Source: Pseudomonadota bacterium
GTDB taxonomy: Bacteria; Pseudomonadota; Gammaproteobacteria; Acidiferrobacterales; UBA6901
Reading direction: 5' to 3'
Assembly: GCA_027364845.1 (NCBI GenBank)
Contig: DAHXOO010000001.1
Span: forward strand, 112,212-176,211
Length of the DNA stretch: 64,000 nt
The notes beneath the pieces are model-generated. The model was not told where the DNA came from. It searched no databases and saw nothing but the letters and a program-made list of their open reading frames with translations. How positions within the stretch are numbered: position 1 is the stretch's first letter; each line of letters opens with the position of its first letter. A program made the position numbers and the translations under genes. This document shows, piece by piece, positions 1 to 64,000 of the stretch.

Positions 1-1354
1 CAGTGGCGTACGGCGATGACTGCACGATCGGACTCCAGGTGGGGTCACCACCGCTGGCCCCGACCGGTACCCCCTCCGCCGCCGTGATCGCAGCTCCGGT
101 CTTTGACGTGAGCGTCATGTTACCAGAGGTCGAATTATAGCTCGCTGTGACGCCGGCTGCTGCCAAGGTGGCATTGGCATTGATCGCCGACGCAACAGCG
201 GATCCCGTGACCGAGCCACCCGTAGGCGCGACAGCGATATTGGTACCATTGACAGTCACGTAAAAGTCACTCGTTCCGAGACCGGTCACGGTGGTGAAAG
301 CCGATGCCCAGTTATTGCTGGTGGTTGCGCCGCCCGCCAGACTGGCCAGATTTGAAGCGCCGCCCGTGGCGCCACCGCCCAGAGTCTGGTTTGCGATGAT
401 GTCGCGCCCATCCGCCGCGGTGAGCGTCATCTGACCGCTGGCGGAATTGAACGCAGCGGTGACACCGGTTGAGTTCGAGTAGGTATTGATCTGGTTCGCG
501 ACGTCACTTCCCGTAAGCGGGCCATTGCCGTACAGATCGTAGTTCGAGTAGATCGTCTGGCCGTTAATGGTCAGGTTATAGGTGTTACCAGAGTTCCCGG
601 AGGTCGTCGTGAAAGCCGCCGTCTCACTGGTGCTGGCGGTCGCGGTCAGCCCCTCGACACCCGAGTTGTTGATCGCCGCGGCCTTGGAGAAAGCGCTGTA
701 GTCCGTCTGACCAGCGGCTGCGCCCGCGGGCCCGGCGACCGACGCGGCAATCGTCATCGCAGGACTGCTGCCGATCTGTATCGTCTCGGTCCCGCCCAGC
801 GCTGTCGTCGACACTGCCGTGCCGGTGGCGTTGGCGATCTGGCCGATCTGGTCGGTCCGTACACCGGTGCTTAAATTGACATTGATGGTCTGGCCGGCGT
901 TGGCACCCACCTGGAACTGGGCATTGCCGAAGCTTCCATCCAGAAGATTCTGGCCGTTGAACGACGTCTGGGTCGCAATCTGGTTGATTTCCGCGATCTG
1001 CTGCTGCACCTCCTGGTTGAGTGCTGCGCGATCAGTCGGGGAATTGGAGGCGTTGGCCGATTCCACGGCGAGCTGGCGGACGGTCTGCAGGGCATTCGTG
1101 ATCTGGGTCAGCGCGCCATCGGCCGTCTGGGAAAGCGATGTGGCGTTGTTGACGTTCTGCACCGCCTGGTTCAAGCCGTTGACCTGGGTGGTCAGCAGAT
1201 TGGCGATCGCGAGACCTGCCGGGTCGTCGGCGGCGCTGTTGATGCGAAGGCCGGAGGACAGACGCTGCATCGCCGTCGCCAATGCGCCTTGGGTATTAGC
1301 GAGATTGGTCTGGGCATTGAGCGACAGCATGTTGGTATTAATGACTAAGGGCAT
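1..1354 (-). CDS. fliC: Flagellin, 5' part (C-terminal end outside window)
   Basis: This gene encodes the filament subunit, exported by the flagellar type III apparatus. It is absent from the ORF track because it runs off the left edge; I read it from the reverse strand. The product opens MPLVINTNMLSLNAQ and continues with LSSGLRINSAADDPAGLAIA, the conserved D0/D1 N-terminal signature of flagellins. A Ser/Thr/Ala/Gly-rich variable central region follows. About 451 codons are present; the C-terminal D1/D0 helices are missing only because the window ends. The start is the ATG at 1352-1354, preceded by AAGGAGA at good spacing. A sigma-28 site lies about 110 bases upstream. The gene follows flgL in the same direction but has its own promoter. 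Confidence 0.95.
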   Translation of the reverse strand, partial: MPLVINTNMLSLNAQTNLANTQGALATAMQRLSSGLRINSAADDPAGLAIANLLTTQVNGLNQAVQNVNNATSLSQTADGALTQITNALQTVRQLAVESANASNSPTDRAALNQEVQQQIAEINQIATQTSFNGQNLLDGSFGNAQFQVGANAGQTINVNLSTGVRTDQIGQIANATGTAVSTTALGGTETIQIGSSPAMTIAASVAGPAGAAAGQTDYSAFSKAAAINNSGVEGLTATASTSETAAFTTTSGNSGNTYNLTINGQTIYSNYDLYGNGPLTGSDVANQINTYSNSTGVTAAFNSASGQMTLTAADGRDIIANQTLGGGATGGASNLASLAGGATTSNNWASAFTTVTGLGTSDFYVTVNGTNIAVAPTGGSVTGSAVASAINANATLAAAGVTASYNSTSGNMTLTSKTGAAITAAEGVPVGASGGDPTWSPIVQSSPYAT

Positions 1355-1462
1355 GAGTCTTCTCCTTGAGCCCCGGGACTAGCCCGGAGCGGTTTGGGTT
1401 CTGGCGGGGTACTTCCGGCTCCCGGTTTTGGCGGGGCCGGAATACCGCCGCTTCCGCCTAAG

Positions 1463-1489
1463 TTATCGGAAGCTCGGAGAAAAACTTTA
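1463..1489 (-). promoter_or_regulatory. Sigma-28 (FliA) promoter of the flagellin gene
   Basis: Read on the minus strand, the -35 element is TAAA (1489-1486), then exactly 15 bases, then TCCGATAA (1470-1463). This matches the FliA consensus TAAA-N15-GCCGATAA at all but one base. It lies about 110 bases upstream of the flagellin ATG. Filament genes are classic FliA targets, so position and sequence agree. Confidence 0.9.
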
Positions 1490-1551
1490 GCCCGGAAGTG
1501 AAGCAGGGAATGAAGGATGTTTTACCAGTAAAATCAACATATTGAACAATG

Positions 1552-1571
1552 CTCCGGCGAACACGCCGGGC
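1552..1571 (-). terminator. Hairpin after flgL, possible weak terminator
   Basis: A perfect 6-bp GC stem (CCGGCG / CGCCGG) with a 4-base loop begins about 25 bases past the flgL stop. On the minus strand it is not followed by a clean T-run, so intrinsic termination would be weak. It may instead separate flgKL transcripts from the flagellin unit. Confidence 0.35.
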
Positions 1572-1594
1572 ATATCGATGGCATGCGCCGCACA

Positions 1595-2803
1595 TCAGCG
1601 CAGGTAGTTGAACAGCGACATCCCCTGCACCTTGGCGAACGCCTCCTGCGCCGCCTGCAGCGCAAGCTGCTCCTGGCTCAGTTGACTGATAGCCGAGGCA
1701 TAATTCAGATCTTGAACCCCCGAAAGCGTCTGCTGCAGGCCGGTGCTGTAAGATTGGTTGGTGTTCTGCTGGTCGGTCACCGTATTGAGTCGCGATCCGA
1801 CCTGTGCAAGCGTCTGATTTATATTGTTCAGACCTTGATCGATCTCGGAAATCGTACGGGTGATGGTGGTGTTAACTTGAGCCTGATCGGCCGGGCTGAC
1901 AACATTGGCATTGAGCGCGCCGACGAAATTCTGCAGCGTCGTGAACATGCTCTGGTCCTGGCTCGGTGCGACCGTGAAGCTGTCGCCGTTGGCCGGCGTG
2001 CCGCTGATGCTCACCTGCGCACCATTGAAGCTGATGTTGTTGCCGCTGGTATAGGTGCCGCTTGCTACAACACCGCTCACGCTGCCTGTGACGGTGTAGG
2101 TGATTGGGCTGGTCGACGTCGCCTGGCTGAAAGCGATGGTATAGGTATCAGGCACGAATGTTCCGGTCGTGCTACCGGTATCGATCACGCCCGAACCGGT
2201 ATTCGACGCACCGGCCGTCGTAACGAAGGTCCCGTTGCCGTTGCGCACTGCCTGGAACACCGCGCTTCCTGGGTCGCCGAAAGCGACCTGGGTGGTCGGG
2301 CCGATCTGCAGATAGCGGCTGTTCTGACCGCCGTTATAGGCCACGTTTCCGGAAGGATCCGTTATGAACGGCTGACTTTTCCCCTGATAACCCGCAAAGA
2401 TGTATTCGCCGTTGGCATCCTGCGTGTTGGCAAGCCCTACGAGTTGCTGCAGCCCCTGGTTGACCTGCTGCGCGATAGCGGCGCGCGAGCTATTTGACTG
2501 CGTGGCGTTGTTGGCCTCCACAGCCAGCGAGCGCAAACTCTGCAGCAGATTGGTGACGCTTGTGAGCGTGCTGTCCTCAAGACTGAGGCGCGCGTTCGCC
2601 GCACTGGCGTTGGTCTGGAACTGGGCGGTGTTGGCTATGGACTGGTTAAGATTCAGGATCTGAGCCGACCCGGCCGGATTATCCGCCGGCGTCAGAATGC
2701 TCTTGCCGCTCGAAAGCTGCTGCTCGGTCTGGTTCAGCTGACTCTGCTCGGTGAGCATCGCGTTGACGCTCTGGTCGTAGATTTGGCTAGTAGCGATACG
2801 CAT
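1595..2803 (-). CDS. flgL: Flagellar hook-filament junction protein FlgL (HAP3)
   Basis: FlgL is the second junction protein, between hook and filament. The N-terminus (MRIATSQIYDQSVNAML, then SGKSILTPADNPAGSAQ) is the flagellin-like D0/D1 signature of FlgL. The C-terminal helix (LQAAQEAFAKVQGMSLFNYL) is also typical. At 402 residues it is longer than the roughly 317 of the E. coli protein. The extra length is a Gly/Ser/Thr-rich middle (about residues 180-290), a surface-domain insertion. The ATG lies three bases after the flgK stop, and its GGAGGA ribosome site sits inside the last flgK codons, so translation is probably coupled. Confidence 0.95.
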   Translation of the reverse strand: MRIATSQIYDQSVNAMLTEQSQLNQTEQQLSSGKSILTPADNPAGSAQILNLNQSIANTAQFQTNASAANARLSLEDSTLTSVTNLLQSLRSLAVEANNATQSNSSRAAIAQQVNQGLQQLVGLANTQDANGEYIFAGYQGKSQPFITDPSGNVAYNGGQNSRYLQIGPTTQVAFGDPGSAVFQAVRNGNGTFVTTAGASNTGSGVIDTGSTTGTFVPDTYTIAFSQATSTSPITYTVTGSVSGVVASGTYTSGNNISFNGAQVSISGTPANGDSFTVAPSQDQSMFTTLQNFVGALNANVVSPADQAQVNTTITRTISEIDQGLNNINQTLAQVGSRLNTVTDQQNTNQSYSTGLQQTLSGVQDLNYASAISQLSQEQLALQAAQEAFAKVQGMSLFNYLR

Positions 2804-2806
2804 GGA

Positions 2807-4771
2807 TCAATGTCCTCCCACGGCCGCGATCAGGCTCTGGAACAGCGTCGACGAAGTGGCGATCATCTGCGCTGCCGCCTGATAGGCCTGCTGGAACTGC
2901 ACCAGATTGGCCGCCTCCTGGTCGAGATTGACGCCGGACACTGAGTTGCGCTGCTGGGTCACCTGATTGAGCAATGCCTGCTGCGCGGTACTGCTGGTGT
3001 CGGCATTCTGTGTCTGGGTGCCGACATTCGCGATGAGATTGCTGTAGGCGCCGTTGTAGCTTGCTGTTCCATTCGCCAGCGTCGATTGCGTGGCCAACCC
3101 CGCGAGCGCAAGTGCATTGCGGTTGTCACTGACGGCGTTGCTGTTGTTGGAAATGACAAAGCTGTCGCCATTGGCGGGCACCCCGGACATGGTGAAGGTG
3201 ATGCCGCCATACCCGGCGAAACTGAACTGCTTGCCGCCGCTGTCGGTTGCGGGATTATAGGCAAGCGTGCCGCCCGGACCTCCGGTTATGTTGAACTGCT
3301 GGGTAGTAGAATCGTAAGTAAGCGTGATATTGCTGGAAAGCGGCAGATTCGTAGTATTGGTGACGCTGCCGGGGCTAATCGCGCCCGTGCCCTGGTTGGT
3401 CGGTACGCCGTTTGCATCAGTGGCTACGGCCGTGCTGATCGGTGCCGCCGCAGCAATCTGGCTGGTATTCGATATTGCGACACCGATGTCGGATGCTGCC
3501 GTGCGCGTGGGCTCGATCATGAAACTATCACCCACGGCGATATTTCCCGCCGTGAGGCTCAAAGTGACACCATCGACCGTCTGCGGTGAGCCCGGAAAGG
3601 TTGTGAGATTCGTGACACTGTTGTCCGACAGCCTGGTGAGCGTGTAGCCAGTCGCGGTGCGGTCCAGGCGATAATCACTGGTCGTCAGCGCAGAGACATT
3701 GGTGACAGTTGCGCTGATCGTCGCCGGAGGTGATCCGGTATTGCTGCTGCTCGCGAGCACCTTCGGGCTAGAGACGTCGATGGTACTAAAGAAGTTCTGG
3801 TTGATATTGCCGTTGAGATCCATCCCCAGACGGTTCTGGGCATTGAAACTGGCCGCCAGGCCGATTGCGACCTGCCCTAGGGCATTTTCTGACGGGTTGA
3901 GGACTTGGTCGCGAAACGCCAGCGCGCCGCCGAGTGTCCCGCCGGTGACCTGACTTGAGATGACGGTGGTCGTGCCCCCGACGGTGTACCCGACCTCGGA
4001 GCGTGTCGCATCGTAGGGATTGGCGACAGTGCTGAGGGTGTTCGCGTTCGAGCCGATCACGAGTGTCTGGCCGTTGCCGATGAACACATTGAGCGATCCA
4101 TCGGTCTGGGGCACAGTGGTGACCGACACCTGCTGCGACAGTTGGTTGATAAGCTCGTCGCGCTGGTCGAGCAGGGTGTTTGGCGGCTGGCCGCTGGCCG
4201 CGCCCTGGAGCTGCGCAATCTGGCCATTTAGCTTGGCGATAGAGCTGGCGAGACTGTTGATCTGGTTCACACTGGTGCTGATCTGGCTGTTGACACCACT
4301 GTCAAGGGTAGATAGCTGGCTGTCCAGATAATGAAAATTGCTGACGAGCGACTGGCCTTGGCTCAGCATAACCTGGCGCGCGGACGTGGACGAAGGGTCG
4401 TTGGCGACTCCCTGCACGGCATTAAAGAAGCTTTGCAGGTTGGGCGAGAGCCCCGCCTGGGGGTCAGCAAGCAAGTTTCCAACCTGGGTGGAAAGCTGAT
4501 AAATATTTTGCAGCTGGCTGTTGGCCGAGGTGGCAGTGTTCACCTGTCCGGTCAAATATTGGTCATAGACCCGCTGGATGCTAGACACCTGCACGCCGGT
4601 ACCGAGGTAACCGGCGCCACTGTACTGCGGGGTACTGGGGGTAAGCTGCACACGCTCGCGGCTGTAACCGGGTGTGTTGACGTTGGCGATGTTGTTGCTG
4701 ACAGTCGCCATCTCCGTCTGGAACGCGAGCAGGCCCGACACCGCCGAGCTGAGCATGTCTGCGCCGGCCAT
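2807..4771 (-). CDS. flgK: Flagellar hook-associated protein FlgK (HAP1)
   Basis: FlgK is the first hook-filament junction protein. The N-terminus (MLSSAVSGLLAFQTEMATVSNNIANVNTPGYSRERV) carries the flagellar rod/hook family motif with the NIANVNTPGYSR box. The C-terminus (VSGVNLDQEAANLVQFQQAYQAAAQMI) is the matching FlgK-type helix. At 654 residues it exceeds the roughly 550 of enteric FlgK through a Thr/Ser/Asn-rich middle section. The gene starts 77 bases after flgJ and is followed by flgL three bases downstream. A near-perfect sigma-28 promoter overlaps the end of flgJ, so flgKL can be expressed late and separately from the flgB-J operon. Confidence 0.95.
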   Translation of the reverse strand: MAGADMLSSAVSGLLAFQTEMATVSNNIANVNTPGYSRERVQLTPSTPQYSGAGYLGTGVQVSSIQRVYDQYLTGQVNTATSANSQLQNIYQLSTQVGNLLADPQAGLSPNLQSFFNAVQGVANDPSSTSARQVMLSQGQSLVSNFHYLDSQLSTLDSGVNSQISTSVNQINSLASSIAKLNGQIAQLQGAASGQPPNTLLDQRDELINQLSQQVSVTTVPQTDGSLNVFIGNGQTLVIGSNANTLSTVANPYDATRSEVGYTVGGTTTVISSQVTGGTLGGALAFRDQVLNPSENALGQVAIGLAASFNAQNRLGMDLNGNINQNFFSTIDVSSPKVLASSSNTGSPPATISATVTNVSALTTSDYRLDRTATGYTLTRLSDNSVTNLTTFPGSPQTVDGVTLSLTAGNIAVGDSFMIEPTRTAASDIGVAISNTSQIAAAAPISTAVATDANGVPTNQGTGAISPGSVTNTTNLPLSSNITLTYDSTTQQFNITGGPGGTLAYNPATDSGGKQFSFAGYGGITFTMSGVPANGDSFVISNNSNAVSDNRNALALAGLATQSTLANGTASYNGAYSNLIANVGTQTQNADTSSTAQQALLNQVTQQRNSVSGVNLDQEAANLVQFQQAYQAAAQMIATSSTLFQSLIAAVGGH

Positions 4772-4848
4772 CGATCAGGCTCCTGAAGCAACGACGCTCG
4801 GCGTCGGCACGTGGATCACTATTTGGAAGCAGTGCATCGCGAAGCTCC

Positions 4849-5751
4849 TCATGTGTTTATCGGCATCTTTCCGGACAACTTTAGACCTGCGATCGCATTA
4901 CGCAGTGTCCCTCCGGAAAGCACCGCCTGGATCTTGTTGGCGTAGCTCGGGTCAGTGGCATAGCCGGCTTTCTGCAGCGCATCGGTAAAGGCGGCCGGGT
5001 CATCGGCACTCTTCAGCGCCTGCGCATAGCGCGGATTGGCCTTTAGGAATTGCACATAGTCGCTGAAGCTCTGTGCATAGGAATCGTAGGCGCGAAACGC
5101 GGCGGTGCCGCGCTTCGCTACACCGTCCACGTATTCGAGCGTCGGTACGGTGGCAGTTGGTCCGTCCCAGCTCGCGTCTGCCTTGATGCCAAAGAGATTG
5201 TAGCTGGAGCTGCCATCCGGCATCTGCGCAATCGACTTTCCCCACCCGGTCTCATGTGCGGCCTGCGCCAGGAGCACAGCCGGTGACACCCCAATCGCGC
5301 GCGCAGTACTTACAGCCTGAGGCCACAATGTACTCACGAATTCCTGTGGGTCTAATGTCGAAGACGAGACCGCGGACGAAGCTTTCACCTTGCCTGCAGC
5401 AGTAGTAGCCTTGCCGGTAGATGTAGCCTTGCTGGCCCCCTGTGTGCCACCGCCAAGCTGCTTGACGAGCATACTGGCCAGACCCAGGCCGCGTCCCTGG
5501 GACAGGAGAAGTGCGAGCTGATTGTCGTACAAGTCCTGGTAGAATTTGACCTGGCTGCCACCAAATAAGGAATCGCCAAAATCCGCCTTGCGCATGCTCT
5601 TGAGCATCATCTGTGTAAACAAAGCTTCGAACTGGCTCGCTACCTCGCGCAGATTCTGCGTGGTGTTGCCTTCCTGCTTCACGGCCGCACTCAGCTGATC
5701 CAGCCCCTGGAGATCGGTGTAGACGCTTACACTGGGTATCGAGTCAGCCAT
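4849..5751 (-). CDS. flgJ: Flagellar rod assembly protein / muramidase FlgJ
   Basis: FlgJ caps the growing rod and opens the peptidoglycan for it. The N-terminal rod-binding domain (about residues 30-110) includes LREVASQFEALFTQMMLKSMR. The C-terminal glucosaminidase-type domain (about 150-295) includes LLAQAAHETGWGKS, with the catalytic Glu of this family, and YNLFGIKAD. A low-complexity Ala/Thr/Lys linker joins them. The track begins 11 codons earlier, but the ATG at 5751 (MADSIPSVSVYTDLQ) has an AGGAAAA ribosome site and the usual FlgJ start. Length is 300 residues. The last codons overlap the flgKL promoter. Confidence 0.94.
   Translation of the reverse strand: MADSIPSVSVYTDLQGLDQLSAAVKQEGNTTQNLREVASQFEALFTQMMLKSMRKADFGDSLFGGSQVKFYQDLYDNQLALLLSQGRGLGLASMLVKQLGGGTQGASKATSTGKATTAAGKVKASSAVSSSTLDPQEFVSTLWPQAVSTARAIGVSPAVLLAQAAHETGWGKSIAQMPDGSSSYNLFGIKADASWDGPTATVPTLEYVDGVAKRGTAAFRAYDSYAQSFSDYVQFLKANPRYAQALKSADDPAAFTDALQKAGYATDPSYANKIQAVLSGGTLRNAIAGLKLSGKMPINT
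4857..4883 (-). promoter_or_regulatory. Sigma-28 promoter for flgKL, embedded in the end of flgJ
   Basis: On the minus strand TAAA (4883-4880), 15 bases, then GCCGATAA (4864-4857) gives a perfect match to the FliA consensus. It lies within the last codons of flgJ (the residues KLSGKMPINT), about 85 bases before the flgK ATG. The coding sequence therefore carries a complete promoter. Confidence 0.9.
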
Positions 5752-5827
5752 GGTTTTCCTGACGTTTTTCCTGGTCTGTTTCACACCGTAACCGGGATCC
5801 GGAATCGCCCGGCAGCCGGCGTTTGCG

Positions 5828-6949
5828 CTAGATGACGATCAATTGGGCACGCAGAGCGCCAGCGGCGTGCAATGCCTCCAAGATCGCCACGAGGTCGCCC
5901 GGCGCCGCGCCTACCTGGTTCACGGCACGCACAATTGAGGCAAGCGACACACCTGGCTTGAACAGGAACATACGCCTGCCCTGTTCAGTCGCCTGGACTT
6001 CGGATCTGGGCACCACCGTGGTCGTGCCACCGGAAAGGGGCCCTGGCTGACTCACCAGCGGTCGTTCAGTGATGGTCACGGTCAGGTCTCCATGCGACAC
6101 GGCGGCCGCGGTCACGCGCACATGTTGGCCGATGACGATAGTTCCGGTGCGGGCATTGACGATGACGCGTGCCGGCGGAGATGCTGGACGAAGATTCAGA
6201 TTCTCGAGCACGGAAACGAAGGCGACGCGCTGCGCCGGGTCCACCGGTGCACGCACCCGTACCGAGTCACCATCCAGCGGACGGGCCGTGTCAGGACCAA
6301 TCGCGGTGTTTATGGCCTGTGCCATGCGCTCGGCGGTGGTGAAATCGGCGGTATCGAGATCGAACGTCAGACTGTCGCCCAGGGCAAAGCTGTTCGGAAC
6401 CGCGCGCTCGACCGTAGCCCCATTAGGTATGGTGCCAGCACTTGGTATGTTGACCACGATTTTCGATCCGTCCTTGCCCGACGCACTGAAACCCCCGACC
6501 ATGAGGTTGCCCTGAGCGATTGCATAGACCCTGCCGTTGGCCCCTTTAAGCGGGGTCATCAGGAGGCTGCCGCCGCGCAGGCTGGTGGCATTGCCGATCG
6601 ACGACACTGTGATGTCGATGGCCTGACCCGGCTTGGCGAAAGGCGGGAGTTCGGCGTACACCACCACAGCAGCGACATTCTTGAGCTGCGGATTGACGTT
6701 GGCTGGAACGTTCACGCCGAAGCGCGCCAGCATGCTTTCCAGGCTCTGGGTAGTAAATGGCGTCTGGGTGGTCTGGTCGCCGGTGCCATCCAGCCCCACG
6801 ACCAGGCCGTACCCGATCAGCTGATTACTGCGCACTCCGGCGATCGTCGTCAGATCCTTGATGCGGTCGGCGTACGTGGCACCACTCGCCATCAGCAGCA
6901 GCCCAGCAACCAGCGCCCTTACGATAGCTCTAACGATAGCTCTAAACAT
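5828..6949 (-). CDS. flgI: Flagellar P-ring protein FlgI
   Basis: FlgI forms the periplasmic P ring, a bushing in the peptidoglycan layer. A Sec signal peptide (hydrophobic [11 protein letters not shown], cleavage near TYA-DRIKDL) is followed by the family opening [32 protein letters not shown]. The C-terminal box [40 protein letters not shown] is also conserved. Length (373) is normal. The first codons contain a direct 12-base tandem duplication that gives the repeated peptide AIVRAIVRA in the signal-peptide n-region. An ATG at residue 20 is unlikely because it would delete the signal peptide. Confidence 0.96.
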
Positions 6950-7084
6950 TTCCGTATCGCCTGTCTGTAAAAAAGCGGCCGCCCTCTAGTCCAGGTCCCG
7001 GCCTTCCGCCACAGTTCCGGACAAAGCGCGATGCACGGTCCGATCCGCAGCGTAGTCCAGTCCAGCCCCCAATGCCGGTGGCTC

Positions 7085-7771
7085 TCAAAACGGCCACCAC
7101 TTGCTGTTGAAAAAGCGCGCTAGCCAGCCCATGGAGTTAGCGTCGGCCATCGCACCGGTTCCGGTATAGACGATCCGGGCATCCGCCACCTTGGTCGACA
7201 CTACCGAGTTGTCGGGCTGGATATCCTGCGGCCGCACGATACCGGCAATGCGGATTTTCTCAGTGCCCTGGTTGAGGGTTAGCAGCTTCTCGCCGCTGAT
7301 CACGAGGTTTCCGTTCGCCAAGACCTGGGTCACAGTGACCGAGATGTTGCCAGTTAGGGTGTTGTCCTGGCTGCTGTCGCCCTGGCCGCTGAACTTCTGG
7401 CTGTCGTTGATACCGGTATTGAAAATATCCTGCCCGTTGTGCGTTACTTCGCCTCCCAATATGGTCGGAGTCGGCAGGTCAACGGTGGTGTCCTTCTTGG
7501 TGTCGGTGGTCGCATTCTTGCTCGCACTGTTGCTTTCGAGGAGCACCACCGTGAGTACGTCGCCGACGCGATGCGCCCGGGTGTCGGCAAACAGATTCAT
7601 GCCCAGCCCCGGCTGGTAGATCGCGCCAGGATCGCGGTTCGCCGCGGTTTGCGCCACTGGCACCGTTGCCGCGTAGTCCGGCAATTTGTGCGGGGCAGTG
7701 GCGCAGCCCACAAGCACCACTGCCAGCCCCAGCAATACCGGGATAAGCCCGCGCTTGGTCATGGTTTTCAC
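7085..7771 (-). CDS. flgH: Flagellar L-ring lipoprotein FlgH
   Basis: FlgH forms the outer-membrane L ring. The N-terminus is a lipoprotein signal (GLAVVLVGCATAP, lipobox Cys about residue 23). The family sequence GAIYQPGLGMNLFADTRAHRVGDVLTVVL follows. Conserved blocks GNLVISGEKLLTLNQGTEKIRIAGIVRPQDI and the C-terminal NSMGWLARFFNSKWWPF are present. At 228 residues it has the usual length. It sits 25 bases after flgG and 135 bases before flgI in the flgB-J operon. The two rings, FlgH and FlgI, assemble together around the FlgG distal rod. Confidence 0.96.
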   Translation of the reverse strand: MKTMTKRGLIPVLLGLAVVLVGCATAPHKLPDYAATVPVAQTAANRDPGAIYQPGLGMNLFADTRAHRVGDVLTVVLLESNSASKNATTDTKKDTTVDLPTPTILGGEVTHNGQDIFNTGINDSQKFSGQGDSSQDNTLTGNISVTVTQVLANGNLVISGEKLLTLNQGTEKIRIAGIVRPQDIQPDNSVVSTKVADARIVYTGTGAMADANSMGWLARFFNSKWWPF

Positions 7772-7796
7772 CGGTTTCTGTGTCCGCGTCGCCGCA

Positions 7797-8582
7797 TCAG
7801 AGGTTACTGGTCAGGAACTGCAGCATCTGCGAGCTGGTGGAAATCGCCTTGGAGTTCATTTCGTAGGCGCGTTGGGTCTCGATCATGTCGACCATTTCCT
7901 GGACCACATTGACATTCGAGCTTTCCACCGAACCCTGCACCAACGTGCCGAGACCGTTGAGGCCAGGCGTGCCCGTCTGGGGCGTGCCGCTCGCGGCAGT
8001 CTGCAGATAGAGATTGTCACCCACTGGCTCAAGGCCCGGTGGATTGATGAAATCCGCAAGCTGCAAATTGCCGAGCTGGGAGGGCGTCGCACTGCCCGAG
8101 AGCTGGGCGGACACCGTACCGTCTGAACCAATGGTGATGCTCTGGGAGCTAGGCGGTATCGTGATGCCGGGTTGAACCACGTAACCGCTGGAAGTGACCA
8201 ACTGCCCCTGCGCATTGACCTGCAGCGTTCCGTCACGGGTATAGGCCAGAGTCCCGTCCGGCTGCAGGACCTGCAGGAAACCGCGACCGTTAATCGCAAC
8301 ATCGAGTGGATTACCGGTCTGGACCAGGTTGCCTTGCGTGAACAACTTCTCCGTTGCAACCGGGCGCACACCGGTGCCGAGCATCAGCCCCGAGGGGAGC
8401 TGGCTGTTCTGCGTCGACTGCGCACCGGGCTGACGCACGGTCTGGTAAAGCAAGTCCTCGAAAACCGCCCGGCTGCGCTTGAAACCGGTGGTATTGACGT
8501 TGGCAAGATTGTTGGAGATCACAGCCATTCGCATCTGCTGCGCATCCAGGCCGGTCTTCGCTATCCACAGTGCCGGATCCAT
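7797..8582 (-). CDS. flgG: Flagellar distal rod protein FlgG
   Basis: FlgG is the distal rod, which acts as drive shaft. [44 protein letters not shown] is the canonical FlgG opening. [16 protein letters not shown] and the C-terminal [33 protein letters not shown] are family blocks. The length of 261 matches E. coli FlgG almost exactly. The ATG has AGGAACC upstream. A 121-base gap with a hairpin separates it from flgF, which is unusual in an otherwise tight operon. Confidence 0.97.
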
Positions 8583-8643
8583 TTAGGTTCCTCGCTTTTG
8601 TTCAATGAAAGATTGGGCACAGCATGCGGCAAAATCCCGCACC

Positions 8644-8667
8644 GGGCGGAGAAAAGCGTTTTCGCCC
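8644..8667 (-). other. Hairpin between flgF and flgG
   Basis: GGGCG pairs with CGCCC, with an inner AAAA/TTTT extension around a GCG loop and a 3-base bulge. On the minus strand it lies about 37 bases after the flgF stop and 60 bases before the flgG start. It could act as an attenuator, an RNA-stability element or a partial terminator that adjusts the ratio of proximal to distal rod protein. No clean T-tract follows it immediately. Confidence 0.35.
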
Positions 8668-8703
8668 AACGCTGTACAGTTTTAGGTTCGTATTCGCCAT
8701 TAG

Positions 8704-9444
8704 TTATTGCAGAAGCATGAGCTGCGCGGCGCTGGTGTCGTCTTGCTGCGTCGTATGCATCATCTTGACCTGCATTTCGAACTGGCGTGCCAACGCGATC
8801 ATATTGACCATGGCATCCACGACGTTCACATTACTGGACTCAATGCTGCCGGTAACCAGATGTACGTTCGCATCTGCCGGCGCACTGTCCCCGCTCTGCA
8901 TCTGGATCAGACCGTCGCTGCCCTTTGCCAGGCTGTCGACTGGTGGATTGACGAGCTTGATGCGATCGACGATGGCCATGGCCTCGGGCGATTCCCCCAA
9001 AGGCAGCACCGAGATCGTACCGTCCGAGCCAATCTCGATCTTCTGCGACGGCGGGATTGCAATCGGGCCGCTGTTGCCGATCACCGGGTAGCCTGCCCCG
9101 GTCGTAAGCATTCCGTTCGCCGATATCTGCAGGTTCCCTGCCCGGGTGTAGGCCTCGCTTCCGTCCGGCGCCTGCACCGCGATGAATCCATTGCCATTGA
9201 TGGCAACATCCAGGGGGCGGCCGGTTGACGTGATGACGCCAGGCTTGAAATTCACTCCGGCGCGCTCCTGCATCGCGTAAACCCGGGTTGGATAACCCGG
9301 TCCGTATGCCGGCATTGCGCGAAACGCCTCGAGGTCTGAACGAAATCCGATGGTGTCGGCGTTCGCCAGGTTGTTGTCGTTTGCCGCCTCCGCCAGCATA
9401 GTCTGGGTGGCGCCGTTCATCGCGACATAAAGCATGTGGTCCAT
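8704..9444 (-). CDS. flgF: Flagellar proximal rod protein FlgF
   Basis: FlgF is a proximal rod subunit. The start MDHMLYVAMNGATQTMLAEAANDNNLANADTIGFRSDLEAF is typical of FlgF, which replaces the NNIAN box of its relatives with [40 protein letters not shown] and the C-terminal [28 protein letters not shown] complete the rod/hook fold. Length 246 is usual. It is 26 bases downstream of flgE. Confidence 0.96.
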   Translation of the reverse strand: MDHMLYVAMNGATQTMLAEAANDNNLANADTIGFRSDLEAFRAMPAYGPGYPTRVYAMQERAGVNFKPGVITSTGRPLDVAINGNGFIAVQAPDGSEAYTRAGNLQISANGMLTTGAGYPVIGNSGPIAIPPSQKIEIGSDGTISVLPLGESPEAMAIVDRIKLVNPPVDSLAKGSDGLIQMQSGDSAPADANVHLVTGSIESSNVNVVDAMVNMIALARQFEMQVKMMHTTQQDDTSAAQLMLLQ

Positions 9445-9470
9445 GGTCTGCTACCTGCGGTCTACTGTCG

Positions 9471-10694
9471 CTAGCGGATATTGATGATGGCCTGGTCTAT
9501 CGTGTTCTGTGTGGAGATCACGTTTGCATTCGCCTGGAAATCGCGTTGCGCAGTAATCAAGCTCACCAGCTGCTCGGTCAGGTTCACGTTGGATTGTTCG
9601 AGCGCGCCGGACTGAATGGCGCCGAGGCTCGCGGTCCCGGGCGCGCCAGTCAGGGCAGCACCGGAACTCCCTGTCTCGGCCCAGGTAGTATTGCCCTGAG
9701 GACTCAAACCCTGAGCATTAGCGAAGTTGGTCAGGACCACCTGGCCCTGGGCACGCGACTGGCTGTTACTGTAATTCGCGTACACCACACCGGAGTTGTC
9801 GATGCTCACGCCGGTCAGCTGGCCGGTAGTGTAACCGTCCTGGGTAAGCGAGTTGACGCCGAACGAACTGCCAAACTGAGTGGTCTGGCCATAGTCAAAC
9901 GATGGCGCCATATTGGCCGCACCGCCACCGGGATTGAACGACGCATAGTTGATGGCCGACGGCGGCACCGCCACGCCGTTGACCGTGGCAAGCGCTCCGT
10001 TGCTGGTGAACCCCAGCGCATCCGGACCGCCGCGTTGTACACCATCCACGTACAGATAGGTGTTCCAGGCGTTCGCGGCGGACTTGACATAGTACATGGT
10101 CGCCATGTGGGTCGCGCCGAGCGAATCATACACGGTTGTCGAGGTGGCATTGTTGTAGGTCGCCGAGTTGGCCGGGTTGAACGCCAATGTCGGGACGGTA
10201 TCGGCCGCGTTCAGGTTGACACCAACGGTCACCGTCTGCGTGGCCTGCGGCGCGATATCGGCGGTGTTGATTTGCAGGTCACCGAGTGCGCCGGTGATGG
10301 TGCCGGTAGAATCCGCGAGATATCCGGTAAGGTGCTGACCGGAGCTATTGGATATGTACCCCTGGCTGTCGACACCGAAGGCACCGGCCCGCGTGTAATC
10401 GATGGTGCCATTGTTGCTTAAGCGGAAGAAGCCCTGGCCATTAATCGCGAGATCGAGGTTGTTGTTGGTGGTACTGATGTTCCCCTGGGTGAACTGCTGG
10501 GCAACCGCCGACAGTTGCACACCGCTTCCGATCGACGTGCTGCCGGTGCCGAAATTCGAAGCCGGGTAGACATCTGCAAACTCGGCACGCGACAGCTTGA
10601 AACCGGTAGTGCCGGCATTGGCGATGTTGTTGCCAATGGTGTTGAGATCCGAGGTGGCGGCGTTAAGCCCACTGATTGCGGAACCAAATGCCAT
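9471..10694 (-). CDS. flgE: Flagellar hook protein FlgE
   Basis: FlgE is the hook subunit (universal joint). MAFGSAISGLNAATSDLNTIGNNIANAGTTGFKLSRAEFADVY is the diagnostic N-terminus. GQGFFRLSNNGTIDYTRAGAFGVDSQGYISN and the C-terminal ALEQSNVNLTEQLVSLITAQRDFQANANVISTQNTIDQAIINIR are conserved. Length 407 is close to the enteric protein. It lies directly behind flgD, the hook-cap gene, whose product directs FlgE polymerisation. Confidence 0.97.
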   Translation of the reverse strand: MAFGSAISGLNAATSDLNTIGNNIANAGTTGFKLSRAEFADVYPASNFGTGSTSIGSGVQLSAVAQQFTQGNISTTNNNLDLAINGQGFFRLSNNGTIDYTRAGAFGVDSQGYISNSSGQHLTGYLADSTGTITGALGDLQINTADIAPQATQTVTVGVNLNAADTVPTLAFNPANSATYNNATSTTVYDSLGATHMATMYYVKSAANAWNTYLYVDGVQRGGPDALGFTSNGALATVNGVAVPPSAINYASFNPGGGAANMAPSFDYGQTTQFGSSFGVNSLTQDGYTTGQLTGVSIDNSGVVYANYSNSQSRAQGQVVLTNFANAQGLSPQGNTTWAETGSSGAALTGAPGTASLGAIQSGALEQSNVNLTEQLVSLITAQRDFQANANVISTQNTIDQAIINIR

Positions 10695-10723
10695 GAGAGT
10701 ACTCCTTGTGCGCTGCGCGCAGG

Positions 10724-11428
10724 TTAGGAAATCTGGGTGACGTCACTGAGGGCCACCTGCCCCCCTATGCCCGACAGGTTCAGCATGATCCCCTGGCTTC
10801 CGCCGATACTGACACTGTCCACATGCGACGCGATCAGCGTATTCGCCGCCACGGTCGAGCTGCCGTTGATGACATTAGCCTGGATTTGATAGGTGCCCGC
10901 CGGCATGGCCACGCCATTACTATTTTGTCCGTTCCAAGTGAATGGCACCTGGCCTGCCGCCTGCGATCCGAGATCCAGGCTGTTCACTAGTTGTCCGCCG
11001 TTGTCATAAATGCCGACGACGACGTCACTCGCGGCGGAGCTCAGATTGACCGCCCCCGTTATGCTGCCGCCCGCGGACAGACTGCCTGCGGAGGCAGGCG
11101 CTAGCACCGTATGCCCTACGAGGCTCGTCGCCATCAGCGCCTGGTTCGACTGCATCGAGCTGGCGAACTGGCTGAACGACGACTGCAGACCCTGGAGCCC
11201 GCTGACGGTAGCGAACTGGGCGATCTGCCCCAGGAAATCTCCGCTTTGCATAGGCTGCGTCGGGTCCTGGTTCTGAAGCTGAGTAACCATCAGCTGCAGG
11301 AACTGCTGCTCCCCGAGGGCGCCGGAAATGTCGGTCGACGCCGTGCTGCTACTGCTGCTACTGGCCGACTGGGGCTGGGTCAGACCCAGGCTCGCCAGGA
11401 TGCTGCTGGTTGGATCAACGGTGCTCAT
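10724..11428 (-). CDS. flgD: Flagellar hook capping protein FlgD
   Basis: FlgD is the scaffold that caps the growing hook and is then discarded. The N-terminal motif LGEQQFLQLMVTQLQNQDPTQPMQSGDFLGQIAQFATVSGLQ is the conserved FlgD box. The C-terminal part carries a FlgD Ig-like region (VVVGIYDNGGQLVNSLDLGSQAAGQVPFTWNGQNSNGVAMPAGTYQI). Length 234 matches the family. It is 30 bases downstream of flgC in the operon. Confidence 0.96.
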   Translation of the reverse strand: MSTVDPTSSILASLGLTQPQSASSSSSSTASTDISGALGEQQFLQLMVTQLQNQDPTQPMQSGDFLGQIAQFATVSGLQGLQSSFSQFASSMQSNQALMATSLVGHTVLAPASAGSLSAGGSITGAVNLSSAASDVVVGIYDNGGQLVNSLDLGSQAAGQVPFTWNGQNSNGVAMPAGTYQIQANVINGSSTVAANTLIASHVDSVSIGGSQGIMLNLSGIGGQVALSDVTQIS

Positions 11429-11458
11429 CGGCTTTTTTCCTCATTACTCTGCGGCTGC

Positions 11459-11872
11459 TCACTGGCCCAGTGTCAGGGTCTTGAGCAGCAGCTGCTTGCT
11501 GGTATTGATAACGTCGACATTGCTCTGATAGGACTGAGACGCAGAAATCATGTCGGCCATCTGCTCCACCACATTCACGTTCGGCAGATGGATATAGCCG
11601 CTTTTGTCGGCGAGTGGATTGCCGGGGGCGTACTCGGACCGCAACGGTGCCTGGCTCTGGACCACACCGAGCACGCTCACCCCCTCGGGGCTACCTTGCG
11701 GTGCAAGCGGGTTCGCCATCGTAGCGAATACCGGATAGCGCGCCCGATAGGTCTGTCCGGTGCTGCTGGCGGCACTGTCGGCGTTCGCCAGATTGCTGGC
11801 GGTGAGATTGAGCCGCACCGACTCGGCGCTCATACCCGAGCCGGCGATGTTGAAAACATTGAACAGGGACAT
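11459..11872 (-). CDS. flgC: Flagellar proximal rod protein FlgC
   Basis: FlgC is a proximal rod subunit. MSLFNVFNIAGSGMSAESVRLNLTASNLANADS is the typical start. The C-terminal LPNVNVVEQMADMISASQSYQSNVDVINTSKQLLLKTLTLGQ is the FlgC signature. Length 137 is normal. It begins 3 bases after flgB, so the two are translated together. Confidence 0.97.
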   Translation of the reverse strand: MSLFNVFNIAGSGMSAESVRLNLTASNLANADSAASSTGQTYRARYPVFATMANPLAPQGSPEGVSVLGVVQSQAPLRSEYAPGNPLADKSGYIHLPNVNVVEQMADMISASQSYQSNVDVINTSKQLLLKTLTLGQ

Positions 11873-11875
11873 AGC

Positions 11876-12268
11876 TTAGTTTCCTGTGATCGCGGTCATG
11901 AGGGTCTTGATCCGGTCGGTAAGAAAAGTGAGACCCGCCTCGTACCGCAGGGCGTTGCTACCGAACTCGGCGTATTGCGCCTGCGTGTCGACCGTGTTGC
12001 CGTCGACCGAAGGCTGGGTGGGAATGCGGTACAACAATTGGGCGCCGGCCCGAGCGGCCGCCGGCTGCATCTGTCCGGGATCGGTTGTCTCGAGCGCCAG
12101 CGTTCCACCCCGGGCGGCCGCAAGCGCCGTGCTGAAGCTGATGTCGCGCGCCTTGTAGTCAGGGGTATCCGCATTGGCAAGATTCGATGCCAGAACCTCC
12201 GCCCGCTTGGATCCCAGCGTCAGCGCCTGCGGCAATATTCCCAAAGCTTGGTCGATGCTTATCGGCAT
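11876..12268 (-). CDS. flgB: Flagellar proximal rod protein FlgB
   Basis: FlgB is a proximal rod subunit and the first gene of the flgB-J operon. The start MPISIDQALGILPQALTLGSKRAEVLASNLANADTPDYKARDISF is typical. The track begins 14 codons upstream, but GGAG seven bases before the ATG at 12268 selects this start and gives 130 residues, close to the family size. The upstream codons also overlap the sigma-54 promoter transcription start, which excludes them. LRYEAGLTFLTDRIKTLMTAI is the usual C-terminus. Confidence 0.95.
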   Translation of the reverse strand: MPISIDQALGILPQALTLGSKRAEVLASNLANADTPDYKARDISFSTALAAARGGTLALETTDPGQMQPAAARAGAQLLYRIPTQPSVDGNTVDTQAQYAEFGSNALRYEAGLTFLTDRIKTLMTAITGN

Positions 12269-12305
12269 GCTCATGCTCCAACTTGAGTCTCTTGAGTGAG
12301 CGTTA

Positions 12306-12321
12306 AGCAATGCGCGTGCCA
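12306..12321 (-). promoter_or_regulatory. Sigma-54 (RpoN) promoter of the flgB operon
   Basis: On the minus strand TGGCACG-CGCA-TTGCT matches the -24/-12 consensus TGGCACG-N4-TTGCW at every position, with GG and GC ten bases apart. The predicted transcription start is about 25 bases before the flgB ATG. In polar flagellates this class of promoter is activated by FleQ-like enhancer-binding proteins; none is in this window. Confidence 0.92.
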
Positions 12322-12448
12322 GCTTCCGCGATAATGGCAGACCCGATGATAAAGAGGCGCCTCACAGCGCCTTAGGGGGAACGATTTGTACCCAAACGGG
12401 CGGGATTACCGGCGATGCCGGCCGCTCGACCGGCAAGTACGCACCGCC

Positions 12449-12467
12449 AAAACGGCAATGTTTGCCG
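12449..12467 (-). terminator. Putative intrinsic terminator after cheR
   Basis: Read on the minus strand, CGGCAA-ACA-TTGCCG forms a 6-bp stem with a 3-base loop, followed directly by TTTT. It lies about 80 bases past the cheR stop and upstream of the flgB promoter, a sensible place to insulate the two units. The stem is short, so termination strength is uncertain. Confidence 0.5.
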
Positions 12468-12544
12468 CTTGCAACGCCCTGCCGGCTGGGTGCTGCCCCG
12501 TCTGAGTACCGGCGCGCCGTCAAGGAAATGGCCGACGGCGGGAA

Positions 12545-13408
12545 TCAGGCGCGATGATGCTGGGCGTGCACCGGCTTCCTCTTAAGACGGTAGATGATTC
12601 CCTCCGGGAAACGCAGCATATCGAAGGCATCGGAATAATTGGCGAGGGACTCCGCTGACCCGAGGATCAGGAAGCCGTCGACAAGGAGCAGTGATGCGAT
12701 GCGGGCCAGAATGTCACGCTTCAGCTCTGATGAAAAATAGATCAGCACATTGCGGCAGAAGATCAGGTCGAACTTGCCCAGCACCTGGAAATTCTCGCGC
12801 AGGTTGAGTTCCCTGAAGCTTACGCGCTGGCGTACCTCCCTGTTGATCTCCCATTGGCTACCGCGCGCGGTAAAAAACCGATTGCGGCGTTCAGGCATCA
12901 AACCGCGCGCCATAGTCGTCGCGTCATAGATACCGGTCTCTGCCTGCTTCAGCATTGAGGGAGAAATGTCAGTGGCGACGATCTGGACATCAGGGGCCAC
13001 CTTGCCGGGATTCTGTTGCACGTGCTCCTGCAGCGCCATACTGATCGAATACGGCTCCTGCCCGGAAGAACATCCGGCGGACCACACTCGCAGCCGCAAT
13101 GGGCGCGACTTGGCCAGATCGGGAAGAATCACGGTTTTGAGCAGTTCGAACACCGTGCCATCGCGGAACCACGAAGTTTCGTTGGTGGTCATCGCATCAA
13201 TGACACGACCGCGTAGCGTCGCATCGGCGCCGTTCCTCAGACGCGCAAATAGTTCGCGCAGTGAGAATAGTCCACGCTCGGCCAGCAACGGGCTCAGCCG
13301 GCTGCTGACGAGGTAGTGTTTATTGTCACCGAGCACGATGCCGCAGGCCTCCTCCAGAAACACCCGGAAGCCGTCATAATCCTCGGAGGTCATGCCCGCA
13401 TCGGTCAC
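12545..13408 (-). CDS. cheR: Chemotaxis protein methyltransferase CheR
   Basis: CheR methylates glutamates of chemoreceptors with S-adenosylmethionine and thereby sets adaptation. The N-terminal helical domain (residues 1-80) is followed by the SAM-binding domain with RVWSAGCSSGQEPYSISM, VATDISPSMLKQA and FDLIFCRNVLIYF. LGSAESLANYSDAFDMLRFPEGIIYRL closes the protein. Length 287 is normal. It lies 142 bases downstream of cheV. In that gap is a possible degenerate sigma-54 site (GG-N10-GC with TTGCA, 13517-13533), much weaker than the flgB one. A cheV-cheR pair ahead of flgB is the usual Pseudomonas/Vibrio arrangement. Confidence 0.95.
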   Translation of the reverse strand: MTDAGMTSEDYDGFRVFLEEACGIVLGDNKHYLVSSRLSPLLAERGLFSLRELFARLRNGADATLRGRVIDAMTTNETSWFRDGTVFELLKTVILPDLAKSRPLRLRVWSAGCSSGQEPYSISMALQEHVQQNPGKVAPDVQIVATDISPSMLKQAETGIYDATTMARGLMPERRNRFFTARGSQWEINREVRQRVSFRELNLRENFQVLGKFDLIFCRNVLIYFSSELKRDILARIASLLLVDGFLILGSAESLANYSDAFDMLRFPEGIIYRLKRKPVHAQHHRA

Positions 13409-13550
13409 AGCAACTCGGCAGAAGTCATCATATTAATAAACATGCCGGCCACCCCACGGACGAAAGGCGCCGTGAAATGATTCATCCGGGCCAAGGTAAT
13501 CTGGATAGGGTCAATCTGCAAGCGGGTGGCCGGACAACCGGCTGCAGTTG

Positions 13551-14492
13551 TCACGCTTTCCCGGCGTCGGGGGATCGGGAAGCGTCAACCTGATCCAGCA
13601 CGGCGCGCGCGAGTTCGTCCGGCCGGAACTTGGGCAGGAACTGATCGGCGCCAACGCGCTTGGCCAGTGCGTCGTTGAAATTTCCGCTCACCGATGAATG
13701 CAGGATCACATGCAGTGCCTTGAGGCGATCGTCCTTTTTGATCTCACTGGTCAACGTATAGCCGTCCATTTCGGGCATCTCTATATCGGTAACCACCAGC
13801 GCCAAACGCTCGCAGATCGGCATGCCTTCACTCGCCCACTGTTTCAGCAGTGTCAGACCCTCTCGCCCGCTGTTGGCCAGGATGCAGCGTATGCCGAGCT
13901 GTTCCAGGGTGCGGGCAACCATGCTGCGTGCGACCCCGGAGTCGTCTACGACCAGCACCGGCAGACGCGCGCCGCCGCGCGCGCCGCGGCTCGACAGTTC
14001 TCCAGATACTCCGAGACTCATCGGGCAAACTTCAGAGAGCACCTTTTCCACGTCGATGATCTCGACGAGACTGCCGTCGACCTGAGTGATCGCAGTAATG
14101 TAGCTGGCCGCGCCGGTGATCGGCGGTGGCTGGACTTCCTCCCAGTTCATGTTGACGATGCGATCGACGCCCGTCACCAGGAAACCCTGCGTTGACCGGT
14201 TGAACTCGGTGATCACCACATACAACCCGCGGACATCCTCGGGCAATGGCTGGCCGAGCACTCGGCCCATGTCGATTACCGGCATGGTGCGGCCACGGAG
14301 ATGGGTAAGCCCACGCACGGCGTGATGGCCATATGGGATTGAGCGCAGCGACGGACACTCAAGGACTTCGCGGACCTTGAACACGTTAATTCCATAGCGC
14401 TGCAGGCCGCCGATGCGAAATAGCAGCAATTCCAGACGGTTGCAACCCGCCAATCGCGTGTGTTGATCGACGGAGTCAAGTACGCCCGCCAT
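13551..14492 (-). CDS. cheV: Chemotaxis coupling/response protein CheV
   Basis: CheV joins a CheW-like coupling domain (about residues 15-165, with RYGINVFKVREVLECPSLRSIPYGHHAVRGLTHLRGRTMPVIDM) to a receiver domain (about 180-305). The receiver has the acidic pair VVDDS, the phosphoacceptor Asp in VVTDIEMPEMDGY and the conserved Lys in LPKF. It links receptors to CheA and can buffer phosphate. Length 313 is typical. The upstream region is shared with the divergent chemoreceptor gene; cheV has its own sigma-28 promoter there. The ATG at 14492 is preceded by a G-run rather than a clear GGAGG. Confidence 0.95.
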   Translation of the reverse strand: MAGVLDSVDQHTRLAGCNRLELLLFRIGGLQRYGINVFKVREVLECPSLRSIPYGHHAVRGLTHLRGRTMPVIDMGRVLGQPLPEDVRGLYVVITEFNRSTQGFLVTGVDRIVNMNWEEVQPPPITGAASYITAITQVDGSLVEIIDVEKVLSEVCPMSLGVSGELSSRGARGGARLPVLVVDDSGVARSMVARTLEQLGIRCILANSGREGLTLLKQWASEGMPICERLALVVTDIEMPEMDGYTLTSEIKKDDRLKALHVILHSSVSGNFNDALAKRVGADQFLPKFRPDELARAVLDQVDASRSPDAGKA

Positions 14493-14519
14493 GAATCCCC
14501 CCAGGAGGTCTCTAGGTCA

Positions 14520-14546
14520 GTATCGGCTGATCGCCGGTGTGCTTTA
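14520..14546 (-). promoter_or_regulatory. Sigma-28 promoter of cheV
   Basis: On the minus strand TAAA (14546-14543), 15 bases, then GCCGATAC (14527-14520): only the last base of the FliA -10 element deviates. The start would be about 20 bases before the cheV ATG. Confidence 0.85.
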
Positions 14547-14566
14547 GTCCAATTTTTCTGCGCCGC

Positions 14567-14582
14567 AGGCACGCCAATTGCA
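14567..14582 (+). promoter_or_regulatory. Sigma-54 promoter of the chemoreceptor-flgA unit
   Basis: AGGCACG-CCAA-TTGCA matches the RpoN consensus at all but the first base, with GG and GC ten bases apart. It lies about 85 bases before the chemoreceptor ATG and 20 bases from the divergent sigma-28 promoter of cheV, so this short region fires in two directions with two different sigma factors. Confidence 0.8.
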
Positions 14583-14668
14583 TACCCGGGGGACGGGGCT
14601 GCAGGCGTACGACCGTGCCTCGACTGTAACGTCATTTATTTCAAAGTCGCATGCAAACGGAGCAATCC

Positions 14669-16015
14669 ATGGCGCAACCATTACTCCTTACGAAACAGGC
14701 CTTGCCTTTGCTGGAATCAGCCCTGGTCTCAAACCACCGACAGCTCAGTCGCTTGGCGCGCCAGCATCGTGGCACCGCCAATTCCTTGACGCCAGTCACT
14801 GAGGCTATGATCGCCTACAACAGGAAACTGGTGGAAATCGGGCGCAACGGTGCCGAGGTTCTCGACCAGGCCGTGAGCATACTCTCGAAGAACGGGGCCT
14901 TCAGCCGTGAAGTCCATCAAATCATGGACAATGTAACGAGCGTGGCGACAGCGGTGGAGGAAATGGCAGCGACGGCAACCGAGATTTCCCGCACAGCGCA
15001 GCAGGCGGCCAAGCGCGCCGAGGAAAGCAATACCAAGGCAGCCACCGGCAACGAAAACATCTCTTCGCTCGTGGGCGACATGGATCAGCTTGAAGTAGCC
15101 ATCAAATCCATGGCCGATGGAATGCACCAGTTTGTCGGGTTCAGTCGCGAAATCAACAAGCTGACGGCGATCGTGCGCGACATCGCCCATCAGACCAACC
15201 TGCTGGCGCTCAACGCAGCGATCGAAGCGGCACGGGCCGGCGAGGCCGGGCGCGGCTTTGCTGTGGTCGCCGATGAAGTAAAAAAGCTCGCCGACAAGAC
15301 GGCACAAGCAACCGCCGAGATCGAATCGGTAACCAATACGATGAATTCGCTTTCCGAGAAGGTAGGAAGTTCGGTCAACACCAGCCTCGAACGCCTCAGC
15401 AAGAGCATCAACGCCCTCGACGCGGTCGCCTCGGTGCTGGCCGAAGGCAACAGCGTGGTGCGTGACGTGAGCGACCGAGTTCACCAGATCGCGGTCGCCG
15501 CCGAGGAGCAAAGCGCAGTCTCGGGCGAGATGGCCAATAACCTGGCTGCCGTCACTTCAACACTCAATGGCGAGAGCCATCAAATTACTGCGGTGAGCCA
15601 GCATGCCCGCAACCTTACCGACTTCGCCGCACGCCAAGCGGAGCTGCTGGTGGAATTCGGACAGGACGAGGTTCTACTGCAGGCGACAAAGGCCGACCAC
15701 TTGATTTGGAAAGCGCGCCTGTCCGAAGCTGTACTCAACGGGCACGCCACGACGCAGAATGAAGTCAAGGATCTGGGAACCTGCCGTCTTCAATGCTGGA
15801 GTCAGGACAAACAGACACAATACGGCCAGCTTCCGGCGTTTCGTGCTTTGGCCGAGCCGCACAACCGGTTGCACATCATGGGCACGGAGATCTTGCAGCT
15901 CTCGTCCGGTGGCAACCTCCAGAAGGCGATGACAAGGCTGAACGAGATGGACGCCGTCATTCGCGAACTGTTCAGCGCGATCGACCAGCTCGCACACGAA
16001 ATCGGGCAGGGCTAG
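14669..16015 (+). CDS. Soluble methyl-accepting chemotaxis protein with C-terminal CZB-type zinc-binding domain
   Basis: The signalling hairpin tip [37 protein letters not shown] marks a chemoreceptor. There is no membrane segment, so it is cytosolic. Residues about 340-445 look like a chemoreceptor zinc-binding (CZB) domain: a His followed by WKARL, then LGTCRLQCW, then LAEPHNRLH, giving the His/Cys/His/His ligand set. CZB receptors are known to sense zinc and oxidants such as HOCl through that Cys. The ATG at 14669 ([10 protein letters not shown]) has GGAG at good spacing; the track start six codons earlier does not. The flgA start follows 6 bases after the stop, so this receptor and the P-ring chaperone share a transcript, which is unusual. 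Confidence 0.9.
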
Positions 16016-16021
16016 ATCACA

Positions 16022-16738
16022 ATGACCGCTCGCGGAATAGTCGCAATGGCGCTGCTTCTTCTGGGCTCGGCATGCATCACCGCCCACGCCCAGGATGACA
16101 CCGGACCCCGCCAGAGCCTCGAGTCTATACGTGCCACCGCCCGGAATTTCCTAGCTAACCAGAATGCTACCGGACCGCGGCGCACACGTATCATAGTGGG
16201 AAGTCTCGACCCGCGCTTGCGTCTGACGGCCTGCAACCGGCCGCTGCGAGCCTTTCTGCCACCGGGAGCGGGTTCGATAGGTGAGACCACCGTCGGCGTA
16301 CGCTGCGCCGGAACTCGCCCCTGGTTGCTCTACGTACCGGCGACGGTACAGGTATTTGGCAAGGTGCTGATTGCTGCGCGGACGCTTGTTCGCGGAGCCC
16401 TTCTCGTCCCGACGGATTTCATTGTGTCGAAGCGCGATGTGAGCAGCCTTGCAACGGGTTACGTATCTGACCTGCAACGGGTGACCGGGCAAACGTTGCG
16501 GCAACCGCTCACCGCGGGCGCAGTGCTCATTCCGAACATGTTGCAAGGGCAGCAGCTGGTGCGCCGCGGCATGCCGGTAACAATTATCGCTCGGATCGGA
16601 GGACTGATAGTGCGCGTGCAGGGTCGTGCCCTGGGCAATGGGGCAGTCGGCCAATGGGTACGGGTACGTAACTCTATGTCTAATAAGGTGATTGAGGGTG
16701 TCGTGACCCACGATGGCTCGGTACGGGTACCGATGTGA
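16022..16738 (+). CDS. flgA: Flagellar P-ring assembly chaperone FlgA
   Basis: FlgA is a periplasmic chaperone for polymerisation of FlgI. A signal peptide (MALLLLGSACITAHA-QDD) is followed by the FlgA N-terminal region and a C-terminal SAF-like domain with ARTLVRGALLVPTDF, LTAGAVLIPNMLQGQQLVRRGMPVTIIARIGGLIVRVQGRAL and NSMSNKVIEGVVTHDGSVRV. Length 238 is normal. It lies 6 bases behind the CZB receptor gene and 78 bases before flgM, which has its own sigma-28 promoter. Confidence 0.95.
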   Translation: MTARGIVAMALLLLGSACITAHAQDDTGPRQSLESIRATARNFLANQNATGPRRTRIIVGSLDPRLRLTACNRPLRAFLPPGAGSIGETTVGVRCAGTRPWLLYVPATVQVFGKVLIAARTLVRGALLVPTDFIVSKRDVSSLATGYVSDLQRVTGQTLRQPLTAGAVLIPNMLQGQQLVRRGMPVTIIARIGGLIVRVQGRALGNGAVGQWVRVRNSMSNKVIEGVVTHDGSVRVPM

Positions 16739-16762
16739 CTGGCACATTTTGCTGCTTCCCAC

Positions 16763-16789
16763 TAAAGTTTGAGGGAAAGCTGCCGTTAA
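16763..16789 (+). promoter_or_regulatory. Sigma-28 promoter of flgMN
   Basis: TAAA (16763-16766), 15 bases, then GCCGTTAA (16782-16789), one base off the FliA consensus, about 27 bases before the flgM ATG. Control of flgM by its own target sigma factor is the classical feedback arrangement. Confidence 0.88.
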
Positions 16790-16816
16790 CTAAGCCAGGA
16801 TTCAGGAGAAACAGCC

Positions 16817-17143
16817 ATGGCTATTGAAATCAACGGCTTGCCGTCATCCCAGGTCAAGAACCCCGGAGAGGGGTCACAGGCCAAGATGGGACAACAGGAA
16901 GCCAGTACGACGCCGCAGGAGCAGCGGAGCACGTCAACTGCGGACACGGTCAGTCTCACGAATACCGCCGCGCACCTCAAGACCCTGGAGACAGCGATAT
17001 CGTCACTGCCGGTCGTCGACAAACAACGCGTGGAACAGCTGCGCCAGGCCGTCTCGAGTGGCTCATACCATGCTGATAGCCAGCGTGTCGCGAACAAGCT
17101 TGCTTCCTTTGAGCAGCAGCTACACGCCAAGGCGAAGGCCTGA
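16817..17143 (+). CDS. flgM: Anti-sigma-28 factor FlgM
   Basis: FlgM binds and inhibits FliA until it is exported through the finished hook. MAIEINGLPSSQ is a usual start, and the disordered polar N-terminal half is typical. The C-terminal half has the FliA-binding helices (DTVSLTNTAAHLKTLETAISSLPVVDKQRVEQLRQAVSSGSYHADSQRVANKLASFE). At 108 residues it fits the gammaproteobacterial family. An AGGAGA site precedes the ATG. flgN begins 5 bases after its stop. Confidence 0.94.
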   Translation: MAIEINGLPSSQVKNPGEGSQAKMGQQEASTTPQEQRSTSTADTVSLTNTAAHLKTLETAISSLPVVDKQRVEQLRQAVSSGSYHADSQRVANKLASFEQQLHAKAKA

Positions 17144-17148
17144 CCTGC

Positions 17149-17625
17149 ATGACGCAGCCAGGCTTGTCCGAACTGTTCGAGTCAGCGCTCCGGGAAACTG
17201 CCGTACTTCTGGCGACACTGCAGGAGGAATTTGAAGCGCTCGCCAAGCCTGATGCGGCCGCGATCGAGGAAGTCGTTGCGCGTAAGCGCGCGCTCGTCGC
17301 AACTCTTGACGACAAATCGAAAAGGCATACGGCGGCACTACAGGCCGCTGGCTACGTCGATAGTATGGCCAACATGCCCGAGTGGCTGAGTCATAACGAC
17401 AACACACCGGACCGCCGGCTTCCGCGGCTGTGGCAGGACTTCACCGCCATGCTACACAATTGCCAGAAACAGAATCAGATCAACGGCCGCGTAATCGACG
17501 CGAACCGCCGCCGTACCCGCGATGCGCTGTGTATCCTCCGTGGGGTGGAACCTGAGCCCGTGCTATACGATCCGCATGGGTCAACCCCGGCGGCCGTTAC
17601 GTCACACCCAATCACGATGGCATGA
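17149..17625 (+). CDS. flgN: Flagellar export chaperone FlgN
   Basis: FlgN is a cytosolic chaperone that delivers FlgK and FlgL to the export gate. The product is a 158-residue, mostly helical, charged protein. The region LFESALRETAVLLATLQEEFEALAKPDAAAIEEVVARKRALVATLDDKSKRH is the FlgN-type coiled-coil domain. It lies 5 bases after flgM, the standard flgMN arrangement, which supports the assignment more than primary sequence alone. Confidence 0.9.
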   Translation: MTQPGLSELFESALRETAVLLATLQEEFEALAKPDAAAIEEVVARKRALVATLDDKSKRHTAALQAAGYVDSMANMPEWLSHNDNTPDRRLPRLWQDFTAMLHNCQKQNQINGRVIDANRRRTRDALCILRGVEPEPVLYDPHGSTPAAVTSHPITMA

Positions 17626-17738
17626 AAATCGAAGGCAGATTCCGACGACATTAGCATGCATAGCCGGCCGCAAGGCACTGACCTGCGAACGTATTGTGCC
17701 CCGGAAGCAAGGACGCTGCTGACCCTGCTGAGAACACC

Positions 17739-18485
17739 GTGAGCGACGACCTGTCAGACCCGTTACAGGAGTACTCGCCGGAGATCGAAAAGATCTCCCA
17801 TCCGCCGCAGATCGTGAACCTGCTACGCCGCATCCAGGATACCCGCACACTGCTGAGTGTGACAGTGGCCGGATCTAACGAGCTTTACAACAGCGCGATA
17901 GTCGAAGTCGATGCTACGCTCGGCTACGTGCTGCTCGACGAGCTGACGCCGACCGACGGCCATGTGCACCTGCTGCACAGTCGTGCGCTACATGCGCATG
18001 CACGCCTGCATGGTGTCGACATCAGCTTTGCCGGTGCGCTCCAGGAAGCCGGTGAACGCGATGGGATTGCCTTTTACAGACTGCCCATTCCGGCGCTGGT
18101 CAGTTACCGGCAACGGCGCGCCAACTTTCGTGCCCACGTGGGCATGGGCATGCCGGTGCCGATAGTTCTCGGCAATCGGCATATGCAGGAGCTGGGTGGA
18201 ACGCTGTGCGATATTTCCATCGGCGGTATTGGTGCCCTTCTGCAAGCCGGCAGCGCGACGGCCCTGCGCCAGGGCGTTATGTTCGACCGCTGCAATATCC
18301 GCCTGCCGAGAGGTAGCGAAATCAGCTGCAGGCTGGAGATTCGCTTTATCAGCCAAGACGAGCGCCGCCACGCACTCCGAATCGGCGGACGTTATGTCGA
18401 CCTTGATCGCAATCAGGAAAAAATCATCGAGCACTTCGTGGCTGCGCTCGAGCGCGAATTGCTGCGCAAGATGCCGAAGGACTGA
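17739..18485 (+). CDS. ycgR: YcgR-like flagellar brake protein (PilZ domain)
   Basis: YcgR-type proteins bind cyclic di-GMP and slow the motor at the stator/FliG interface. The N-terminal half (about residues 25-125) is a YcgR-type barrel. The C-terminal PilZ domain has the c-di-GMP motif RRANFR (RxxxR) after YRQ and the DISIGGIG box (D-x-S-x-x-G). The track starts at a TTG (17694). I prefer the GTG at 17739 (VSDDLSDPLQEYSPE), though neither has a strong ribosome site. It lies 113 bases after flgN with no evident promoter, so it is probably cotranscribed with flgMN. Confidence 0.88.
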   Translation: MSDDLSDPLQEYSPEIEKISHPPQIVNLLRRIQDTRTLLSVTVAGSNELYNSAIVEVDATLGYVLLDELTPTDGHVHLLHSRALHAHARLHGVDISFAGALQEAGERDGIAFYRLPIPALVSYRQRRANFRAHVGMGMPVPIVLGNRHMQELGGTLCDISIGGIGALLQAGSATALRQGVMFDRCNIRLPRGSEISCRLEIRFISQDERRHALRIGGRYVDLDRNQEKIIEHFVAALERELLRKMPKD

Positions 18486-18496
18486 GACGTGGGCTT

Positions 18497-19354
18497 TCAA
18501 CTGGCGCTGACTGGCCGGCCGCGCATGCCGGCAACGGAACAGACCGGCATCGATTGCGTATTGTGCGCATGACCCAGCCGTCCGTAGCGGTCCGCAACGA
18601 TCACACCGCCCTGGCACCCGGTGACACGTTGCAGCGCTGCGATGGCACGCCGTGCAGCAAACTGCGGACCTGCCTTCCCTTGAAGCAGGTCCACCGCAAC
18701 CTTGCCCATAACGACCTTGATGATCGCCTCACCCGTACCGGTACACGAAGCGGCGCCGACCGCATCGGCATAGGTCCCGCAGCCGATTAGCGGTGTGTCA
18801 CCGACGCGCCCTGGCAGCTTGCCGAACGTCCCGCCGGTCGACGACGCCGCCGCAACCCGACCATGAACATCCGCAGCCACCGCTCCCACGGTACCCATGG
18901 CCTGCTGCCAGCGACGCTGCTGCTGCGCCACGACCAGTGAGCTTTCACTGCAGCGTCGCATTCCCAGGCGTGTCGCAAAACCGGCAGCGCCATCGCCGAC
19001 AAGCAACAGATGGCGCCCGTCCTCGAGGATGAGTCGTGCCAGGACCACCGGATTGTGAACACGCCTCACCGCGGCGACCGCCCCGGCACGCATGCTAGCG
19101 CCATCCATAATCGCGGCGTCCATCTCCACTCTGCCTTCGGAATTGAGTACCGACCCGGTTCCGGCATTGAACACCGGATTGTCTTCAAGAATGACCACCG
19201 CCGCTTCGACCGCATCCAGTGCCGAACCGCCGCCTTGCAGGATCTCCCACGCGGCCATCGCCGCGTCGCGGCAACCTGCGACAGCGCGGGCATTACGACG
19301 TGGGCGCCAGCCGGCCCCGCCGTGCACCTGCACAGCGGGGAGCCGGACATTCAT
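18497..19354 (-). CDS. iaaA: Isoaspartyl peptidase / plant-type L-asparaginase (Ntn hydrolase)
   Basis: The enzyme cleaves isoaspartyl dipeptides and often asparagine after autoprocessing into alpha and beta chains. VQVHGGAGW near the N-terminus, FNAGTGSVLNSEGRVEMDAAIMDG, and the cleavage/nucleophile site before TVGAVAADVHGRVAAASSTGG are the family marks; the Thr of GTVGA is the predicted nucleophile. GCGTYAD, then GTGEAIIK, completes the substrate pocket. The track ORF has 343 residues, but homologues start a few residues before VHGGAG, so the ATG at 19354 (285 residues) is preferred. It converges on ycgR with an 11-base gap. No functional link to motility is evident. Confidence 0.88.
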   Translation of the reverse strand: MNVRLPAVQVHGGAGWRPRRNARAVAGCRDAAMAAWEILQGGGSALDAVEAAVVILEDNPVFNAGTGSVLNSEGRVEMDAAIMDGASMRAGAVAAVRRVHNPVVLARLILEDGRHLLLVGDGAAGFATRLGMRRCSESSLVVAQQQRRWQQAMGTVGAVAADVHGRVAAASSTGGTFGKLPGRVGDTPLIGCGTYADAVGAASCTGTGEAIIKVVMGKVAVDLLQGKAGPQFAARRAIAALQRVTGCQGGVIVADRYGRLGHAHNTQSMPVCSVAGMRGRPVSAS

Positions 19355-19543
19355 GACCGCGATGCCGCGCCCATGACGTTCCAGCAATACAGGCGCCACC
19401 GTGCCTGCCAGCAGGCGCATCGGCGAAACTCTCGGACCCCCTGATCGACTACGAACCCTGCGACCATTGGTGATCTCCGGCCTCTGACATATATGGCCCG
19501 AGCATAGCGCATGGCACCTGTTGCGCACAGGGGATAAATGCGT

Positions 19544-19557
19544 GTACTGGTCAGTAC
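19544..19557. promoter_or_regulatory. Inverted repeat, possible operator
   Basis: GTACTG-GT-CAGTAC is a 6-bp inverted repeat with a 2-base centre. It lies between the divergent iaaA and 75-residue gene starts, about 120 bases before the latter. The size suits a dimeric repressor site. No regulator is encoded next to it, and chance cannot be excluded. Confidence 0.3.
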
Positions 19558-19678
19558 CATAATTTGTGCTTTAATTTGAAGATAGGAACACCGTTTTCGA
19601 CGGACCCCATAGCTAATCGTCCGTAACGGGCGGCGGTGGGCGGATCCATAACGAGTATCCGTATCCGGAGGTTATGCC

Positions 19679-19906
19679 ATGAAAATGTTGCCGCTGCAGA
19701 TGGTCATTATCGATTTGGAGAACGGTCAACGGGGTGTGTTCATTGGGCGGCCTCTGGTCATCGCGGAATCGGATGACGACGACTGTCACGTGGAAAACGT
19801 CTGGTTCACGAACATCCAGGAGATCCCTGATACGGCAACCCTCGAACAGCTGGCTAAGATGACTCTGGAGCAGGTACAGCCCGCAACGAGCAGACTGCTC
19901 CAATGA
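19679..19906 (+). CDS. Small acidic protein of unknown function (75 residues)
   Basis: I do not recognise the family. The start has a textbook ribosome site (CCGGAGG eight bases before ATG), which is the main reason to believe it. The protein begins MKMLPLQMVIIDLENGQRG, looks like two or three beta strands, then has a run of four Asp (SDDDDCH) and a C-terminal helix. The pattern of an N-terminal strand pair with FIGRPLV resembles a small beta-rich regulator or adaptor, but this is only an impression. It stands alone between iaaA and a long non-coding stretch. Confidence 0.6.
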   Translation: MKMLPLQMVIIDLENGQRGVFIGRPLVIAESDDDDCHVENVWFTNIQEIPDTATLEQLAKMTLEQVQPATSRLLQ

Positions 19907-20430
19907 CCCCCGGACTGGTGCGGGGAACGCTCAGCTAGACCAAACCGACGTCGGGACAGACGCTGCCGCTTTTTCGAATGCGGGGCGTAAGCAACGACCC
20001 GGCTACGGAGCAGAGTTTCCACCAGAACATGTTTTCACAAAAAGCGGCACCGGTCGCGACATACATGCGTTCGCGGCTGGCGCCGCGCCATACAGAAGCC
20101 CAGACGATCTGCCGGCATCCCACGACAGTGTTCACGCATCGGGAACGCCCGGAAGCGACTCATAGCACCGTGATTGCAGCGCCTTCTGCCCGCTGCTGCA
20201 AACACACCATACCGATCCAATACTCCAGCACAGGAGGCATCACCCGGTAACGACGGCCACTTTCATCCGGCGCGCCGCATGCCGATAGGCCAGGATGCGA
20301 TACTCAGCAAACCCGGCGACCCCTTCGGGGTCCGCCACGAATCCACCCCTAACCGGTGCTACAGGCCAACCGGCTATCCGGTACAGGGCAGGACAGGCAG
20401 TTCCCGCCCTGTACAACCACACACTTGGGC
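19907..20430. other. Gene-poor stretch with one hairpin
   Basis: No ORF here shows protein-like composition or a ribosome site; the 90-residue plus-strand ORF at 19978 is Arg/His/Thr-rich and not convincing. The only structure seen is a 9-bp perfect inverted repeat, GTACAGGGC (20381-20389) and GCCCTGTAC (20406-20414), 16-49 bases past the stop of the YHS gene. It lacks a T-run but may end that transcript. Confidence 0.5.
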
Positions 20431-20619
20431 TTACGGCCTTTTCGACCCGCGCCCGGACTCGCCGCCGCGTCGCGTGCCGCTTGCGAACTTTGTCGGGTCC
20501 GCACTGAACGCCTTATGGCAACCCAGCGAACAAAAATAATAGGTCTTGCCTTGATACTCAGCCCTGGCCGCTGCCCTTTTCTCATTAACCACCATGCCGC
20601 ATACAGGATCCGTTGGCAT
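20431..20619 (-). CDS. YHS-domain protein, putative metal-binding
   Basis: The 62-residue product begins MPTDPVCGMVVNEKRAA and continues EYQGKTYYFCSLGCHKAFSADPTKF. This is the YHS signature, with Cys in DPVCGM and the FCSLGCHKAF pair. YHS domains occur in heavy-metal-handling and monooxygenase proteins and probably bind metal. The ATG at 20619 is chosen because GGAGAA lies at good spacing and DPVCGM then sits near the N-terminus as in relatives; the track start 30 codons earlier adds unrelated sequence. A short Gly/Arg/Lys-rich tail ends the protein. Confidence 0.85.
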   Translation of the reverse strand: MPTDPVCGMVVNEKRAAARAEYQGKTYYFCSLGCHKAFSADPTKFASGTRRGGESGRGSKRP

Positions 20620-20857
20620 AATATTCTCCAATTTACAGAATCGTGCGTCAGAAATGGCAGCGATACAGCTCCATTGGCCAATAACCCATGACCAGTCCAG
20701 GCACCGCATTATTCGCTGCCATGGTAACTGCGCTACCGGAGGATCCGGCTGAACCCTAAAGGTGCCGGTTACAGGTAGTTCCTAATTACTGACTCTGCCA
20801 CAACAGCGAATGCCCCTCAATCACAGATATTTCGCGACACTTGTGACCACGAGCCTG

Positions 20858-21372
20858 CATTACCCATAAGTCAGCAGTACAGGCGCCAATCGGATGCTTG
20901 AAGAACCAGCGCAACGGTTCGAGATTATTACCGATTTGAGGAAGCTGCACTGTTACGCACAGCTTTTGCTGTGGCCGGCACGCACTATCTGTGCATCTGG
21001 CTTTGCTCCACACCAGCTTTTTGGGGTTCGAATCGGGCAGGTAGCCCGACAGACAGCGCAACGTCAGGCGACCTTCCGTGGCGACTACCTGGTGTTTCCC
21101 TCGGTCTTCCTGTGCGCGGGTAGCCATTCAGCAGCAGAGGGGCAGTGGCCTCTTTTGCGGCTGAATCAGCGTCTTAAACAGCGCTACGAACCACTCGCCG
21201 CTGAACGCGCCCGAACAGGTAGCGGACACCAGAATACCCCGCAGACACTGATTGCCGATGCCGCACTGATACCTAGCCGCCGCCCCGACACGCACGCCGA
21301 TGGCGTTTTACTTCTTTTGGCCCAGACATTGCCCTACCGGCTGCCAGCAGGAAACGCTGATTCATTCCGGAA
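20858..21372 (-). pseudogene. Remnant of an IS630-family transposase
   Basis: On the minus strand, pieces in different frames line up in order with IS630 transposases. They are NESAF (for DESGF), WAKRSKTPSACVSGRRLGIS, WFVALFKTLIQPQKRP, LLLNGYP (for the catalytic LVLDGHP), then TEGRLTLRCLSGYLPDSNP (for LPGYSPDLNP) with LVW, and finally EPLRWFFKHP (for LVRSFF.HPSV). Frameshifts and a stop separate the pieces, and the second catalytic Asp is read as Asn. The start of the gene and the element ends were not found. It is dead and old. The plus-strand ORF at 20894 is its antisense shadow. Confidence 0.8.
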
Positions 21373-21461
21373 TTCCGATTAAACCCCCATTTTTGAATGG
21401 AACCCATTTCGGCGGGTTATTGAGTTGCTTGAGGTCCAAGGGTAGATTCCGGTAAGCCAAT

Positions 21462-22160
21462 GTGCGGTTTCCGTACTGGGTCGCTATGGGATTTGAGCGC
21501 AGCACACCGACAAGAAGATCGCCGCTGGGGGGGGGGTACATGGGTCTCATGAGACGCATGCTCGATCACACCCGATTTGATCGGGCTTTGCCGGAGCGCG
21601 ACCTGCCGCAACTAAGGAGCAATCGGGTCTATTGTCGCGAGCGGCTCATTTTGCAGTTCATGCACTCTGTCTGGTACAGTGCCAATCGTTTCCAGCACGG
21701 AAAAGTCATCCACCATGATCCGGTGCTGAGACGTCTGTTCGGCTTTCAATGTATGGTCAACTTCAAGGCAGTAAAGCGGCCTTTCCGGAAGTTCTCGCAG
21801 GCCGCCAAAGAGCACGTGCTCGTGCGCCTTGTATTGCTGGTTTTTTTGCGCAGATTGCGGTCTATAGGGTTGGCGCTTGATTTCGATTCGACAGTAATGA
21901 CCCGATACCGAACCAGGAGGCCACAGCCCTCCGTTGCAGCCCGATCAAGTCCGATCGGGGCTCCTATCATCTCTTGATAGCGTTCGTATCGGATGTTCAT
22001 AAGGTCGCGAACCGCTGGCTATACCCAGGGAACTGTCACAGGGCCAACAAACCCCCGGCGTTTCTCGATAACACACCCAAGTAGCTTGGCGGTAAGCGTG
22101 TTGATTTCTTACGGGCTGGCGGCGGTTTCCGTGATCAAGCATTGCTCATAAGGATTAGAG
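21462..22160 (+). pseudogene. Remnant of an IS1380-family transposase
   Basis: The first frame (track ORF 21462-21977) reads SPLGGGYMGLMRRMLDHTRFD, then QLRSNRVYCRERLILQFMHSVW, HDPVLRRLFGFQ and LALDFDSTVMTRY. This is the N-terminal half of IS1380 transposases including the first catalytic Asp. After about 21905 the homology jumps frame: YHLLIAFVSDVHKVANRWLYPGN and ANKPPAFLDNTPK, then a stop, then LGGKRVDFLRAGGGFRDQA, where the usual second catalytic Asp (RADSGF) is Gly. At least one frameshift, one stop and a lost catalytic residue make it inactive. A run of ten G at 21527 falls in the N-terminal GGG codons. Confidence 0.85.
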
Positions 22161-22400
22161 GCCAGATCAGTGCACCACATCATCATCCTGCGCCAGCGGC
22201 AATGGATGGAGGGCGTCTGGAATCGCATGAAAGTCGTCTTCTTGCCAGTTCATTTTACGCCGACATTTTCCCTGGCATAGGGGCCTAACAGGAAATCTGG
22301 GATCATATGCACTTGGAACATGATGGCAACCCAAAGTTTTCTGAATTTTGTCCAACTTATTGACTGGTGAGCAAGGAGTTTTCGCTCTCTGGAGGCTGTG

Positions 22401-23129
22401 ATGAAGAACGCGACTGTGGACTACAAGCATGATAAAACCGATCTTGAGGGCTATGCTGCCTGGAATAGTCAGGACGCTAAGCGGCGCCCCGGGGTACTTG
22501 TTATCCATGAATGGATGGGCATCGGGCCGCACGAGCGGCGCACCTGTGACGAGCTTGCCCATGCTGGTTATCTTGCATTCGCGGCCGATATCTTCGGCAA
22601 GCACAGCCGGCCGACGAATGTGAACGAGGCAATCGAGTATGCAACGCGATACCGAGCCGGCGAGCGTGCCTTGCTCCGCGACCGCGCCAAGGCCGCGCTT
22701 GCGGCGCTGAGCGCGCAGCCGCTGTGCGACCCGGACCGGCTCGCCGTAATCGGGTTCTGCTTTGGTGGAACTGCTGCACTCGAGCTTGCGCGCAGCGGCG
22801 CCGCCGTACGCGCGACGGTGAGTTTTCATGGAGGTCTTAGTACCGAAAGACCACAGGATGCGCGTCAGATCCGGGGCGCGGTCCTGGCGTTGCATGGAGC
22901 GGATGATCCATTCGTTCCCAAGGCCGAGGTCGATGCCTTCGAAGATGAGATGCGACAGGGAAAAGTCGATTGGCGGCTCGTGAAATACGGCAGCGCGGTT
23001 CATAGCTTTACCAACCCCGAGGCTGGAAACGACGTATCAAAGGGGGCCGCCTATGACCGCCGCGCGACCGAACGCGGGTGGCGTGCGATGCAGGATCTTT
23101 TTACGGAGGTTTTCGCATCGCAGGCCTAG
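22401..23129 (+). CDS. Dienelactone hydrolase family protein
   Basis: An alpha/beta hydrolase with a Cys nucleophile in GFCFGG, Asp in HGADDPFVP and His in YGSAVHSFTNPEA, the catalytic triad of the dienelactone hydrolase family. RPGVLVIHEWMGIGPHERRTCDELAHAGYLAFAADIFGK is the conserved opening. Many homologues have no proven substrate and are not tied to aromatic degradation. The ATG at 22401 is taken because GGAGG lies five bases before it; the track begins one codon earlier with GTG. Length is 242. It is intact although it sits directly behind the IS1380 remnant in a decayed region, which suggests it is retained under selection. Confidence 0.9.
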   Translation: MKNATVDYKHDKTDLEGYAAWNSQDAKRRPGVLVIHEWMGIGPHERRTCDELAHAGYLAFAADIFGKHSRPTNVNEAIEYATRYRAGERALLRDRAKAALAALSAQPLCDPDRLAVIGFCFGGTAALELARSGAAVRATVSFHGGLSTERPQDARQIRGAVLALHGADDPFVPKAEVDAFEDEMRQGKVDWRLVKYGSAVHSFTNPEAGNDVSKGAAYDRRATERGWRAMQDLFTEVFASQA

Positions 23130-23610
23130 TACCGGCAGACTGGTTCTGCTGGCACAACGCGCGCGAAAGGTACAGGTCCTGGGTCGCGTAGCGCATTGGA
23201 TGATCGCCACGCGGACAGCACCACGCCTTTATCTCGTCGCCAGCACGACGGGCTGATGTCTGTAATCAACAACCCATTGCCACAACTCGGTAGCGATCAT
23301 CCGGCCCACCCGCTTGTCGCTTACTGCCGGAAGCTGCAGTCGCAAGATCTACGGAAAATGAATTCTGCAGCACTTTTCCCATGTCCGCCCATGTTTTGAC
23401 ATCAGGTCGATCGTGGTCACTTCAGCAAAGAAATAGCCCACCTGCCATTCTCCCACGTTATGTTAGTGATGTTTATCCCTTTTACGCTGTCATTCTCGAA
23501 CCACGCAGGCAGTTACCTTCCCATATTGATAAAGCCAGTTAATCGTATGCGCTTTGTCTCGTGGTCATGATTATTCAGCCGGATACAGCACCTGTTTCAC
23601 GCGATATCGC
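23130..23610. other. Gene-poor stretch
   Basis: The stretch separates convergent dienelactone hydrolase and DsrE-like genes. I see no convincing ORF, RNA gene or strong hairpin. Confidence 0.5.
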
Positions 23611-24249
23611 CTAGACGAACACCGTGACATCGGCCTTCTGGGCAATTGCCAGAAAAGTCGCAGCACCGATATAGTCTTTCACCTCGGGTATAAAGTCGTT
23701 GCGCGTAAACCCGAACAGATCCACCGTCATTTGGCAGGCGATGAGATTTACACCGCTTTCGATGCATATGTTTCGTAATTCCGATATTGTGGCGACGCCG
23801 TTGTTCTTGACGGTTTTTTTCATCAGCCCTGTGGCAACATTCTCAAACCCAGGGATGTTCGCCATCATCACATTTGGAATGTTCCAGTTGATGCCTTTGA
23901 ACCATTTTGGACCAAATGGCATTTTCATCGGCATGCCGGGATTTCCGAGCGGACTAACCTTCAGGTTAAGGTCTTTTTTGAGCAGCGTGAGCCCGTAAAA
24001 TGTGAAAAAGACAGATGCGGTCCACCCCAGAGCGGCCGCTGTCGAGGACAGGATAAACGGTGGGTAAGCCCAGTCCATGGTGCCCTTCGTGGCAATGATG
24101 GCCATCGATCTGGGCTTGTTTTCTTCATATTGCTGCATGTTCGTTCTGAACTGTGCAGCGAACCACTCATCGAGCTCAGCACCAAATTTCTGGCGTAACT
24201 CAGCCGGCAAGACACCGCGCGGCGGAATTTTTTCAGTCTGTGTCGACAT
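23611..24249 (-). CDS. DsrE/DsrF-like family protein, probable sulfur-trafficking (DsrE3 type)
   Basis: The C-terminal part has the DsrE-like core with the conserved Cys in GVNLIACQMTVDLFGF. Upstream, MAIIATKGTMDWAYPPFILSSTAAALGWTASVFFTFYGLTLLKK and NIPNVMMANIPGFENVATGLMKK are typical of the DsrE3A group, which carries sulfane sulfur or thiosulfonate in sulfur oxidisers. The N-terminal 45 residues form a charged extension. The ATG at 24249 has AAAGGAGAG in front of it; the track start 78 codons upstream has none and encodes non-homologous sequence. It stands alone here, not beside tusA or hdr genes, so the exact substrate is inferred only from family. Confidence 0.85.
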   Translation of the reverse strand: MSTQTEKIPPRGVLPAELRQKFGAELDEWFAAQFRTNMQQYEENKPRSMAIIATKGTMDWAYPPFILSSTAAALGWTASVFFTFYGLTLLKKDLNLKVSPLGNPGMPMKMPFGPKWFKGINWNIPNVMMANIPGFENVATGLMKKTVKNNGVATISELRNICIESGVNLIACQMTVDLFGFTRNDFIPEVKDYIGAATFLAIAQKADVTVFV

Positions 24250-25108
24250 ATTGCTCTCCTTTGGTTGTGATTCCACCGAGTGAGCGGCTATAGTCGTCCG
24301 GACTTTTCGGCATTTCCGGACACTGCAGGACCTGGCAGCCGGCGGCCTGCCTGAGCGGCACGGCCGTGTGTGCTCGCAGTCCGGCTGCGCGGACCCACCG
24401 CCGTCGGCGACATCCCGCAGTGTTAGAGGTACGATCACAGAAATGCGGTGCGAACTTCGCCCCAATGTCATTCGGTGATCCACTACGGCAACCTCAAGCA
24501 GCGTTCTGCGCGTATCTCGGTTAATCCCCTGCGATTGCTCCGTTTCAATCGAAACTCGCCGATTTCTTTAGATCCGGCATGGCATGGGCTACGTCTCCTT
24601 GCACGATAGAGCCATGTTCCGGGAAAACTACGGAGACCGATACTGTCCGGACGGACAGGGTCTAGATACCGCAGAAGCGGCTGCCACTTGCGAGTCGGCT
24701 CAACCACGAATGATTCACGACGCGCGCAATTTTCTGCAAAGATGGCTACACCCGACGACTTTTTTCGCCACGGTTGTTCCGTTATGCAAAATTCCCGTTT
24801 GGTGCGTATCGTTAACAGGATGAATCCGAGACATCGTACTTTGCGGGTTCACACCCTGCGGGTGGCTACATAGGAGGCGCTCTCTGTCCTCGGAAATGGG
24901 AAATAGGGCCAGCAAATCCCGTAATCGACATACAAACACTCTCGACCATTAGGCAATGCAAAACAGTTTAGCCGCCAGTCTGTCAGGCGCCTTCCGGGCA
25001 TAGTTCTAGGCGGACACCGGAGCCCGACAGGACGATGACGCTGGAGACTGCGTCGGGAACCCTGCTTAGACGCGGCGTTGGAGCCACCGGGGGTTTTTGC
25101 CCGGTATG
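24250..25108. other. Gene-poor stretch
   Basis: ORFs here are short, carry no recognisable motif and lack ribosome sites. No RNA gene or clear repeat was seen. Base composition drifts to a mixed pattern like the rest of the 20-27 kb island. Confidence 0.5.
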
Positions 25109-25372
25109 TCACAGCTCAACGACGTGCCCAGACGCTCCAAAATTCAAGCCGCCCTCGAACGCCAGGGCGACAGCGTGGCTGCGTGTTGAGGCATTGAGCT
25201 TGGACATTATGTTGGTGATGTGAAACTTTACTGTTCGCTCGGTTATGCCAAGAATCACCGCAATTTCCCAGTTCGTCTTTCCGTTTTTAAGCCACGTCAT
25301 CACCTCTGTTTCGCGAGGCGTCAAAGACTGGCTTTCTTTTCGACGTTCAGACACATGCGTTTTGCTTTTCAT
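25109..25372 (-). CDS. Orphan LuxR-type HTH protein (87 residues), possibly truncated regulator
   Basis: The sequence LTPRETEVMTWLKNGKTNWEIAVILGITERTVKFHITNIMSKLNASTRSHAVALA is a complete LuxR/GerE DNA-binding domain. It is closest in style to EpsA-like regulators (GKTNWEIA, ERTVKFH). There is no receiver, PAS or autoinducer domain. Upstream the same frame is open for only about 18 codons before a TAG and shows no sensor-domain sequence. It may be a stand-alone HTH regulator or the C-terminal remainder of a longer protein in this decayed region. The ribosome site before the ATG is weak. Confidence 0.75.
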   Translation of the reverse strand: MKSKTHVSERRKESQSLTPRETEVMTWLKNGKTNWEIAVILGITERTVKFHITNIMSKLNASTRSHAVALAFEGGLNFGASGHVVEL

Positions 25373-26139
25373 GGGCCACTTCCCTTCGCTAAATGCCTGG
25401 AGTCCATCTTGACGTTTTGATGAGTCCTATGAGACTTCCGCACGTCGGTACGCTGCGCGATGGCGAATGAAATGAGCAAGCGACAGCGCTTTTGCATTGC
25501 CGTGATCTGTCAGCGTCTGTCGGAAAATCCATAACACTGCAGCGATCTGGCATCGCGTCTGCGAATCGTGCGCCATGCCGTCTACATCCGAACCTTCTGG
25601 CAGAACGACGGCCCGTTTCGCATAACATAGTTCCTTGTGTGCCTGTTCAAACTTCTGATCAGACGTATCCGGTCATCCCTGAATGAATGCACCGGTTGGC
25701 AGCGATGCGCGCAAGCCCCGTTTTAATCGGAGTGAGACAGCCCGTCGCGGAATTTAGAACTTTCGTGGTATCAATGATACTTTTGCGATATGGCCCCTGG
25801 ATGGCGTACATCAAATTTCGTCGGAGACATGCAACCTTCTGCGATACACGTACTGGGATAACCTACTTATCTAAGTTTCGCGGCGGCACATTCTTCGATT
25901 GCGAGCGACGCGGTATGGACAACAAAGGGCGTCGATCATATACGCGCCGTTCGTGACTTCTGCTTCGTTACATGCCCTTTTTGGGCTTTCTGGACATGAT
26001 CGAAGGTCGCTTCAGCCAACGGCGTTGGTCTGATCTCAGAGTGGGCCGACAGTAACGTCATCGTCCTTCACAAAAGGAAGGCTGCAAACCACAGGATCCG
26101 GGCATTACACCGTGATTACAATCCACACGGTGATTGCAA
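25373..26139. other. Gene-poor stretch ending in CRP-like palindromes
   Basis: No supported gene was seen. The right end holds two related near-palindromic motifs (26112-26126 and 26130-26143), listed separately. Confidence 0.5.
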
Positions 26140-26143
26140 TCAC
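26112..26143. repeat. Tandem pair of palindromic sites with CRP-like half-sites
   Basis: GTGATTGCAATCAC (26130-26143) is a perfect 14-bp palindrome. Eighteen bases away lies GTGATTACAATCCAC (26112-26126), the same motif with a changed centre and one inserted base. The half-sites GTGA-N6-TCAC resemble CRP/FNR-family operators. The right copy overlaps the csrA-like stop codon. Binding protein and target gene are unknown; no plus-strand gene begins nearby. Confidence 0.55.
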
Positions 26144-26349
26144 GAACCCAGCTGCGTCAGCTCGCGACGCAATACAATCAGCTGCGGGTGGGTACTGATC
26201 CCCAGCCGGACCCGCATTCCCAAAATCTGTGTCACAATGACCTCTATAGGCGCGGGACTAAACAGTGCGGATACGGTCGTGTCGGGACTCAGCTGCGGAC
26301 TTGGAAAGATCTGGAGTACTTCACCGGGCCGGCGCGACAGAATCAACAT
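26140..26349 (-). CDS. Divergent CsrA/RsmA paralogue with an insertion
   Basis: CsrA proteins are dimeric beta-sheet RNA binders that act on GGA motifs in mRNA leaders. The first strand MLILSRRPGEVL keeps Leu4 and Arg6/Arg7. The last strand region MRVRLGISTHPQLIVLRRELTQL keeps the Arg equivalent to Arg44 of E. coli CsrA. Between strands 1 and 2 about 18 extra residues (SPQLSPDTTVSALFSPA) replace the short IGDEV turn, and the GVKGNQ turn is shortened. The 69-residue protein is thus a full-length but unusual paralogue, not a housekeeping CsrA. Its ATG directly abuts the TGA of the XRE gene, implying translational coupling. Confidence 0.85.
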   Translation of the reverse strand: MLILSRRPGEVLQIFPSPQLSPDTTVSALFSPAPIEVIVTQILGMRVRLGISTHPQLIVLRRELTQLGS

Positions 26350-26631
26350 TCAGCTGCCCCCCAACTTTTCGCTACCTTCATCACTCGCGGCGGCCATAAA
26401 ATCACCCAGATCCGCCGCGTTTGGCTCCAAAAGCGTGCACAGCGAGACACTAAGGGCGGAAGCAATTTTCTCGAGGTTATTGAGACCCACATTCAGCTCG
26501 GCGCGCTCCACGTGACCAATATAATTGCGGTGCAGACCGCTCGCTGCGGCCAATGCTTCCTGCGACCAACCGCGTCCAACGCGCAATAGCCGGACTCGCT
26601 TCGCCAGCAATTTCCTGGTCCTTCCTTCCAT
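26350..26631 (-). CDS. XRE-family HTH transcriptional regulator
   Basis: The protein is a single Cro/C1-type HTH domain: LLAKRVRLLRVGRGWSQEALAAASGLHRNYIGHVERAELNVGLNNLEKIASALSVSLCTLL, then a short acidic tail. The ATG at 26631 (MEGRTRKLL) gives 93 residues and is preferred over the track start 15 codons earlier, although neither has a clear ribosome site. The gene touches the csrA-like gene without a spacer. Coupled XRE-CsrA pairs are known from integrative elements, for example the Legionella lvr modules, so this pair may be left over from a mobile element. Confidence 0.88.
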   Translation of the reverse strand: MEGRTRKLLAKRVRLLRVGRGWSQEALAAASGLHRNYIGHVERAELNVGLNNLEKIASALSVSLCTLLEPNAADLGDFMAAASDEGSEKLGGS

Positions 26632-27562
26632 ACGCGCAACTGTATCTGGGAAAGAAGCAGGACGTCGACACAGCATTTAGAGCGGTTTGCACCATTGGAG
26701 AGGTGAATAACTCCCGCTCGGCCAAATGACGAGCTTCGAAGCTGATGCTTACACCAGTCAACGCCTTGGTTGCTCGGCCACAAAAATGGCGATTCCCCCG
26801 CGCACTGACAAGCAGACCGCAGTTCGCCTATTCCAACGAACTCACCGGCAGGCTCGGCACTCCGACAACGTGAGAAATATCAGATTTTTTGACTGACTGG
26901 GATACGGCATTTAGGAACATGACTGTCCGCATCGCACAGGACGGGAACAGCGCACGACCTCGCGCAGGACCAAGTGATTCCCGCCTTGCCCACAACACGT
27001 GGCCCGTGGTGGCGGTGAGCTACCCAGACAGGTGCACGGGATGCAGGAGATGATTATCAGCGTGGATGCAATGGCATTGATGTTTGCCATCGCGCCGGAC
27101 ACACAGCGCTGAATCACAATACCATGAATTCCGCGGGCGCGAATTTTTTACTTTCCCGCCCATGGCGGGATGTCCGGTGTCCTTCGCCTTGGTACCGACT
27201 CCATTTCGATTTTAGGATGGCTACCGGATTCGGAACATTTTTTGCTGCTATTCGGCACCCCAGGACATGCTGCCGAAGCCACTCAAGGCATTACGCTATG
27301 AAGTAAGACTGGGCTTCCGCTCTTCTCTGCCACTCTGACCAATCTGACTACTAATGAGGACACGCGACACTCGGCCACCGCCTGACCGGGTAAGCCCCTG
27401 ATGCGGCCGCACTGCCGTGACGAGGTGCCATTAGACCCTGGATCTGCGACAGTTTTCGGGACCGGCGTACGACAAACTGCCACTATCCGGATACCCTGCG
27501 CGTCGCACGATACGCGCGGACCCGGGGCTACATCGAATCTCAGCAGCGCCGTTCGAACTCAA
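26632..27562. other. Gene-poor stretch
   Basis: Nothing recognisable was seen between the XRE gene and the end of the YgiQ-type gene. ORFs are short and unlike proteins. The promoter of the XRE-csrA unit should lie at the left end, but no clear -35/-10 pair was found. Confidence 0.5.
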
Positions 27563-29833
27563 TCAGCGCCGGCGTTTGCCGCGGCCGGTAGGACTTCCAG
27601 GGTTGAGCAAGAGCGGCGATGTCGCCATCGCGTCTGGCGCCGGGCGCGATGGGGACATCGCATGCAGGGTGTGAAAGCGCCCACCCTTGCCGCTGCGCAC
27701 CACAGGATTAGCGCCGAATGAGCCACCCTTTGTGCTGCTGATTGCATACGCGGATCTACGCGAAGAATTCCCTTGTCTCGGTGTCGTCTGCATTCCGGCA
27801 CGAGCAAGCGGCTGATAGGCAGGCACTAGCTGTCGCTTCCCGCTGCCGATAAGGTCAGTGCGGCCCATACGTCGCAACGCCTCACGCAGCAGAGGCCAGT
27901 TGTCCGGATCATGATAACGAAGAAACGCCTTGTGTAGGCGGCGCACCCTGAGTCCCTTGGGAATTACCACATCCTCGCTAGTGCGCGTAACTTTGCGCAG
28001 CGGATTCTTGCCTGAATGATACATCGCCGTGGCCGTGGCCATGGGAGACGGCAGGAAGGCCTGCACCTGATCTGCGCGAAAACCGTTGCGCTTGAGCCAC
28101 TGCGCCAGCTCGAGCATGTCTTCGTCGGTTGTACCTGGATGGGCGGCGATAAAATACGGAATGAGATACTGCTCCTTGCCGGCCTCCTTCGAATACCGGT
28201 CGAACATCTCCTTAAATCGGTCGTAGGTACCCATGCCCGGCTTCATCATCTTGCTCAGCGGTCCGTCACACAGGTGCTCCGGGGCAATCTTGAGATAGCC
28301 GCCGACATGGTGGCTGACGAGCTCTTTCACGTATTCCGCAGACTCAAGCGCCAGGTCGTAGCGGACCCCCGATGCGATCAACACTTTCTTGATACCCGGA
28401 ACGGCACGTGCCCGACGATACAGCCTGACAAGCGGCGTGTGATCTGTGCCTAGGTTCTTGCAAATGCCCGGGTACACACAAGAAGGCCTGCGACACGCCG
28501 ATTCGATCTCATGGCTGCGGCAATGCAGGCGGTACATATTGGCGGTTGGCCCCCCCAGGTCCGAGATAATGCCGGTGAAACCTGGCACCGAGTCACGCAC
28601 GGCTTCAATCTCCCGAATCACCGAATCTTCCGAACGGTTCTGAATCACCCGCCCCTCATGTTCCGTGATGGAGCAGAAAGTGCAGCCGCCGAAGCAGCCG
28701 CGCTGGATCGTGATGGAAAAACGGATCATCTCATAGGCCGGAATGCGCAAATCGCCATAGGACGGGTGCGGCTGTCGCGTATAAGGCAGCTCATAAACGC
28801 GATCCATTTCGCGCGTCGACAGCGGAAGCGTCGGTGAATTGAGCCACAGATCCCGATCTCCGTGACGTTGCACCAGCGCACGCGCGTTGCCGGGATTGGA
28901 TTCAACATGCAGAATGCGCGAGGCATGGGCGTAAAGCACCGGGTCATTCGCTACTAATTCAAACGCCGGAAGCCTGACTACACTGCGGCTTCTATCCATC
29001 GGCCTCGCACTACGCTCGAAACGCAGCACAGCAGGCGCCCCAGCCATGACGTCCTGGCGGGCGACATCTGACAGAACCGGTGGCGTACTAAGATCCGATG
29101 GGGCAGTCAGCGGCCCGGGGGTGTCGATACAGGTTGAATCGATCTCAACCCAGCCGTCCGGAGTGTGCTTGCGAAGGAATGCGGTTCCCCGAATATCGGT
29201 GATCGTTTTAATCTGCTCACCACTCGCAATCCGATGGGCGATTTCCACGATCTGCCGCTCGCCGTTGCCATATACCAGGATATCCGCCTTAGCATCTACC
29301 AAGATCGAGCGGCGCACCTTGTCGGACCAGTAATCATAATGTGCAATCCGGCGCAGACTTGACTCGATACCGCCGATGACGACGGGTACCTCTCCATATG
29401 CCTCACGAACCCGCTGGGCATACACGATGACCGCACGTTCGGGACGCTTGCCGCCGCCTCCGCCGGGCGAATAAGCATCGTCAGAACGGATCCGGCGGTC
29501 GGCGGTATAGCGGTTCACCATGGAATCCATGTTCCCGGCGGTGATACCAAAAAATAGCCCGGGCTGCCCCAGCGCCGTGAATGCATCCTTGCTCCGCCAG
29601 TCCGGTTGCGCAATTATCCCGACACGGAAACCCTGCGCCTCCAGCAGACGGCCGACGATCGCCATACCGAAGCTGGGATGATCGACATACGCGTCACCCG
29701 TCACAATAATAATGTCGCAGCTGTCCCAGCCGAGCGCATCCATCTCGGCGCGCGACATCGGAAGCACCGGAGCCGCGCCGAAGCGCGCGGCCCAGTACTT
29801 GCGGTACGAGAACAAATCAGGAGCAAGGAACAT
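27563..29833 (-). CDS. YgiQ-family radical SAM protein
   Basis: This is a large radical SAM enzyme of unknown reaction, widespread in bacteria. The N-terminal part ([44 protein letters not shown]) is the YgiQ-specific Rossmann-like domain. The cluster motif [16 protein letters not shown] (CxxxCxxC) follows at about residue 385. [27 protein letters not shown] and [20 protein letters not shown] are conserved radical SAM barrel blocks. The Arg/Ser-rich tail of about 70 residues is normal for the family. Length is 756. No partner gene is obvious; the GGR-type gene lies 120 bases upstream in the same direction. Confidence 0.93.
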
Positions 29834-29953
29834 GGCAATAGACAGTCTGGGGCGAACTGCAGATTATAGCGCCATTACGCCGGCAATGTCTGCGGCCCGG
29901 CCTGAGATTACTAGGGCAAACGGGCTTTCCTCACGGCCATCAAACGGCCGCGA

Positions 29954-30964
29954 TCAGGCCGCAGCATCGGCGCGCGCAAGCCGCTTGCGCTCACGCTCAA
30001 TGAACATGAACTCGAGCGACCGATATACAATGCTCTTTTCGCTCGTATATCGCGCGATAGCTGCAAGCGAGTATTCTGCCCCAGCCAGGATCGCATCCGC
30101 GGCCATGAGCCCGCTACGCACTGCTGGACCGATGCCCTCGCAAAGGTCACGCGTCGCCAACCCGGCGGAATCACCGGCTATGAAAGCGTTGTCGATACGA
30201 CCGACGCGAACCTCTGACCGGAGATAATAACTGTAACCCTTGGGGTCGAAACTGGCATCATGAACCATCCCGGATCGCTTCAGGCGACGAATGAGGTTTT
30301 CCCAGTGACTCCAGATGTCCTCGCCACGGCGCTTGAGCTGGCTCGCCATTCCGCCGATACCGATATTCAGATATCCCTGCGCCTTCGGCACATACCAGGA
30401 GTACCCGGGGAATCCCCGTTCGAAGAACCACAGATGGCACGCGCCGTCTCGAAAGTCGTAGGGAAACTCCTGCTCCAGCGTCACCGTCTGCAGCTCCTTG
30501 GCGCGAGGATTGGCCGTGCGAAACAAGGTGCGGTATACGGGGCACTTCGTACCACCAGCGCCAATCAAATAACGCGCCCGAAACTGGTCGTCGATCACGT
30601 AGTAGTTCCCTTCCTTTCTGATTTCACGCACATTGTGGGTCACTACCGGCACTCCCGAGCGCTTAAGCAGCCAGTCGTCGAATTCAAAGCGCCGGATCGA
30701 GTGCTGCACGCCGTTCAGGCGGAAACCAAGACCGAAAAGGTGGATATAGAGACGGTCGAAGGAAAGGAAGCGGTGGGGGTAGGTTCTGCTGTCAATCTCC
30801 AGATCGCGCACGACTTCGGGCGTTATCCAGCCCGCACACAGCTTTGTTCGCGGAAAGCTGTGTGCGTCCAGAACCCGGCAGTCCACACCATGGCGCGCCA
30901 GTTTCCAGGCGCAACTCGAGCCTGCAGGTCCGCCACCGACAATCAGGACCTCGCTTGATTCCAA
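29954..30964 (-). CDS. Geranylgeranyl-reductase-type FAD-dependent oxidoreductase
   Basis: The N-terminal dinucleotide motif VLIVGGGPAGSSCAWKLARHGVDCRVLD, the FPRTKLCAGWITPEV box (the PxxKxCxG region of this family) and NAFIAGDSAGLATRDLCEGIGPAVRSGLMAADAI near the C-terminus identify a flavoprotein of the geranylgeranyl reductase superfamily. These reduce isolated C=C bonds in lipids or act as related oxidases. PGYSWYVPKAQGYLNIGIGG is also typical. Length is 336. Its ATG lies three bases after the stop of the cyclopropane-synthase homologue, so both are made from one transcript. That pairing suggests a joint lipid substrate; the actual reaction is unknown. Confidence 0.88.
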   Translation of the reverse strand: MESSEVLIVGGGPAGSSCAWKLARHGVDCRVLDAHSFPRTKLCAGWITPEVVRDLEIDSRTYPHRFLSFDRLYIHLFGLGFRLNGVQHSIRRFEFDDWLLKRSGVPVVTHNVREIRKEGNYYVIDDQFRARYLIGAGGTKCPVYRTLFRTANPRAKELQTVTLEQEFPYDFRDGACHLWFFERGFPGYSWYVPKAQGYLNIGIGGMASQLKRRGEDIWSHWENLIRRLKRSGMVHDASFDPKGYSYYLRSEVRVGRIDNAFIAGDSAGLATRDLCEGIGPAVRSGLMAADAILAGAEYSLAAIARYTSEKSIVYRSLEFMFIERERKRLARADAAA

Positions 30965-30967
30965 GGC

Positions 30968-32290
30968 TCAACCCTCAGGTTGCCTATCCGGCACGTAGAG
31001 ACGGTCGCGCGTCCACGGTATGTCATTGTTGCTGCGTGGTGCAAAAACCACCTGAAACAGCTGCATATCGCTGACACGGAACGCCGCAATGGATCCAGCT
31101 AGATATAGCCGCCACGCGCGCACGAAGCTCTCATCGAACATTGCGGTCACGCGGTCCGCTGCTTTTTCGAATCGCCACAGCCAGTGCTCCAAGGTGCGGG
31201 CATAATGCAATCGAAGGTTTTCGACATCCAGCACTGAATACTCCCACGGCTCCAGGATCCTCATCATCTCGGCCAGGGTGGGGGGATAGGCGCCAGGGAA
31301 GATGCGTCTTTCAATCCAGGCATTCATTGGCTTCGCCTGATTGCGTCCGATCGAATGAATGAGTCCACGACCACTGTCCCTGAGACAGTGGTGAATGATA
31401 TCACCCAGCTCGCGGTAATGATCGGCGCCGACATGTTCCAGCATTCCGACCGACACGAACGCGTCGAAATCCCCGGAAATATTGCGATAATCGTCTTCGA
31501 TATACTCGACAAGCCCTTCGAGACCCTCGGCACTGGCCCGCTCGCGCGCAAATACAACCTGCTCGTGGGAAATATTGTAGGCCTTGACCTTTACGCCATA
31601 GTGCCGTGCCATGTGGCGAGCGAGCGCCCCCCATCCACAGCCGGCCTCGACGACAGTCTCTCCCGGCCGCAGATGAAGTTTCCGGCACACATGGTCCATT
31701 TTTGCGACCTGTGCCTGCTCAAGTGTCGCGCCCGGGGTGGGAAAATACGCACAGGTATAAACCATCTGTTCGTCCAACCACAGCTGGTAAAAGTCATTGC
31801 CAATGTCATAGTGCTTGTGAATATTGTCGCGCGACCCCGCAGGAGTATTTGGGTGGGTACGGCGGGTGCGCGAAATCATGCGCTGCTTCATGCCACCCGA
31901 TGGCACGGCAGTGGATGCGCGATAGACGGTTTCGAGAAACTTGACCAAATCCTCCTCGACATCGATGCGTCCGGAACTGTAACAGTCACCGAAATGGAGA
32001 TCGGGATTAGCGATCAGACGAAGCAGGGCCCAGCGGTCGGCAATGAAAACCCGTGCCGTTGGCACATTCCCACCAAGCGAAACCTCCTCACCGTTCCAGA
32101 GAAGAAAGCCAATAGGTGGATTTCCCACCACCTTCAGCAACCACCTCAATAACCACCGATCAATTCCAAAGACAGGCTGCATCGAGAAGGCGCGCGCGCT
32201 CACGTGGCTGGCACGAATGCCTGCGTCCAAAGATTGTTTGCCGCTCGAGAATGACGGTATGTCAAAAAGTTCTGCCTTGTTCTTGTTCAT
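30968..32290 (-). CDS. Cyclopropane-fatty-acyl-phospholipid synthase family methyltransferase
   Basis: The enzyme uses S-adenosylmethionine to add a methylene to unsaturated acyl chains of membrane lipids. HYDIGNDFYQLWLDEQMVYTCAYF, VVEAGCGWGALARHMARHYGVKVKAYNISHEQ, VSVGMLEHVG, LIHSIGRN and LHYARTLEHWLWRFE contain the Cys, Glu, His and Tyr residues that line the E. coli Cfa active site. An N-terminal domain of about 140 residues precedes it. Length (440) is slightly above the usual 380-410. It is the first gene of a two-gene unit with a GGR-type flavoprotein, so the product could be a cyclopropane or a methyl-branched or furan-type acyl chain. Confidence 0.9.
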   Translation of the reverse strand: MNKNKAELFDIPSFSSGKQSLDAGIRASHVSARAFSMQPVFGIDRWLLRWLLKVVGNPPIGFLLWNGEEVSLGGNVPTARVFIADRWALLRLIANPDLHFGDCYSSGRIDVEEDLVKFLETVYRASTAVPSGGMKQRMISRTRRTHPNTPAGSRDNIHKHYDIGNDFYQLWLDEQMVYTCAYFPTPGATLEQAQVAKMDHVCRKLHLRPGETVVEAGCGWGALARHMARHYGVKVKAYNISHEQVVFARERASAEGLEGLVEYIEDDYRNISGDFDAFVSVGMLEHVGADHYRELGDIIHHCLRDSGRGLIHSIGRNQAKPMNAWIERRIFPGAYPPTLAEMMRILEPWEYSVLDVENLRLHYARTLEHWLWRFEKAADRVTAMFDESFVRAWRLYLAGSIAAFRVSDMQLFQVVFAPRSNNDIPWTRDRLYVPDRQPEG

Positions 32291-32439
32291 GGTTCCACCT
32301 CCGCTCGACGCGCCATATGGCGGCGCTTCCTTACAGGGAACACATCAGGCGTTGCCATATCCTAAACGCCTGTCTCGCAGCTGACAAATATTTGGGGATG
32401 GCTGGGGAAAAACCACCCCTGGCGCAAAATATTCGCCAC

Positions 32440-32618
32440 CACTTGACACATACTCCTGACACCGTGCTCCAGATGCCCTGCGTGGTCCCAAGGCTCAATC
32501 CGCCGTTGACAATCGGCATGGAAATACTGCTCGCTGTGAGCGCCGCTTTGAAATGCGCCGGCACGTCATCTTCACCCTCCACATTGTACGTATATGTAGT
32601 GGACTCACCGTAATACCA
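32440..32618 (-). pseudogene. Remnant of a YjbQ-family (UPF0047) gene
   Basis: On the minus strand the frame reads WYYGESTTYTYNVEGEDDVPAHFKAALTASSISMPIVNGGLSLGTTQGIW. This matches the C-terminal half of YjbQ proteins (EG-DDMPAHI-ALT-TSL-IPI--G-L-LGTWQGI). Upstream there is no matching N-terminal half with the Ser/His active-site region, and the end degenerates after GIW. YjbQ proteins have been described as secondary thiamine-phosphate synthases. Only a GTG start remains, so this is a gene fragment. Confidence 0.7.
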
Positions 32619-33749
32619 GATGGTTCAGCCAGCGCTAAAGGTCGTGGCGTATCGAAGGGTCAGCGTTCCTCTGCCCAATGAGGCTAGCAATGTGCGCCGG
32701 ATAAGCCGTACCCCAGGCACTCGCTTACTCCACCTTTGCGCACCTAATGCTTGATCGCCGCAAAGACTAGCCGCAGCCGGCGGATCAGGATCGCCACCAA
32801 ACGAAGGCACGTAACCTACGGGCGGTGTAACCCCACTCTGGTGTATCTTGTCCTTCCAAATTTCTGCCTGTGCATCGGCAGCGCGCGAAAGATTCCCGAA
32901 AAGTGCCGACTTCACCGAGTCGGGTTCGGACTGCGCCATGATCCGGTAAAGATACGATGATTGCTTTTCTTCCTTCCAGATCTCTATAAATGACGTGGAA
33001 CACTGCTCGCGAACACTGTGGCTCTATAACTGGGTGAAAAATCGGGATACCGTGTCCCAATATGGGCTGGTTTCGCAACTACCCGGTGCGTATGGCGCGC
33101 TCATGCTCGCAGTTCGTTGGCATTCAAGCTCCCTGCCACGATGTATGGCGTGCTGCTTGGCTTCATGACGCTGTCGGCACATGCCGGAATCAGCCTATAG
33201 CCATTCAAGATTACCTCTGCGACCACCGGTTACAGAGGTCAGCCTAGGTTCGCCAATGTCAGCGTCGATCGCATTGACAGGATTCAACCCATAATCTGCT
33301 CGCTGCGGACCACGCAGGTGCTGGTGAAGTCCTGCCCTCATTTGTCCAGCAACAACGCCTATACGGTCACAGGCGAAGAATCCACGCCCTTATAAACAGC
33401 TACATGCAGACACACGGAAATGCACTCGGGTGGGGCATTACGAGAATCATCGAGCACTGAGCGCCCACCTGTCACGCATCGCTCGCGCGACAACCTTCTC
33501 GGACAATCATTGGCGTACCTGGATCTGCCGCAAGCAGCACCAATGGTCGCTCCGCTTCCTTTGCGGTATAACATCTGAATGCTTCGCTTGTAACCCAAGT
33601 CCGGGACACCGCATCGCTCCGGCGCATGACCGAAATCCGTGGCAGGATCACGGCATGCGCCCGCTCCGCGAGCTTTGTCGGGATGGCGGTACGATCCTTT
33701 CGGCACGGTCCCAAGCAGTGCGGCCCGGAGGCACGAGACATGCCGGATG
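32619..33749. other. Gene-poor stretch behind the P-type ATPase gene
   Basis: About 1.1 kb without a supported gene. The ORFs at 32625-32939 and 33359-33859 (minus) lack ribosome sites and recognisable motifs. The fragment VTPPVGYVPSFGG in the first may belong to a decayed gene that I cannot name. Next to the YjbQ fragment, this suggests a locus that lost one or more genes. Confidence 0.5.
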
Positions 33750-36287
33750 TCAACGATACCAGCGTTTATACGCTTCGAACCACAGCATGCTCGACACACC
33801 GGCAATCGCACTAAGCAGCAGATAGCGAACCTCGGTCTTCTCGAGGCGGAACAACCCACTCAGCATCGGCACATAGACCACCACACCAAGAAGCACCAAA
33901 GTTGCAGCCACCACCCACCACAGCGCCGGATTGGGTAATCGCAACACTGCGACGGCCGACCGCGACCAGGAAAGGTTGGTAAAAATCAGCGCTAAATTCG
34001 ATATTACCAGCGTCACGAAGCCCAACGTGCGCGCCTGCGCTTCTCCCAGACCCAGACTCCTAGCCAGCAGAAATATTGCCAGCACGATGGCTAACACCGC
34101 GATGCCCTGCAAAATGCTGAGGACAATCGTGGAGCGGCCGAACAGCGCTGCCTTCGGGTCGCGCGGTGGCCGCCGCATCGCGTCCGCCTCAGGACCCTCA
34201 GCCTCGAAGACGATCGAGCAAGTCGGATCTATGATAAGTTCCAAAAACACAATGTGCACGGGCATCAATACAAGCGGCCACTGTAATAAAACCGGAATTA
34301 GGGACAAGCCCACGATCGGCACGTGCACAGCTACGATATAGGACATCGCCTTGCGCAGATTGTCGGAGATGCGGCGTCCGACGCTAACGGCAGCCACTAT
34401 GGACGAAAAGTCATCGTCCAATAGCACCAGTGCCGCCGACTCACGCGCCACATCTGTGCCGCGACCACCCATCGCAACGCCAATGTGCGCAGCCTTGAGC
34501 GCAGGGGCATCATTAACGCCGTCTCCGGTCATGGCAACGATTTCTCCGTTTTCTTTGAGCACCTGCACCAGTCGCAGCTTCTGCTCTGGGGCCATGCGAG
34601 CGAAGATGCAGACAGCCTTGACACGTTCGCGCAGATCAGCGTCGGTCATGGCATCAAGCTCCGCCCCGGTAACGACGGCATCCGCCGGCTTTAGCCCGAT
34701 CTGCCGGGCGATGCTTCGCGCGGTGACCGGATAATCTCCGGTGATCATCACTACACGAATGCCTGCGGCATAGCAGGCTGCAACCGCTTCCGGTACGGAC
34801 GGACGGATGGGGTCGGCGAGACCGACCAGACCCACGAACTCGAAGGAAAAATCGTGCTGTTGCTGCGGCAAGTCCGGTGCACGGAACTGCGCTTTCGCCA
34901 CTCCGATAACTCTCAGGCCCTCGCTGGCCAGCATGGTCACGTTGCGCATAAGTTCTTGTTCCTGCGCTTCGTTCAGATGGCACAGACCGAAAATCGCCTC
35001 CGGTGCTCCCTTGGCAGCGATCACGTAGTGCTCGCTGCGGCCAGCGCGCCAAACATGGGACAATGCCAGCAACTCCCGCGACAACGGATACGCACGCCCC
35101 AGTACCCAATCGTCGTGCAGATGCTCGGTTGCGCTTAGAGCTTTTGTGCCCTGGCCGCGCAGCGCCTGCTCCATCGGATCGAAAGGATCACGTTGGCTCG
35201 CCAGAATCCCGTATTCGACGAGCTCATGAAAGGCCTCCGGCAACACTCCGCCGGTGGAATCCAGATCGAGATACCCGCCACTCGTCCACAGCTTCCTGAC
35301 GGACATGCGGTTTTGCGTGAGAGTGCCGGTCTTGTCGACGCACAGTACGGTCGCCGCGCCCAGCATCTCCACAGCTGCAACACGGCGAGTTAGGACCCGA
35401 TGCTGCGAAATGCGCCAGGCGCCAAGAGCCAGAAATACCGACATCACGACAGGAAATTCTTCCGGCAGAATCGCCATGGCAGTAGCCAAGCCAGCGAGCA
35501 GGCCGTGCAGCCAGTCGTCGCGGCTGAGTCCATAGGCGACGACCACTAAGACACACAGGATCATTCCGATGATGGCGAACAGGCGAACCAAACGCGCCGT
35601 CTCGCGCTGCAAAGTGGTGTCCTCCTGCTTGAGCGTCTGCAGCGCACGACCGATATGGCCAATTTGAGTATGTACCCCGATGGCCTGGACTTCGACTAAG
35701 CCCTTGCCTTGCACTACGAGAGTGCTGGCGTACACGTATGGCAGGTCATCACCGCCGGGACGGGGCGTTTCGGCAGTGCCAGCATCATGCGCGCGCTTGC
35801 GCACCGGGACCGATTCTCCAGTCAACAGGGATTCGTCGGCTTCCAGGTTGCTGCTCGCAAGAACGCGCGCGTCCGCCGGAACTCGGTCTCCTTCAGCCAG
35901 TATCAGGATGTCACCGCGAACCACCTCACGACCTGGTATGCGCTGCGTCTGACCACCGCGGATAACCTGAGCGCGCGGGCTCGACAAGTTGCGTAGCGCC
36001 TCCAACGCGCGCTCGGTCTTGCGCTCCTGATAGAGAGTTATGCCCATTACGACGCCGACAAAGCACAGGAGCATGATCGCTTCGCGTACATTGCCCAGCA
36101 CTAGGTATATCGTGCCACACGCGAGCAGCAGCAGAAACATTGGTTCGCGCGCCACGCCCCAAGCGATAGCTGCGACGGTACGCGGTCGCGCCGATGGCAG
36201 CTCGTTGTAGCCATCCGCGGCAAGGCGGGTTGCAGCCTCCTGTGGAGTAAGCCCCGGTATACCTGAAAAGTCGGAATCCTGCGGCAT
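33750..36287 (-). CDS. Cation-transporting P-type ATPase (P2-type)
   Basis: An 845-residue E1-E2 ATPase of the inner membrane. In order: N-terminal cation-ATPase domain (LTPQEAATRLAADGYNELP), actuator motif LLTGESVPV, TM4 with ILPEEFPVVMSVFLALG, phosphorylation site CVDKTGTLTQNRM, nucleotide domain, hinge MTGDGVNDAPALKAAHIGVAMG, and C-terminal membrane helices including FLELIIDPTCSIVFEAE. The PEEFP variant of the TM4 PEGLP motif and the acidic TM6 suggest Ca2+ or another divalent cation, but specificity cannot be read. There is no heavy-metal-binding N-terminal domain. The gene is monocistronic and diverges from the SDR gene across about 160 bases. Confidence 0.93.
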   Translation of the reverse strand: MPQDSDFSGIPGLTPQEAATRLAADGYNELPSARPRTVAAIAWGVAREPMFLLLLACGTIYLVLGNVREAIMLLCFVGVVMGITLYQERKTERALEALRNLSSPRAQVIRGGQTQRIPGREVVRGDILILAEGDRVPADARVLASSNLEADESLLTGESVPVRKRAHDAGTAETPRPGGDDLPYVYASTLVVQGKGLVEVQAIGVHTQIGHIGRALQTLKQEDTTLQRETARLVRLFAIIGMILCVLVVVAYGLSRDDWLHGLLAGLATAMAILPEEFPVVMSVFLALGAWRISQHRVLTRRVAAVEMLGAATVLCVDKTGTLTQNRMSVRKLWTSGGYLDLDSTGGVLPEAFHELVEYGILASQRDPFDPMEQALRGQGTKALSATEHLHDDWVLGRAYPLSRELLALSHVWRAGRSEHYVIAAKGAPEAIFGLCHLNEAQEQELMRNVTMLASEGLRVIGVAKAQFRAPDLPQQQHDFSFEFVGLVGLADPIRPSVPEAVAACYAAGIRVVMITGDYPVTARSIARQIGLKPADAVVTGAELDAMTDADLRERVKAVCIFARMAPEQKLRLVQVLKENGEIVAMTGDGVNDAPALKAAHIGVAMGGRGTDVARESAALVLLDDDFSSIVAAVSVGRRISDNLRKAMSYIVAVHVPIVGLSLIPVLLQWPLVLMPVHIVFLELIIDPTCSIVFEAEGPEADAMRRPPRDPKAALFGRSTIVLSILQGIAVLAIVLAIFLLARSLGLGEAQARTLGFVTLVISNLALIFTNLSWSRSAVAVLRLPNPALWWVVAATLVLLGVVVYVPMLSGLFRLEKTEVRYLLLSAIAGVSSMLWFEAYKRWYR

Positions 36288-36446
36288 ATAGTTTTACCTA
36301 CACCCGTGCGCATTCGGCACATGTCCCCGCAATGATGCCACAGCTGTTCGCTGCAGGCAGTGTTTGTTCGCGCGTTGTTCAATTCGTCTCCTGCCTGGTG
36401 GTATGCTCATCGCCGGGAAAGACAGACTATGATGCAGGGGGAATCC

Positions 36447-37349
36447 GTGAACCGCGTTATGATCATAGGATGCGGCGACATCGGGACGCGTGTGGCGGCG
36501 CTCTGGCAGGCGCGTGGCGTGGCCGTGGCGGCACTGTCGCGCAGCGTCACCAGTACCGGGCGCCTGCACGACCGCGGAATTGAAGCGCTGCAGGGCGACC
36601 TAGACCGGTCTGATACGCTTACTCAAATCAATGTCGACGACTGCCTGCTCTATTACTTCGTTCCTCCGCCGAATGTCGGCGAAACCGATCTACGCATGCG
36701 CGCTCTGCTTGACGCCCTGTCTAACAGGCCGAACCCTCGCAAGGTAGTGTATATAAGCACCACTGGAGTCTACGGCGATAATGGCGGCGCATGGGTGACC
36801 GAGGATACGCCCGCCAACCCGCGGACCACGCGTGCTCGGCGCCGCTTGGACGCGGAGACCGTGCTACGTAGTTGGGGCCGCAACCAGGGAGTGGCAGCTA
36901 TCGTGCTACGTGTGCCCGGTATTTACGGGCCAGGGCGCCTTCCGATTGAGGCAATCCGATTGGGCCGGCCTGTGGTGAACGAAGCCGAATGCGGATTTTC
37001 CAATCGCATCCACGCCGACGACCTTGCCCGCATCTGCATTGCGGCCGCCGAACGGGGGCGCGCCGATACCATATATAATGCAAGTGACGGCAGTCCGGGA
37101 ACCATGACCGACTACTTTAACCGTGCTGCCGACGCCCTCGACCTGCCGCGCCCGCCAGTAGTGAGCCGCGCCGATGCTGCACGCTTCCTGAGCCCGGAGA
37201 TGCTTTCATATCTTGACGAGTCACGGCGTATCGACAACCGACGAATGCGCGAGGAGCTCGGTGTCGAACCTCTTTATCCCAATCTGCAGGCTGGCCTTGG
37301 TGCGTGCGTCGCAACCAGACCCGGTACTGCGAAAGGAGATGAGGCTTAG
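36447..37349 (+). CDS. Extended SDR / NAD-dependent epimerase-dehydratase family protein
   Basis: A Rossmann protein with the nucleotide motif VMIIGCGDIGTRVAALW near the N-terminus, VVYISTTGVYGDNGGAWVTEDTP (the Ser/Tyr region) and RVPGIYGPGRLP. It resembles the YeeZ-like group of nucleotide-sugar-epimerase relatives, whose substrates are unknown. The GTG at 36447 is taken as start because AGGGGG lies five bases upstream and the motif then begins at the second residue; the track start adds 29 residues from the intergenic region. The stop overlaps the convergent DsrS-like stop by four bases (TTAG). Confidence 0.87.
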   Translation: MNRVMIIGCGDIGTRVAALWQARGVAVAALSRSVTSTGRLHDRGIEALQGDLDRSDTLTQINVDDCLLYYFVPPPNVGETDLRMRALLDALSNRPNPRKVVYISTTGVYGDNGGAWVTEDTPANPRTTRARRRLDAETVLRSWGRNQGVAAIVLRVPGIYGPGRLPIEAIRLGRPVVNEAECGFSNRIHADDLARICIAAAERGRADTIYNASDGSPGTMTDYFNRAADALDLPRPPVVSRADAARFLSPEMLSYLDESRRIDNRRMREELGVEPLYPNLQAGLGACVATRPGTAKGDEA

Positions 37350-38488
37350 TAGCTTGCGGCGGTGCGCAACGCCGCGTACTGCTGCAAGATGGGTCCAACC
37401 AACGGCTCCATCTTCTTGGTCATGACCGTCCCAACCGCGGTGGTATGAGAGAAAATCGGGTTCAGCAACGTCTCGCTCACCTGAGACACGGCCAACAACG
37501 CAACAATCTCGCGCTCCAGCCTCGGAGCTAAATGTACCAGCGCTGCAAGCGGTCCGGCGGCGCAATCCGCTTGCGCGCTGTCCCGATATTGTGTCTGCGC
37601 GCGCTCGATGGCCGCAACCATGTCGCGCGGCGGCTCTTCGAGCGGTGTCGAACCGCGGAAGTAGCTGCCGATGACGTTCATGACGCTGATGGCCGCTTCC
37701 TGGCTGGCTGGCTTCCGCAGTATGCGCTCGGACACCGCCATGAAGCTCTGGCCCGAACGGTCGAGCAGCCGCAGCAATCGCGCCGCATATTCATTGCCGG
37801 CGCGCGCCAGCGGGTCCAAGATGTCGCACTGGCGAGCAAAGTCACTACGCGCAGCCTCCTCATCGGGCAGCGCGTCAGGTGTGGACTCGAGAAAACCAAG
37901 GTGATAAACATTTTTGTGCCAGCCTTTCTCCCAGATCCGCCGGCGCGCACGCTCATCAACCAGGCCCGGCTGCAGCACCAGTCGCACCGTTGCAATGATC
38001 GCGAGCGGCTCGGTCTCAAACGGCAGATATTCGACTAGGTATCCCGCCAATACTTTGCCCATGCTACCCCGGACAACGCACTCTCGGGCCAGCATGCAGC
38101 GCGCAATTTCCGGAGTGGGCAGCGCCCACCATGCACGGCGGGCAAGCTCATCCGTGAGACCGGCCGCGGCGGCGACCGCCACTACTGCCTCCGGTTCCCC
38201 AAGCATCAAAAGCTCGGCCAGACGTGCATCGCGGGCCTGACCCATGCGCGTCCAGCGCTGCAGAAATGCCGGATAGCCCCCGGGCGAACCAAGCACATGT
38301 CCGGAAAGCAGTTCGCGCACGCAGCGCAGGTACTGATCCGGATGGCCAGTCGGGCGAAGCCTGATCTTGGCTTCCTGGTCTCCGAACAGGCCATGAACCA
38401 TCATGCTCTGCTCGTCCACCCGGATCGCCTCGATCGGATTGGCGAGCAGCACATTCAGCCGCAACATGTCTTCATCGCTCAGTTGCAT
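37346..38488 (-). CDS. DsrS-like protein (probable), unknown biochemical function
   Basis: The 380-residue soluble protein is almost entirely helical. MQLSDEDMLRLNVLLANPIEAIRVDE and RELLSGHVLGSPGGYPAFLQRWTRMGQARDARLAELLMLGEPEAVVAV resemble what I recall of the sulfur reduction protein DsrS from purple sulfur bacteria. I make this call from memory of the family, so it is moderate. There is no signal peptide, cofactor motif or enzyme signature. It is the last gene of a MoxR-VWA-DsrS unit, which suggests it may be a target or adaptor of that chaperone-like pair. Confidence 0.6.
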   Translation of the reverse strand: MQLSDEDMLRLNVLLANPIEAIRVDEQSMMVHGLFGDQEAKIRLRPTGHPDQYLRCVRELLSGHVLGSPGGYPAFLQRWTRMGQARDARLAELLMLGEPEAVVAVAAAAGLTDELARRAWWALPTPEIARCMLARECVVRGSMGKVLAGYLVEYLPFETEPLAIIATVRLVLQPGLVDERARRRIWEKGWHKNVYHLGFLESTPDALPDEEAARSDFARQCDILDPLARAGNEYAARLLRLLDRSGQSFMAVSERILRKPASQEAAISVMNVIGSYFRGSTPLEEPPRDMVAAIERAQTQYRDSAQADCAAGPLAALVHLAPRLEREIVALLAVSQVSETLLNPIFSHTTAVGTVMTKKMEPLVGPILQQYAALRTAASY

Positions 38489-38522
38489 AATTTCGTCAAG
38501 CGGCGCGAATGCGGCCTGCCTC

Positions 38523-39764
38523 TTAATTCAGCTGAACCCGCTGGCCCCACGGTACAGAGGACTTCCCCTTGACCAGCCAGATCACCGGGAATGGCGGCAC
38601 ATACCGGGGAAATTCGCCGTCTGCATCGGTGAAATACAGCAATAAATCCGGCTGGCGGTCCTGCTTCTCAAGCCACTCGAAAGGAGGAATGAAGCTAGTA
38701 CCGCCCCCACCCAGCAGCGTTTCAGGTAATGTCAAATTCTCCCATGGCTCGTATCGCCACGGACCGCCCTCGCTGAGCTTGTCGTCGCAGCCGAGCAGGG
38801 TGACCCTCGCCCGTAGCTGCCCCTTGAGCGCGTCAACCTCCGCCAGAAACTCGCGCATTTCCGTGTCTCCGATCGAGCCACTGGTATCAAGCACAATGAC
38901 AAGCTCAACCTGAGAACTGCGCAGGCTGGGCAAAATCGCTGCGCCCTCGCGCCGCGAGGGCCGCGTGAAACTGTAGTCGTCGCGGCCACTCGCACTCATA
39001 TAACGTGCAAGCAGCATGCGCCACGGAAGCTGCGGCTGAAGCAGATGATCGATCACACGCGCCATCGAAGCGGTAAGCTTTCCGCTCTGCATCGCCTGCT
39101 GCGCCGCGCCAGCCAGACGCTGGCGCCACTGCACGCTCATTGCTTCGCGCTCGCTTTCCGTCAGTGGTGCTGGCTTTGCAGCGCCATCGCGCCTCACATC
39201 CGATGCTGCACCACCATCACCATCTCCAGATCCCGCATCGTCGGATTGCGGACTGCAGTCGCTGTCGCGAGATCTACCGCCACTAGATCCGTCCTCGCGG
39301 CGGCTGTCCTCCTCATCGTAAAGGTGCTGGTCCAGCGGTTCCTGTTCCTCGTTTTCCTGTATGCAGGGATATATCTCCTCCGCAGTCATTCCATCAAAGC
39401 AGTCGAGCAGCAGGGTTCCCGGAGGCGGCGTCAGGCCGTCGTTCACAAGTAGCGGGTTCACGGCGTAGTCGCAAGCGAGGTCCCAGCGCCGTTTTACCCG
39501 ATGCTGGCGTCGCACAAAGTGCGACAGCGCACAATGCAGCGCTTCATGCGCGAGCACAAATTGGGTCTGATCCAGGTTGAGGGCGCCGATGTAATCGCGG
39601 TTATAGTAGAACCCGCGTGCATCGGTGGCGGTGGTCCTGCACCACGCCGAATCGGCCGCAACCACAGGCAATCGCAGCACCAGTGCCCCGAGAAATGGCT
39701 TGTCGAGAATCAGCCGTGCCCGCGCCGCCGCGAGCTTGGTTTCCACATCATCCTTTGCGGCCAT
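38523..39764 (-). CDS. VWA-like / DUF2201 putative metallopeptidase-domain protein
   Basis: The N-terminal half is the DUF2201 metallopeptidase-like domain with HEALHCALSHFVRR (an HExxH zinc motif), LDQTQFVLA before it and WDLACDYAVNPLL after it. An acidic, Ser/Asp-rich linker (about residues 140-200) follows. The C-terminal part is a VWA-like domain with VIVLDTSGSIGDTEMREFLAEVDAL (a DTSGS MIDAS motif). Length is 413. It lies 5 bases after the MoxR ATPase gene, the standard MoxR-VWA pairing in which the ATPase remodels a target with help of the VWA partner. Confidence 0.9.
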   Translation of the reverse strand: MAAKDDVETKLAAARARLILDKPFLGALVLRLPVVAADSAWCRTTATDARGFYYNRDYIGALNLDQTQFVLAHEALHCALSHFVRRQHRVKRRWDLACDYAVNPLLVNDGLTPPPGTLLLDCFDGMTAEEIYPCIQENEEQEPLDQHLYDEEDSRREDGSSGGRSRDSDCSPQSDDAGSGDGDGGAASDVRRDGAAKPAPLTESEREAMSVQWRQRLAGAAQQAMQSGKLTASMARVIDHLLQPQLPWRMLLARYMSASGRDDYSFTRPSRREGAAILPSLRSSQVELVIVLDTSGSIGDTEMREFLAEVDALKGQLRARVTLLGCDDKLSEGGPWRYEPWENLTLPETLLGGGGTSFIPPFEWLEKQDRQPDLLLYFTDADGEFPRYVPPFPVIWLVKGKSSVPWGQRVQLN

Positions 39765-39769
39765 GGTCC

Positions 39770-40816
39770 TTACATGTCAAAAAGCATCACATCTGCGATA
39801 TGCTTCGCCCAGTGTCCAAACTGCGGAAGCGCAAACAGCTTGCGCCCCACTGCACGCTGCATGTCCGAGACCAGCATCACACCCATTTCGCGCTGAGGAA
39901 ACCTGGACGCATAGTCGAGAATATGGCCATAGACGCGGCTTTCATCGGCGCTGTTCCGTGCGCGCAACGCGCGCCCGACGAGCGCACTCGCTACTGCATA
40001 CTGGAGGTCAATCTCGCGCGGCACCAACACGCTTTCTCCACCGATGATGGCGTCGATGTCCGGTAGGTTATCTAGATTTTCGATGAAGGCCTGTAACTCT
40101 ACGGCGGCTGCCGGACCGACACATGCCTGCAGCGCGCCACGCAGAAGTTCCGGCTGGTCGCCAAACTTATGAAGCGTGCGGTGCACGAATTCCCAGGAGC
40201 GTGGACTGGGAAACGCAACAGGATTGTGCGCAGGATCGAAGTCGAACAGCAACTCCGGCCTGAAACGCAGGAATGCCACGATGCGTTCATCTATGCCATT
40301 GGCATAGGCCCAGCTCACCCAATCGTCAAGATGGGTCTCCACCTCGAAATGCGAGAATCTGTTGGCAAGCGGCGCCGGCATGCTGTACGTGACTCCGCGG
40401 TCTCCGTGGCGATTGCCGGCCGCGAATATCGCCCATCCGTCGGGAACCCGATAGGCTCCGAGGCGCCGGTCGAGAATCAGCTGGTAAGCCGCTGCCGACA
40501 CAGTCGGTGCGGCCGACGTGATCTCGTCCAGAAACAGAATGCCCGCCTGACCATGGCGCGTGGCGTCCGGCAGCATCGCAGGAATCGCCCATTCGACGAG
40601 ATCATTGACCCGGAACGGTATGCCACGCAAATCGGTCGGCTCCATCTGCGACAGGCGGATGTCAATGACCGGCACGGCATGCCGGGAGGCGATCTGCGTG
40701 ACCATCTGGGACTTTCCTACTCCCGGTGGCCCCCACAACATTACCGGCGTATGGTGGCCGTCCCGGGCGCTGGTGAATTCCCGGTCCAAGATGGAAAGCA
40801 GGTGCAAAGGACGCAT
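39770..40816 (-). CDS. MoxR-family AAA+ ATPase
   Basis: AAA+ ATPase with Walker A GPPGVGKSQM (about residue 30), Walker B ILFLDEITSA, sensor 1 IFAAGNRHGD and the downstream APLANRFSHFEVE with the Arg finger. The central part carries the MoxR insert. Length is 348. MoxR proteins act as chaperones in metal-centre assembly or stress tolerance together with VWA proteins. Here it is the first gene of MoxR - VWA/DUF2201 - DsrS-like, all with short spacing. No promoter of a known class was recognised upstream. Confidence 0.92.
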   Translation of the reverse strand: MRPLHLLSILDREFTSARDGHHTPVMLWGPPGVGKSQMVTQIASRHAVPVIDIRLSQMEPTDLRGIPFRVNDLVEWAIPAMLPDATRHGQAGILFLDEITSAAPTVSAAAYQLILDRRLGAYRVPDGWAIFAAGNRHGDRGVTYSMPAPLANRFSHFEVETHLDDWVSWAYANGIDERIVAFLRFRPELLFDFDPAHNPVAFPSPRSWEFVHRTLHKFGDQPELLRGALQACVGPAAAVELQAFIENLDNLPDIDAIIGGESVLVPREIDLQYAVASALVGRALRARNSADESRVYGHILDYASRFPQREMGVMLVSDMQRAVGRKLFALPQFGHWAKHIADVMLFDM

Positions 40817-41361
40817 AACTTCTCCGTAAAACGGTGGCCAATCTGGGCACGTCGTTCTGCAGTATAAATGTTAGTATCGATCCGGGGCAAAATCCGGTTC
40901 CTGCCTGGGACACACGCCGCATCAGCCGCTGTGATATTGATACGCTGATGCTGTCAGCCTGCAGAAAGCTGCGTCAAGCTGCACGCAACAGCGGTCGCCG
41001 ACAAAGGCCCGCAGCGGGCGGTGGCGCTCCGCTTTCGGATGGCAGGCTATCCAGAATAACGCACCCTGCCCCGGCAACCTAAACAGCCGACTGGCCAGTG
41101 TCCCGCAGACTCCGTGGACGGAGTTTTATTTGTGATTTCTAGGGGATGGTCAGATTTGAGTACCCAAGGGGCGGGACCAGCGTTACCCATTAGCCACATT
41201 CATACGGATGCTTGCTTGCGCTCGCAGACTGTGGCCAAGATAAGGCAATGTGGCAGACGGGTTGCGTCGACATCTACAGCGCAACGAAGATTTGTAGGAG
41301 CTGCCGGCACCGTACGCCCGATCACCGTTGCCGGCGCAGATGCCATTGACGACAGTGCAGC
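40817..41361. other. Gene-poor stretch
   Basis: Intergenic DNA between the MoxR gene and the first PilZ-like gene. No ORF with protein-like composition was seen; the 122-residue plus-strand ORF at 41114 is largely the antisense of the PilZ gene. The MoxR-unit promoter should lie at its left end. Confidence 0.5.
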
Positions 41362-41790
41362 TCAGCGTTCCGGGAATTCGTCAAGCTTCGGAAAATCAGA
41401 GGCGTACCATCTGATCCACTCCACTGCAGCCTCCTCACGGGTCAATTCTCGGCCTTCGCGCTCACGTACCATTACCCGGTAGCGCTCGATACAGAATATC
41501 TGCCATATCATCCGTGCCCGGAAACGATCGATCTTGCGCAAGAATTCAATACCGACGATGAAATGGTCGTGCTCCGGCCTGCACCAAACTACACGACCGG
41601 TAGTATCGAGTACCGGTGGTGCAACAGGGATTTGCAGCCGAATTGGGGCGCCAGGAAGCAGCACCGATCTTGAAGCAAACACCAGTCCAGTCGGGCCGAT
41701 TTCGCGCAGGTAATCGCCATCCGGAACAACGACCGCATCGAGCTGCAATTCGGCAGCGGTGCACTCCGGATCTGGGTTCGCACTCCGCAT
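41362..41790 (-). CDS. Degenerate PilZ-like protein lacking c-di-GMP motifs
   Basis: The C-terminal half (GRVVWCRPEHDHFIVGIEFL, then RARMIWQIFCIERYR and LTREEAAVEWIRWYASDFPKLDE) closely parallels the intact PilZ protein encoded 2 kb away (GKVAWCKK--QYVIGVEF, then ARTQIFEMVFRIDEYRR and LTHQQAALEWIEKCWVDFF). With the ATG at 41790, which has AAGGGG upstream, both proteins are exactly 142 residues. This copy has no RxxxR motif at its N-terminus, and the D/N-x-S-x-x-G box is reduced to EIGPTG. It probably cannot bind cyclic di-GMP and may act as a constitutive or partner subunit. The track start 50 codons earlier is not supported. Confidence 0.8.
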   Translation of the reverse strand: MRSANPDPECTAAELQLDAVVVPDGDYLREIGPTGLVFASRSVLLPGAPIRLQIPVAPPVLDTTGRVVWCRPEHDHFIVGIEFLRKIDRFRARMIWQIFCIERYRVMVREREGRELTREEAAVEWIRWYASDFPKLDEFPER

Positions 41791-41939
41791 GAATCCCCTT
41801 TTTGTTCGGCGGCGGATGTCGCCACCAGCAAGAGTCATGCAGAAAGCATGCCAGGTCCCGAAACGTTCACCGTTGGATGCGCCACGATTCCCGGCGCAAA
41901 CTGGCTGGATCCCGGCCTTGCAATCCTTATACCCAGCCA

Positions 41940-42719
41940 TTAAGAATGCGCGCGAAGCGCCTTCAGGAAGGCCCTGATACGGCGCGCGTTGGTGCCAAGA
42001 TCACTAACGCCAACGCGCGATGTAGAGCGCAGGTCGACTCGCGCACCGGCCGCCACTGGCCGAACACGCACTACGATGTCATCAGCGAAGCCAAACCAGA
42101 AGGTAGTGTCAGTTGCCTCGATGCGGCCCACCTGCGGAACAGCAGCGACGATATGCCAACCGAGAGAACGCGCGGTACGGAGCGCATCCTGGAAGGCCTC
42201 ACTCGGCGAAAGGGACAGTATCGCAGGCTTGATGTCTGGATATGCAAGCTTTTGCAGAGCAGCGACCCGGGGACCGCCGTAGGCGCTCGGATCTGGCGCT
42301 GCGCTGCGCAACGGCAGAATCGCGACGAAAACCGGCGGATCGCGCGTGTCAGTCGTGATGTCGTGGATCGGTGGAAGACTGCGTGCAAGATAAACCCAGT
42401 GGAGCGGCACCGCGAATACCGGAAGGCTCACAGCAAGACTCAGTATGGCCACCGCTACGACGCCCCGCTTGGCCCCTGCGCCGGCCCATATCAGGGCCGT
42501 AAGTCCCGCCACGCTGGCGACGACGGCAAGACACGCTGCTCCGCCCAAGACCATAAAACCCACAGCAAACGACCACAAGCCGAAGCGATGACCAAAACCA
42601 GACATGGCGGAGAGCACAACGGCCACGACTGCGAACACTAGAGCAACTCGTGCCAACCGGGCGCTGGCATGCACAGCGTCAATGCCCCGCACATGTTCTG
42701 ACTTAGTCGCAAATGTCAT
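41940..42719 (-). CDS. DUF1499-domain inner-membrane protein
   Basis: The N-terminal half has about four membrane segments (RVALVFAVVAVVLSAMSGFG, WSFAVGFMVLGGAACLAVVASVAGLTALIW, GVVAVAILSLAVSLPVFAVPL). The C-terminal half is the DUF1499 domain (HDITTDTRDPPVFVAI at its start, IEATDTTFWFGFADDIVVRVRP near its end). Function is unknown; the soluble domain should face the periplasm. The ATG at 42719 (MTFATKSEHV) is preferred to the track start 12 codons earlier. It lies 149 bases before the degenerate PilZ gene and 53 bases after the quinone oxidoreductase gene. Confidence 0.87.
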   Translation of the reverse strand: MTFATKSEHVRGIDAVHASARLARVALVFAVVAVVLSAMSGFGHRFGLWSFAVGFMVLGGAACLAVVASVAGLTALIWAGAGAKRGVVAVAILSLAVSLPVFAVPLHWVYLARSLPPIHDITTDTRDPPVFVAILPLRSAAPDPSAYGGPRVAALQKLAYPDIKPAILSLSPSEAFQDALRTARSLGWHIVAAVPQVGRIEATDTTFWFGFADDIVVRVRPVAAGARVDLRSTSRVGVSDLGTNARRIRAFLKALRAHS

Positions 42720-42772
42720 CGTTGCCACTCCCGGCATCGCCGTGGCCGGCGTCAAAAATTACGGCTGGTAAC

Positions 42773-43786
42773 TCAGTCTGTGGCAACTCTCAGGACAATT
42801 TTACCGATATGCGTCCCGCTTTCCATCATGGTATGGGCGTGTGCAGCCTGTTCCAGGGGGAAAGTCGCGTGCACCACAGGACGCACCTGGCCAGATTCGA
42901 GCAGCGGCCAGACTTGCGCGCGCAGTGATTGTGCGATCGCCGCCTTCACCGCAATCGGCCGCGCGCGCAGCGCTGATCCGGTAAGCACCAATCGGCGCCG
43001 CAACACCTGGTCGATTTCCACCATCGCCTCGCGCCCGCCCAGATAGGAGATGAAAACCAGGCGTCCATCATCGGCCAGTGCCCGCAGTTCCCGAGGAACG
43101 TAGTCGCCCCCTACCATATCGAGGATTACGTCCACCCCACGGTTTTTAGTAAGAGTCCTGGTTACAGAGACGAAATCCTCCGTCCTGTAGTTGATAGCGC
43201 GCTCCGCACCCAGACGTTCGCAGGCTTGGCATTTCTCTGCGCTGCCGGCAGTCGCGAATACCCGTAGACCGAAGGCGTGCGCCAACTGTATCGCGCACAC
43301 CCCGATGCCGCTGGCGCCACCCTGGACGAGCAGGCTTTCCCCAGGACGAATTGCCGCCCGGTCGAACACATTGCTCCACACCGTAAAGTAAGTCTCCGGC
43401 AGAGATGCAGCTTCAGTCATGTTCAGGCCACACGGAACCGGCAGGCACTGTTCACCAGGGGCAACGCAATACTCCGCATAACCACCTCCGGACACCAGCG
43501 CGCACACACAGTCACCCGCACGCCAGGGGCTGGTGCCTGGTCCAAGACTGGCGATAGTGCCGGCAATTTCAAGTCCGGGAACTTCTGTCACTCCGGGCGG
43601 CGGCGGATAAAGACCTTTGCGCTGCAGGAGATCTGGGCGGTTGACGCCAGCGGCTGCGACCTTGACCAAAACTTCCCCGGTGCCCGGCGTCGGCGTCGCG
43701 CGGGCCCCGACGACGAGAACCTCGGGTGCGCCGTGGGCGGTGATCACGATGGCGCGCATAAAAGCTGGTGGTTGGATGCTGTTCAT
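42773..43786 (-). CDS. NAD(P)H-quinone oxidoreductase, zinc-free MDR family
   Basis: A medium-chain reductase of the quinone-oxidoreductase/PIG3 type that probably reduces quinones or enals with NADPH. The sequence has RAIVITAHGAPEVLVVG at the start, ATPTPGTGEVLVKVAAAGVNRPDLLQRKGLYPPPPG, the nucleotide site VQGGASGIGVCAIQLAHAFGLRVFATAGS, and no structural-zinc Cys cluster. The start at 43786 (MNSIQPPAFMRAIV) has GAGGG upstream; M at MRAIV is an alternative. The track start would overlap the upstream PilZ gene. Length is 337. Confidence 0.9.
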   Translation of the reverse strand: MNSIQPPAFMRAIVITAHGAPEVLVVGARATPTPGTGEVLVKVAAAGVNRPDLLQRKGLYPPPPGVTEVPGLEIAGTIASLGPGTSPWRAGDCVCALVSGGGYAEYCVAPGEQCLPVPCGLNMTEAASLPETYFTVWSNVFDRAAIRPGESLLVQGGASGIGVCAIQLAHAFGLRVFATAGSAEKCQACERLGAERAINYRTEDFVSVTRTLTKNRGVDVILDMVGGDYVPRELRALADDGRLVFISYLGGREAMVEIDQVLRRRLVLTGSALRARPIAVKAAIAQSLRAQVWPLLESGQVRPVVHATFPLEQAAHAHTMMESGTHIGKIVLRVATD

Positions 43787-43830
43787 GGTCGGCCCTCGAT
43801 GCGAGCGTACGCCGGGACGCGGTCGCCGAT

Positions 43831-44259
43831 TCAGCGCCGGCCCTGATCTGCCTTCCCGAAGAAGTCGACCCAGCACTTTTCGATCCATTCCAGGGCAGCC
43901 TGTTGGTGGGTGAGGCCCCGGCCTTCTTGCTCCAGGGTCTTGCGCCGGTATTCATCAATGCGGAAAACCATTTCAAAGATCTGTGTCCGCGCCTTGTCAT
44001 CTGCGTTGATGAATTCCACCCCGATCACATACTGCAACGACATTTTCTTGCACCATGCGACCTTTCCCAGGACCTCAAATACCGGCCCATTCGGGGGGAT
44101 GCGCAGCCGAATAACGGTGCCGGACTTGAGTTCGACCATGGAATTGAACGACAGGCCGCCACGGCTGATGTTGTTGAGGTACAGGGTTTCGCTGGCTACC
44201 ACCTCCTCGAGCGACACGGATACGGGTAGACCAGCCGGATAACGGATAAAGCTTCGCAT
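43831..44259 (-). CDS. PilZ-domain c-di-GMP-binding protein
   Basis: A single-domain PilZ protein of 142 residues. MRSFIR supplies the RxxxR motif at the very N-terminus, and NNISRGGLSF supplies N-x-S-x-x-G, so cyclic di-GMP binding is expected. KVAWCKKMSLQYVIGVEFINADDKARTQIFEMVF follows, then a C-terminal helix (GLTHQQAALEWIEKCWVDFFGK) shared with the degenerate paralogue. Partners are unknown; small PilZ proteins act on pili, motors or polysaccharide synthases. Motility genes are on the other side of the window. Confidence 0.88.
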   Translation of the reverse strand: MRSFIRYPAGLPVSVSLEEVVASETLYLNNISRGGLSFNSMVELKSGTVIRLRIPPNGPVFEVLGKVAWCKKMSLQYVIGVEFINADDKARTQIFEMVFRIDEYRRKTLEQEGRGLTHQQAALEWIEKCWVDFFGKADQGRR

Positions 44260-44396
44260 ATTGCCTCTAGTTTAGCTGTTTTGCTTCTTCGGGATACGAC
44301 GCACCTAATCCTAGCGCTAGCCGGACCGCAGCGCAGCAAATGTGGAAAGCGCCATGGATCGGCACGGCCGGATTCACATTCTTCTCAATCCAAATT

Positions 44397-45344
44397 CTAG
44401 GCCAGATCCCAGCCCGCAGTCGGCAAGGAAGAGCGTCCGCGGCGGCGTCTCATCAGCATGGCAAGGCGCTCACGGGTATCCAGCCCGGTCCCGAGGTCCC
44501 AGCAATTCACAACCGCAAGCCTCGGTCCTCCCGGAGGCATGGCATGCATGCGCGCGGGCCGGTCCGCATCAAATGTAATCTGAACGCTCGAAATTCCTGG
44601 TTGTGAAAGCAGGCCGGAGACGGCGCTGCGATCGAACTGGGGAAACTGCGTGCCGGGTTCCCCAAAAAGAACCACACTGTAGCCGGTGCGCCGGCAATGG
44701 TCCGGATAACTCCAGACCTGGTGCGCATAAAGGTCGACCACGGCCTGTATCCAGCCGCTGCCGTAAAGGTCCGGCCACTGATCTGCGAAGCGCAGATGTG
44801 CCTCGATAATCATCCCGCCAATCGTCTCAAGATTGACACAGCCGCAATATCCTTCAAGGTTGCGCCGCAGCCAATCACCGCAGTAGGCTTCGATATCGGG
44901 GCGCGGTTCGGCTAGGACTGTCCAGTAGTCAAACGTACCGTGCTCAAGCGTCTTGGCCAAGACATGACGCCACCAAACCGGCTGTCCATCGACTAGCGCC
45001 ACATCGCTGCTTACATGCTCCCCGTTGAGCAGAGGCATCCACATATGTCCGGGTTGCTGGACACATTCGTACTCTTCGAGCGAAGCGATGACGCGGCTAC
45101 CTACCCCCATGCCGCGCAGGTTATACACCGGCTTGCTAAACACCGGAAAGCACGGTGGTGTGACACCATGCGGAGCATGCTCCAACCCCTGCGTCTGACA
45201 GATCAACAGCTTGTTATAGATCCAGCGATGTTCGGGAAAAAGACGATAGGCATATTCGTCGTCCGTCGGAATGACGATTTCCTTAGGGCAGTCGACTCCC
45301 TCGAAGTACTGCTCACGCCACTGATCCTGCTCAATGATAGGCAT
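44397..45344 (-). CDS. ATP-grasp-like protein of unknown function
   Basis: I do not recognise a named family. The fold looks like ATP-grasp: NKLLICQTQGLEHAPHGVTPPCFPVFSKPVYNLRGMGVGSRVI resembles the nucleotide lid with its Lys and Gly-rich loop, followed by a Met/Trp-rich strand and GEHVSSDVALVDGQPVWWRH. GCVNLETIGGMIIEAHLRFADQWPDLYG resembles the metal-binding E-x-N/R segment. The preferred start is the ATG at 45344 (MPIIEQDQWREQYF), 315 residues; the track start adds 26 unlike residues. It follows sucD by 149 bases on the same strand, but whether it belongs to the suc operon is unclear. Confidence 0.6.
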   Translation of the reverse strand: MPIIEQDQWREQYFEGVDCPKEIVIPTDDEYAYRLFPEHRWIYNKLLICQTQGLEHAPHGVTPPCFPVFSKPVYNLRGMGVGSRVIASLEEYECVQQPGHMWMPLLNGEHVSSDVALVDGQPVWWRHVLAKTLEHGTFDYWTVLAEPRPDIEAYCGDWLRRNLEGYCGCVNLETIGGMIIEAHLRFADQWPDLYGSGWIQAVVDLYAHQVWSYPDHCRRTGYSVVLFGEPGTQFPQFDRSAVSGLLSQPGISSVQITFDADRPARMHAMPPGGPRLAVVNCWDLGTGLDTRERLAMLMRRRRGRSSLPTAGWDLA

Positions 45345-45493
45345 GACGCCGGACACTCTGGGACGCCCGTCCGGATCGGCCTGACCAGCCGATCCGGGCA
45401 ACGCGGCTGCGCCGCCTGGCATTGTTCGCTAGAGGCATACGGAAGCTTGTCCCTGGGTGATAGCACCGGAAACACTCTCCATGCATCCCGGCC

Positions 45494-46374
45494 TCAGCGC
45501 CGGCGGCTGGCGGAAAGCGTTGCAAGTAACGCACTGCCCATCTCGGCCGGCGACCGCACCGTGACGACGCCCGCAGCTTCCAGGGCGGCGAACTTCTCCG
45601 CCGCCGTGCCTCGCCCGCCGCTGATGATCGCCCCCGCATGCCCCATCCGCCGGCCTGCGGGCGCAGTGACCCCAGCGATGTAGGCAACCACCGGCTTGGA
45701 AACACGCGCGCCGATATAGGCCGCCGCCTCCTCCTCTGCGCTACCGCCGATCTCGCCGACCATCAGGATGGCTTCGGTCTGCGGATCACCCTGAAAAAGT
45801 TCTAGGCAATCGATGAAGCTCGTACCTGGAATCGAATCGCCGCCGATTCCGATACAAGTGCTCTGCCCAAGAGCCAGATCGGTTGTCTGCTGCACCGCCT
45901 CATAAGTCAGCGTTCCAGACCGCGACACAATCCCCACGCTCCCTGGCAAATGGATCGGGCCGGGCATAATGCCGATCTTGCACTCACCGGGGGTAATGAT
46001 GCCAGGACAGTTAGGCCCGATCAGACGGGCGCCCACCTCTCTGACCACCAGTCTGGCCTCGAGCATGTCCCGCGTCGGAATACCCTCAGTGATGCATACG
46101 ATGAGGGCGATGCCAGCGGCGGCTGCCTCGATTATAGCGTCCTTGCAGAAGGCGGCCGGCACGTAGATGACACTGGCATCAACCCCAGTCTCCGCTACCG
46201 CGTCCTTGACCGTGTTGAACACGGGCAGTCCGAGATGGCTGGTGCCACCCTTGCCAGGCGTCACGCCCCCAACCATGCGGGTACCATAGGTGATTGCCTG
46301 CTCCGAATGGAAGGTGCCCTGCTTGCCGGTAAACCCCTGGCAGATCACTCTGGTGTTCTTGTCTACGAGGACGC

Positions 46375-46378
<4 letters not shown>
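45494..46378 (-). CDS. sucD: Succinyl-CoA synthetase alpha subunit
   Basis: SucD binds CoA and carries the phosphohistidine of the TCA-cycle enzyme that makes succinate and [35 protein letters not shown] is the canonical opening, and [23 protein letters not shown] and [26 protein letters not shown] (active-site His in GHAGA) are present. Length 294 is normal. The start overlaps the end of sucC by four bases, the usual coupling that secures a 1:1 ratio. It is the last clear gene of the suc operon. Confidence 0.97.
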
Positions 46379-47541
<1,163 letters not shown>

Positions 47542-47628
47542 GTCAGCTTCATAGAAAGTGTTTCGGTGTCGATTTGCTATTCTACCCCATGGCCATTCAG
47601 CGTACCCTGGCGCGCGCAGCGGTTGCGA

Positions 47629-49068
47629 TCAGCGCCGGCGTGCACGCGCGATATGAATCGCCCGGCCATCTACGGCGAGCGCCGCCTCATGGAAAACTTC
47701 GGACAGCGTCGGGTGTGCAAACATGGTCATCGCCAGATCCTCGCTGCTTGCCGAGAACTGCATGGCAATGACCGCCTGGGCGATCAATTCGGAGCAATGC
47801 GGACCGATCATGTGCACTCCAAGTACACGGTCGGTCGCGGCATCCGCAATGATCTTCACCATGCCCGCGGTATTGCCCAAGGCTAGGGCACGTCCACTAG
47901 CGGAGAACGGGAAAACTCCGACCCGGAAGTTGGTTCCCGCCGCACGCAATGCCTGCTCACTCTTGCCTACCCAGGCTATCTCCGGCAGGGTATAGATAAC
48001 GGAAGGCACAGTATCGTAATTTACTGAGGACTGCTGGCCAGCAATACGCTCGGCGACCATGATTCCTTCCCCCGAACCCTTGTGCGCCAGCATCGGACCG
48101 CGGACCACATCACCAATTGCGTAGACTCCAGGGATATTGGTACGGCACTGCTCGTCCACGTGTATGACTCCCCATTCGTCCAACAGCAGTTCGGTTTCCG
48201 GGGCAAAAAGTCCACGCGTATTCGGACGACGGCCGACAGCCACGATTAGCCTGTCCACAGTCTCACGATGGTCCCCGCCATGATCCTGATACTCCAATTC
48301 GACGTGGTTCTCTAAGATACGGCACCCGAGCACACGTGCGCCCAGACGTATGTCCAGGCCCTGGGAGGTGAATTGGCGCAGTGCCTCACCAGCGACCTGC
48401 GAATCGGTAATCGTGAGGAACTCCGGCTGCGCCTCAAGCAGCACCACCTGGGAGCCAAGGCGCCGCCATACGCTGCCCAGTTCCAGACCAATCGCGCCAG
48501 CGCCGATGATCCCGAGGCGTGCCGGGACCTCGGGAAATTCCAGTGCTCCAGAGGAATCGACTATAAGATCACCGTGCAAGGGTGCAGCGTCGATCTCGGC
48601 CGGAATGGAGCCCGATGCGAGAATAATATTCTCGGCTTCGATCAACTGCCCTTTGCTTTCGCCGTCTTCGTGCACCTCTACCTGTTTTCGTGGTAACAAC
48701 CTCGCGTGGCCTGTCACCCAGGTGATCTTGTGCGACTTGAACAAACCTGCAATTCCCTGGGTGAGCGTGGCGACAACCTTGTCTTTGCGCACCATCATGG
48801 CGTTGAGATCCAGCGTCACGCCGCCACACTTGACGCCATGCATCGAAAACGAACTTTGAGCCTGGTCGTAAATTTCTGAGGACTCGAGCAGCGCCTTGGA
48901 AGGAATGCATCCACTGTTGAGGCAGGTTCCACCCAGAACCGGCCGGTCCTGGCGGTCGCGCCACTGATCAATGCAGGCGGTATTCATGCCTAGCTGGGCG
49001 CAGCGAATGGCTGCGACATAGCCCGCCGGCCCGCCGCCGATTACGACCACATCGAAATGCCTAGCCAT
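47629..49068 (-). CDS. lpdA: Dihydrolipoyl dehydrogenase (E3)
   Basis: FAD enzyme that reoxidises dihydrolipoamide and passes electrons to NAD+. VVVIGGGPAGYVAAIRCAQLGMNTACID is the FAD motif, GGTCLNSGCIPSKALL holds the redox-active disulfide, GAGAIGLELGSVWRRLG the NAD site, and HMIGPHCSELIAQAVIAM with HAHPTLSE-like AHPTLSEVFHEAALAVDG the His-Glu pair at the C-terminus. The ATG at 49068 (MARHFDVVVIGGG) has AAAGGAA upstream and is preferred to the track start 11 codons earlier; length 479. Position between sucB and sucC indicates it serves the 2-oxoglutarate dehydrogenase complex. Confidence 0.96.
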   Translation of the reverse strand: MARHFDVVVIGGGPAGYVAAIRCAQLGMNTACIDQWRDRQDRPVLGGTCLNSGCIPSKALLESSEIYDQAQSSFSMHGVKCGGVTLDLNAMMVRKDKVVATLTQGIAGLFKSHKITWVTGHARLLPRKQVEVHEDGESKGQLIEAENIILASGSIPAEIDAAPLHGDLIVDSSGALEFPEVPARLGIIGAGAIGLELGSVWRRLGSQVVLLEAQPEFLTITDSQVAGEALRQFTSQGLDIRLGARVLGCRILENHVELEYQDHGGDHRETVDRLIVAVGRRPNTRGLFAPETELLLDEWGVIHVDEQCRTNIPGVYAIGDVVRGPMLAHKGSGEGIMVAERIAGQQSSVNYDTVPSVIYTLPEIAWVGKSEQALRAAGTNFRVGVFPFSASGRALALGNTAGMVKIIADAATDRVLGVHMIGPHCSELIAQAVIAMQFSASSEDLAMTMFAHPTLSEVFHEAALAVDGRAIHIARARRR

Positions 49069-49155
49069 CAGCCGCGTTCCTTTATCTGGTTCAGAGCCCA
49101 CGCACCCATCGCCGCTCGAATTGCGGCCTGGTGCTGGGCCGATTCGGAAACCCTG

Positions 49156-50376
49156 CTAAACCTCGAGCAAAATCCGCGCCGGATCCTCAAGTATCTCCTT
49201 GACCGTAACGAGGAAACGCACGGCCTCGCGCCCATCGATGATACGGTGATCATAAGAAAGAGCCAGATACATCATCGGGCGAATCACGACCTGGCCATTT
49301 TCCGCCAATGGGCGATCCTCAATTTTATGCATTCCGAGTATGGCGCTCTGCGGCGGGTTCAGGATCGGCGTGGAAAGCAATGACCCGAATACACCGCCGT
49401 TTGTTATAGTGAAGGTACCTCCGGTTATCTCATCCATGCTGAGTGTACCCTGCTGCGATTTTTGTCCCAGCGCTGCGATCTGCGACTCGATCGCGGCCAT
49501 AGTAAGCGTATCAGCATCACGCAGTATCGGAACCACGAGACCGCGCGGAGAGCTCACGGCGATCCCGACATCATAATAGCCGTGATACACGATCTCGTTG
49601 CCGTCCAGCGATGAATTGATTTCTGGAAACTGCTTCAATGCTTCCACTGCGGCCTTGACGAAGAACGACATATACCCCAGGCGCACCCCGTATTCCTTCT
49701 CGAAACGTTCACGGTAGCGCTGGCGCAGATCCATCACGGGGTGCATGTTGACCTCATTGAAGGTCGTGAGGATTGCGGCCGTACGCTGCGCCGCAACCAG
49801 ACGTTCTGCGATGCGCGCGCGTAACCGGGACATGGGCACGCGCTTCTCAGGGCGGCCGCCTCCGACTTCCGCTGCGGGTGCGGGCACACTGGAGGCGCCG
49901 GAGCGCAATGCCGGCGAAGGCTCCGTCGGAAGCTCCTCGATAAAGCGCAGTACATCCTCCTTCAGGACACGCCCACCCTTGCCGGTTCCGACGAACTGCT
50001 CCTGTCTCAGTCCATGATCGGCAATCAGTTTCTGGGCGGAGGGAGTCAAAATGGGCTGCCTGGCAGACGCCGCTGCGGCCCCAGGCTTCTTGGCACCAGG
50101 CCCCTCATCCACGACTGGCCGGCGATCGCCGGAATCAGCAGGCGCGGCAAGGCGTGCGATGATCTGGCGCGCGACTACCCTCGCACCCTCGCTCTGAAGG
50201 ATTTCCTGGAGTACGCCATCGGCTGGCGCCGGGATCTCAAAAACCACCTTGTCAGTCTCGATATCGGCCAGGATCTCCGAACGCTTTACCGGGTCGCCGG
50301 GACGCTTGCGCCAGTTGACGAGCGTGCCATCGCTAACAGACTCCGGGAAATCGGGTACCTGTACGTCTATCGACAT
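49156..50376 (-). CDS. sucB: 2-oxoglutarate dehydrogenase E2, dihydrolipoyl succinyltransferase
   Basis: E2 core of the complex. The N-terminal lipoyl domain has the lipoylation Lys in [21 protein letters not shown] peripheral-subunit-binding domain ([37 protein letters not shown]) follows a Pro/Ala linker. The catalytic domain includes [33 protein letters not shown] and the C-terminal [37 protein letters not shown] with the DHRxxDG active-site motif. The ATG at 50376 ([13 protein letters not shown]) has GGAGG eight bases upstream; length 406. It starts about 70 bases after sucA. Confidence 0.97.
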
Positions 50377-50444
50377 TATTTGCGCCTCCATCATCTCTGG
50401 CCGTCAGTAAAATCCCAGCGTCGCGATAAGAATCAGCGTTGCAC

Positions 50445-53294
50445 TCATGCCCCGTCCCCGAGCGCTTCGGCAACCAGCGCACGCTGCTGCTGGATATGAA
50501 GCGGCGGATAGCCCACGGCCGGCGCCGCAGATGCCGGCCTGCCGGCATATTCCAGCTGCACCTGTGACGGCAGCACGTTGCGCACATGGTGCTGGCTCGC
50601 GTACCAGGCTCCCTGGTTCCTGGGTTCCTCCTGGCACCAGACAGCGGTCGTGATGTGCGAATAACGATCTAGCTCCGCCTTTAACTCCGCCTCGGGAAAG
50701 GGATAGAGTTGCTCTATGCGAAGGATGACCGTATCGGTACGTTCCTGTTCGCGTCGTCTTTCCAGCAGATCGTAATACACTTTGCCGCTGCACAGCACAA
50801 GGCGCCGCACACCCTCAGGCGCAAGCGCATCGCTTTCCGGAAGTATCGTGTGAAACTTTCCATCGCATAGCTCATCGATCGAACTTGTCGCTAGCCGGTG
50901 CCGCAACAGGCTTTTTGGTGTCATTACGATCAGTGGTTTGCGGCAATTCTGCATCATCTGCCTGCGCAGCAAATGAAACATCTGTGCTGGGGTCGTCGGA
51001 ACACAGATCTGTAGGTTCTGTTCGGCAGCGAGCTGTAAGTAACGCTCCGGGTGCGCCGACGAGTGTTCCGGTCCCTGACCCTCATAACCATGCGGCAGAA
51101 ACAGTGTCAAACCACACAGCCTGCCCCATTTCTGCTCGCCTGCGGTGATAAACTGATCGATCACGACCTGGGCGTTGTTGGCAAAATCGCCAAACTGCGC
51201 CTCCCAGATGACAAGCGTTTCAGGGTCCGTGGTCGCGTATCCATATTCGAACGCGAGCACAGCCTCTTCGGACAATGGCGAGTTGATCACCACGAACGGT
51301 GACAACCCCTCTCCCAGGTGACACAACGGCACATAAGCGCTGCCGTCTCTGACGCTGTAGACCACCGCATGACGGTGAAAGAAAGTGCCACGGGCGCTGT
51401 CCTGTCCGGACAGGCGGACGCGATAACCCTGATCGAGAAGCGTCGCATAGGCCACGGTTTCCGCGAACCCCCAATCGATGGGCAATGCGCCAGCCGCCAT
51501 CTTGCGCCGATTGTCGTAGATCTTGACAACGTTCGGGTGCAGTTCGAATCCTTCTGGAAGCCGTCCCAGCCCGGCCGACAGATCCCGGACAGTCTGCATG
51601 GCCACACGGGTATCGACCTCCGACTTGCAGCTCTTGCCGACAAAGGGCCGCCAGTTCGAGGCGTACGGATAATGGGCCTCTTCCTCGGGAATGAAATCAA
51701 GAGTAACGCGGGCCCCTGCTTCAAGCGCGAGCCGGTAGGACTCGACACTGAGCTGGGGCACGTCCGGGCCGACCACGCCTTCCTCCACGAGCTTCCGGGC
51801 GTACAAAGTGCGTGTCGATAGCTTTTCTCGGATCTTCCCGTACATCAATGGCTGCGTAACCGAGGGCTCATCGGCCTCGCTGTGCCCGTGGCGCCGATAG
51901 CAGACAATATCGATGACAACATCCTTGCGAAACGTAGTGCGGTAATCCAAAGCCACCTGGCCGACAAACAGTACCGCCTCCAGGTCGTCGCCGTTTACGT
52001 GGAAAATCGGCGCGCTCACCATTTTCGCAGCATCAGTGCAGTAAAATGTGGAACGCGCATCCTGCTGTGCGCTTGTAGTGAAGCCGATCTGGTTGTTTAC
52101 AACGATATGGACTGTACCTCTGGTGGAAAAGCTCCGCGACTGGGACATGTTGAAGGTTTCCATCACCACACCCTGGCCAGAGAACGCCGCATCGCCGTGA
52201 ATCAGGACCGGCACTACCTGGATGCCATCCGAGTCGTCGCGACGGTCCTGACGGGCACGCACGGAACCCTCCACCACCGGACCGACGATCTCCAGGTGCG
52301 AGGGATTGAACGCAAGCGCAAGATGCACGGGACCACCCGGGGTGTTGATGTTCGACGAAAATCCCTGGTGGTATTTCACGTCGCCGGAGCGGTCGACGTT
52401 CTTCAAAGCCTTGCCCTCGAACTCCTGGAATAGCTCCGCCGGGGTCTTCCCCATGATGTTGACCAGCACGTTGAGCCGGCCGCGATGGGCCATTCCTATG
52501 ACCATCTCCCTGATGCCATGGCCACCTCCGCGCTGAACTAGGCCGTCGAGCAAAGGAATGAGACTTTCGGCCCCCTCCAAGGAGAATCGCTTCTGGCCCA
52601 CGTACTTGGTATGGAGGAAGTGCTCCAGCCCTTCCGCCGCCGTCACTCGGTCAAACAGGCGCTGCTTGATGTCGTTCGAAAAACCCGTGATTCCGCGGGC
52701 ACTTTCCAAATGGTGCTGGATCCAACGCTTTTCCGCCGTATCGGTGAGATACATGTACTCGGCACCAATGGATCCGCAGTAGGTACGCTGCAAGGTATCC
52801 AGAATGTCTCGCAGGCGTGCCTTTCCCGGCCCCACCAACGAACCGGTATCGAACTCGGTCTCGAGATCCGCCTCGATCAGCCCGTGATGCGCCGGATAGA
52901 GTTCCGGCACATCGGCCATTGGCATCATTTCCAGCGGATCCAGGTTGGCACGCTGGTGTCCGCGGAACCGATATGCGTTGATCAGCTGCAGTACCCGGAC
53001 CTGCTTCTCCCGGTAGTCGGAAGGGGCGGCATCGGCCACCGGCGTGGCCCGACGCGTTGCGTGGGCAAGATGGCGGAAACGCTCGCGAATCTCGGAGTGA
53101 GACACGTCCACGGCGACACCATCAATCCGCGGAAGTCCCTCGAAAAAATGCCGCCATGCAGGGTCGACAGAATCGGGACTGCGCAAGAAGGTTTCGTAAA
53201 GCTGCTCCAGGTATGGTGCGTTGGCGCTGGCCAGCGGCGAGGTTTTCAGCCATATGCTGAAATTTGTATTTTCTTGCGGATCGTCCATCTCCAC
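50445..53294 (-). CDS. sucA: 2-oxoglutarate dehydrogenase E1
   Basis: Thiamine-diphosphate enzyme that decarboxylates 2-oxoglutarate. MVIGMAHRGRLNVLVNIMGK, HQGFSSNINTPGGPVHLALAFNPSHLEIVGPVVEGSVRARQDR, VHIVVNNQIGFTTS, HVNGDDLEAVLFVGQVALDYR and IDIVCYRRHGHSEADEPSVTQPLMY are the ThDP and substrate-binding blocks. The C-terminal transketolase-like part has VYSVRDGSAYVPLCHL and EAQFGDFANNAQVVIDQFI. Length 949 is typical. It is the first gene of the operon sucA-sucB-lpd-sucC-sucD. No sdh genes precede it here. Confidence 0.97.
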   Translation of the reverse strand: MEMDDPQENTNFSIWLKTSPLASANAPYLEQLYETFLRSPDSVDPAWRHFFEGLPRIDGVAVDVSHSEIRERFRHLAHATRRATPVADAAPSDYREKQVRVLQLINAYRFRGHQRANLDPLEMMPMADVPELYPAHHGLIEADLETEFDTGSLVGPGKARLRDILDTLQRTYCGSIGAEYMYLTDTAEKRWIQHHLESARGITGFSNDIKQRLFDRVTAAEGLEHFLHTKYVGQKRFSLEGAESLIPLLDGLVQRGGGHGIREMVIGMAHRGRLNVLVNIMGKTPAELFQEFEGKALKNVDRSGDVKYHQGFSSNINTPGGPVHLALAFNPSHLEIVGPVVEGSVRARQDRRDDSDGIQVVPVLIHGDAAFSGQGVVMETFNMSQSRSFSTRGTVHIVVNNQIGFTTSAQQDARSTFYCTDAAKMVSAPIFHVNGDDLEAVLFVGQVALDYRTTFRKDVVIDIVCYRRHGHSEADEPSVTQPLMYGKIREKLSTRTLYARKLVEEGVVGPDVPQLSVESYRLALEAGARVTLDFIPEEEAHYPYASNWRPFVGKSCKSEVDTRVAMQTVRDLSAGLGRLPEGFELHPNVVKIYDNRRKMAAGALPIDWGFAETVAYATLLDQGYRVRLSGQDSARGTFFHRHAVVYSVRDGSAYVPLCHLGEGLSPFVVINSPLSEEAVLAFEYGYATTDPETLVIWEAQFGDFANNAQVVIDQFITAGEQKWGRLCGLTLFLPHGYEGQGPEHSSAHPERYLQLAAEQNLQICVPTTPAQMFHLLRRQMMQNCRKPLIVMTPKSLLRHRLATSSIDELCDGKFHTILPESDALAPEGVRRLVLCSGKVYYDLLERRREQERTDTVILRIEQLYPFPEAELKAELDRYSHITTAVWCQEEPRNQGAWYASQHHVRNVLPSQVQLEYAGRPASAAPAVGYPPLHIQQQRALVAEALGDGA

Positions 53295-54234
53295 CCACCC
53301 GTTCCCGGCGTATCCCGGAAGACCTCGTCGAGTCTTTCATGCCGACAGAGCTGATCAGATCTCGTGTTTGTTGACGCACTATGGCCACAAAGCCGGTAAA
53401 TCCTCGCAACACCAGGTACGACGATGCGTGCGACGGCTGCGCGTCATCGCGGTCCTGATCGGCTCGTGGCATAAACAATTCGCTGCATGCGCCGGCGATA
53501 ATGCACCACGCCTTCGCCTCAGGATCAAGGCGCCTTGTACGGCTTTCATCTTGCCACCTCTCCCCGTGACAAAGAGGGCATTGGCTGCACCAATAAGACC
53601 GGCGTGGCCTGCAGCATTACTCAAACTGATGATAGGACACCCGAAGTGTCCGCGCTATCCTTGCCGTCGAAGCTTCAAGACCGGGCCGGTTGCATGATTG
53701 AGTGAAGTCTGGCACTGCACGATTTTCTACGCTGGCGGGTTACAGCCGCAACGGCCGCGAACCTCAACAGCGATGCCGCCAAGGGTTCTGTTTGTGACTG
53801 TAGCGACACACCGGCAGTGCCCGGAACCGTACTGCCAGCGGTTCCGCCCTGCTGAATTTCGGTGCCGGAAAAACGGTTTAGACAATTCAGACTCGTACCC
53901 GCCTGTTTGCCTCTGCCCCAGCACCCCTTTTGGCGGCAGGCGCGTCTCGCCTCCACCGGGCGACGCCAGCCCGGGTCGGACCCGACTCCAACTTAGATTG
54001 GTCTCAACGAGACGGACAAAATGCCCGTCATTCTGCTGCCTCCTTGCGCCTTGCACGAACGGGCCTGCACGGATAGGGAAGACTATCCCGCTGACTGCCG
54101 TCGAAGTGCCCTGAAAGAGCGAGAGAACGTGCGGACCCCGCCTCACTTAAGGCATTCACATCGCATCGCGCTACATCGAACCACGCACCTGACCCCACAT
54201 GCCAGCCTGCCGTTTCCAGGCGAATGCGGCTATT
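53295..54234. other. Long intergenic region upstream of the suc operon
   Basis: About 940 bases between gcvR-like and sucA with no supported ORF; minus-strand ORFs of 81 to 139 residues are low-quality and lack motifs. The suc promoter must lie in the left part, but I could not pick a convincing -35/-10 pair. GcvR genes are often followed by bcp, which is absent here. Confidence 0.5.
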
Positions 54235-54768
54235 TCATCCTGGTCGCGCCGGTTCCAGGGTTGCATCGACATTAAGTTCATCACAAAAATCGATAAACTC
54301 GTCGCGCAACCGTCCTATATGCAGATCTGCCGGTACACTGACGGTCATGGTGAGCGAGAACATTGGCGTGCCCGTATGGGCAGCCGGATAAGTCCAGGTG
54401 CTGAGGTCTTCAACATTAATGCCGCGGATGGAGAAGAACTCTGCAACCTTATGCACAATGCCCGGGTGATCTATCGAAACCACATCTACCGCATATGGAA
54501 CCATGCTCGGACGCGGTGCGCGCTCATCCGTCGGCCGGGCAATAATAGCGAGGCCAAGCTTCTTGCCCAGGGCCAGCGCCATGGCCTCGATCTTGCCGAT
54601 GGCATTCCAACTCCCGGAAATCATCAGAATCAAGGCGAATTCCCCGCCCAGAACGGTCATGCGACTATCCTCGATATTGCATCCGCCATCGAGGATGGCA
54701 CGAGACAATTCATTGACGATGCCTGGACGGTCTTGTCCGATCGCGGATATAACTAAGTATTTCTTCAT
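54235..54768 (-). CDS. gcvR: Glycine cleavage regulator GcvR-like, two ACT domains
   Basis: The 177-residue protein consists of two ACT domains: MKKYLVISAIGQDRPGIVNELSRAILDGGCNIEDSRMTVLGGEFALILMISG, then PYAVDVVSIDHPGIVHKVAEFFSIRGINVEDLSTWTYPA. ACT domains bind amino acids. GcvR of E. coli antagonises GcvA to repress the glycine cleavage operon. Many bacteria with this protein lack GcvA control, so the target here is open. It is monocistronic as far as can be seen. Confidence 0.88.
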   Translation of the reverse strand: MKKYLVISAIGQDRPGIVNELSRAILDGGCNIEDSRMTVLGGEFALILMISGSWNAIGKIEAMALALGKKLGLAIIARPTDERAPRPSMVPYAVDVVSIDHPGIVHKVAEFFSIRGINVEDLSTWTYPAAHTGTPMFSLTMTVSVPADLHIGRLRDEFIDFCDELNVDATLEPARPG

Positions 54769-55075
54769 GACGCTACGTGGGTCCTAGCAACACTGTTGGC
54801 AGACACCTGGATCGGGCTGCCTGAAGCCGCCCGCTATCATAGCGCAGGCAGCAACTTGCGCAGCTTTTTCATTGCTGACCGGCGTGTCCGGGACCTTTCC
54901 GCTGGCCTATGGCTACATCAGGGTAAAACGGAAGTCTCCAAAAAGCCCCGGACCATCGAAGGATCCCGCCCTATGGGCTATGCGTTTCAATACCGGCCGC
55001 CTCGCGCAAAAAAATACCGGACCAAACATCATCGGCTGTCGGAATGCATCTCCGCCAGCCGGCACCGGGAACCAC
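54769..55075. other. Intergenic stretch
   Basis: Lies between gcvR-like and the PAP2 gene, both on the minus strand. No gene, repeat or clear promoter recognised; it must hold the gcvR promoter. Confidence 0.5.
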
Positions 55076-55711
55076 TCAACCCGGAATGCGATAGGATTCG
55101 GACGTTGCAATGAGGCCCAGGTTACAGACAAAGCAAACCACGAACCCCAAGTATGCGCCAGCCACCACATCGCTCACGAAATGATAGTTGGTCGCCACCA
55201 AGGCCGTGCCGAGCAGAACCACGCCGGCCACGTAGACCGTTCGATACCGAGGATACTGCTGCCAAAGCGCCGCCGCCAACGCCGTGAACACCGTCATATG
55301 GCCTGATGGAAAACTCGTGTAGCCGGCTCCGCTGTGAAACCAGTGAAATCCGACAAGATGGCGGTGAACCAGCCACATCCTTGGATCGGCGCGTCCGAAA
55401 GCGTACTGCAGCACAGTCTTCACCACGTACGCCAGAGGCACACTGATGCCACAGAGTTGCATAAAGCGCGTATGCACGTTATGAATGCCCTTCGGCATCC
55501 AGACGAACAACACTGTCCAGCAAATAGTCGTGATGACAAGCACGATCGGCAGCAGAAAATCCGGGATGTGCGACGCATATTTGCGCAGCATCACGTGGGA
55601 CATGATTAGCTGGTGGAAGAAAATGGCAGTGCTTGCGTCAAAAAGGAAATAGCCGAACACCGTCAGCAGGGTGGAAAGGAAAAATCCAGCAACCACATGT
55701 GATGCTTTCAT
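55076..55711 (-). CDS. PAP2-superfamily membrane phosphatase
   Basis: An integral membrane phosphatase of the undecaprenyl-diphosphate or lipid-phosphatase type. The three-part motif reads K(VLQYAFG)RADP in place of K-x6-RP, then TSFPSGHMTVFTALAAAL (PSGH), then TNYHFVSDVVAGAYLG with the last His and Asp. Five to six hydrophobic segments surround them. Length is 211. The first motif has Ala-Asp-Pro after the Arg, a mild deviation. Substrate cannot be read; recycling of undecaprenyl diphosphate is one possibility, consistent with the nearby PBP1b gene. Confidence 0.88.
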   Translation of the reverse strand: MKASHVVAGFFLSTLLTVFGYFLFDASTAIFFHQLIMSHVMLRKYASHIPDFLLPIVLVITTICWTVLFVWMPKGIHNVHTRFMQLCGISVPLAYVVKTVLQYAFGRADPRMWLVHRHLVGFHWFHSGAGYTSFPSGHMTVFTALAAALWQQYPRYRTVYVAGVVLLGTALVATNYHFVSDVVAGAYLGFVVCFVCNLGLIATSESYRIPG

Positions 55712-56070
55712 GCTCTGATCCCGATCGGTGCCGCTTCTGAGAAATCCGCGCCGTTGGAGTTGGACGTCGGGTGCGGTGCATTTTACCTACCGGGCTGCTT
55801 TATTGCGAACCAATCACCACTGCACCTCGAAGGCGCACGACCCAGCGCCAGAGGAATACTCGGTATCGCCAGGCGCCGGGATAGCCCCGGTCACACCGAA
55901 GCGGCTAACTGGCATTTTCCGGGACAGCACCACCTCCCGCAGACGTCCGCGACGCCGGTCATCGGATGCGCCGGGCATGGAATCGATCGCGAAGTTATAA
56001 TGCCGGGATTCCGTACTTGGACAGCGCTTCAATCAGATCATGCCTTGCTTAAACAGCCTGTGAAGACCTT
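55712..56070. other. Divergent intergenic region PAP2 / mrcB
   Basis: Must hold both promoters. No supported ORF; the plus-strand ORFs ending at 56000 and 56074 lack ribosome sites and motifs. Confidence 0.5.
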
Positions 56071-58395
56071 ATGACACTCAGCTCCCTGCGCCAAGATCTG
56101 CGCAAACGACTGACCGCCGACAATCTTCGTCGGACGGCGTGGTACGTTTTGCTGGCACTTTCGGCCTACACCTTGTATCTGGATCACGTCGTACGCACGG
56201 AATTCGAGCGCCGGTCCTGGGCGATACCGGCACGAGTGTATGCGCGCCCACTGGAGCTCTTCCCCGGGGAAAACCTGGCCCCGGCAAAACTCCTCGAAGA
56301 GCTGAAGCTACTCGATTACCGTGCCACCGGCACACCCGCGGACCCAGGCAGCTATTCGCGCCATGGCGATGACGTCGATCTGATTACGCGCCCGTTTACG
56401 TTCTGGGACGGCCGGCAGCCGGCACTGGCACTGGACTTGCATTTTGCAGATGGGAGACTGGCGACGCTGCAAAACCAGGGCACAGGCGCATCCCTCAGCC
56501 TAGTTCGCCTGAATCCGCTATTGATCGGCAGGATTTATCCCGCTGATCGCTCAGACCGGCAGCTCATCACACTCAGCGAGGCACCGCCGGACCTGGTCAA
56601 CGGCCTCATCGCGGTCGAGGACCGCAGCTTCTACACGAATTATGGTATAGATCCACGCGGCATGGCACGCGCCATGTGGACTATGCTCCGCGGTCGCGGT
56701 GTGCAGGGCGGCAGTACCTTGACCCAGCAGTTGGTCAAAAATCTGTTTCTCGGCCCGCAGCGCACTGTCACGCGCAAATTTACCGAAGTGATCATGGCGC
56801 TGCTGCTGAACCTGCACTACAGCAAGCAGCAGATTCTAGAGGCTTACCTCAATGAGGTGTATCTCGGCCAGGAGGGCGAGCACGCAATACGCGGCTTCGC
56901 CGAAGCTAGCAAATTCTACTTCAATGAACCGCTGTCCCAGATCAATCTGTCACAGTCGGCACTGCTTGTCGCTTTGGTCCGGGGACCATCGTATTACAAT
57001 CCGCGCCTGCATCCGCGGCATGCGCTCGCGCGCCGCAATCTGGTACTCAAGGAACTACGGCTGCAGCACCATATCAGCGCGGCACAATATGCCTTGGCCC
57101 TAGGAAAACCTCTCGGCGTTGCAGCGGTACCGCCTCTCGCTGCCTCGCCCTATCCAGCATTCCTCGACCTGGTACGCCGCCAGCTGCTGCGTGACTACCG
57201 CGAGAATGAGCTACGCTCGGCCGGTCTGCGTATCATAACGACGCTTGATCCCGAAGTGCAGGCCGCGGCCGAACACGCCCTCACTACACGTCTCGCCCGA
57301 CTTGAAAAAGAGCAGCACCTTCCCACGCATTCGCTGGAGGGCGCAGTAGTCATCAGCAATTCTCAGACCGGTGAAGTTCAGGCGATCGTGGGTGGCCGTG
57401 ATCCGCAATTTGAAGGATTCAACCGAGCATTGGATGCCTTTCGCCCGGTAGGATCTCTCATCAAGCCCGCGATCTACCTCACCGCGCTCGAACAGCCAGG
57501 CAGCTATACCCTCGCCACGTTGTTGCAGGATAGTCCGCTTGCCGTCCCTGAGAGCCAGGGAGTTATCTGGGCGCCCAAGAACTATGACCGCCGCTTCCAC
57601 GGCATGGTGCCACTGCCCGTGGCACTCGCCAATTCCTACAATGTCGCCACGGTACGTCTCGGGCTCAGCTTGGGACTCCCAGCGGTCATGGGTACGGTGC
57701 ACAAACTCGGAATCAAGCATAATCTGCCTGAGTACCAGGCGAGCCTGCTTGGAGCCGACAGCCTGACACCGTTCGAAGTGACTCAGATGTACCAAACTCT
57801 GGCGAACGGCGGATTCCGCATGCCGCTGCGCACGGTCCGCGATGTCCTGGACGCCGATGGACGGCCGCTGCAACGCTTCTCGCTGAAAGTCAGGCAGGTT
57901 GTCCCGCCTGGTCCTGTCTACCTGCTTACCTATGCCCTCCAGGGTGTCGTGGACCACGGCACGGCCGTTGACCTCAAGCATTACCTTTCTCCGGATCTGC
58001 ACGTGGCCGGCAAAACCGGCACCACCCAGGATCTGCGTGACAGCTGGTTCGCCGGCTTCACTGGCGACCACGTGGCCGCGGTATGGATCGGTCGCGACGA
58101 CGATGGGCCAACAGGCCTGACCGGTGCCACCGGCGCAATGACTGTCTGGGGCAAAGCCATGGCGCGGCTTGACCCGGAACCACTGAACCCACCACGTCCG
58201 GCAGATGTCGACATGGCATGGATTGACCCGGGGACGGGGCTTCTGGCCGATCCGGACTGCCATGGAGCAGTCCGGATTCCATTTATACGGGGCTCGGCAC
58301 CAGTCAATACGGCGCCCTGCGCTTCTCACTCTCCCATCAGGGTGCTGAAGACCTGGTTCCAGCGACTGTTCGGACACCGATCTGGCGTACAATGA
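56071..58395 (+). CDS. mrcB: Penicillin-binding protein 1B (bifunctional murein synthase)
   Basis: PBP1b polymerises and cross-links peptidoglycan at the inner membrane. One membrane anchor (TAWYVLLALSAYTLYLDHVV) is followed by a UB2H-like domain (FPGENLAPAKLLEELKLLDYRATGTPADPGSYSRHGDDVDLITRPFTFWDG), which in E. coli binds the lipoprotein LpoB. The GT51 domain has AVEDRSFYTNYGIDPRGMARAMW and GGSTLTQQLVKNLFLGPQRT. The transpeptidase has RPVGSLIKP (SxxK), ANSYN (SxN) and AGKTGTTQ (KTG). Length is 774. The downstream pseudogene encodes a TPR-like lipoprotein. Confidence 0.96.
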   Translation: MTLSSLRQDLRKRLTADNLRRTAWYVLLALSAYTLYLDHVVRTEFERRSWAIPARVYARPLELFPGENLAPAKLLEELKLLDYRATGTPADPGSYSRHGDDVDLITRPFTFWDGRQPALALDLHFADGRLATLQNQGTGASLSLVRLNPLLIGRIYPADRSDRQLITLSEAPPDLVNGLIAVEDRSFYTNYGIDPRGMARAMWTMLRGRGVQGGSTLTQQLVKNLFLGPQRTVTRKFTEVIMALLLNLHYSKQQILEAYLNEVYLGQEGEHAIRGFAEASKFYFNEPLSQINLSQSALLVALVRGPSYYNPRLHPRHALARRNLVLKELRLQHHISAAQYALALGKPLGVAAVPPLAASPYPAFLDLVRRQLLRDYRENELRSAGLRIITTLDPEVQAAAEHALTTRLARLEKEQHLPTHSLEGAVVISNSQTGEVQAIVGGRDPQFEGFNRALDAFRPVGSLIKPAIYLTALEQPGSYTLATLLQDSPLAVPESQGVIWAPKNYDRRFHGMVPLPVALANSYNVATVRLGLSLGLPAVMGTVHKLGIKHNLPEYQASLLGADSLTPFEVTQMYQTLANGGFRMPLRTVRDVLDADGRPLQRFSLKVRQVVPPGPVYLLTYALQGVVDHGTAVDLKHYLSPDLHVAGKTGTTQDLRDSWFAGFTGDHVAAVWIGRDDDGPTGLTGATGAMTVWGKAMARLDPEPLNPPRPADVDMAWIDPGTGLLADPDCHGAVRIPFIRGSAPVNTAPCASHSPIRVLKTWFQRLFGHRSGVQ

Positions 58396-58501
58396 TGCAG
58401 CGTACGGCGGATGACACGGGCACACAGCCGCGATCAATCCCACGGATGTTGCTTTTCGGCCGGGACCGACGCGAGTCGGGCAACTCCGGAAAAACCCGGT
58501 C

Positions 58502-58925
58502 ATGACGTTGCGTATCCTCATGCTGTTGCTCCCGGCGCTCGCGCTGATTCTCGGTGCCTGCGCTCTGCTACAGCCAGTTCACGGACCGTCCCCAGTCTCA
58601 AGCAATGTGGCAGTCGTGTCGCTGTTCAATACCGCCCGTCAGGATAGGCGCGCCGGCAATTTCTCGGCCGCGGACGCGACGCTAGGGCGCGCCTGCGTAT
58701 CAGCCCGCACAATCCGAGGCTGTGGCAGATGCTCGCACACGTACGCTTCGCCGAAGGCCGATACGACAGGCTGAGGAACTCGCGCAACGCGCGAGCAGCT
58801 GGGCCGGCGAGGATAAGGCTCTGATATCCGAGGACTGGGGCATCATAGGCAATGCGCGCGAGCAGAGCGGCGACCTGACAGGCGCTAGCGATGCCTATGG
58901 AAAGGCCCGCGAATTGAAGCGGTGA
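58502..58925 (+). pseudogene. Frameshifted TPR-like lipoprotein gene
   Basis: The first frame gives a lipoprotein signal (LMLLLPALALILGACALLQP) and VVSLFNTARQDRRAGNFSAADATLGRA. The homologous reading then jumps one base back at about 58693 (LRISPHNPRLWQMLAHVRFAEGRYDR) and again at about 58767 (QAEELAQRASSWAGEDKALISEDWGIIGNAREQSGDLTGASDAYGKARELKR). Joined, it would be a roughly 140-residue TPR lipoprotein with the usual N-P-R-L-W repeat pattern. Two single-base deletions break it, or the sequence has errors. It lies directly behind mrcB, so an outer-membrane partner of PBP1b is a possible former role. Confidence 0.8.
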
Positions 58926-59022
58926 TAACCCGGGCCATACAGCGTCTTTTGCTCGTGAACAAATTCGATACAACCGCACAGTCCGGTGGGCAGGCAACGC
59001 CGGCCGTGATTCATTCTGGACG

Positions 59023-59541
59023 CTATTCCTTTCGGTCATCTGGAAGTTCATAACGGATTTCCGTGATCACGAATACTGCCCTGCCGTTCGGAAGCTCGAC
59101 GGCAACCTCGTCGCCTTCGGTCTTGTTCATCAAGGCGCGGGCAAGTGGGGAATCCATGCTGATAAGGCCCCGCTGCGGATCAAATTCGTCCGGACCGACA
59201 ATGCGGTACATGAAAGCTCCACCGGCTTCATCTTCAAGGAGAACCCATGCCCCGAAGTAGACGCGGGCGCGGTTATCCGGCTTGCGCTCAACCACGACCA
59301 GCTGATCAAGACGCTTGCTAAGAAAGCGGATGCGACGGTCTATTTCTCGAAGCTGCTTCTTTCCATATATGTATTCCGCATTTTCCGAACGATCTCCGAG
59401 CGCTGCAGCCTCGGAAACCGCCTGGGTGACCTGCGGACGCTTAACCCGCCAGAGGTATATCAGCTCATCGTTCAGGCTCTTCCATCCCTCGGGCGTGATG
59501 TAGTTCGACGCAGCGCGCTGTCCAATGCCGCGATGTTTCAT
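59023..59541 (-). CDS. greB: Transcription elongation factor GreB
   Basis: GreB enters the RNA polymerase secondary channel and stimulates cleavage of backtracked RNA. The N-terminal coiled coil (YITPEGWKSLNDELIYLWRVKRPQVTQAVSEAAALGDRSENAEYIYGKKQLREIDRRIRFLSKRL) has the acidic tip GDRSENAEY. The C-terminal FKBP-like domain contains ARVYFGAWVLLEDEAGG and SMDSPLARALMNKTEGDEVAVELPNG. It is closer to GreB than GreA by the IYGKKQLREIDRR signature. The ATG at 59541 gives 172 residues, starting MKHRGIGQ; the track start adds 16 unlikely ones. Confidence 0.94.
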   Translation of the reverse strand: MKHRGIGQRAASNYITPEGWKSLNDELIYLWRVKRPQVTQAVSEAAALGDRSENAEYIYGKKQLREIDRRIRFLSKRLDQLVVVERKPDNRARVYFGAWVLLEDEAGGAFMYRIVGPDEFDPQRGLISMDSPLARALMNKTEGDEVAVELPNGRAVFVITEIRYELPDDRKE

Positions 59542-60129
59542 GGCTATGGCTTCGAAATCATTGCGGCAGGCACCTGCGGTGCAACCCACCCGTAACGGAA
59601 CGGGTAAGGTAAGCGCCCTGTCGGCCAGCGATTCCGGGGGGATTCATGTTTTTGCGAAAAAGATGTTTTCATTATCCATGCTCTGAGAAAAGATAGTACG
59701 TTGTCTTGTCTTTAAAGAAAAAGGCCAAAAATCGCTTTTCGAAGTGGGAAATCTGAAACAGCGCGTAAAGTCTGCGGGTCATCCCCAACAAGCCCGTCAC
59801 GGCTCAATGGGTGGCTGTGCAAGCCCTTCCCGTTCGGCGATATGCCAGCACCTTCCGGGCAGGGTACTCGAACACACGCTGTACTGCGTGTCGCCGGGCG
59901 GCCAGACGGAGCCACAATTTTTCATTGTCCGATCTGGGTCTGCTCAAGCATTGGCCATGAAACCAGAATGGGCGGTTGCCAAGCGCCGGCTTGGGGATCG
60001 TTTCTTCTCGAGCACAGTGCACACTCTCAGGACGTTCGGAGGCGGCGCAAGTCATATTACAGAATCACCCGACGCTGACCACCGTTCCCAGGCTTGATAT
60101 GATCACAGACCCAACATAGGAATCGCCTT
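59542..60129. other. Divergent intergenic region greB / FAH-family gene
   Basis: About 590 bases with no supported gene. An A/T-rich patch near 59640-59730 is the likeliest place for the greB promoter, but no clear elements were identified. Confidence 0.5.
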
Positions 60130-60996
60130 ATGCACCTAATTAGCTGTCGCTACCGGGGTGCGGATCGGATCGGAATGGTCATGGGGGACAACGCCGCTCT
60201 GATTTCCACCCGTGATGGATGGCCGCGAACAATACTCGCGCTGATCGACGCTGGTCCGGAGCTGTGGTCCGATCTGGCGTTAAATCCGGACCGGGCAATC
60301 GATGAGCGGGTGCCGCTTTCCGCGGTGGAACTCTGCGCTCCGATCCCGCGACCACGGAAGAACATCATGTGCCTCGGCTGGAATTACGCCGATCACGTAA
60401 GAGAAAGCGCGGATGCGCGCGCAGCGGAAATCCCGGAGCATCCTGTGGTGTTCACCAAGAACACGACCAGCATCAATGGCCCTCACGGAGATATCCCGTG
60501 GGATCCGGATCTCACCACCCAGCTCGATTGGGAGGTCGAGCTCGCAGTCGTCGTGGGCGTCGGTGGCCGCAGAATTCCGGCTGCGGAAGCATTGCGTCAC
60601 GTGTTCGGCTACACCGTCGTAAACGATGTCTCGGCGCGCGATCTGCAGTTCCGCCACAAACAGTATTTTCTTGGCAAAAGTCTGGACGGCACCTGCCCGA
60701 TGGGTCCGGCAATCGTCACTGCCGACGAGATTCCGGATCCGCAGGCGCTGGAACTGCGAACCTGGGTGAATGGCGAACTCAAACAGTCGTCCAGTACCCG
60801 CTTCCAGGTATTCGATGTTGCCCGTGTGCTGTCGATTCTGTCTCGCGGCATGCCGTTGGAACCTGGCGACATCGTTTCCACAGGGACGCCGGGCGGCGTC
60901 GGCTTCGTGCGCAGCCCCCCTGAGTTTCTCAAGCAGGGAGATCTGGTGGAGTGCGAGGTGCAGGGCATCGGCCGGCTGCGTAACCGTGTCCGTTAA
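60130..60996 (+). CDS. Fumarylacetoacetate hydrolase family protein
   Basis: An enzyme of the FAH superfamily, which hydrolyses or decarboxylates beta-diketo acids and oxaloacetate-like compounds. CLGWNYADHVRES, FTKNTTSINGPHGDIPWD, LDWEVELAVVVG (metal-binding Glu pair) and FGYTVVNDVSARDLQ (metal-binding Asp) mark the active site. KSLDGTCPMGPAIVTADEI and GDIVSTGTPGGVGF follow. The N-terminal 60 residues are the usual small domain. Length is 288. Substrate unknown; no aromatic-degradation neighbours. Confidence 0.92.
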   Translation: MHLISCRYRGADRIGMVMGDNAALISTRDGWPRTILALIDAGPELWSDLALNPDRAIDERVPLSAVELCAPIPRPRKNIMCLGWNYADHVRESADARAAEIPEHPVVFTKNTTSINGPHGDIPWDPDLTTQLDWEVELAVVVGVGGRRIPAAEALRHVFGYTVVNDVSARDLQFRHKQYFLGKSLDGTCPMGPAIVTADEIPDPQALELRTWVNGELKQSSSTRFQVFDVARVLSILSRGMPLEPGDIVSTGTPGGVGFVRSPPEFLKQGDLVECEVQGIGRLRNRVR

Positions 60997-61033
60997 ATCG
61001 ATTTGCGCACTCGACGCCACATGTGTGGCGATA

Positions 61034-61411
61034 TCAGGTCGCGGTACCCGCAAGCAGTTGCTCGAACTCACCGCTGTCGAGCAGGATGCCTAGATCCTCC
61101 GCTCCGCCGACCAGCTGCCCGCGCACGAACACCATCGGAAAAGTTGGCCATCCGGTCCACATCTTGAGGGCGTTGCGTCGTCGCCAGTGACTTAAGTAAC
61201 CACCGTACTCGAGATACACATATGCCGCCCCACGGTCATCAAGCATGCGGCGGGCACGACGGCAGAACGGGTTCCGCGCCATACCCACGATTACTACCGG
61301 ATGGCGCGCCACTGCCGCGGCAACTTCTTCGACCAGGTCCTGGTGATTCGAGGAAATCTTCCCCCGAATGGCAGGATGCACACGAGATTCCTCAAGAATG
61401 TAACGAATCAT
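61034..61411 (-). CDS. Glutaredoxin-like protein, monothiol active site
   Basis: The 125-residue protein has a helical N-terminus (MIRYILEESRVHPAIRGKISS) and then a thioredoxin fold: HPVVIVGMARNPFCRRARRMLDDRGAAYVYLEYGG, and WTGWPTFPMVFVRGQLVGGAEDLGILLDSGEFEQLL with the cis-Pro and GG glutathione-binding motifs. The active site is CRRA, so only the first Cys is present, as in monothiol forms. The ATG at 61411 has GGAG upstream and is used instead of the track start 61 codons earlier. It lies 34 bases after the dacB stop, same strand, likely cotranscribed. Confidence 0.85.
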   Translation of the reverse strand: MIRYILEESRVHPAIRGKISSNHQDLVEEVAAAVARHPVVIVGMARNPFCRRARRMLDDRGAAYVYLEYGGYLSHWRRRNALKMWTGWPTFPMVFVRGQLVGGAEDLGILLDSGEFEQLLAGTAT

Positions 61412-61445
61412 TTGTGCGGCTCCACGGGGATTTCTCGTGACCGGA

Positions 61446-62939
61446 TCACGGGCGATGGTAGACCCATTCGAGCAGTGCGTTTTGTACCGCCTCGCCGGCC
61501 TCCGTGTCGGCGCGCGGATCATTTTGCAGGCATACCACCACCATGCGCCGACCCTTGTCATCCAGCATGATGCCGGCAGTGCTGCGCACACCATCGAGGC
61601 TGCCAGTCTTCAAATGCGCACGCCCCGCCAGCGTGCTGCCGTCCAGTCTGTCCTTCATGGTGCCGTCCACAGCCAAAATGGGAAGCGAGGCAAAGAACTC
61701 CGGCATGTCGGGGCCATCGTAGGCGGCAGTCAGCACGTCCGCTAGATGGCGCGCCGAGATCCGTGCGCGACGCGAAAGCCCGGAGCCGTTGTCTACGACC
61801 AATTCCGCAAACGACATGCCGTTTGCGGCAAGCCACGCGCGCACCACCTTGGCACCGCCCTCAATGGTTCCAGGCGCCCGCACAAACTTCGCCCCCAAGG
61901 TAAGCAACAGCTGGCGCGCCATCACATTGTTGCTGTACTTATTAATAGAGCGGATCACTTCTGCCAGGGGTGGCGAATGCCCGGTATACAGCAGGTGCGC
62001 GGATGGCGGCACGTGTCCATAGCGCACACGTCCGGAGAAGCGCCCACCCATTCCAGTCCACAGTTCGCGGAAAATGCCACCAATGTAGTCACGCGGATCT
62101 GATAGCACCCGGTAGCGGTCGCTTTGCCCGCAAGCAGCAGCATAATCGCCGCTGAAGATTACCCGCGTGCCATAGCGCAAATGCACCACGCGCATGCCAA
62201 CGCCGCGCGCACCACCCTGGCACGGGCCGGAGACGAGGCGCACATGATTGATGATGCTCAACCTGTCAGGCAGCGGGTCAGCGACGATACGGACCCGGCG
62301 GTCGTGGGGCTGCGGAAAGAACCGGATCCTTACTGCCTGGAAGTTGACCAGGAGCGCGCTTGGCAAAACGTTGTACGGACGCAAGGGGTGATCGTCGAAT
62401 TCCCCCGGCGTCGTGCTGGCCGGAACGAAGTAACTCTGGTCCAGCACCAGATCCCCGCCGATGCTCCGAACCCCCAACTCGCGCAGGCCATGCAGGAAGC
62501 GCCAGAAATCTTCGATTACCACATCGGGATCGCCATAACCCTTTATGTACAGATTGCCTTGCAGTTGTCCGCGCCGCACCGGGCCGTCTCCGTAGGCCTC
62601 GGTCTTCCAGGTGTACGCCGGACCCAGTTTCTCAAGCGAAACGAGGGTGGTAAGTAGCTTGAGAGTGGAAGCTGGACTGCGCGGCACATCCGCATTGAAA
62701 TCCAGGACGGCCCCGGAACCGTCGACCGGTCGAATTACGACGCTGAGACCGCGCGCAGACATATCGTAGCGCCGTAGCGCCGCAACAACCGGTCCGGGAA
62801 GATGCGAGCGCGACAGGCTTTCCGCGTGGGCATGAGAAGCGGCGAGAACCAGCAATGCAAGCAGCCACACAGCCAACTTCGCCGCATTGCCGCGCAGCAA
62901 CGCGATCACCGGTGCTGGATTTTCTTTGACTTCGGGCAT
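61446..62939 (-). CDS. dacB: D-alanyl-D-alanine carboxypeptidase/endopeptidase, PBP4 (DacB)
   Basis: A class C low-molecular-weight PBP that trims and cleaves peptidoglycan cross-links in the periplasm. Signal sequence AKLAVWLLALLVLAASHAHA (about residues 20-40) is followed by SPASTLKLLTTLVSLEKLGP (SxxK), a large inserted domain with GDLVLDQSYF, RSINKYSNNVMARQLLLTLG (SxN) and GRAHLKTGSLDGVRSTAGI (KTG). Length is 497. The family is non-essential. Its neighbour mrcB (PBP1b), 3 kb away, is a synthetic partner. Confidence 0.93.
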   Translation of the reverse strand: MPEVKENPAPVIALLRGNAAKLAVWLLALLVLAASHAHAESLSRSHLPGPVVAALRRYDMSARGLSVVIRPVDGSGAVLDFNADVPRSPASTLKLLTTLVSLEKLGPAYTWKTEAYGDGPVRRGQLQGNLYIKGYGDPDVVIEDFWRFLHGLRELGVRSIGGDLVLDQSYFVPASTTPGEFDDHPLRPYNVLPSALLVNFQAVRIRFFPQPHDRRVRIVADPLPDRLSIINHVRLVSGPCQGGARGVGMRVVHLRYGTRVIFSGDYAAACGQSDRYRVLSDPRDYIGGIFRELWTGMGGRFSGRVRYGHVPPSAHLLYTGHSPPLAEVIRSINKYSNNVMARQLLLTLGAKFVRAPGTIEGGAKVVRAWLAANGMSFAELVVDNGSGLSRRARISARHLADVLTAAYDGPDMPEFFASLPILAVDGTMKDRLDGSTLAGRAHLKTGSLDGVRSTAGIMLDDKGRRMVVVCLQNDPRADTEAGEAVQNALLEWVYHRP

Positions 62940-63183
62940 GAAACTGGAATCGTCATCCGAGCGTTATGAGGCACCATTCAACACCAGCGATGTTAGCGGC
63001 AATTGTGGCCTGACCGCAGTCCTGAGCTTCTCCAGGTATTGTTTCAGCTCACTGACACATCTGTGTTCAATACTTACAATATACCGGATTCGGCCATGCC
63101 AAACCCGTGTAAAAACAATACTCCCTAAGGATACCAATACTTTCAATCCGTCCTAGATCCCACCCGAATGGTCTGGCGAAGGG

Positions 63184-63642
63184 CTACTCTCTGTCAGCCG
63201 CGCTGCAGACTCGCAGCTTGGTAGAGATAAAGCATGCCTGCGGAATATAGAGAAGTTCTGCAAGCTTGCCCAGATAGTGACGCTCATACATGTCGATGTC
63301 ACCGTCGGCATAAGCGACCTGCCACAGCGCCTCCATGAGCGCCTCCTTCTGCTGCGCTGAAAAGCCCCGATTGATCCGCGAGGTGAATTCATAGTCGTCC
63401 GTTGCATGACGCAACTCTTCCTGCGCCCGACTCACCAGCTGCGCCCCGTCCTGCGGGGCGAGCCCGAACAACGTACTCACGGCGCGCACTATTGCCTCAC
63501 GTTCGGCCTCTTCCTCATGGTAATCGGCCGACATCACCTCGATCAGAAGCGCAGCGGCTGCCAGCCGCAACTCATCGTGTTCAGGCCTTTGACTATCAGC
63601 CGAGACGCTTTCCTCCAGAAACCGCTTAATCGCTTCGATCAT
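63184..63642 (-). CDS. TerB-family (tellurite-resistance/DnaJ-like cytosolic) protein
   Basis: An all-helical protein with LRLAAAALLIEVMSADYHEEEAEREAIVRAVSTLFGL and QKEALMEALWQVAYADGDIDMYERHYLGKLAELLYIP, the two halves of a TerB-like domain with Asp/Glu pairs at its metal-binding positions. Known members act in stress responses, but single-domain copies have no set function. I take the ATG at 63642 (MIEAIKRFLEES) because GAAAGG then lies nine bases upstream. The ATG at 63651 is only nine bases earlier and cannot be excluded. Length is 152. Confidence 0.82.
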   Translation of the reverse strand: MIEAIKRFLEESVSADSQRPEHDELRLAAAALLIEVMSADYHEEEAEREAIVRAVSTLFGLAPQDGAQLVSRAQEELRHATDDYEFTSRINRGFSAQQKEALMEALWQVAYADGDIDMYERHYLGKLAELLYIPQACFISTKLRVCSAADRE

Positions 63643-63711
63643 CGCTTTCATCCTTTCACTATAGACCGCACCCCGGCTGTTCCGTTTCACGCTTAATCGC
63701 CGCCACCGTAG

Positions 63712-64000
63712 TCAATGTTCGCCACCTGACTTGCCCGCGACCGAAAACGGCGGGCGCGCGAACCATACGACCACGATAAGTGCGAGAAAAATCACCCCCG
63801 AAAGCCAGAACAGCTCATCGGTCGCGATCATCACTGCCTGCTGGGTGATCAACCTGCTCAACAGCAGCAGCGCGCTGCTGGTTGCCAGACCAAGCAGCTT
63901 CAGGTGTTCCAGCGCCCGCACACTGATCATGTTGAATGCCGAGACATGTTCGACAAGCTGGCTGTAGTGCAGGATGCTGCGGCGCTGCCACAGCGTGATA
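63712..64000 (-). CDS. DHA2-type MFS exporter, C-terminal end (gene continues beyond window)
   Basis: The reading frame is open from the right edge to a TGA at 63712. The visible 95 residues include RRSILHYSQLVEHVSAFN and two hydrophobic helices (LGLATSSALLLLSRLITQQAVMIATDELFWLSGVIFLALIVVVWFARPP), which is the end of EmrB/QacA-like 14-helix exporters. The track gives only the last 72 codons from an internal ATG. An EmrA-type partner would be expected outside the window. Confidence 0.8.
   Translation of the reverse strand, partial: ITLWQRRSILHYSQLVEHVSAFNMISVRALEHLKLLGLATSSALLLLSRLITQQAVMIATDELFWLSGVIFLALIVVVWFARPPFSVAGKSGGEH

Follow-up and report, generated by a model that had tools for sequence, protein, structure and literature searches.

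The two-gene operon described here would very likely make mid-chain methyl-branched membrane fatty acids, as a hybrid form of tmpBA with an S-type reductase. What is new, judged from sequence, is this second, shorter reductase subfamily (S-type), which is sister to the TmpA of Marinobacter type. In the proposed pathway, TmpB would carry out the SAM-dependent methylation of an unsaturated chain to an exocyclic methylene, a step shown for homologues, then the flavoprotein, which resembles geranylgeranyl reductases (GGR), would use reduced FAD to saturate the C=CH2 to a methyl branch, giving for example 10-methylhexadecanoate. Such mid-chain methyl-branched acids serve as biomarkers and are desired as lubricants.

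The pathway is supported by the conserved pair, the 55% identity to a Marinobacter TmpB, the residues T179 and L284, the BfaA homologue in locus L288, the GGR fold, the grouping of S-type with L-type (Marinobacter-type) reductases and the lack of a second CMAS protein. Counted against it were the inactivity of TmpA in the published test, the S-type to L-type identity of 32-36%, the short C terminus of the S-type and the existence of lone TmpBs.

The tmpBA pair (tmp, ten-methyl-palmitate) was described in 2021 from Marinobacter hydrocarbonoclasticus, Thiohalospira halophila and Desulfobacter postgatei, with Desulfobacteraceae, Marinobacter and Thiohalospira given as hosts (Blitzblau et al., PMC7791843). 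In E. coli delta-cfa, TmpB, of the Cfa family, formed 10-methylene-type fatty acids from monounsaturated C14-C18 chains, and the enzyme of M. hydrocarbonoclasticus gave 10-methylene fatty acids in E. coli; TmpA resembles anaerobic archaeal geranylgeranyl reductases and is presumed to reduce the methylene group, but the one test published, in E. coli and yeast, showed no activity (PMC7791843). An electron donor lacking in E. coli could be behind this inactivity.

The original prediction had suggested that an unsaturated chain is first methylated and its C=C then reduced, which is the best reading, probably right, and the same as the published tmpBA hypothesis (PMC7791843). It was mistaken in holding that no redox partner of GGR type was known, as the TmpA of tmpBA is GGR-like. 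Since the expected product is a mid-chain methyl-branched acid already known from Blitzblau et al. 2021 (PMC7791843), the new modified lipid that it envisaged is not to be expected.

Operon structure and conservation in the genus

The positions below are those of the window, which means the whole stretch of 64,000 nucleotides that was analysed.

32290 (start) to 30968 (stop), minus strand: tmpB-type methyltransferase gene, first of the pair, 440 aa
31751..31756, minus strand: codons of T179 and catalytic C180 (YTCAYF), with T179 at E. coli Cfa position 138
31436..31441, minus strand: codons of L284 and catalytic E285 (GMLEHVG), with L284 at E. coli Cfa position 238
30965..30967, minus strand: three-base gap between the tmpB stop TGA and the tmpA start TTG
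30964 (TTG start) to 29954 (stop), minus strand: GGR-type flavoprotein gene (S-type tmpA), second of the pair, 336 aa
30830..30838, minus strand: codons of C43-A44-G45 within FPRTKLCAGWITP, a motif common to S- and L-type TmpA

The earlier placing of a Cfa-type methyltransferase (30968-32290) and a flavoprotein (29954-30964) three bases apart on one strand was confirmed. Both genes were present in all five genomes of the genus. The TTG start, the three-base gap and the gene order were identical in the window and all four congeners read, so the pairing is not due to chance. The reductase was intact in all five genomes (336-338 aa, 82-90% identity), with invariant FAD and CAGW motifs. A search of other genomes for the same pair, proposed as a check in the original prediction, found it conserved outside this genome, both within the genus and in the species-wide scan, where 25 of 27 S-type loci had a Cfa gene upstream. 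The window pair is thus a real, conserved lipid-modification operon, a tmpBA variant with a distinct reductase subfamily.

Upstream of tmpB, a yjbQ-like gene remnant (32469-32688, minus strand) was disrupted by a shift of frame and by a stop codon in frame; the gene was intact in four congeners. A DsrE2-type sulfur carrier protein was encoded at 23611-24483 (minus strand), which hints that this organism metabolises sulfur. The sulfur oxidiser Thioalkalivibrio versutus contains 10-methylhexadecanoic acid (PMC8092127).

The methyltransferase

The window methyltransferase matched CMAS (PF02353) in Pfam with E=1.2e-81. Its best NCBIfam models were cyclopropane synthases, with scores below cut-off, and its closest solved structures were cyclopropane synthases too. 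Neither window protein reached an NCBIfam equivalog cut-off, and Pfam and NCBIfam concurred on the classes. The Cfa active-site residues were all kept (Cys180, Glu285, His312 and Tyr363), just as originally reported; these four would not separate a branch-maker from a cyclopropane synthase, and the residues preceding Cys and Glu apparently do.

In the methyltransferase tree, the window TmpB fell in a clade of 63 rows together with Marinobacter TmpB (SH-aLRT 100). It shared 55% identity with the TmpB of Marinobacter shengliensis; the species tested by expression was M. hydrocarbonoclasticus. A PF02353 search of the organism's own genome (assembly 96% complete) gave the window TmpB as the one full-length match, with no second full-length CMAS protein, so ordinary cyclopropane fatty acids are probably not made by this organism.

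The flavoprotein and the S-type reductases

Pfam assigned an FAD-binding domain to the window flavoprotein, from families other than FAD_binding_4, and a GGR_cat match below cut-off. The NCBIfam model GG-red-SF (TIGR02032) gave E=4e-33 and 115 bits against a cut-off of 158.8, which Marinobacter TmpA cleared with 166.5 bits. The name GGR-type is a family resemblance for the window protein because of this score, and its membership in a known GGR subfamily was ruled out on the same ground. The AlphaFold prediction, made with 29 aligned relatives (mean pLDDT 90.3), had geranylgeranyl reductases (3atq, 4opi and 3oz2; TM 0.74-0.77) as its best PDB fold matches, and flavin monooxygenases and halogenases were also among the related folds. 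The earlier GGR-type label therefore stood for the fold and did not stand for the family score. R39, K41, C43, A44, G45, W46 and P49 were invariant in 29 aligned sequences, with 32-36% identity between S-type and L-type TmpA in the alignment. All S-types, also outside the genus, were shorter than L-types by about 50 C-terminal residues.

A scan with the TmpA alignment, using one genome per species, gave 80 loci. Twenty-seven of them, the S-type, were near the window reductase (48-82% identity), and at 25 of these a same-strand Cfa-family gene lay upstream, mostly within 30 bases. Another 31 were L-type, including Marinobacter, which were 32-40% identical to the window reductase and nearly all behind a Cfa gene. 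The remaining distant GGR loci had no Cfa neighbour. In the reductase tree, S-type (31 rows, SH-aLRT 100, with the window reductase inside) and L-type (36 rows, SH-aLRT 96) were sister groups, jointly supported at 99, and 20 GGRs that lack a Cfa neighbour fell outside them. The window reductase was not in the L-type clade and hence is not orthologous to Marinobacter TmpA.

L-type TmpA was found in 58 of 61 Marinobacter genomes. S-type pairs were present in Desulfobacterales, Syntrophaceae and Calditrichota, which are largely anaerobic groups. The S-type is not universal in Desulfobacterales, where only 5 of 116 genomes have it, and an L-type query revealed no further close relative of the L-type among Desulfobacterales. 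At L094 (2883-4972), a tmpBA-like pair with an S-type reductase lay beside a PGI-like gene on a contig of 249 kb that had been binned as Nanoarchaeota; either a DPANN archaeon carries an operon for bacterial lipids or the contig was mis-binned. At L096 (1750-3936), two tandem TmpB copies, the second degraded, preceded an S-type reductase.

Roughly ten relatives (families f6 and f7, G006 and G018) had a TmpB that kept the window-type residues but no TmpA next to it, and no good TmpA match was found elsewhere in these genomes. Because these TmpBs persist without TmpA, the methylation and reduction steps are separable. The lone TmpBs (L072-L080 and L066), carrying the Thr/Leu marks, were mostly at one conserved site, with an S24-like gene, an xerC-like gene and lpxC- or dapF-like genes as neighbours. 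For these organisms the prediction is either methylene lipids or a different reductase.

Apparent exchange of partners and reductases

S-type reductases were found next to three or more distinct Cfa lineages. In the methyltransferase tree, 19 rows of S-type partners were placed at several points in the main TmpB clade, and 10 rows (Desulfobacterales, Calditrichota, KSB1, Syntrophaceae and others) in the lineage grouping with E. coli Cfa; the partner in L087 was of a third lineage. The AU test of a single clade for the gamma TmpBs paired with S-type gave p=0.04, which weakly rejects a single origin and lends weak support to repeated swapping. One exception to the active-site mark described below was L113, where a methyltransferase without the catalytic Cys lay beside an L-type reductase.

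Locus L288/L335 of the gammaproteobacterium G431 holds a TmpB with 57% identity to the window's, followed by a BfaA homologue, a FAD_binding_4 protein 45% identical over 435 aa to mycobacterial BfaA. In the known route to 10-methylstearate, it is BfaA that reduces the methylene group (PMC7791843). Because a BfaA homologue fills it in G431, the slot downstream of TmpB appears, from gene order, to be a methylene-reductase slot open to three reductase kinds. Such swapping, including BfaA in the TmpA slot, gives independent support to TmpA as the missing methylene reductase.

A two-residue active-site mark

Every one of the 89 enzymes that are paired with a reductase or lie in a TmpB clade had Thr at position 138 (70 of the main TmpB clade, 14 Desulfobacterota-type TmpBs, L087 and 4 actinobacterial BfaBs, for which the BfaA neighbour was confirmed). 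The other 72 aligned members of the Cfa family had Ser there without exception, and Thr was absent from all 57 ordinary Cfas. This position was the sole complete separator of the groups among all 423 alignable columns scanned. Position 238 was Phe in 49 of the 57 ordinary Cfas and never in the four paired lineages, which had Leu, Met, Cys or Thr. The window enzyme carried both marks (T179 and L284) and did not follow the cyclopropane-synthase pattern of Ser and usual Phe. A further Cfa lineage (L133), in reversed gene order beside an L-type reductase, had Thr and Ile.

Four or five lineages carry the mark. When columns 138 and 238 were left out of the tree, the Ser/Thr state changed five times on it, and a sign test over independent pairs gave 4:0 from four informative pairs (p=0.125); with few independent events, these statistics are suggestive, not conclusive. 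A sample of Gammaproteobacteria and Acidobacteriota was also drawn by methyltransferase, not by reductase, in which a TmpA or BfaA neighbour was present at 23 of 29 Thr-type loci (21 of 27 minus two seed genomes) and at 0 of 28 Ser-type loci. At six Thr-type loci there was no reductase within the stretch read, and L302 was an exception with T138 but F238 and no reductase.

Since TmpBs without TmpA (f6/f7 and G006) keep the mark, what it indicates is probably the product (a methylene group instead of a ring), though the relation is correlational. The balance leans slightly towards the view that Thr for Ser with loss of Phe is the switch from cyclopropane synthase to methylene-former, which would have arisen in at least four Cfa lineages, each recruiting a C=C reductase, with S-type, L-type and BfaA-type interchangeable. 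Neither this signature nor any published residue rule separating branch-makers from cyclopropane-makers was found in the open-access literature searched. If the mark holds, lipid products could be predicted from genomes among annotated "cyclopropane synthases", and a direct mutational test of one cation steered to ring or branch would be at hand. The short S-types are in turn new candidates for an active GGR-like methylene reductase.

In a third active-site pattern (SIEM.EAVG), Glu occupied E. coli position 236 and the catalytic His was usually replaced by Gln; it was seen in a Cfa-family group (L204, L255, L265, L316-L317, L322-L324 and L327-L334) that is possibly UfaM-like. The G236E change in E. 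coli Cfa is reported to give non-cyclopropane products.

Other explanations of the pair

The methyltransferase might be an ordinary cyclopropane synthase, with the flavoprotein merely co-transcribed and acting on an isoprenoid or quinone side chain. GGR relatives act on isoprenoids as reductases, the four Cfa residues are kept and the best NCBIfam models, though below cut-off, are cyclopropane synthases. This explanation is nevertheless improbable, with T179 in none of the 57 ordinary Cfas aligned and the reductase neighbour confined to Thr-type loci in the sample drawn by methyltransferase. In addition, S-types stay beside a Cfa-family gene though the Cfa lineage changes, which fits a shared substrate, and Marinobacter TmpB gave a methylene product (PMC7791843).

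Oxidation by the flavoprotein, a UfaD-like desaturation of the methylated chain toward a diene or furan fatty acid, seems somewhat more doubtful still. Rhodobacter UfaM and UfaD act as such a set (PMC7380195) and oxidative enzymes are among the related folds, yet the best matches are reductases, and a BfaA-type reductase is able to fill the slot. Furan formation also requires UfaO (DUF1365), for which no gene was seen among the annotated neighbours of the window pair (YgiQ and a P-type ATPase), and it uses O2, yet S-type pairs occur in largely anaerobic groups. Least probable of all, and very much so, is that the operon ends at methylene fatty acids, the lipid being unsaturated-branched and the S-type flavoprotein non-functional or serving another end. 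The persistence of TmpB alone in f6/f7 and G006 and the inactivity of TmpA in E. coli and yeast (PMC7791843) speak for it; against it stand the intact, well-conserved reductase of all five genus genomes and a short C terminus that is common to every S-type. Reduction of the methylene to a methyl branch is thus retained as the preferred reading.

Comparison with known systems

Geranylgeranyl reductases (SaGGR, 3atq; Ta0516, 3oz2) share with the window flavoprotein the fold, the FAD motif and the Cys motif after the FAD domain. They differ in length (397-453 aa against 336 aa), and the window protein is below the NCBIfam cut-off and has a Cfa homologue as operon partner. The UfaM/UfaD/UfaO pathway of Rhodobacter also joins a Cfa-family methylase with a flavoprotein, but it leads through an internal methyl alkene to a diene and a furan and needs UfaO (PMC7380195).

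Actinobacterial bfaAB, for 10-methylstearate (tuberculostearate), follows the same two-step logic, and BfaB, like the window TmpB, has Thr before the catalytic Cys and no Phe before Glu, although the two are only 28% identical. BfaA, however, is a FAD_binding_4 protein unrelated to GGR, and the gene order is opposite. The tmpBA operon is alike in having a methyltransferase followed by an adjacent GGR-like flavoprotein, with the window TmpB in the Marinobacter TmpB clade; it differs in the reductase, which in the window is S-type, shares 32-33% identity with Marinobacter TmpA and lacks some 50 residues at the C-terminal end.
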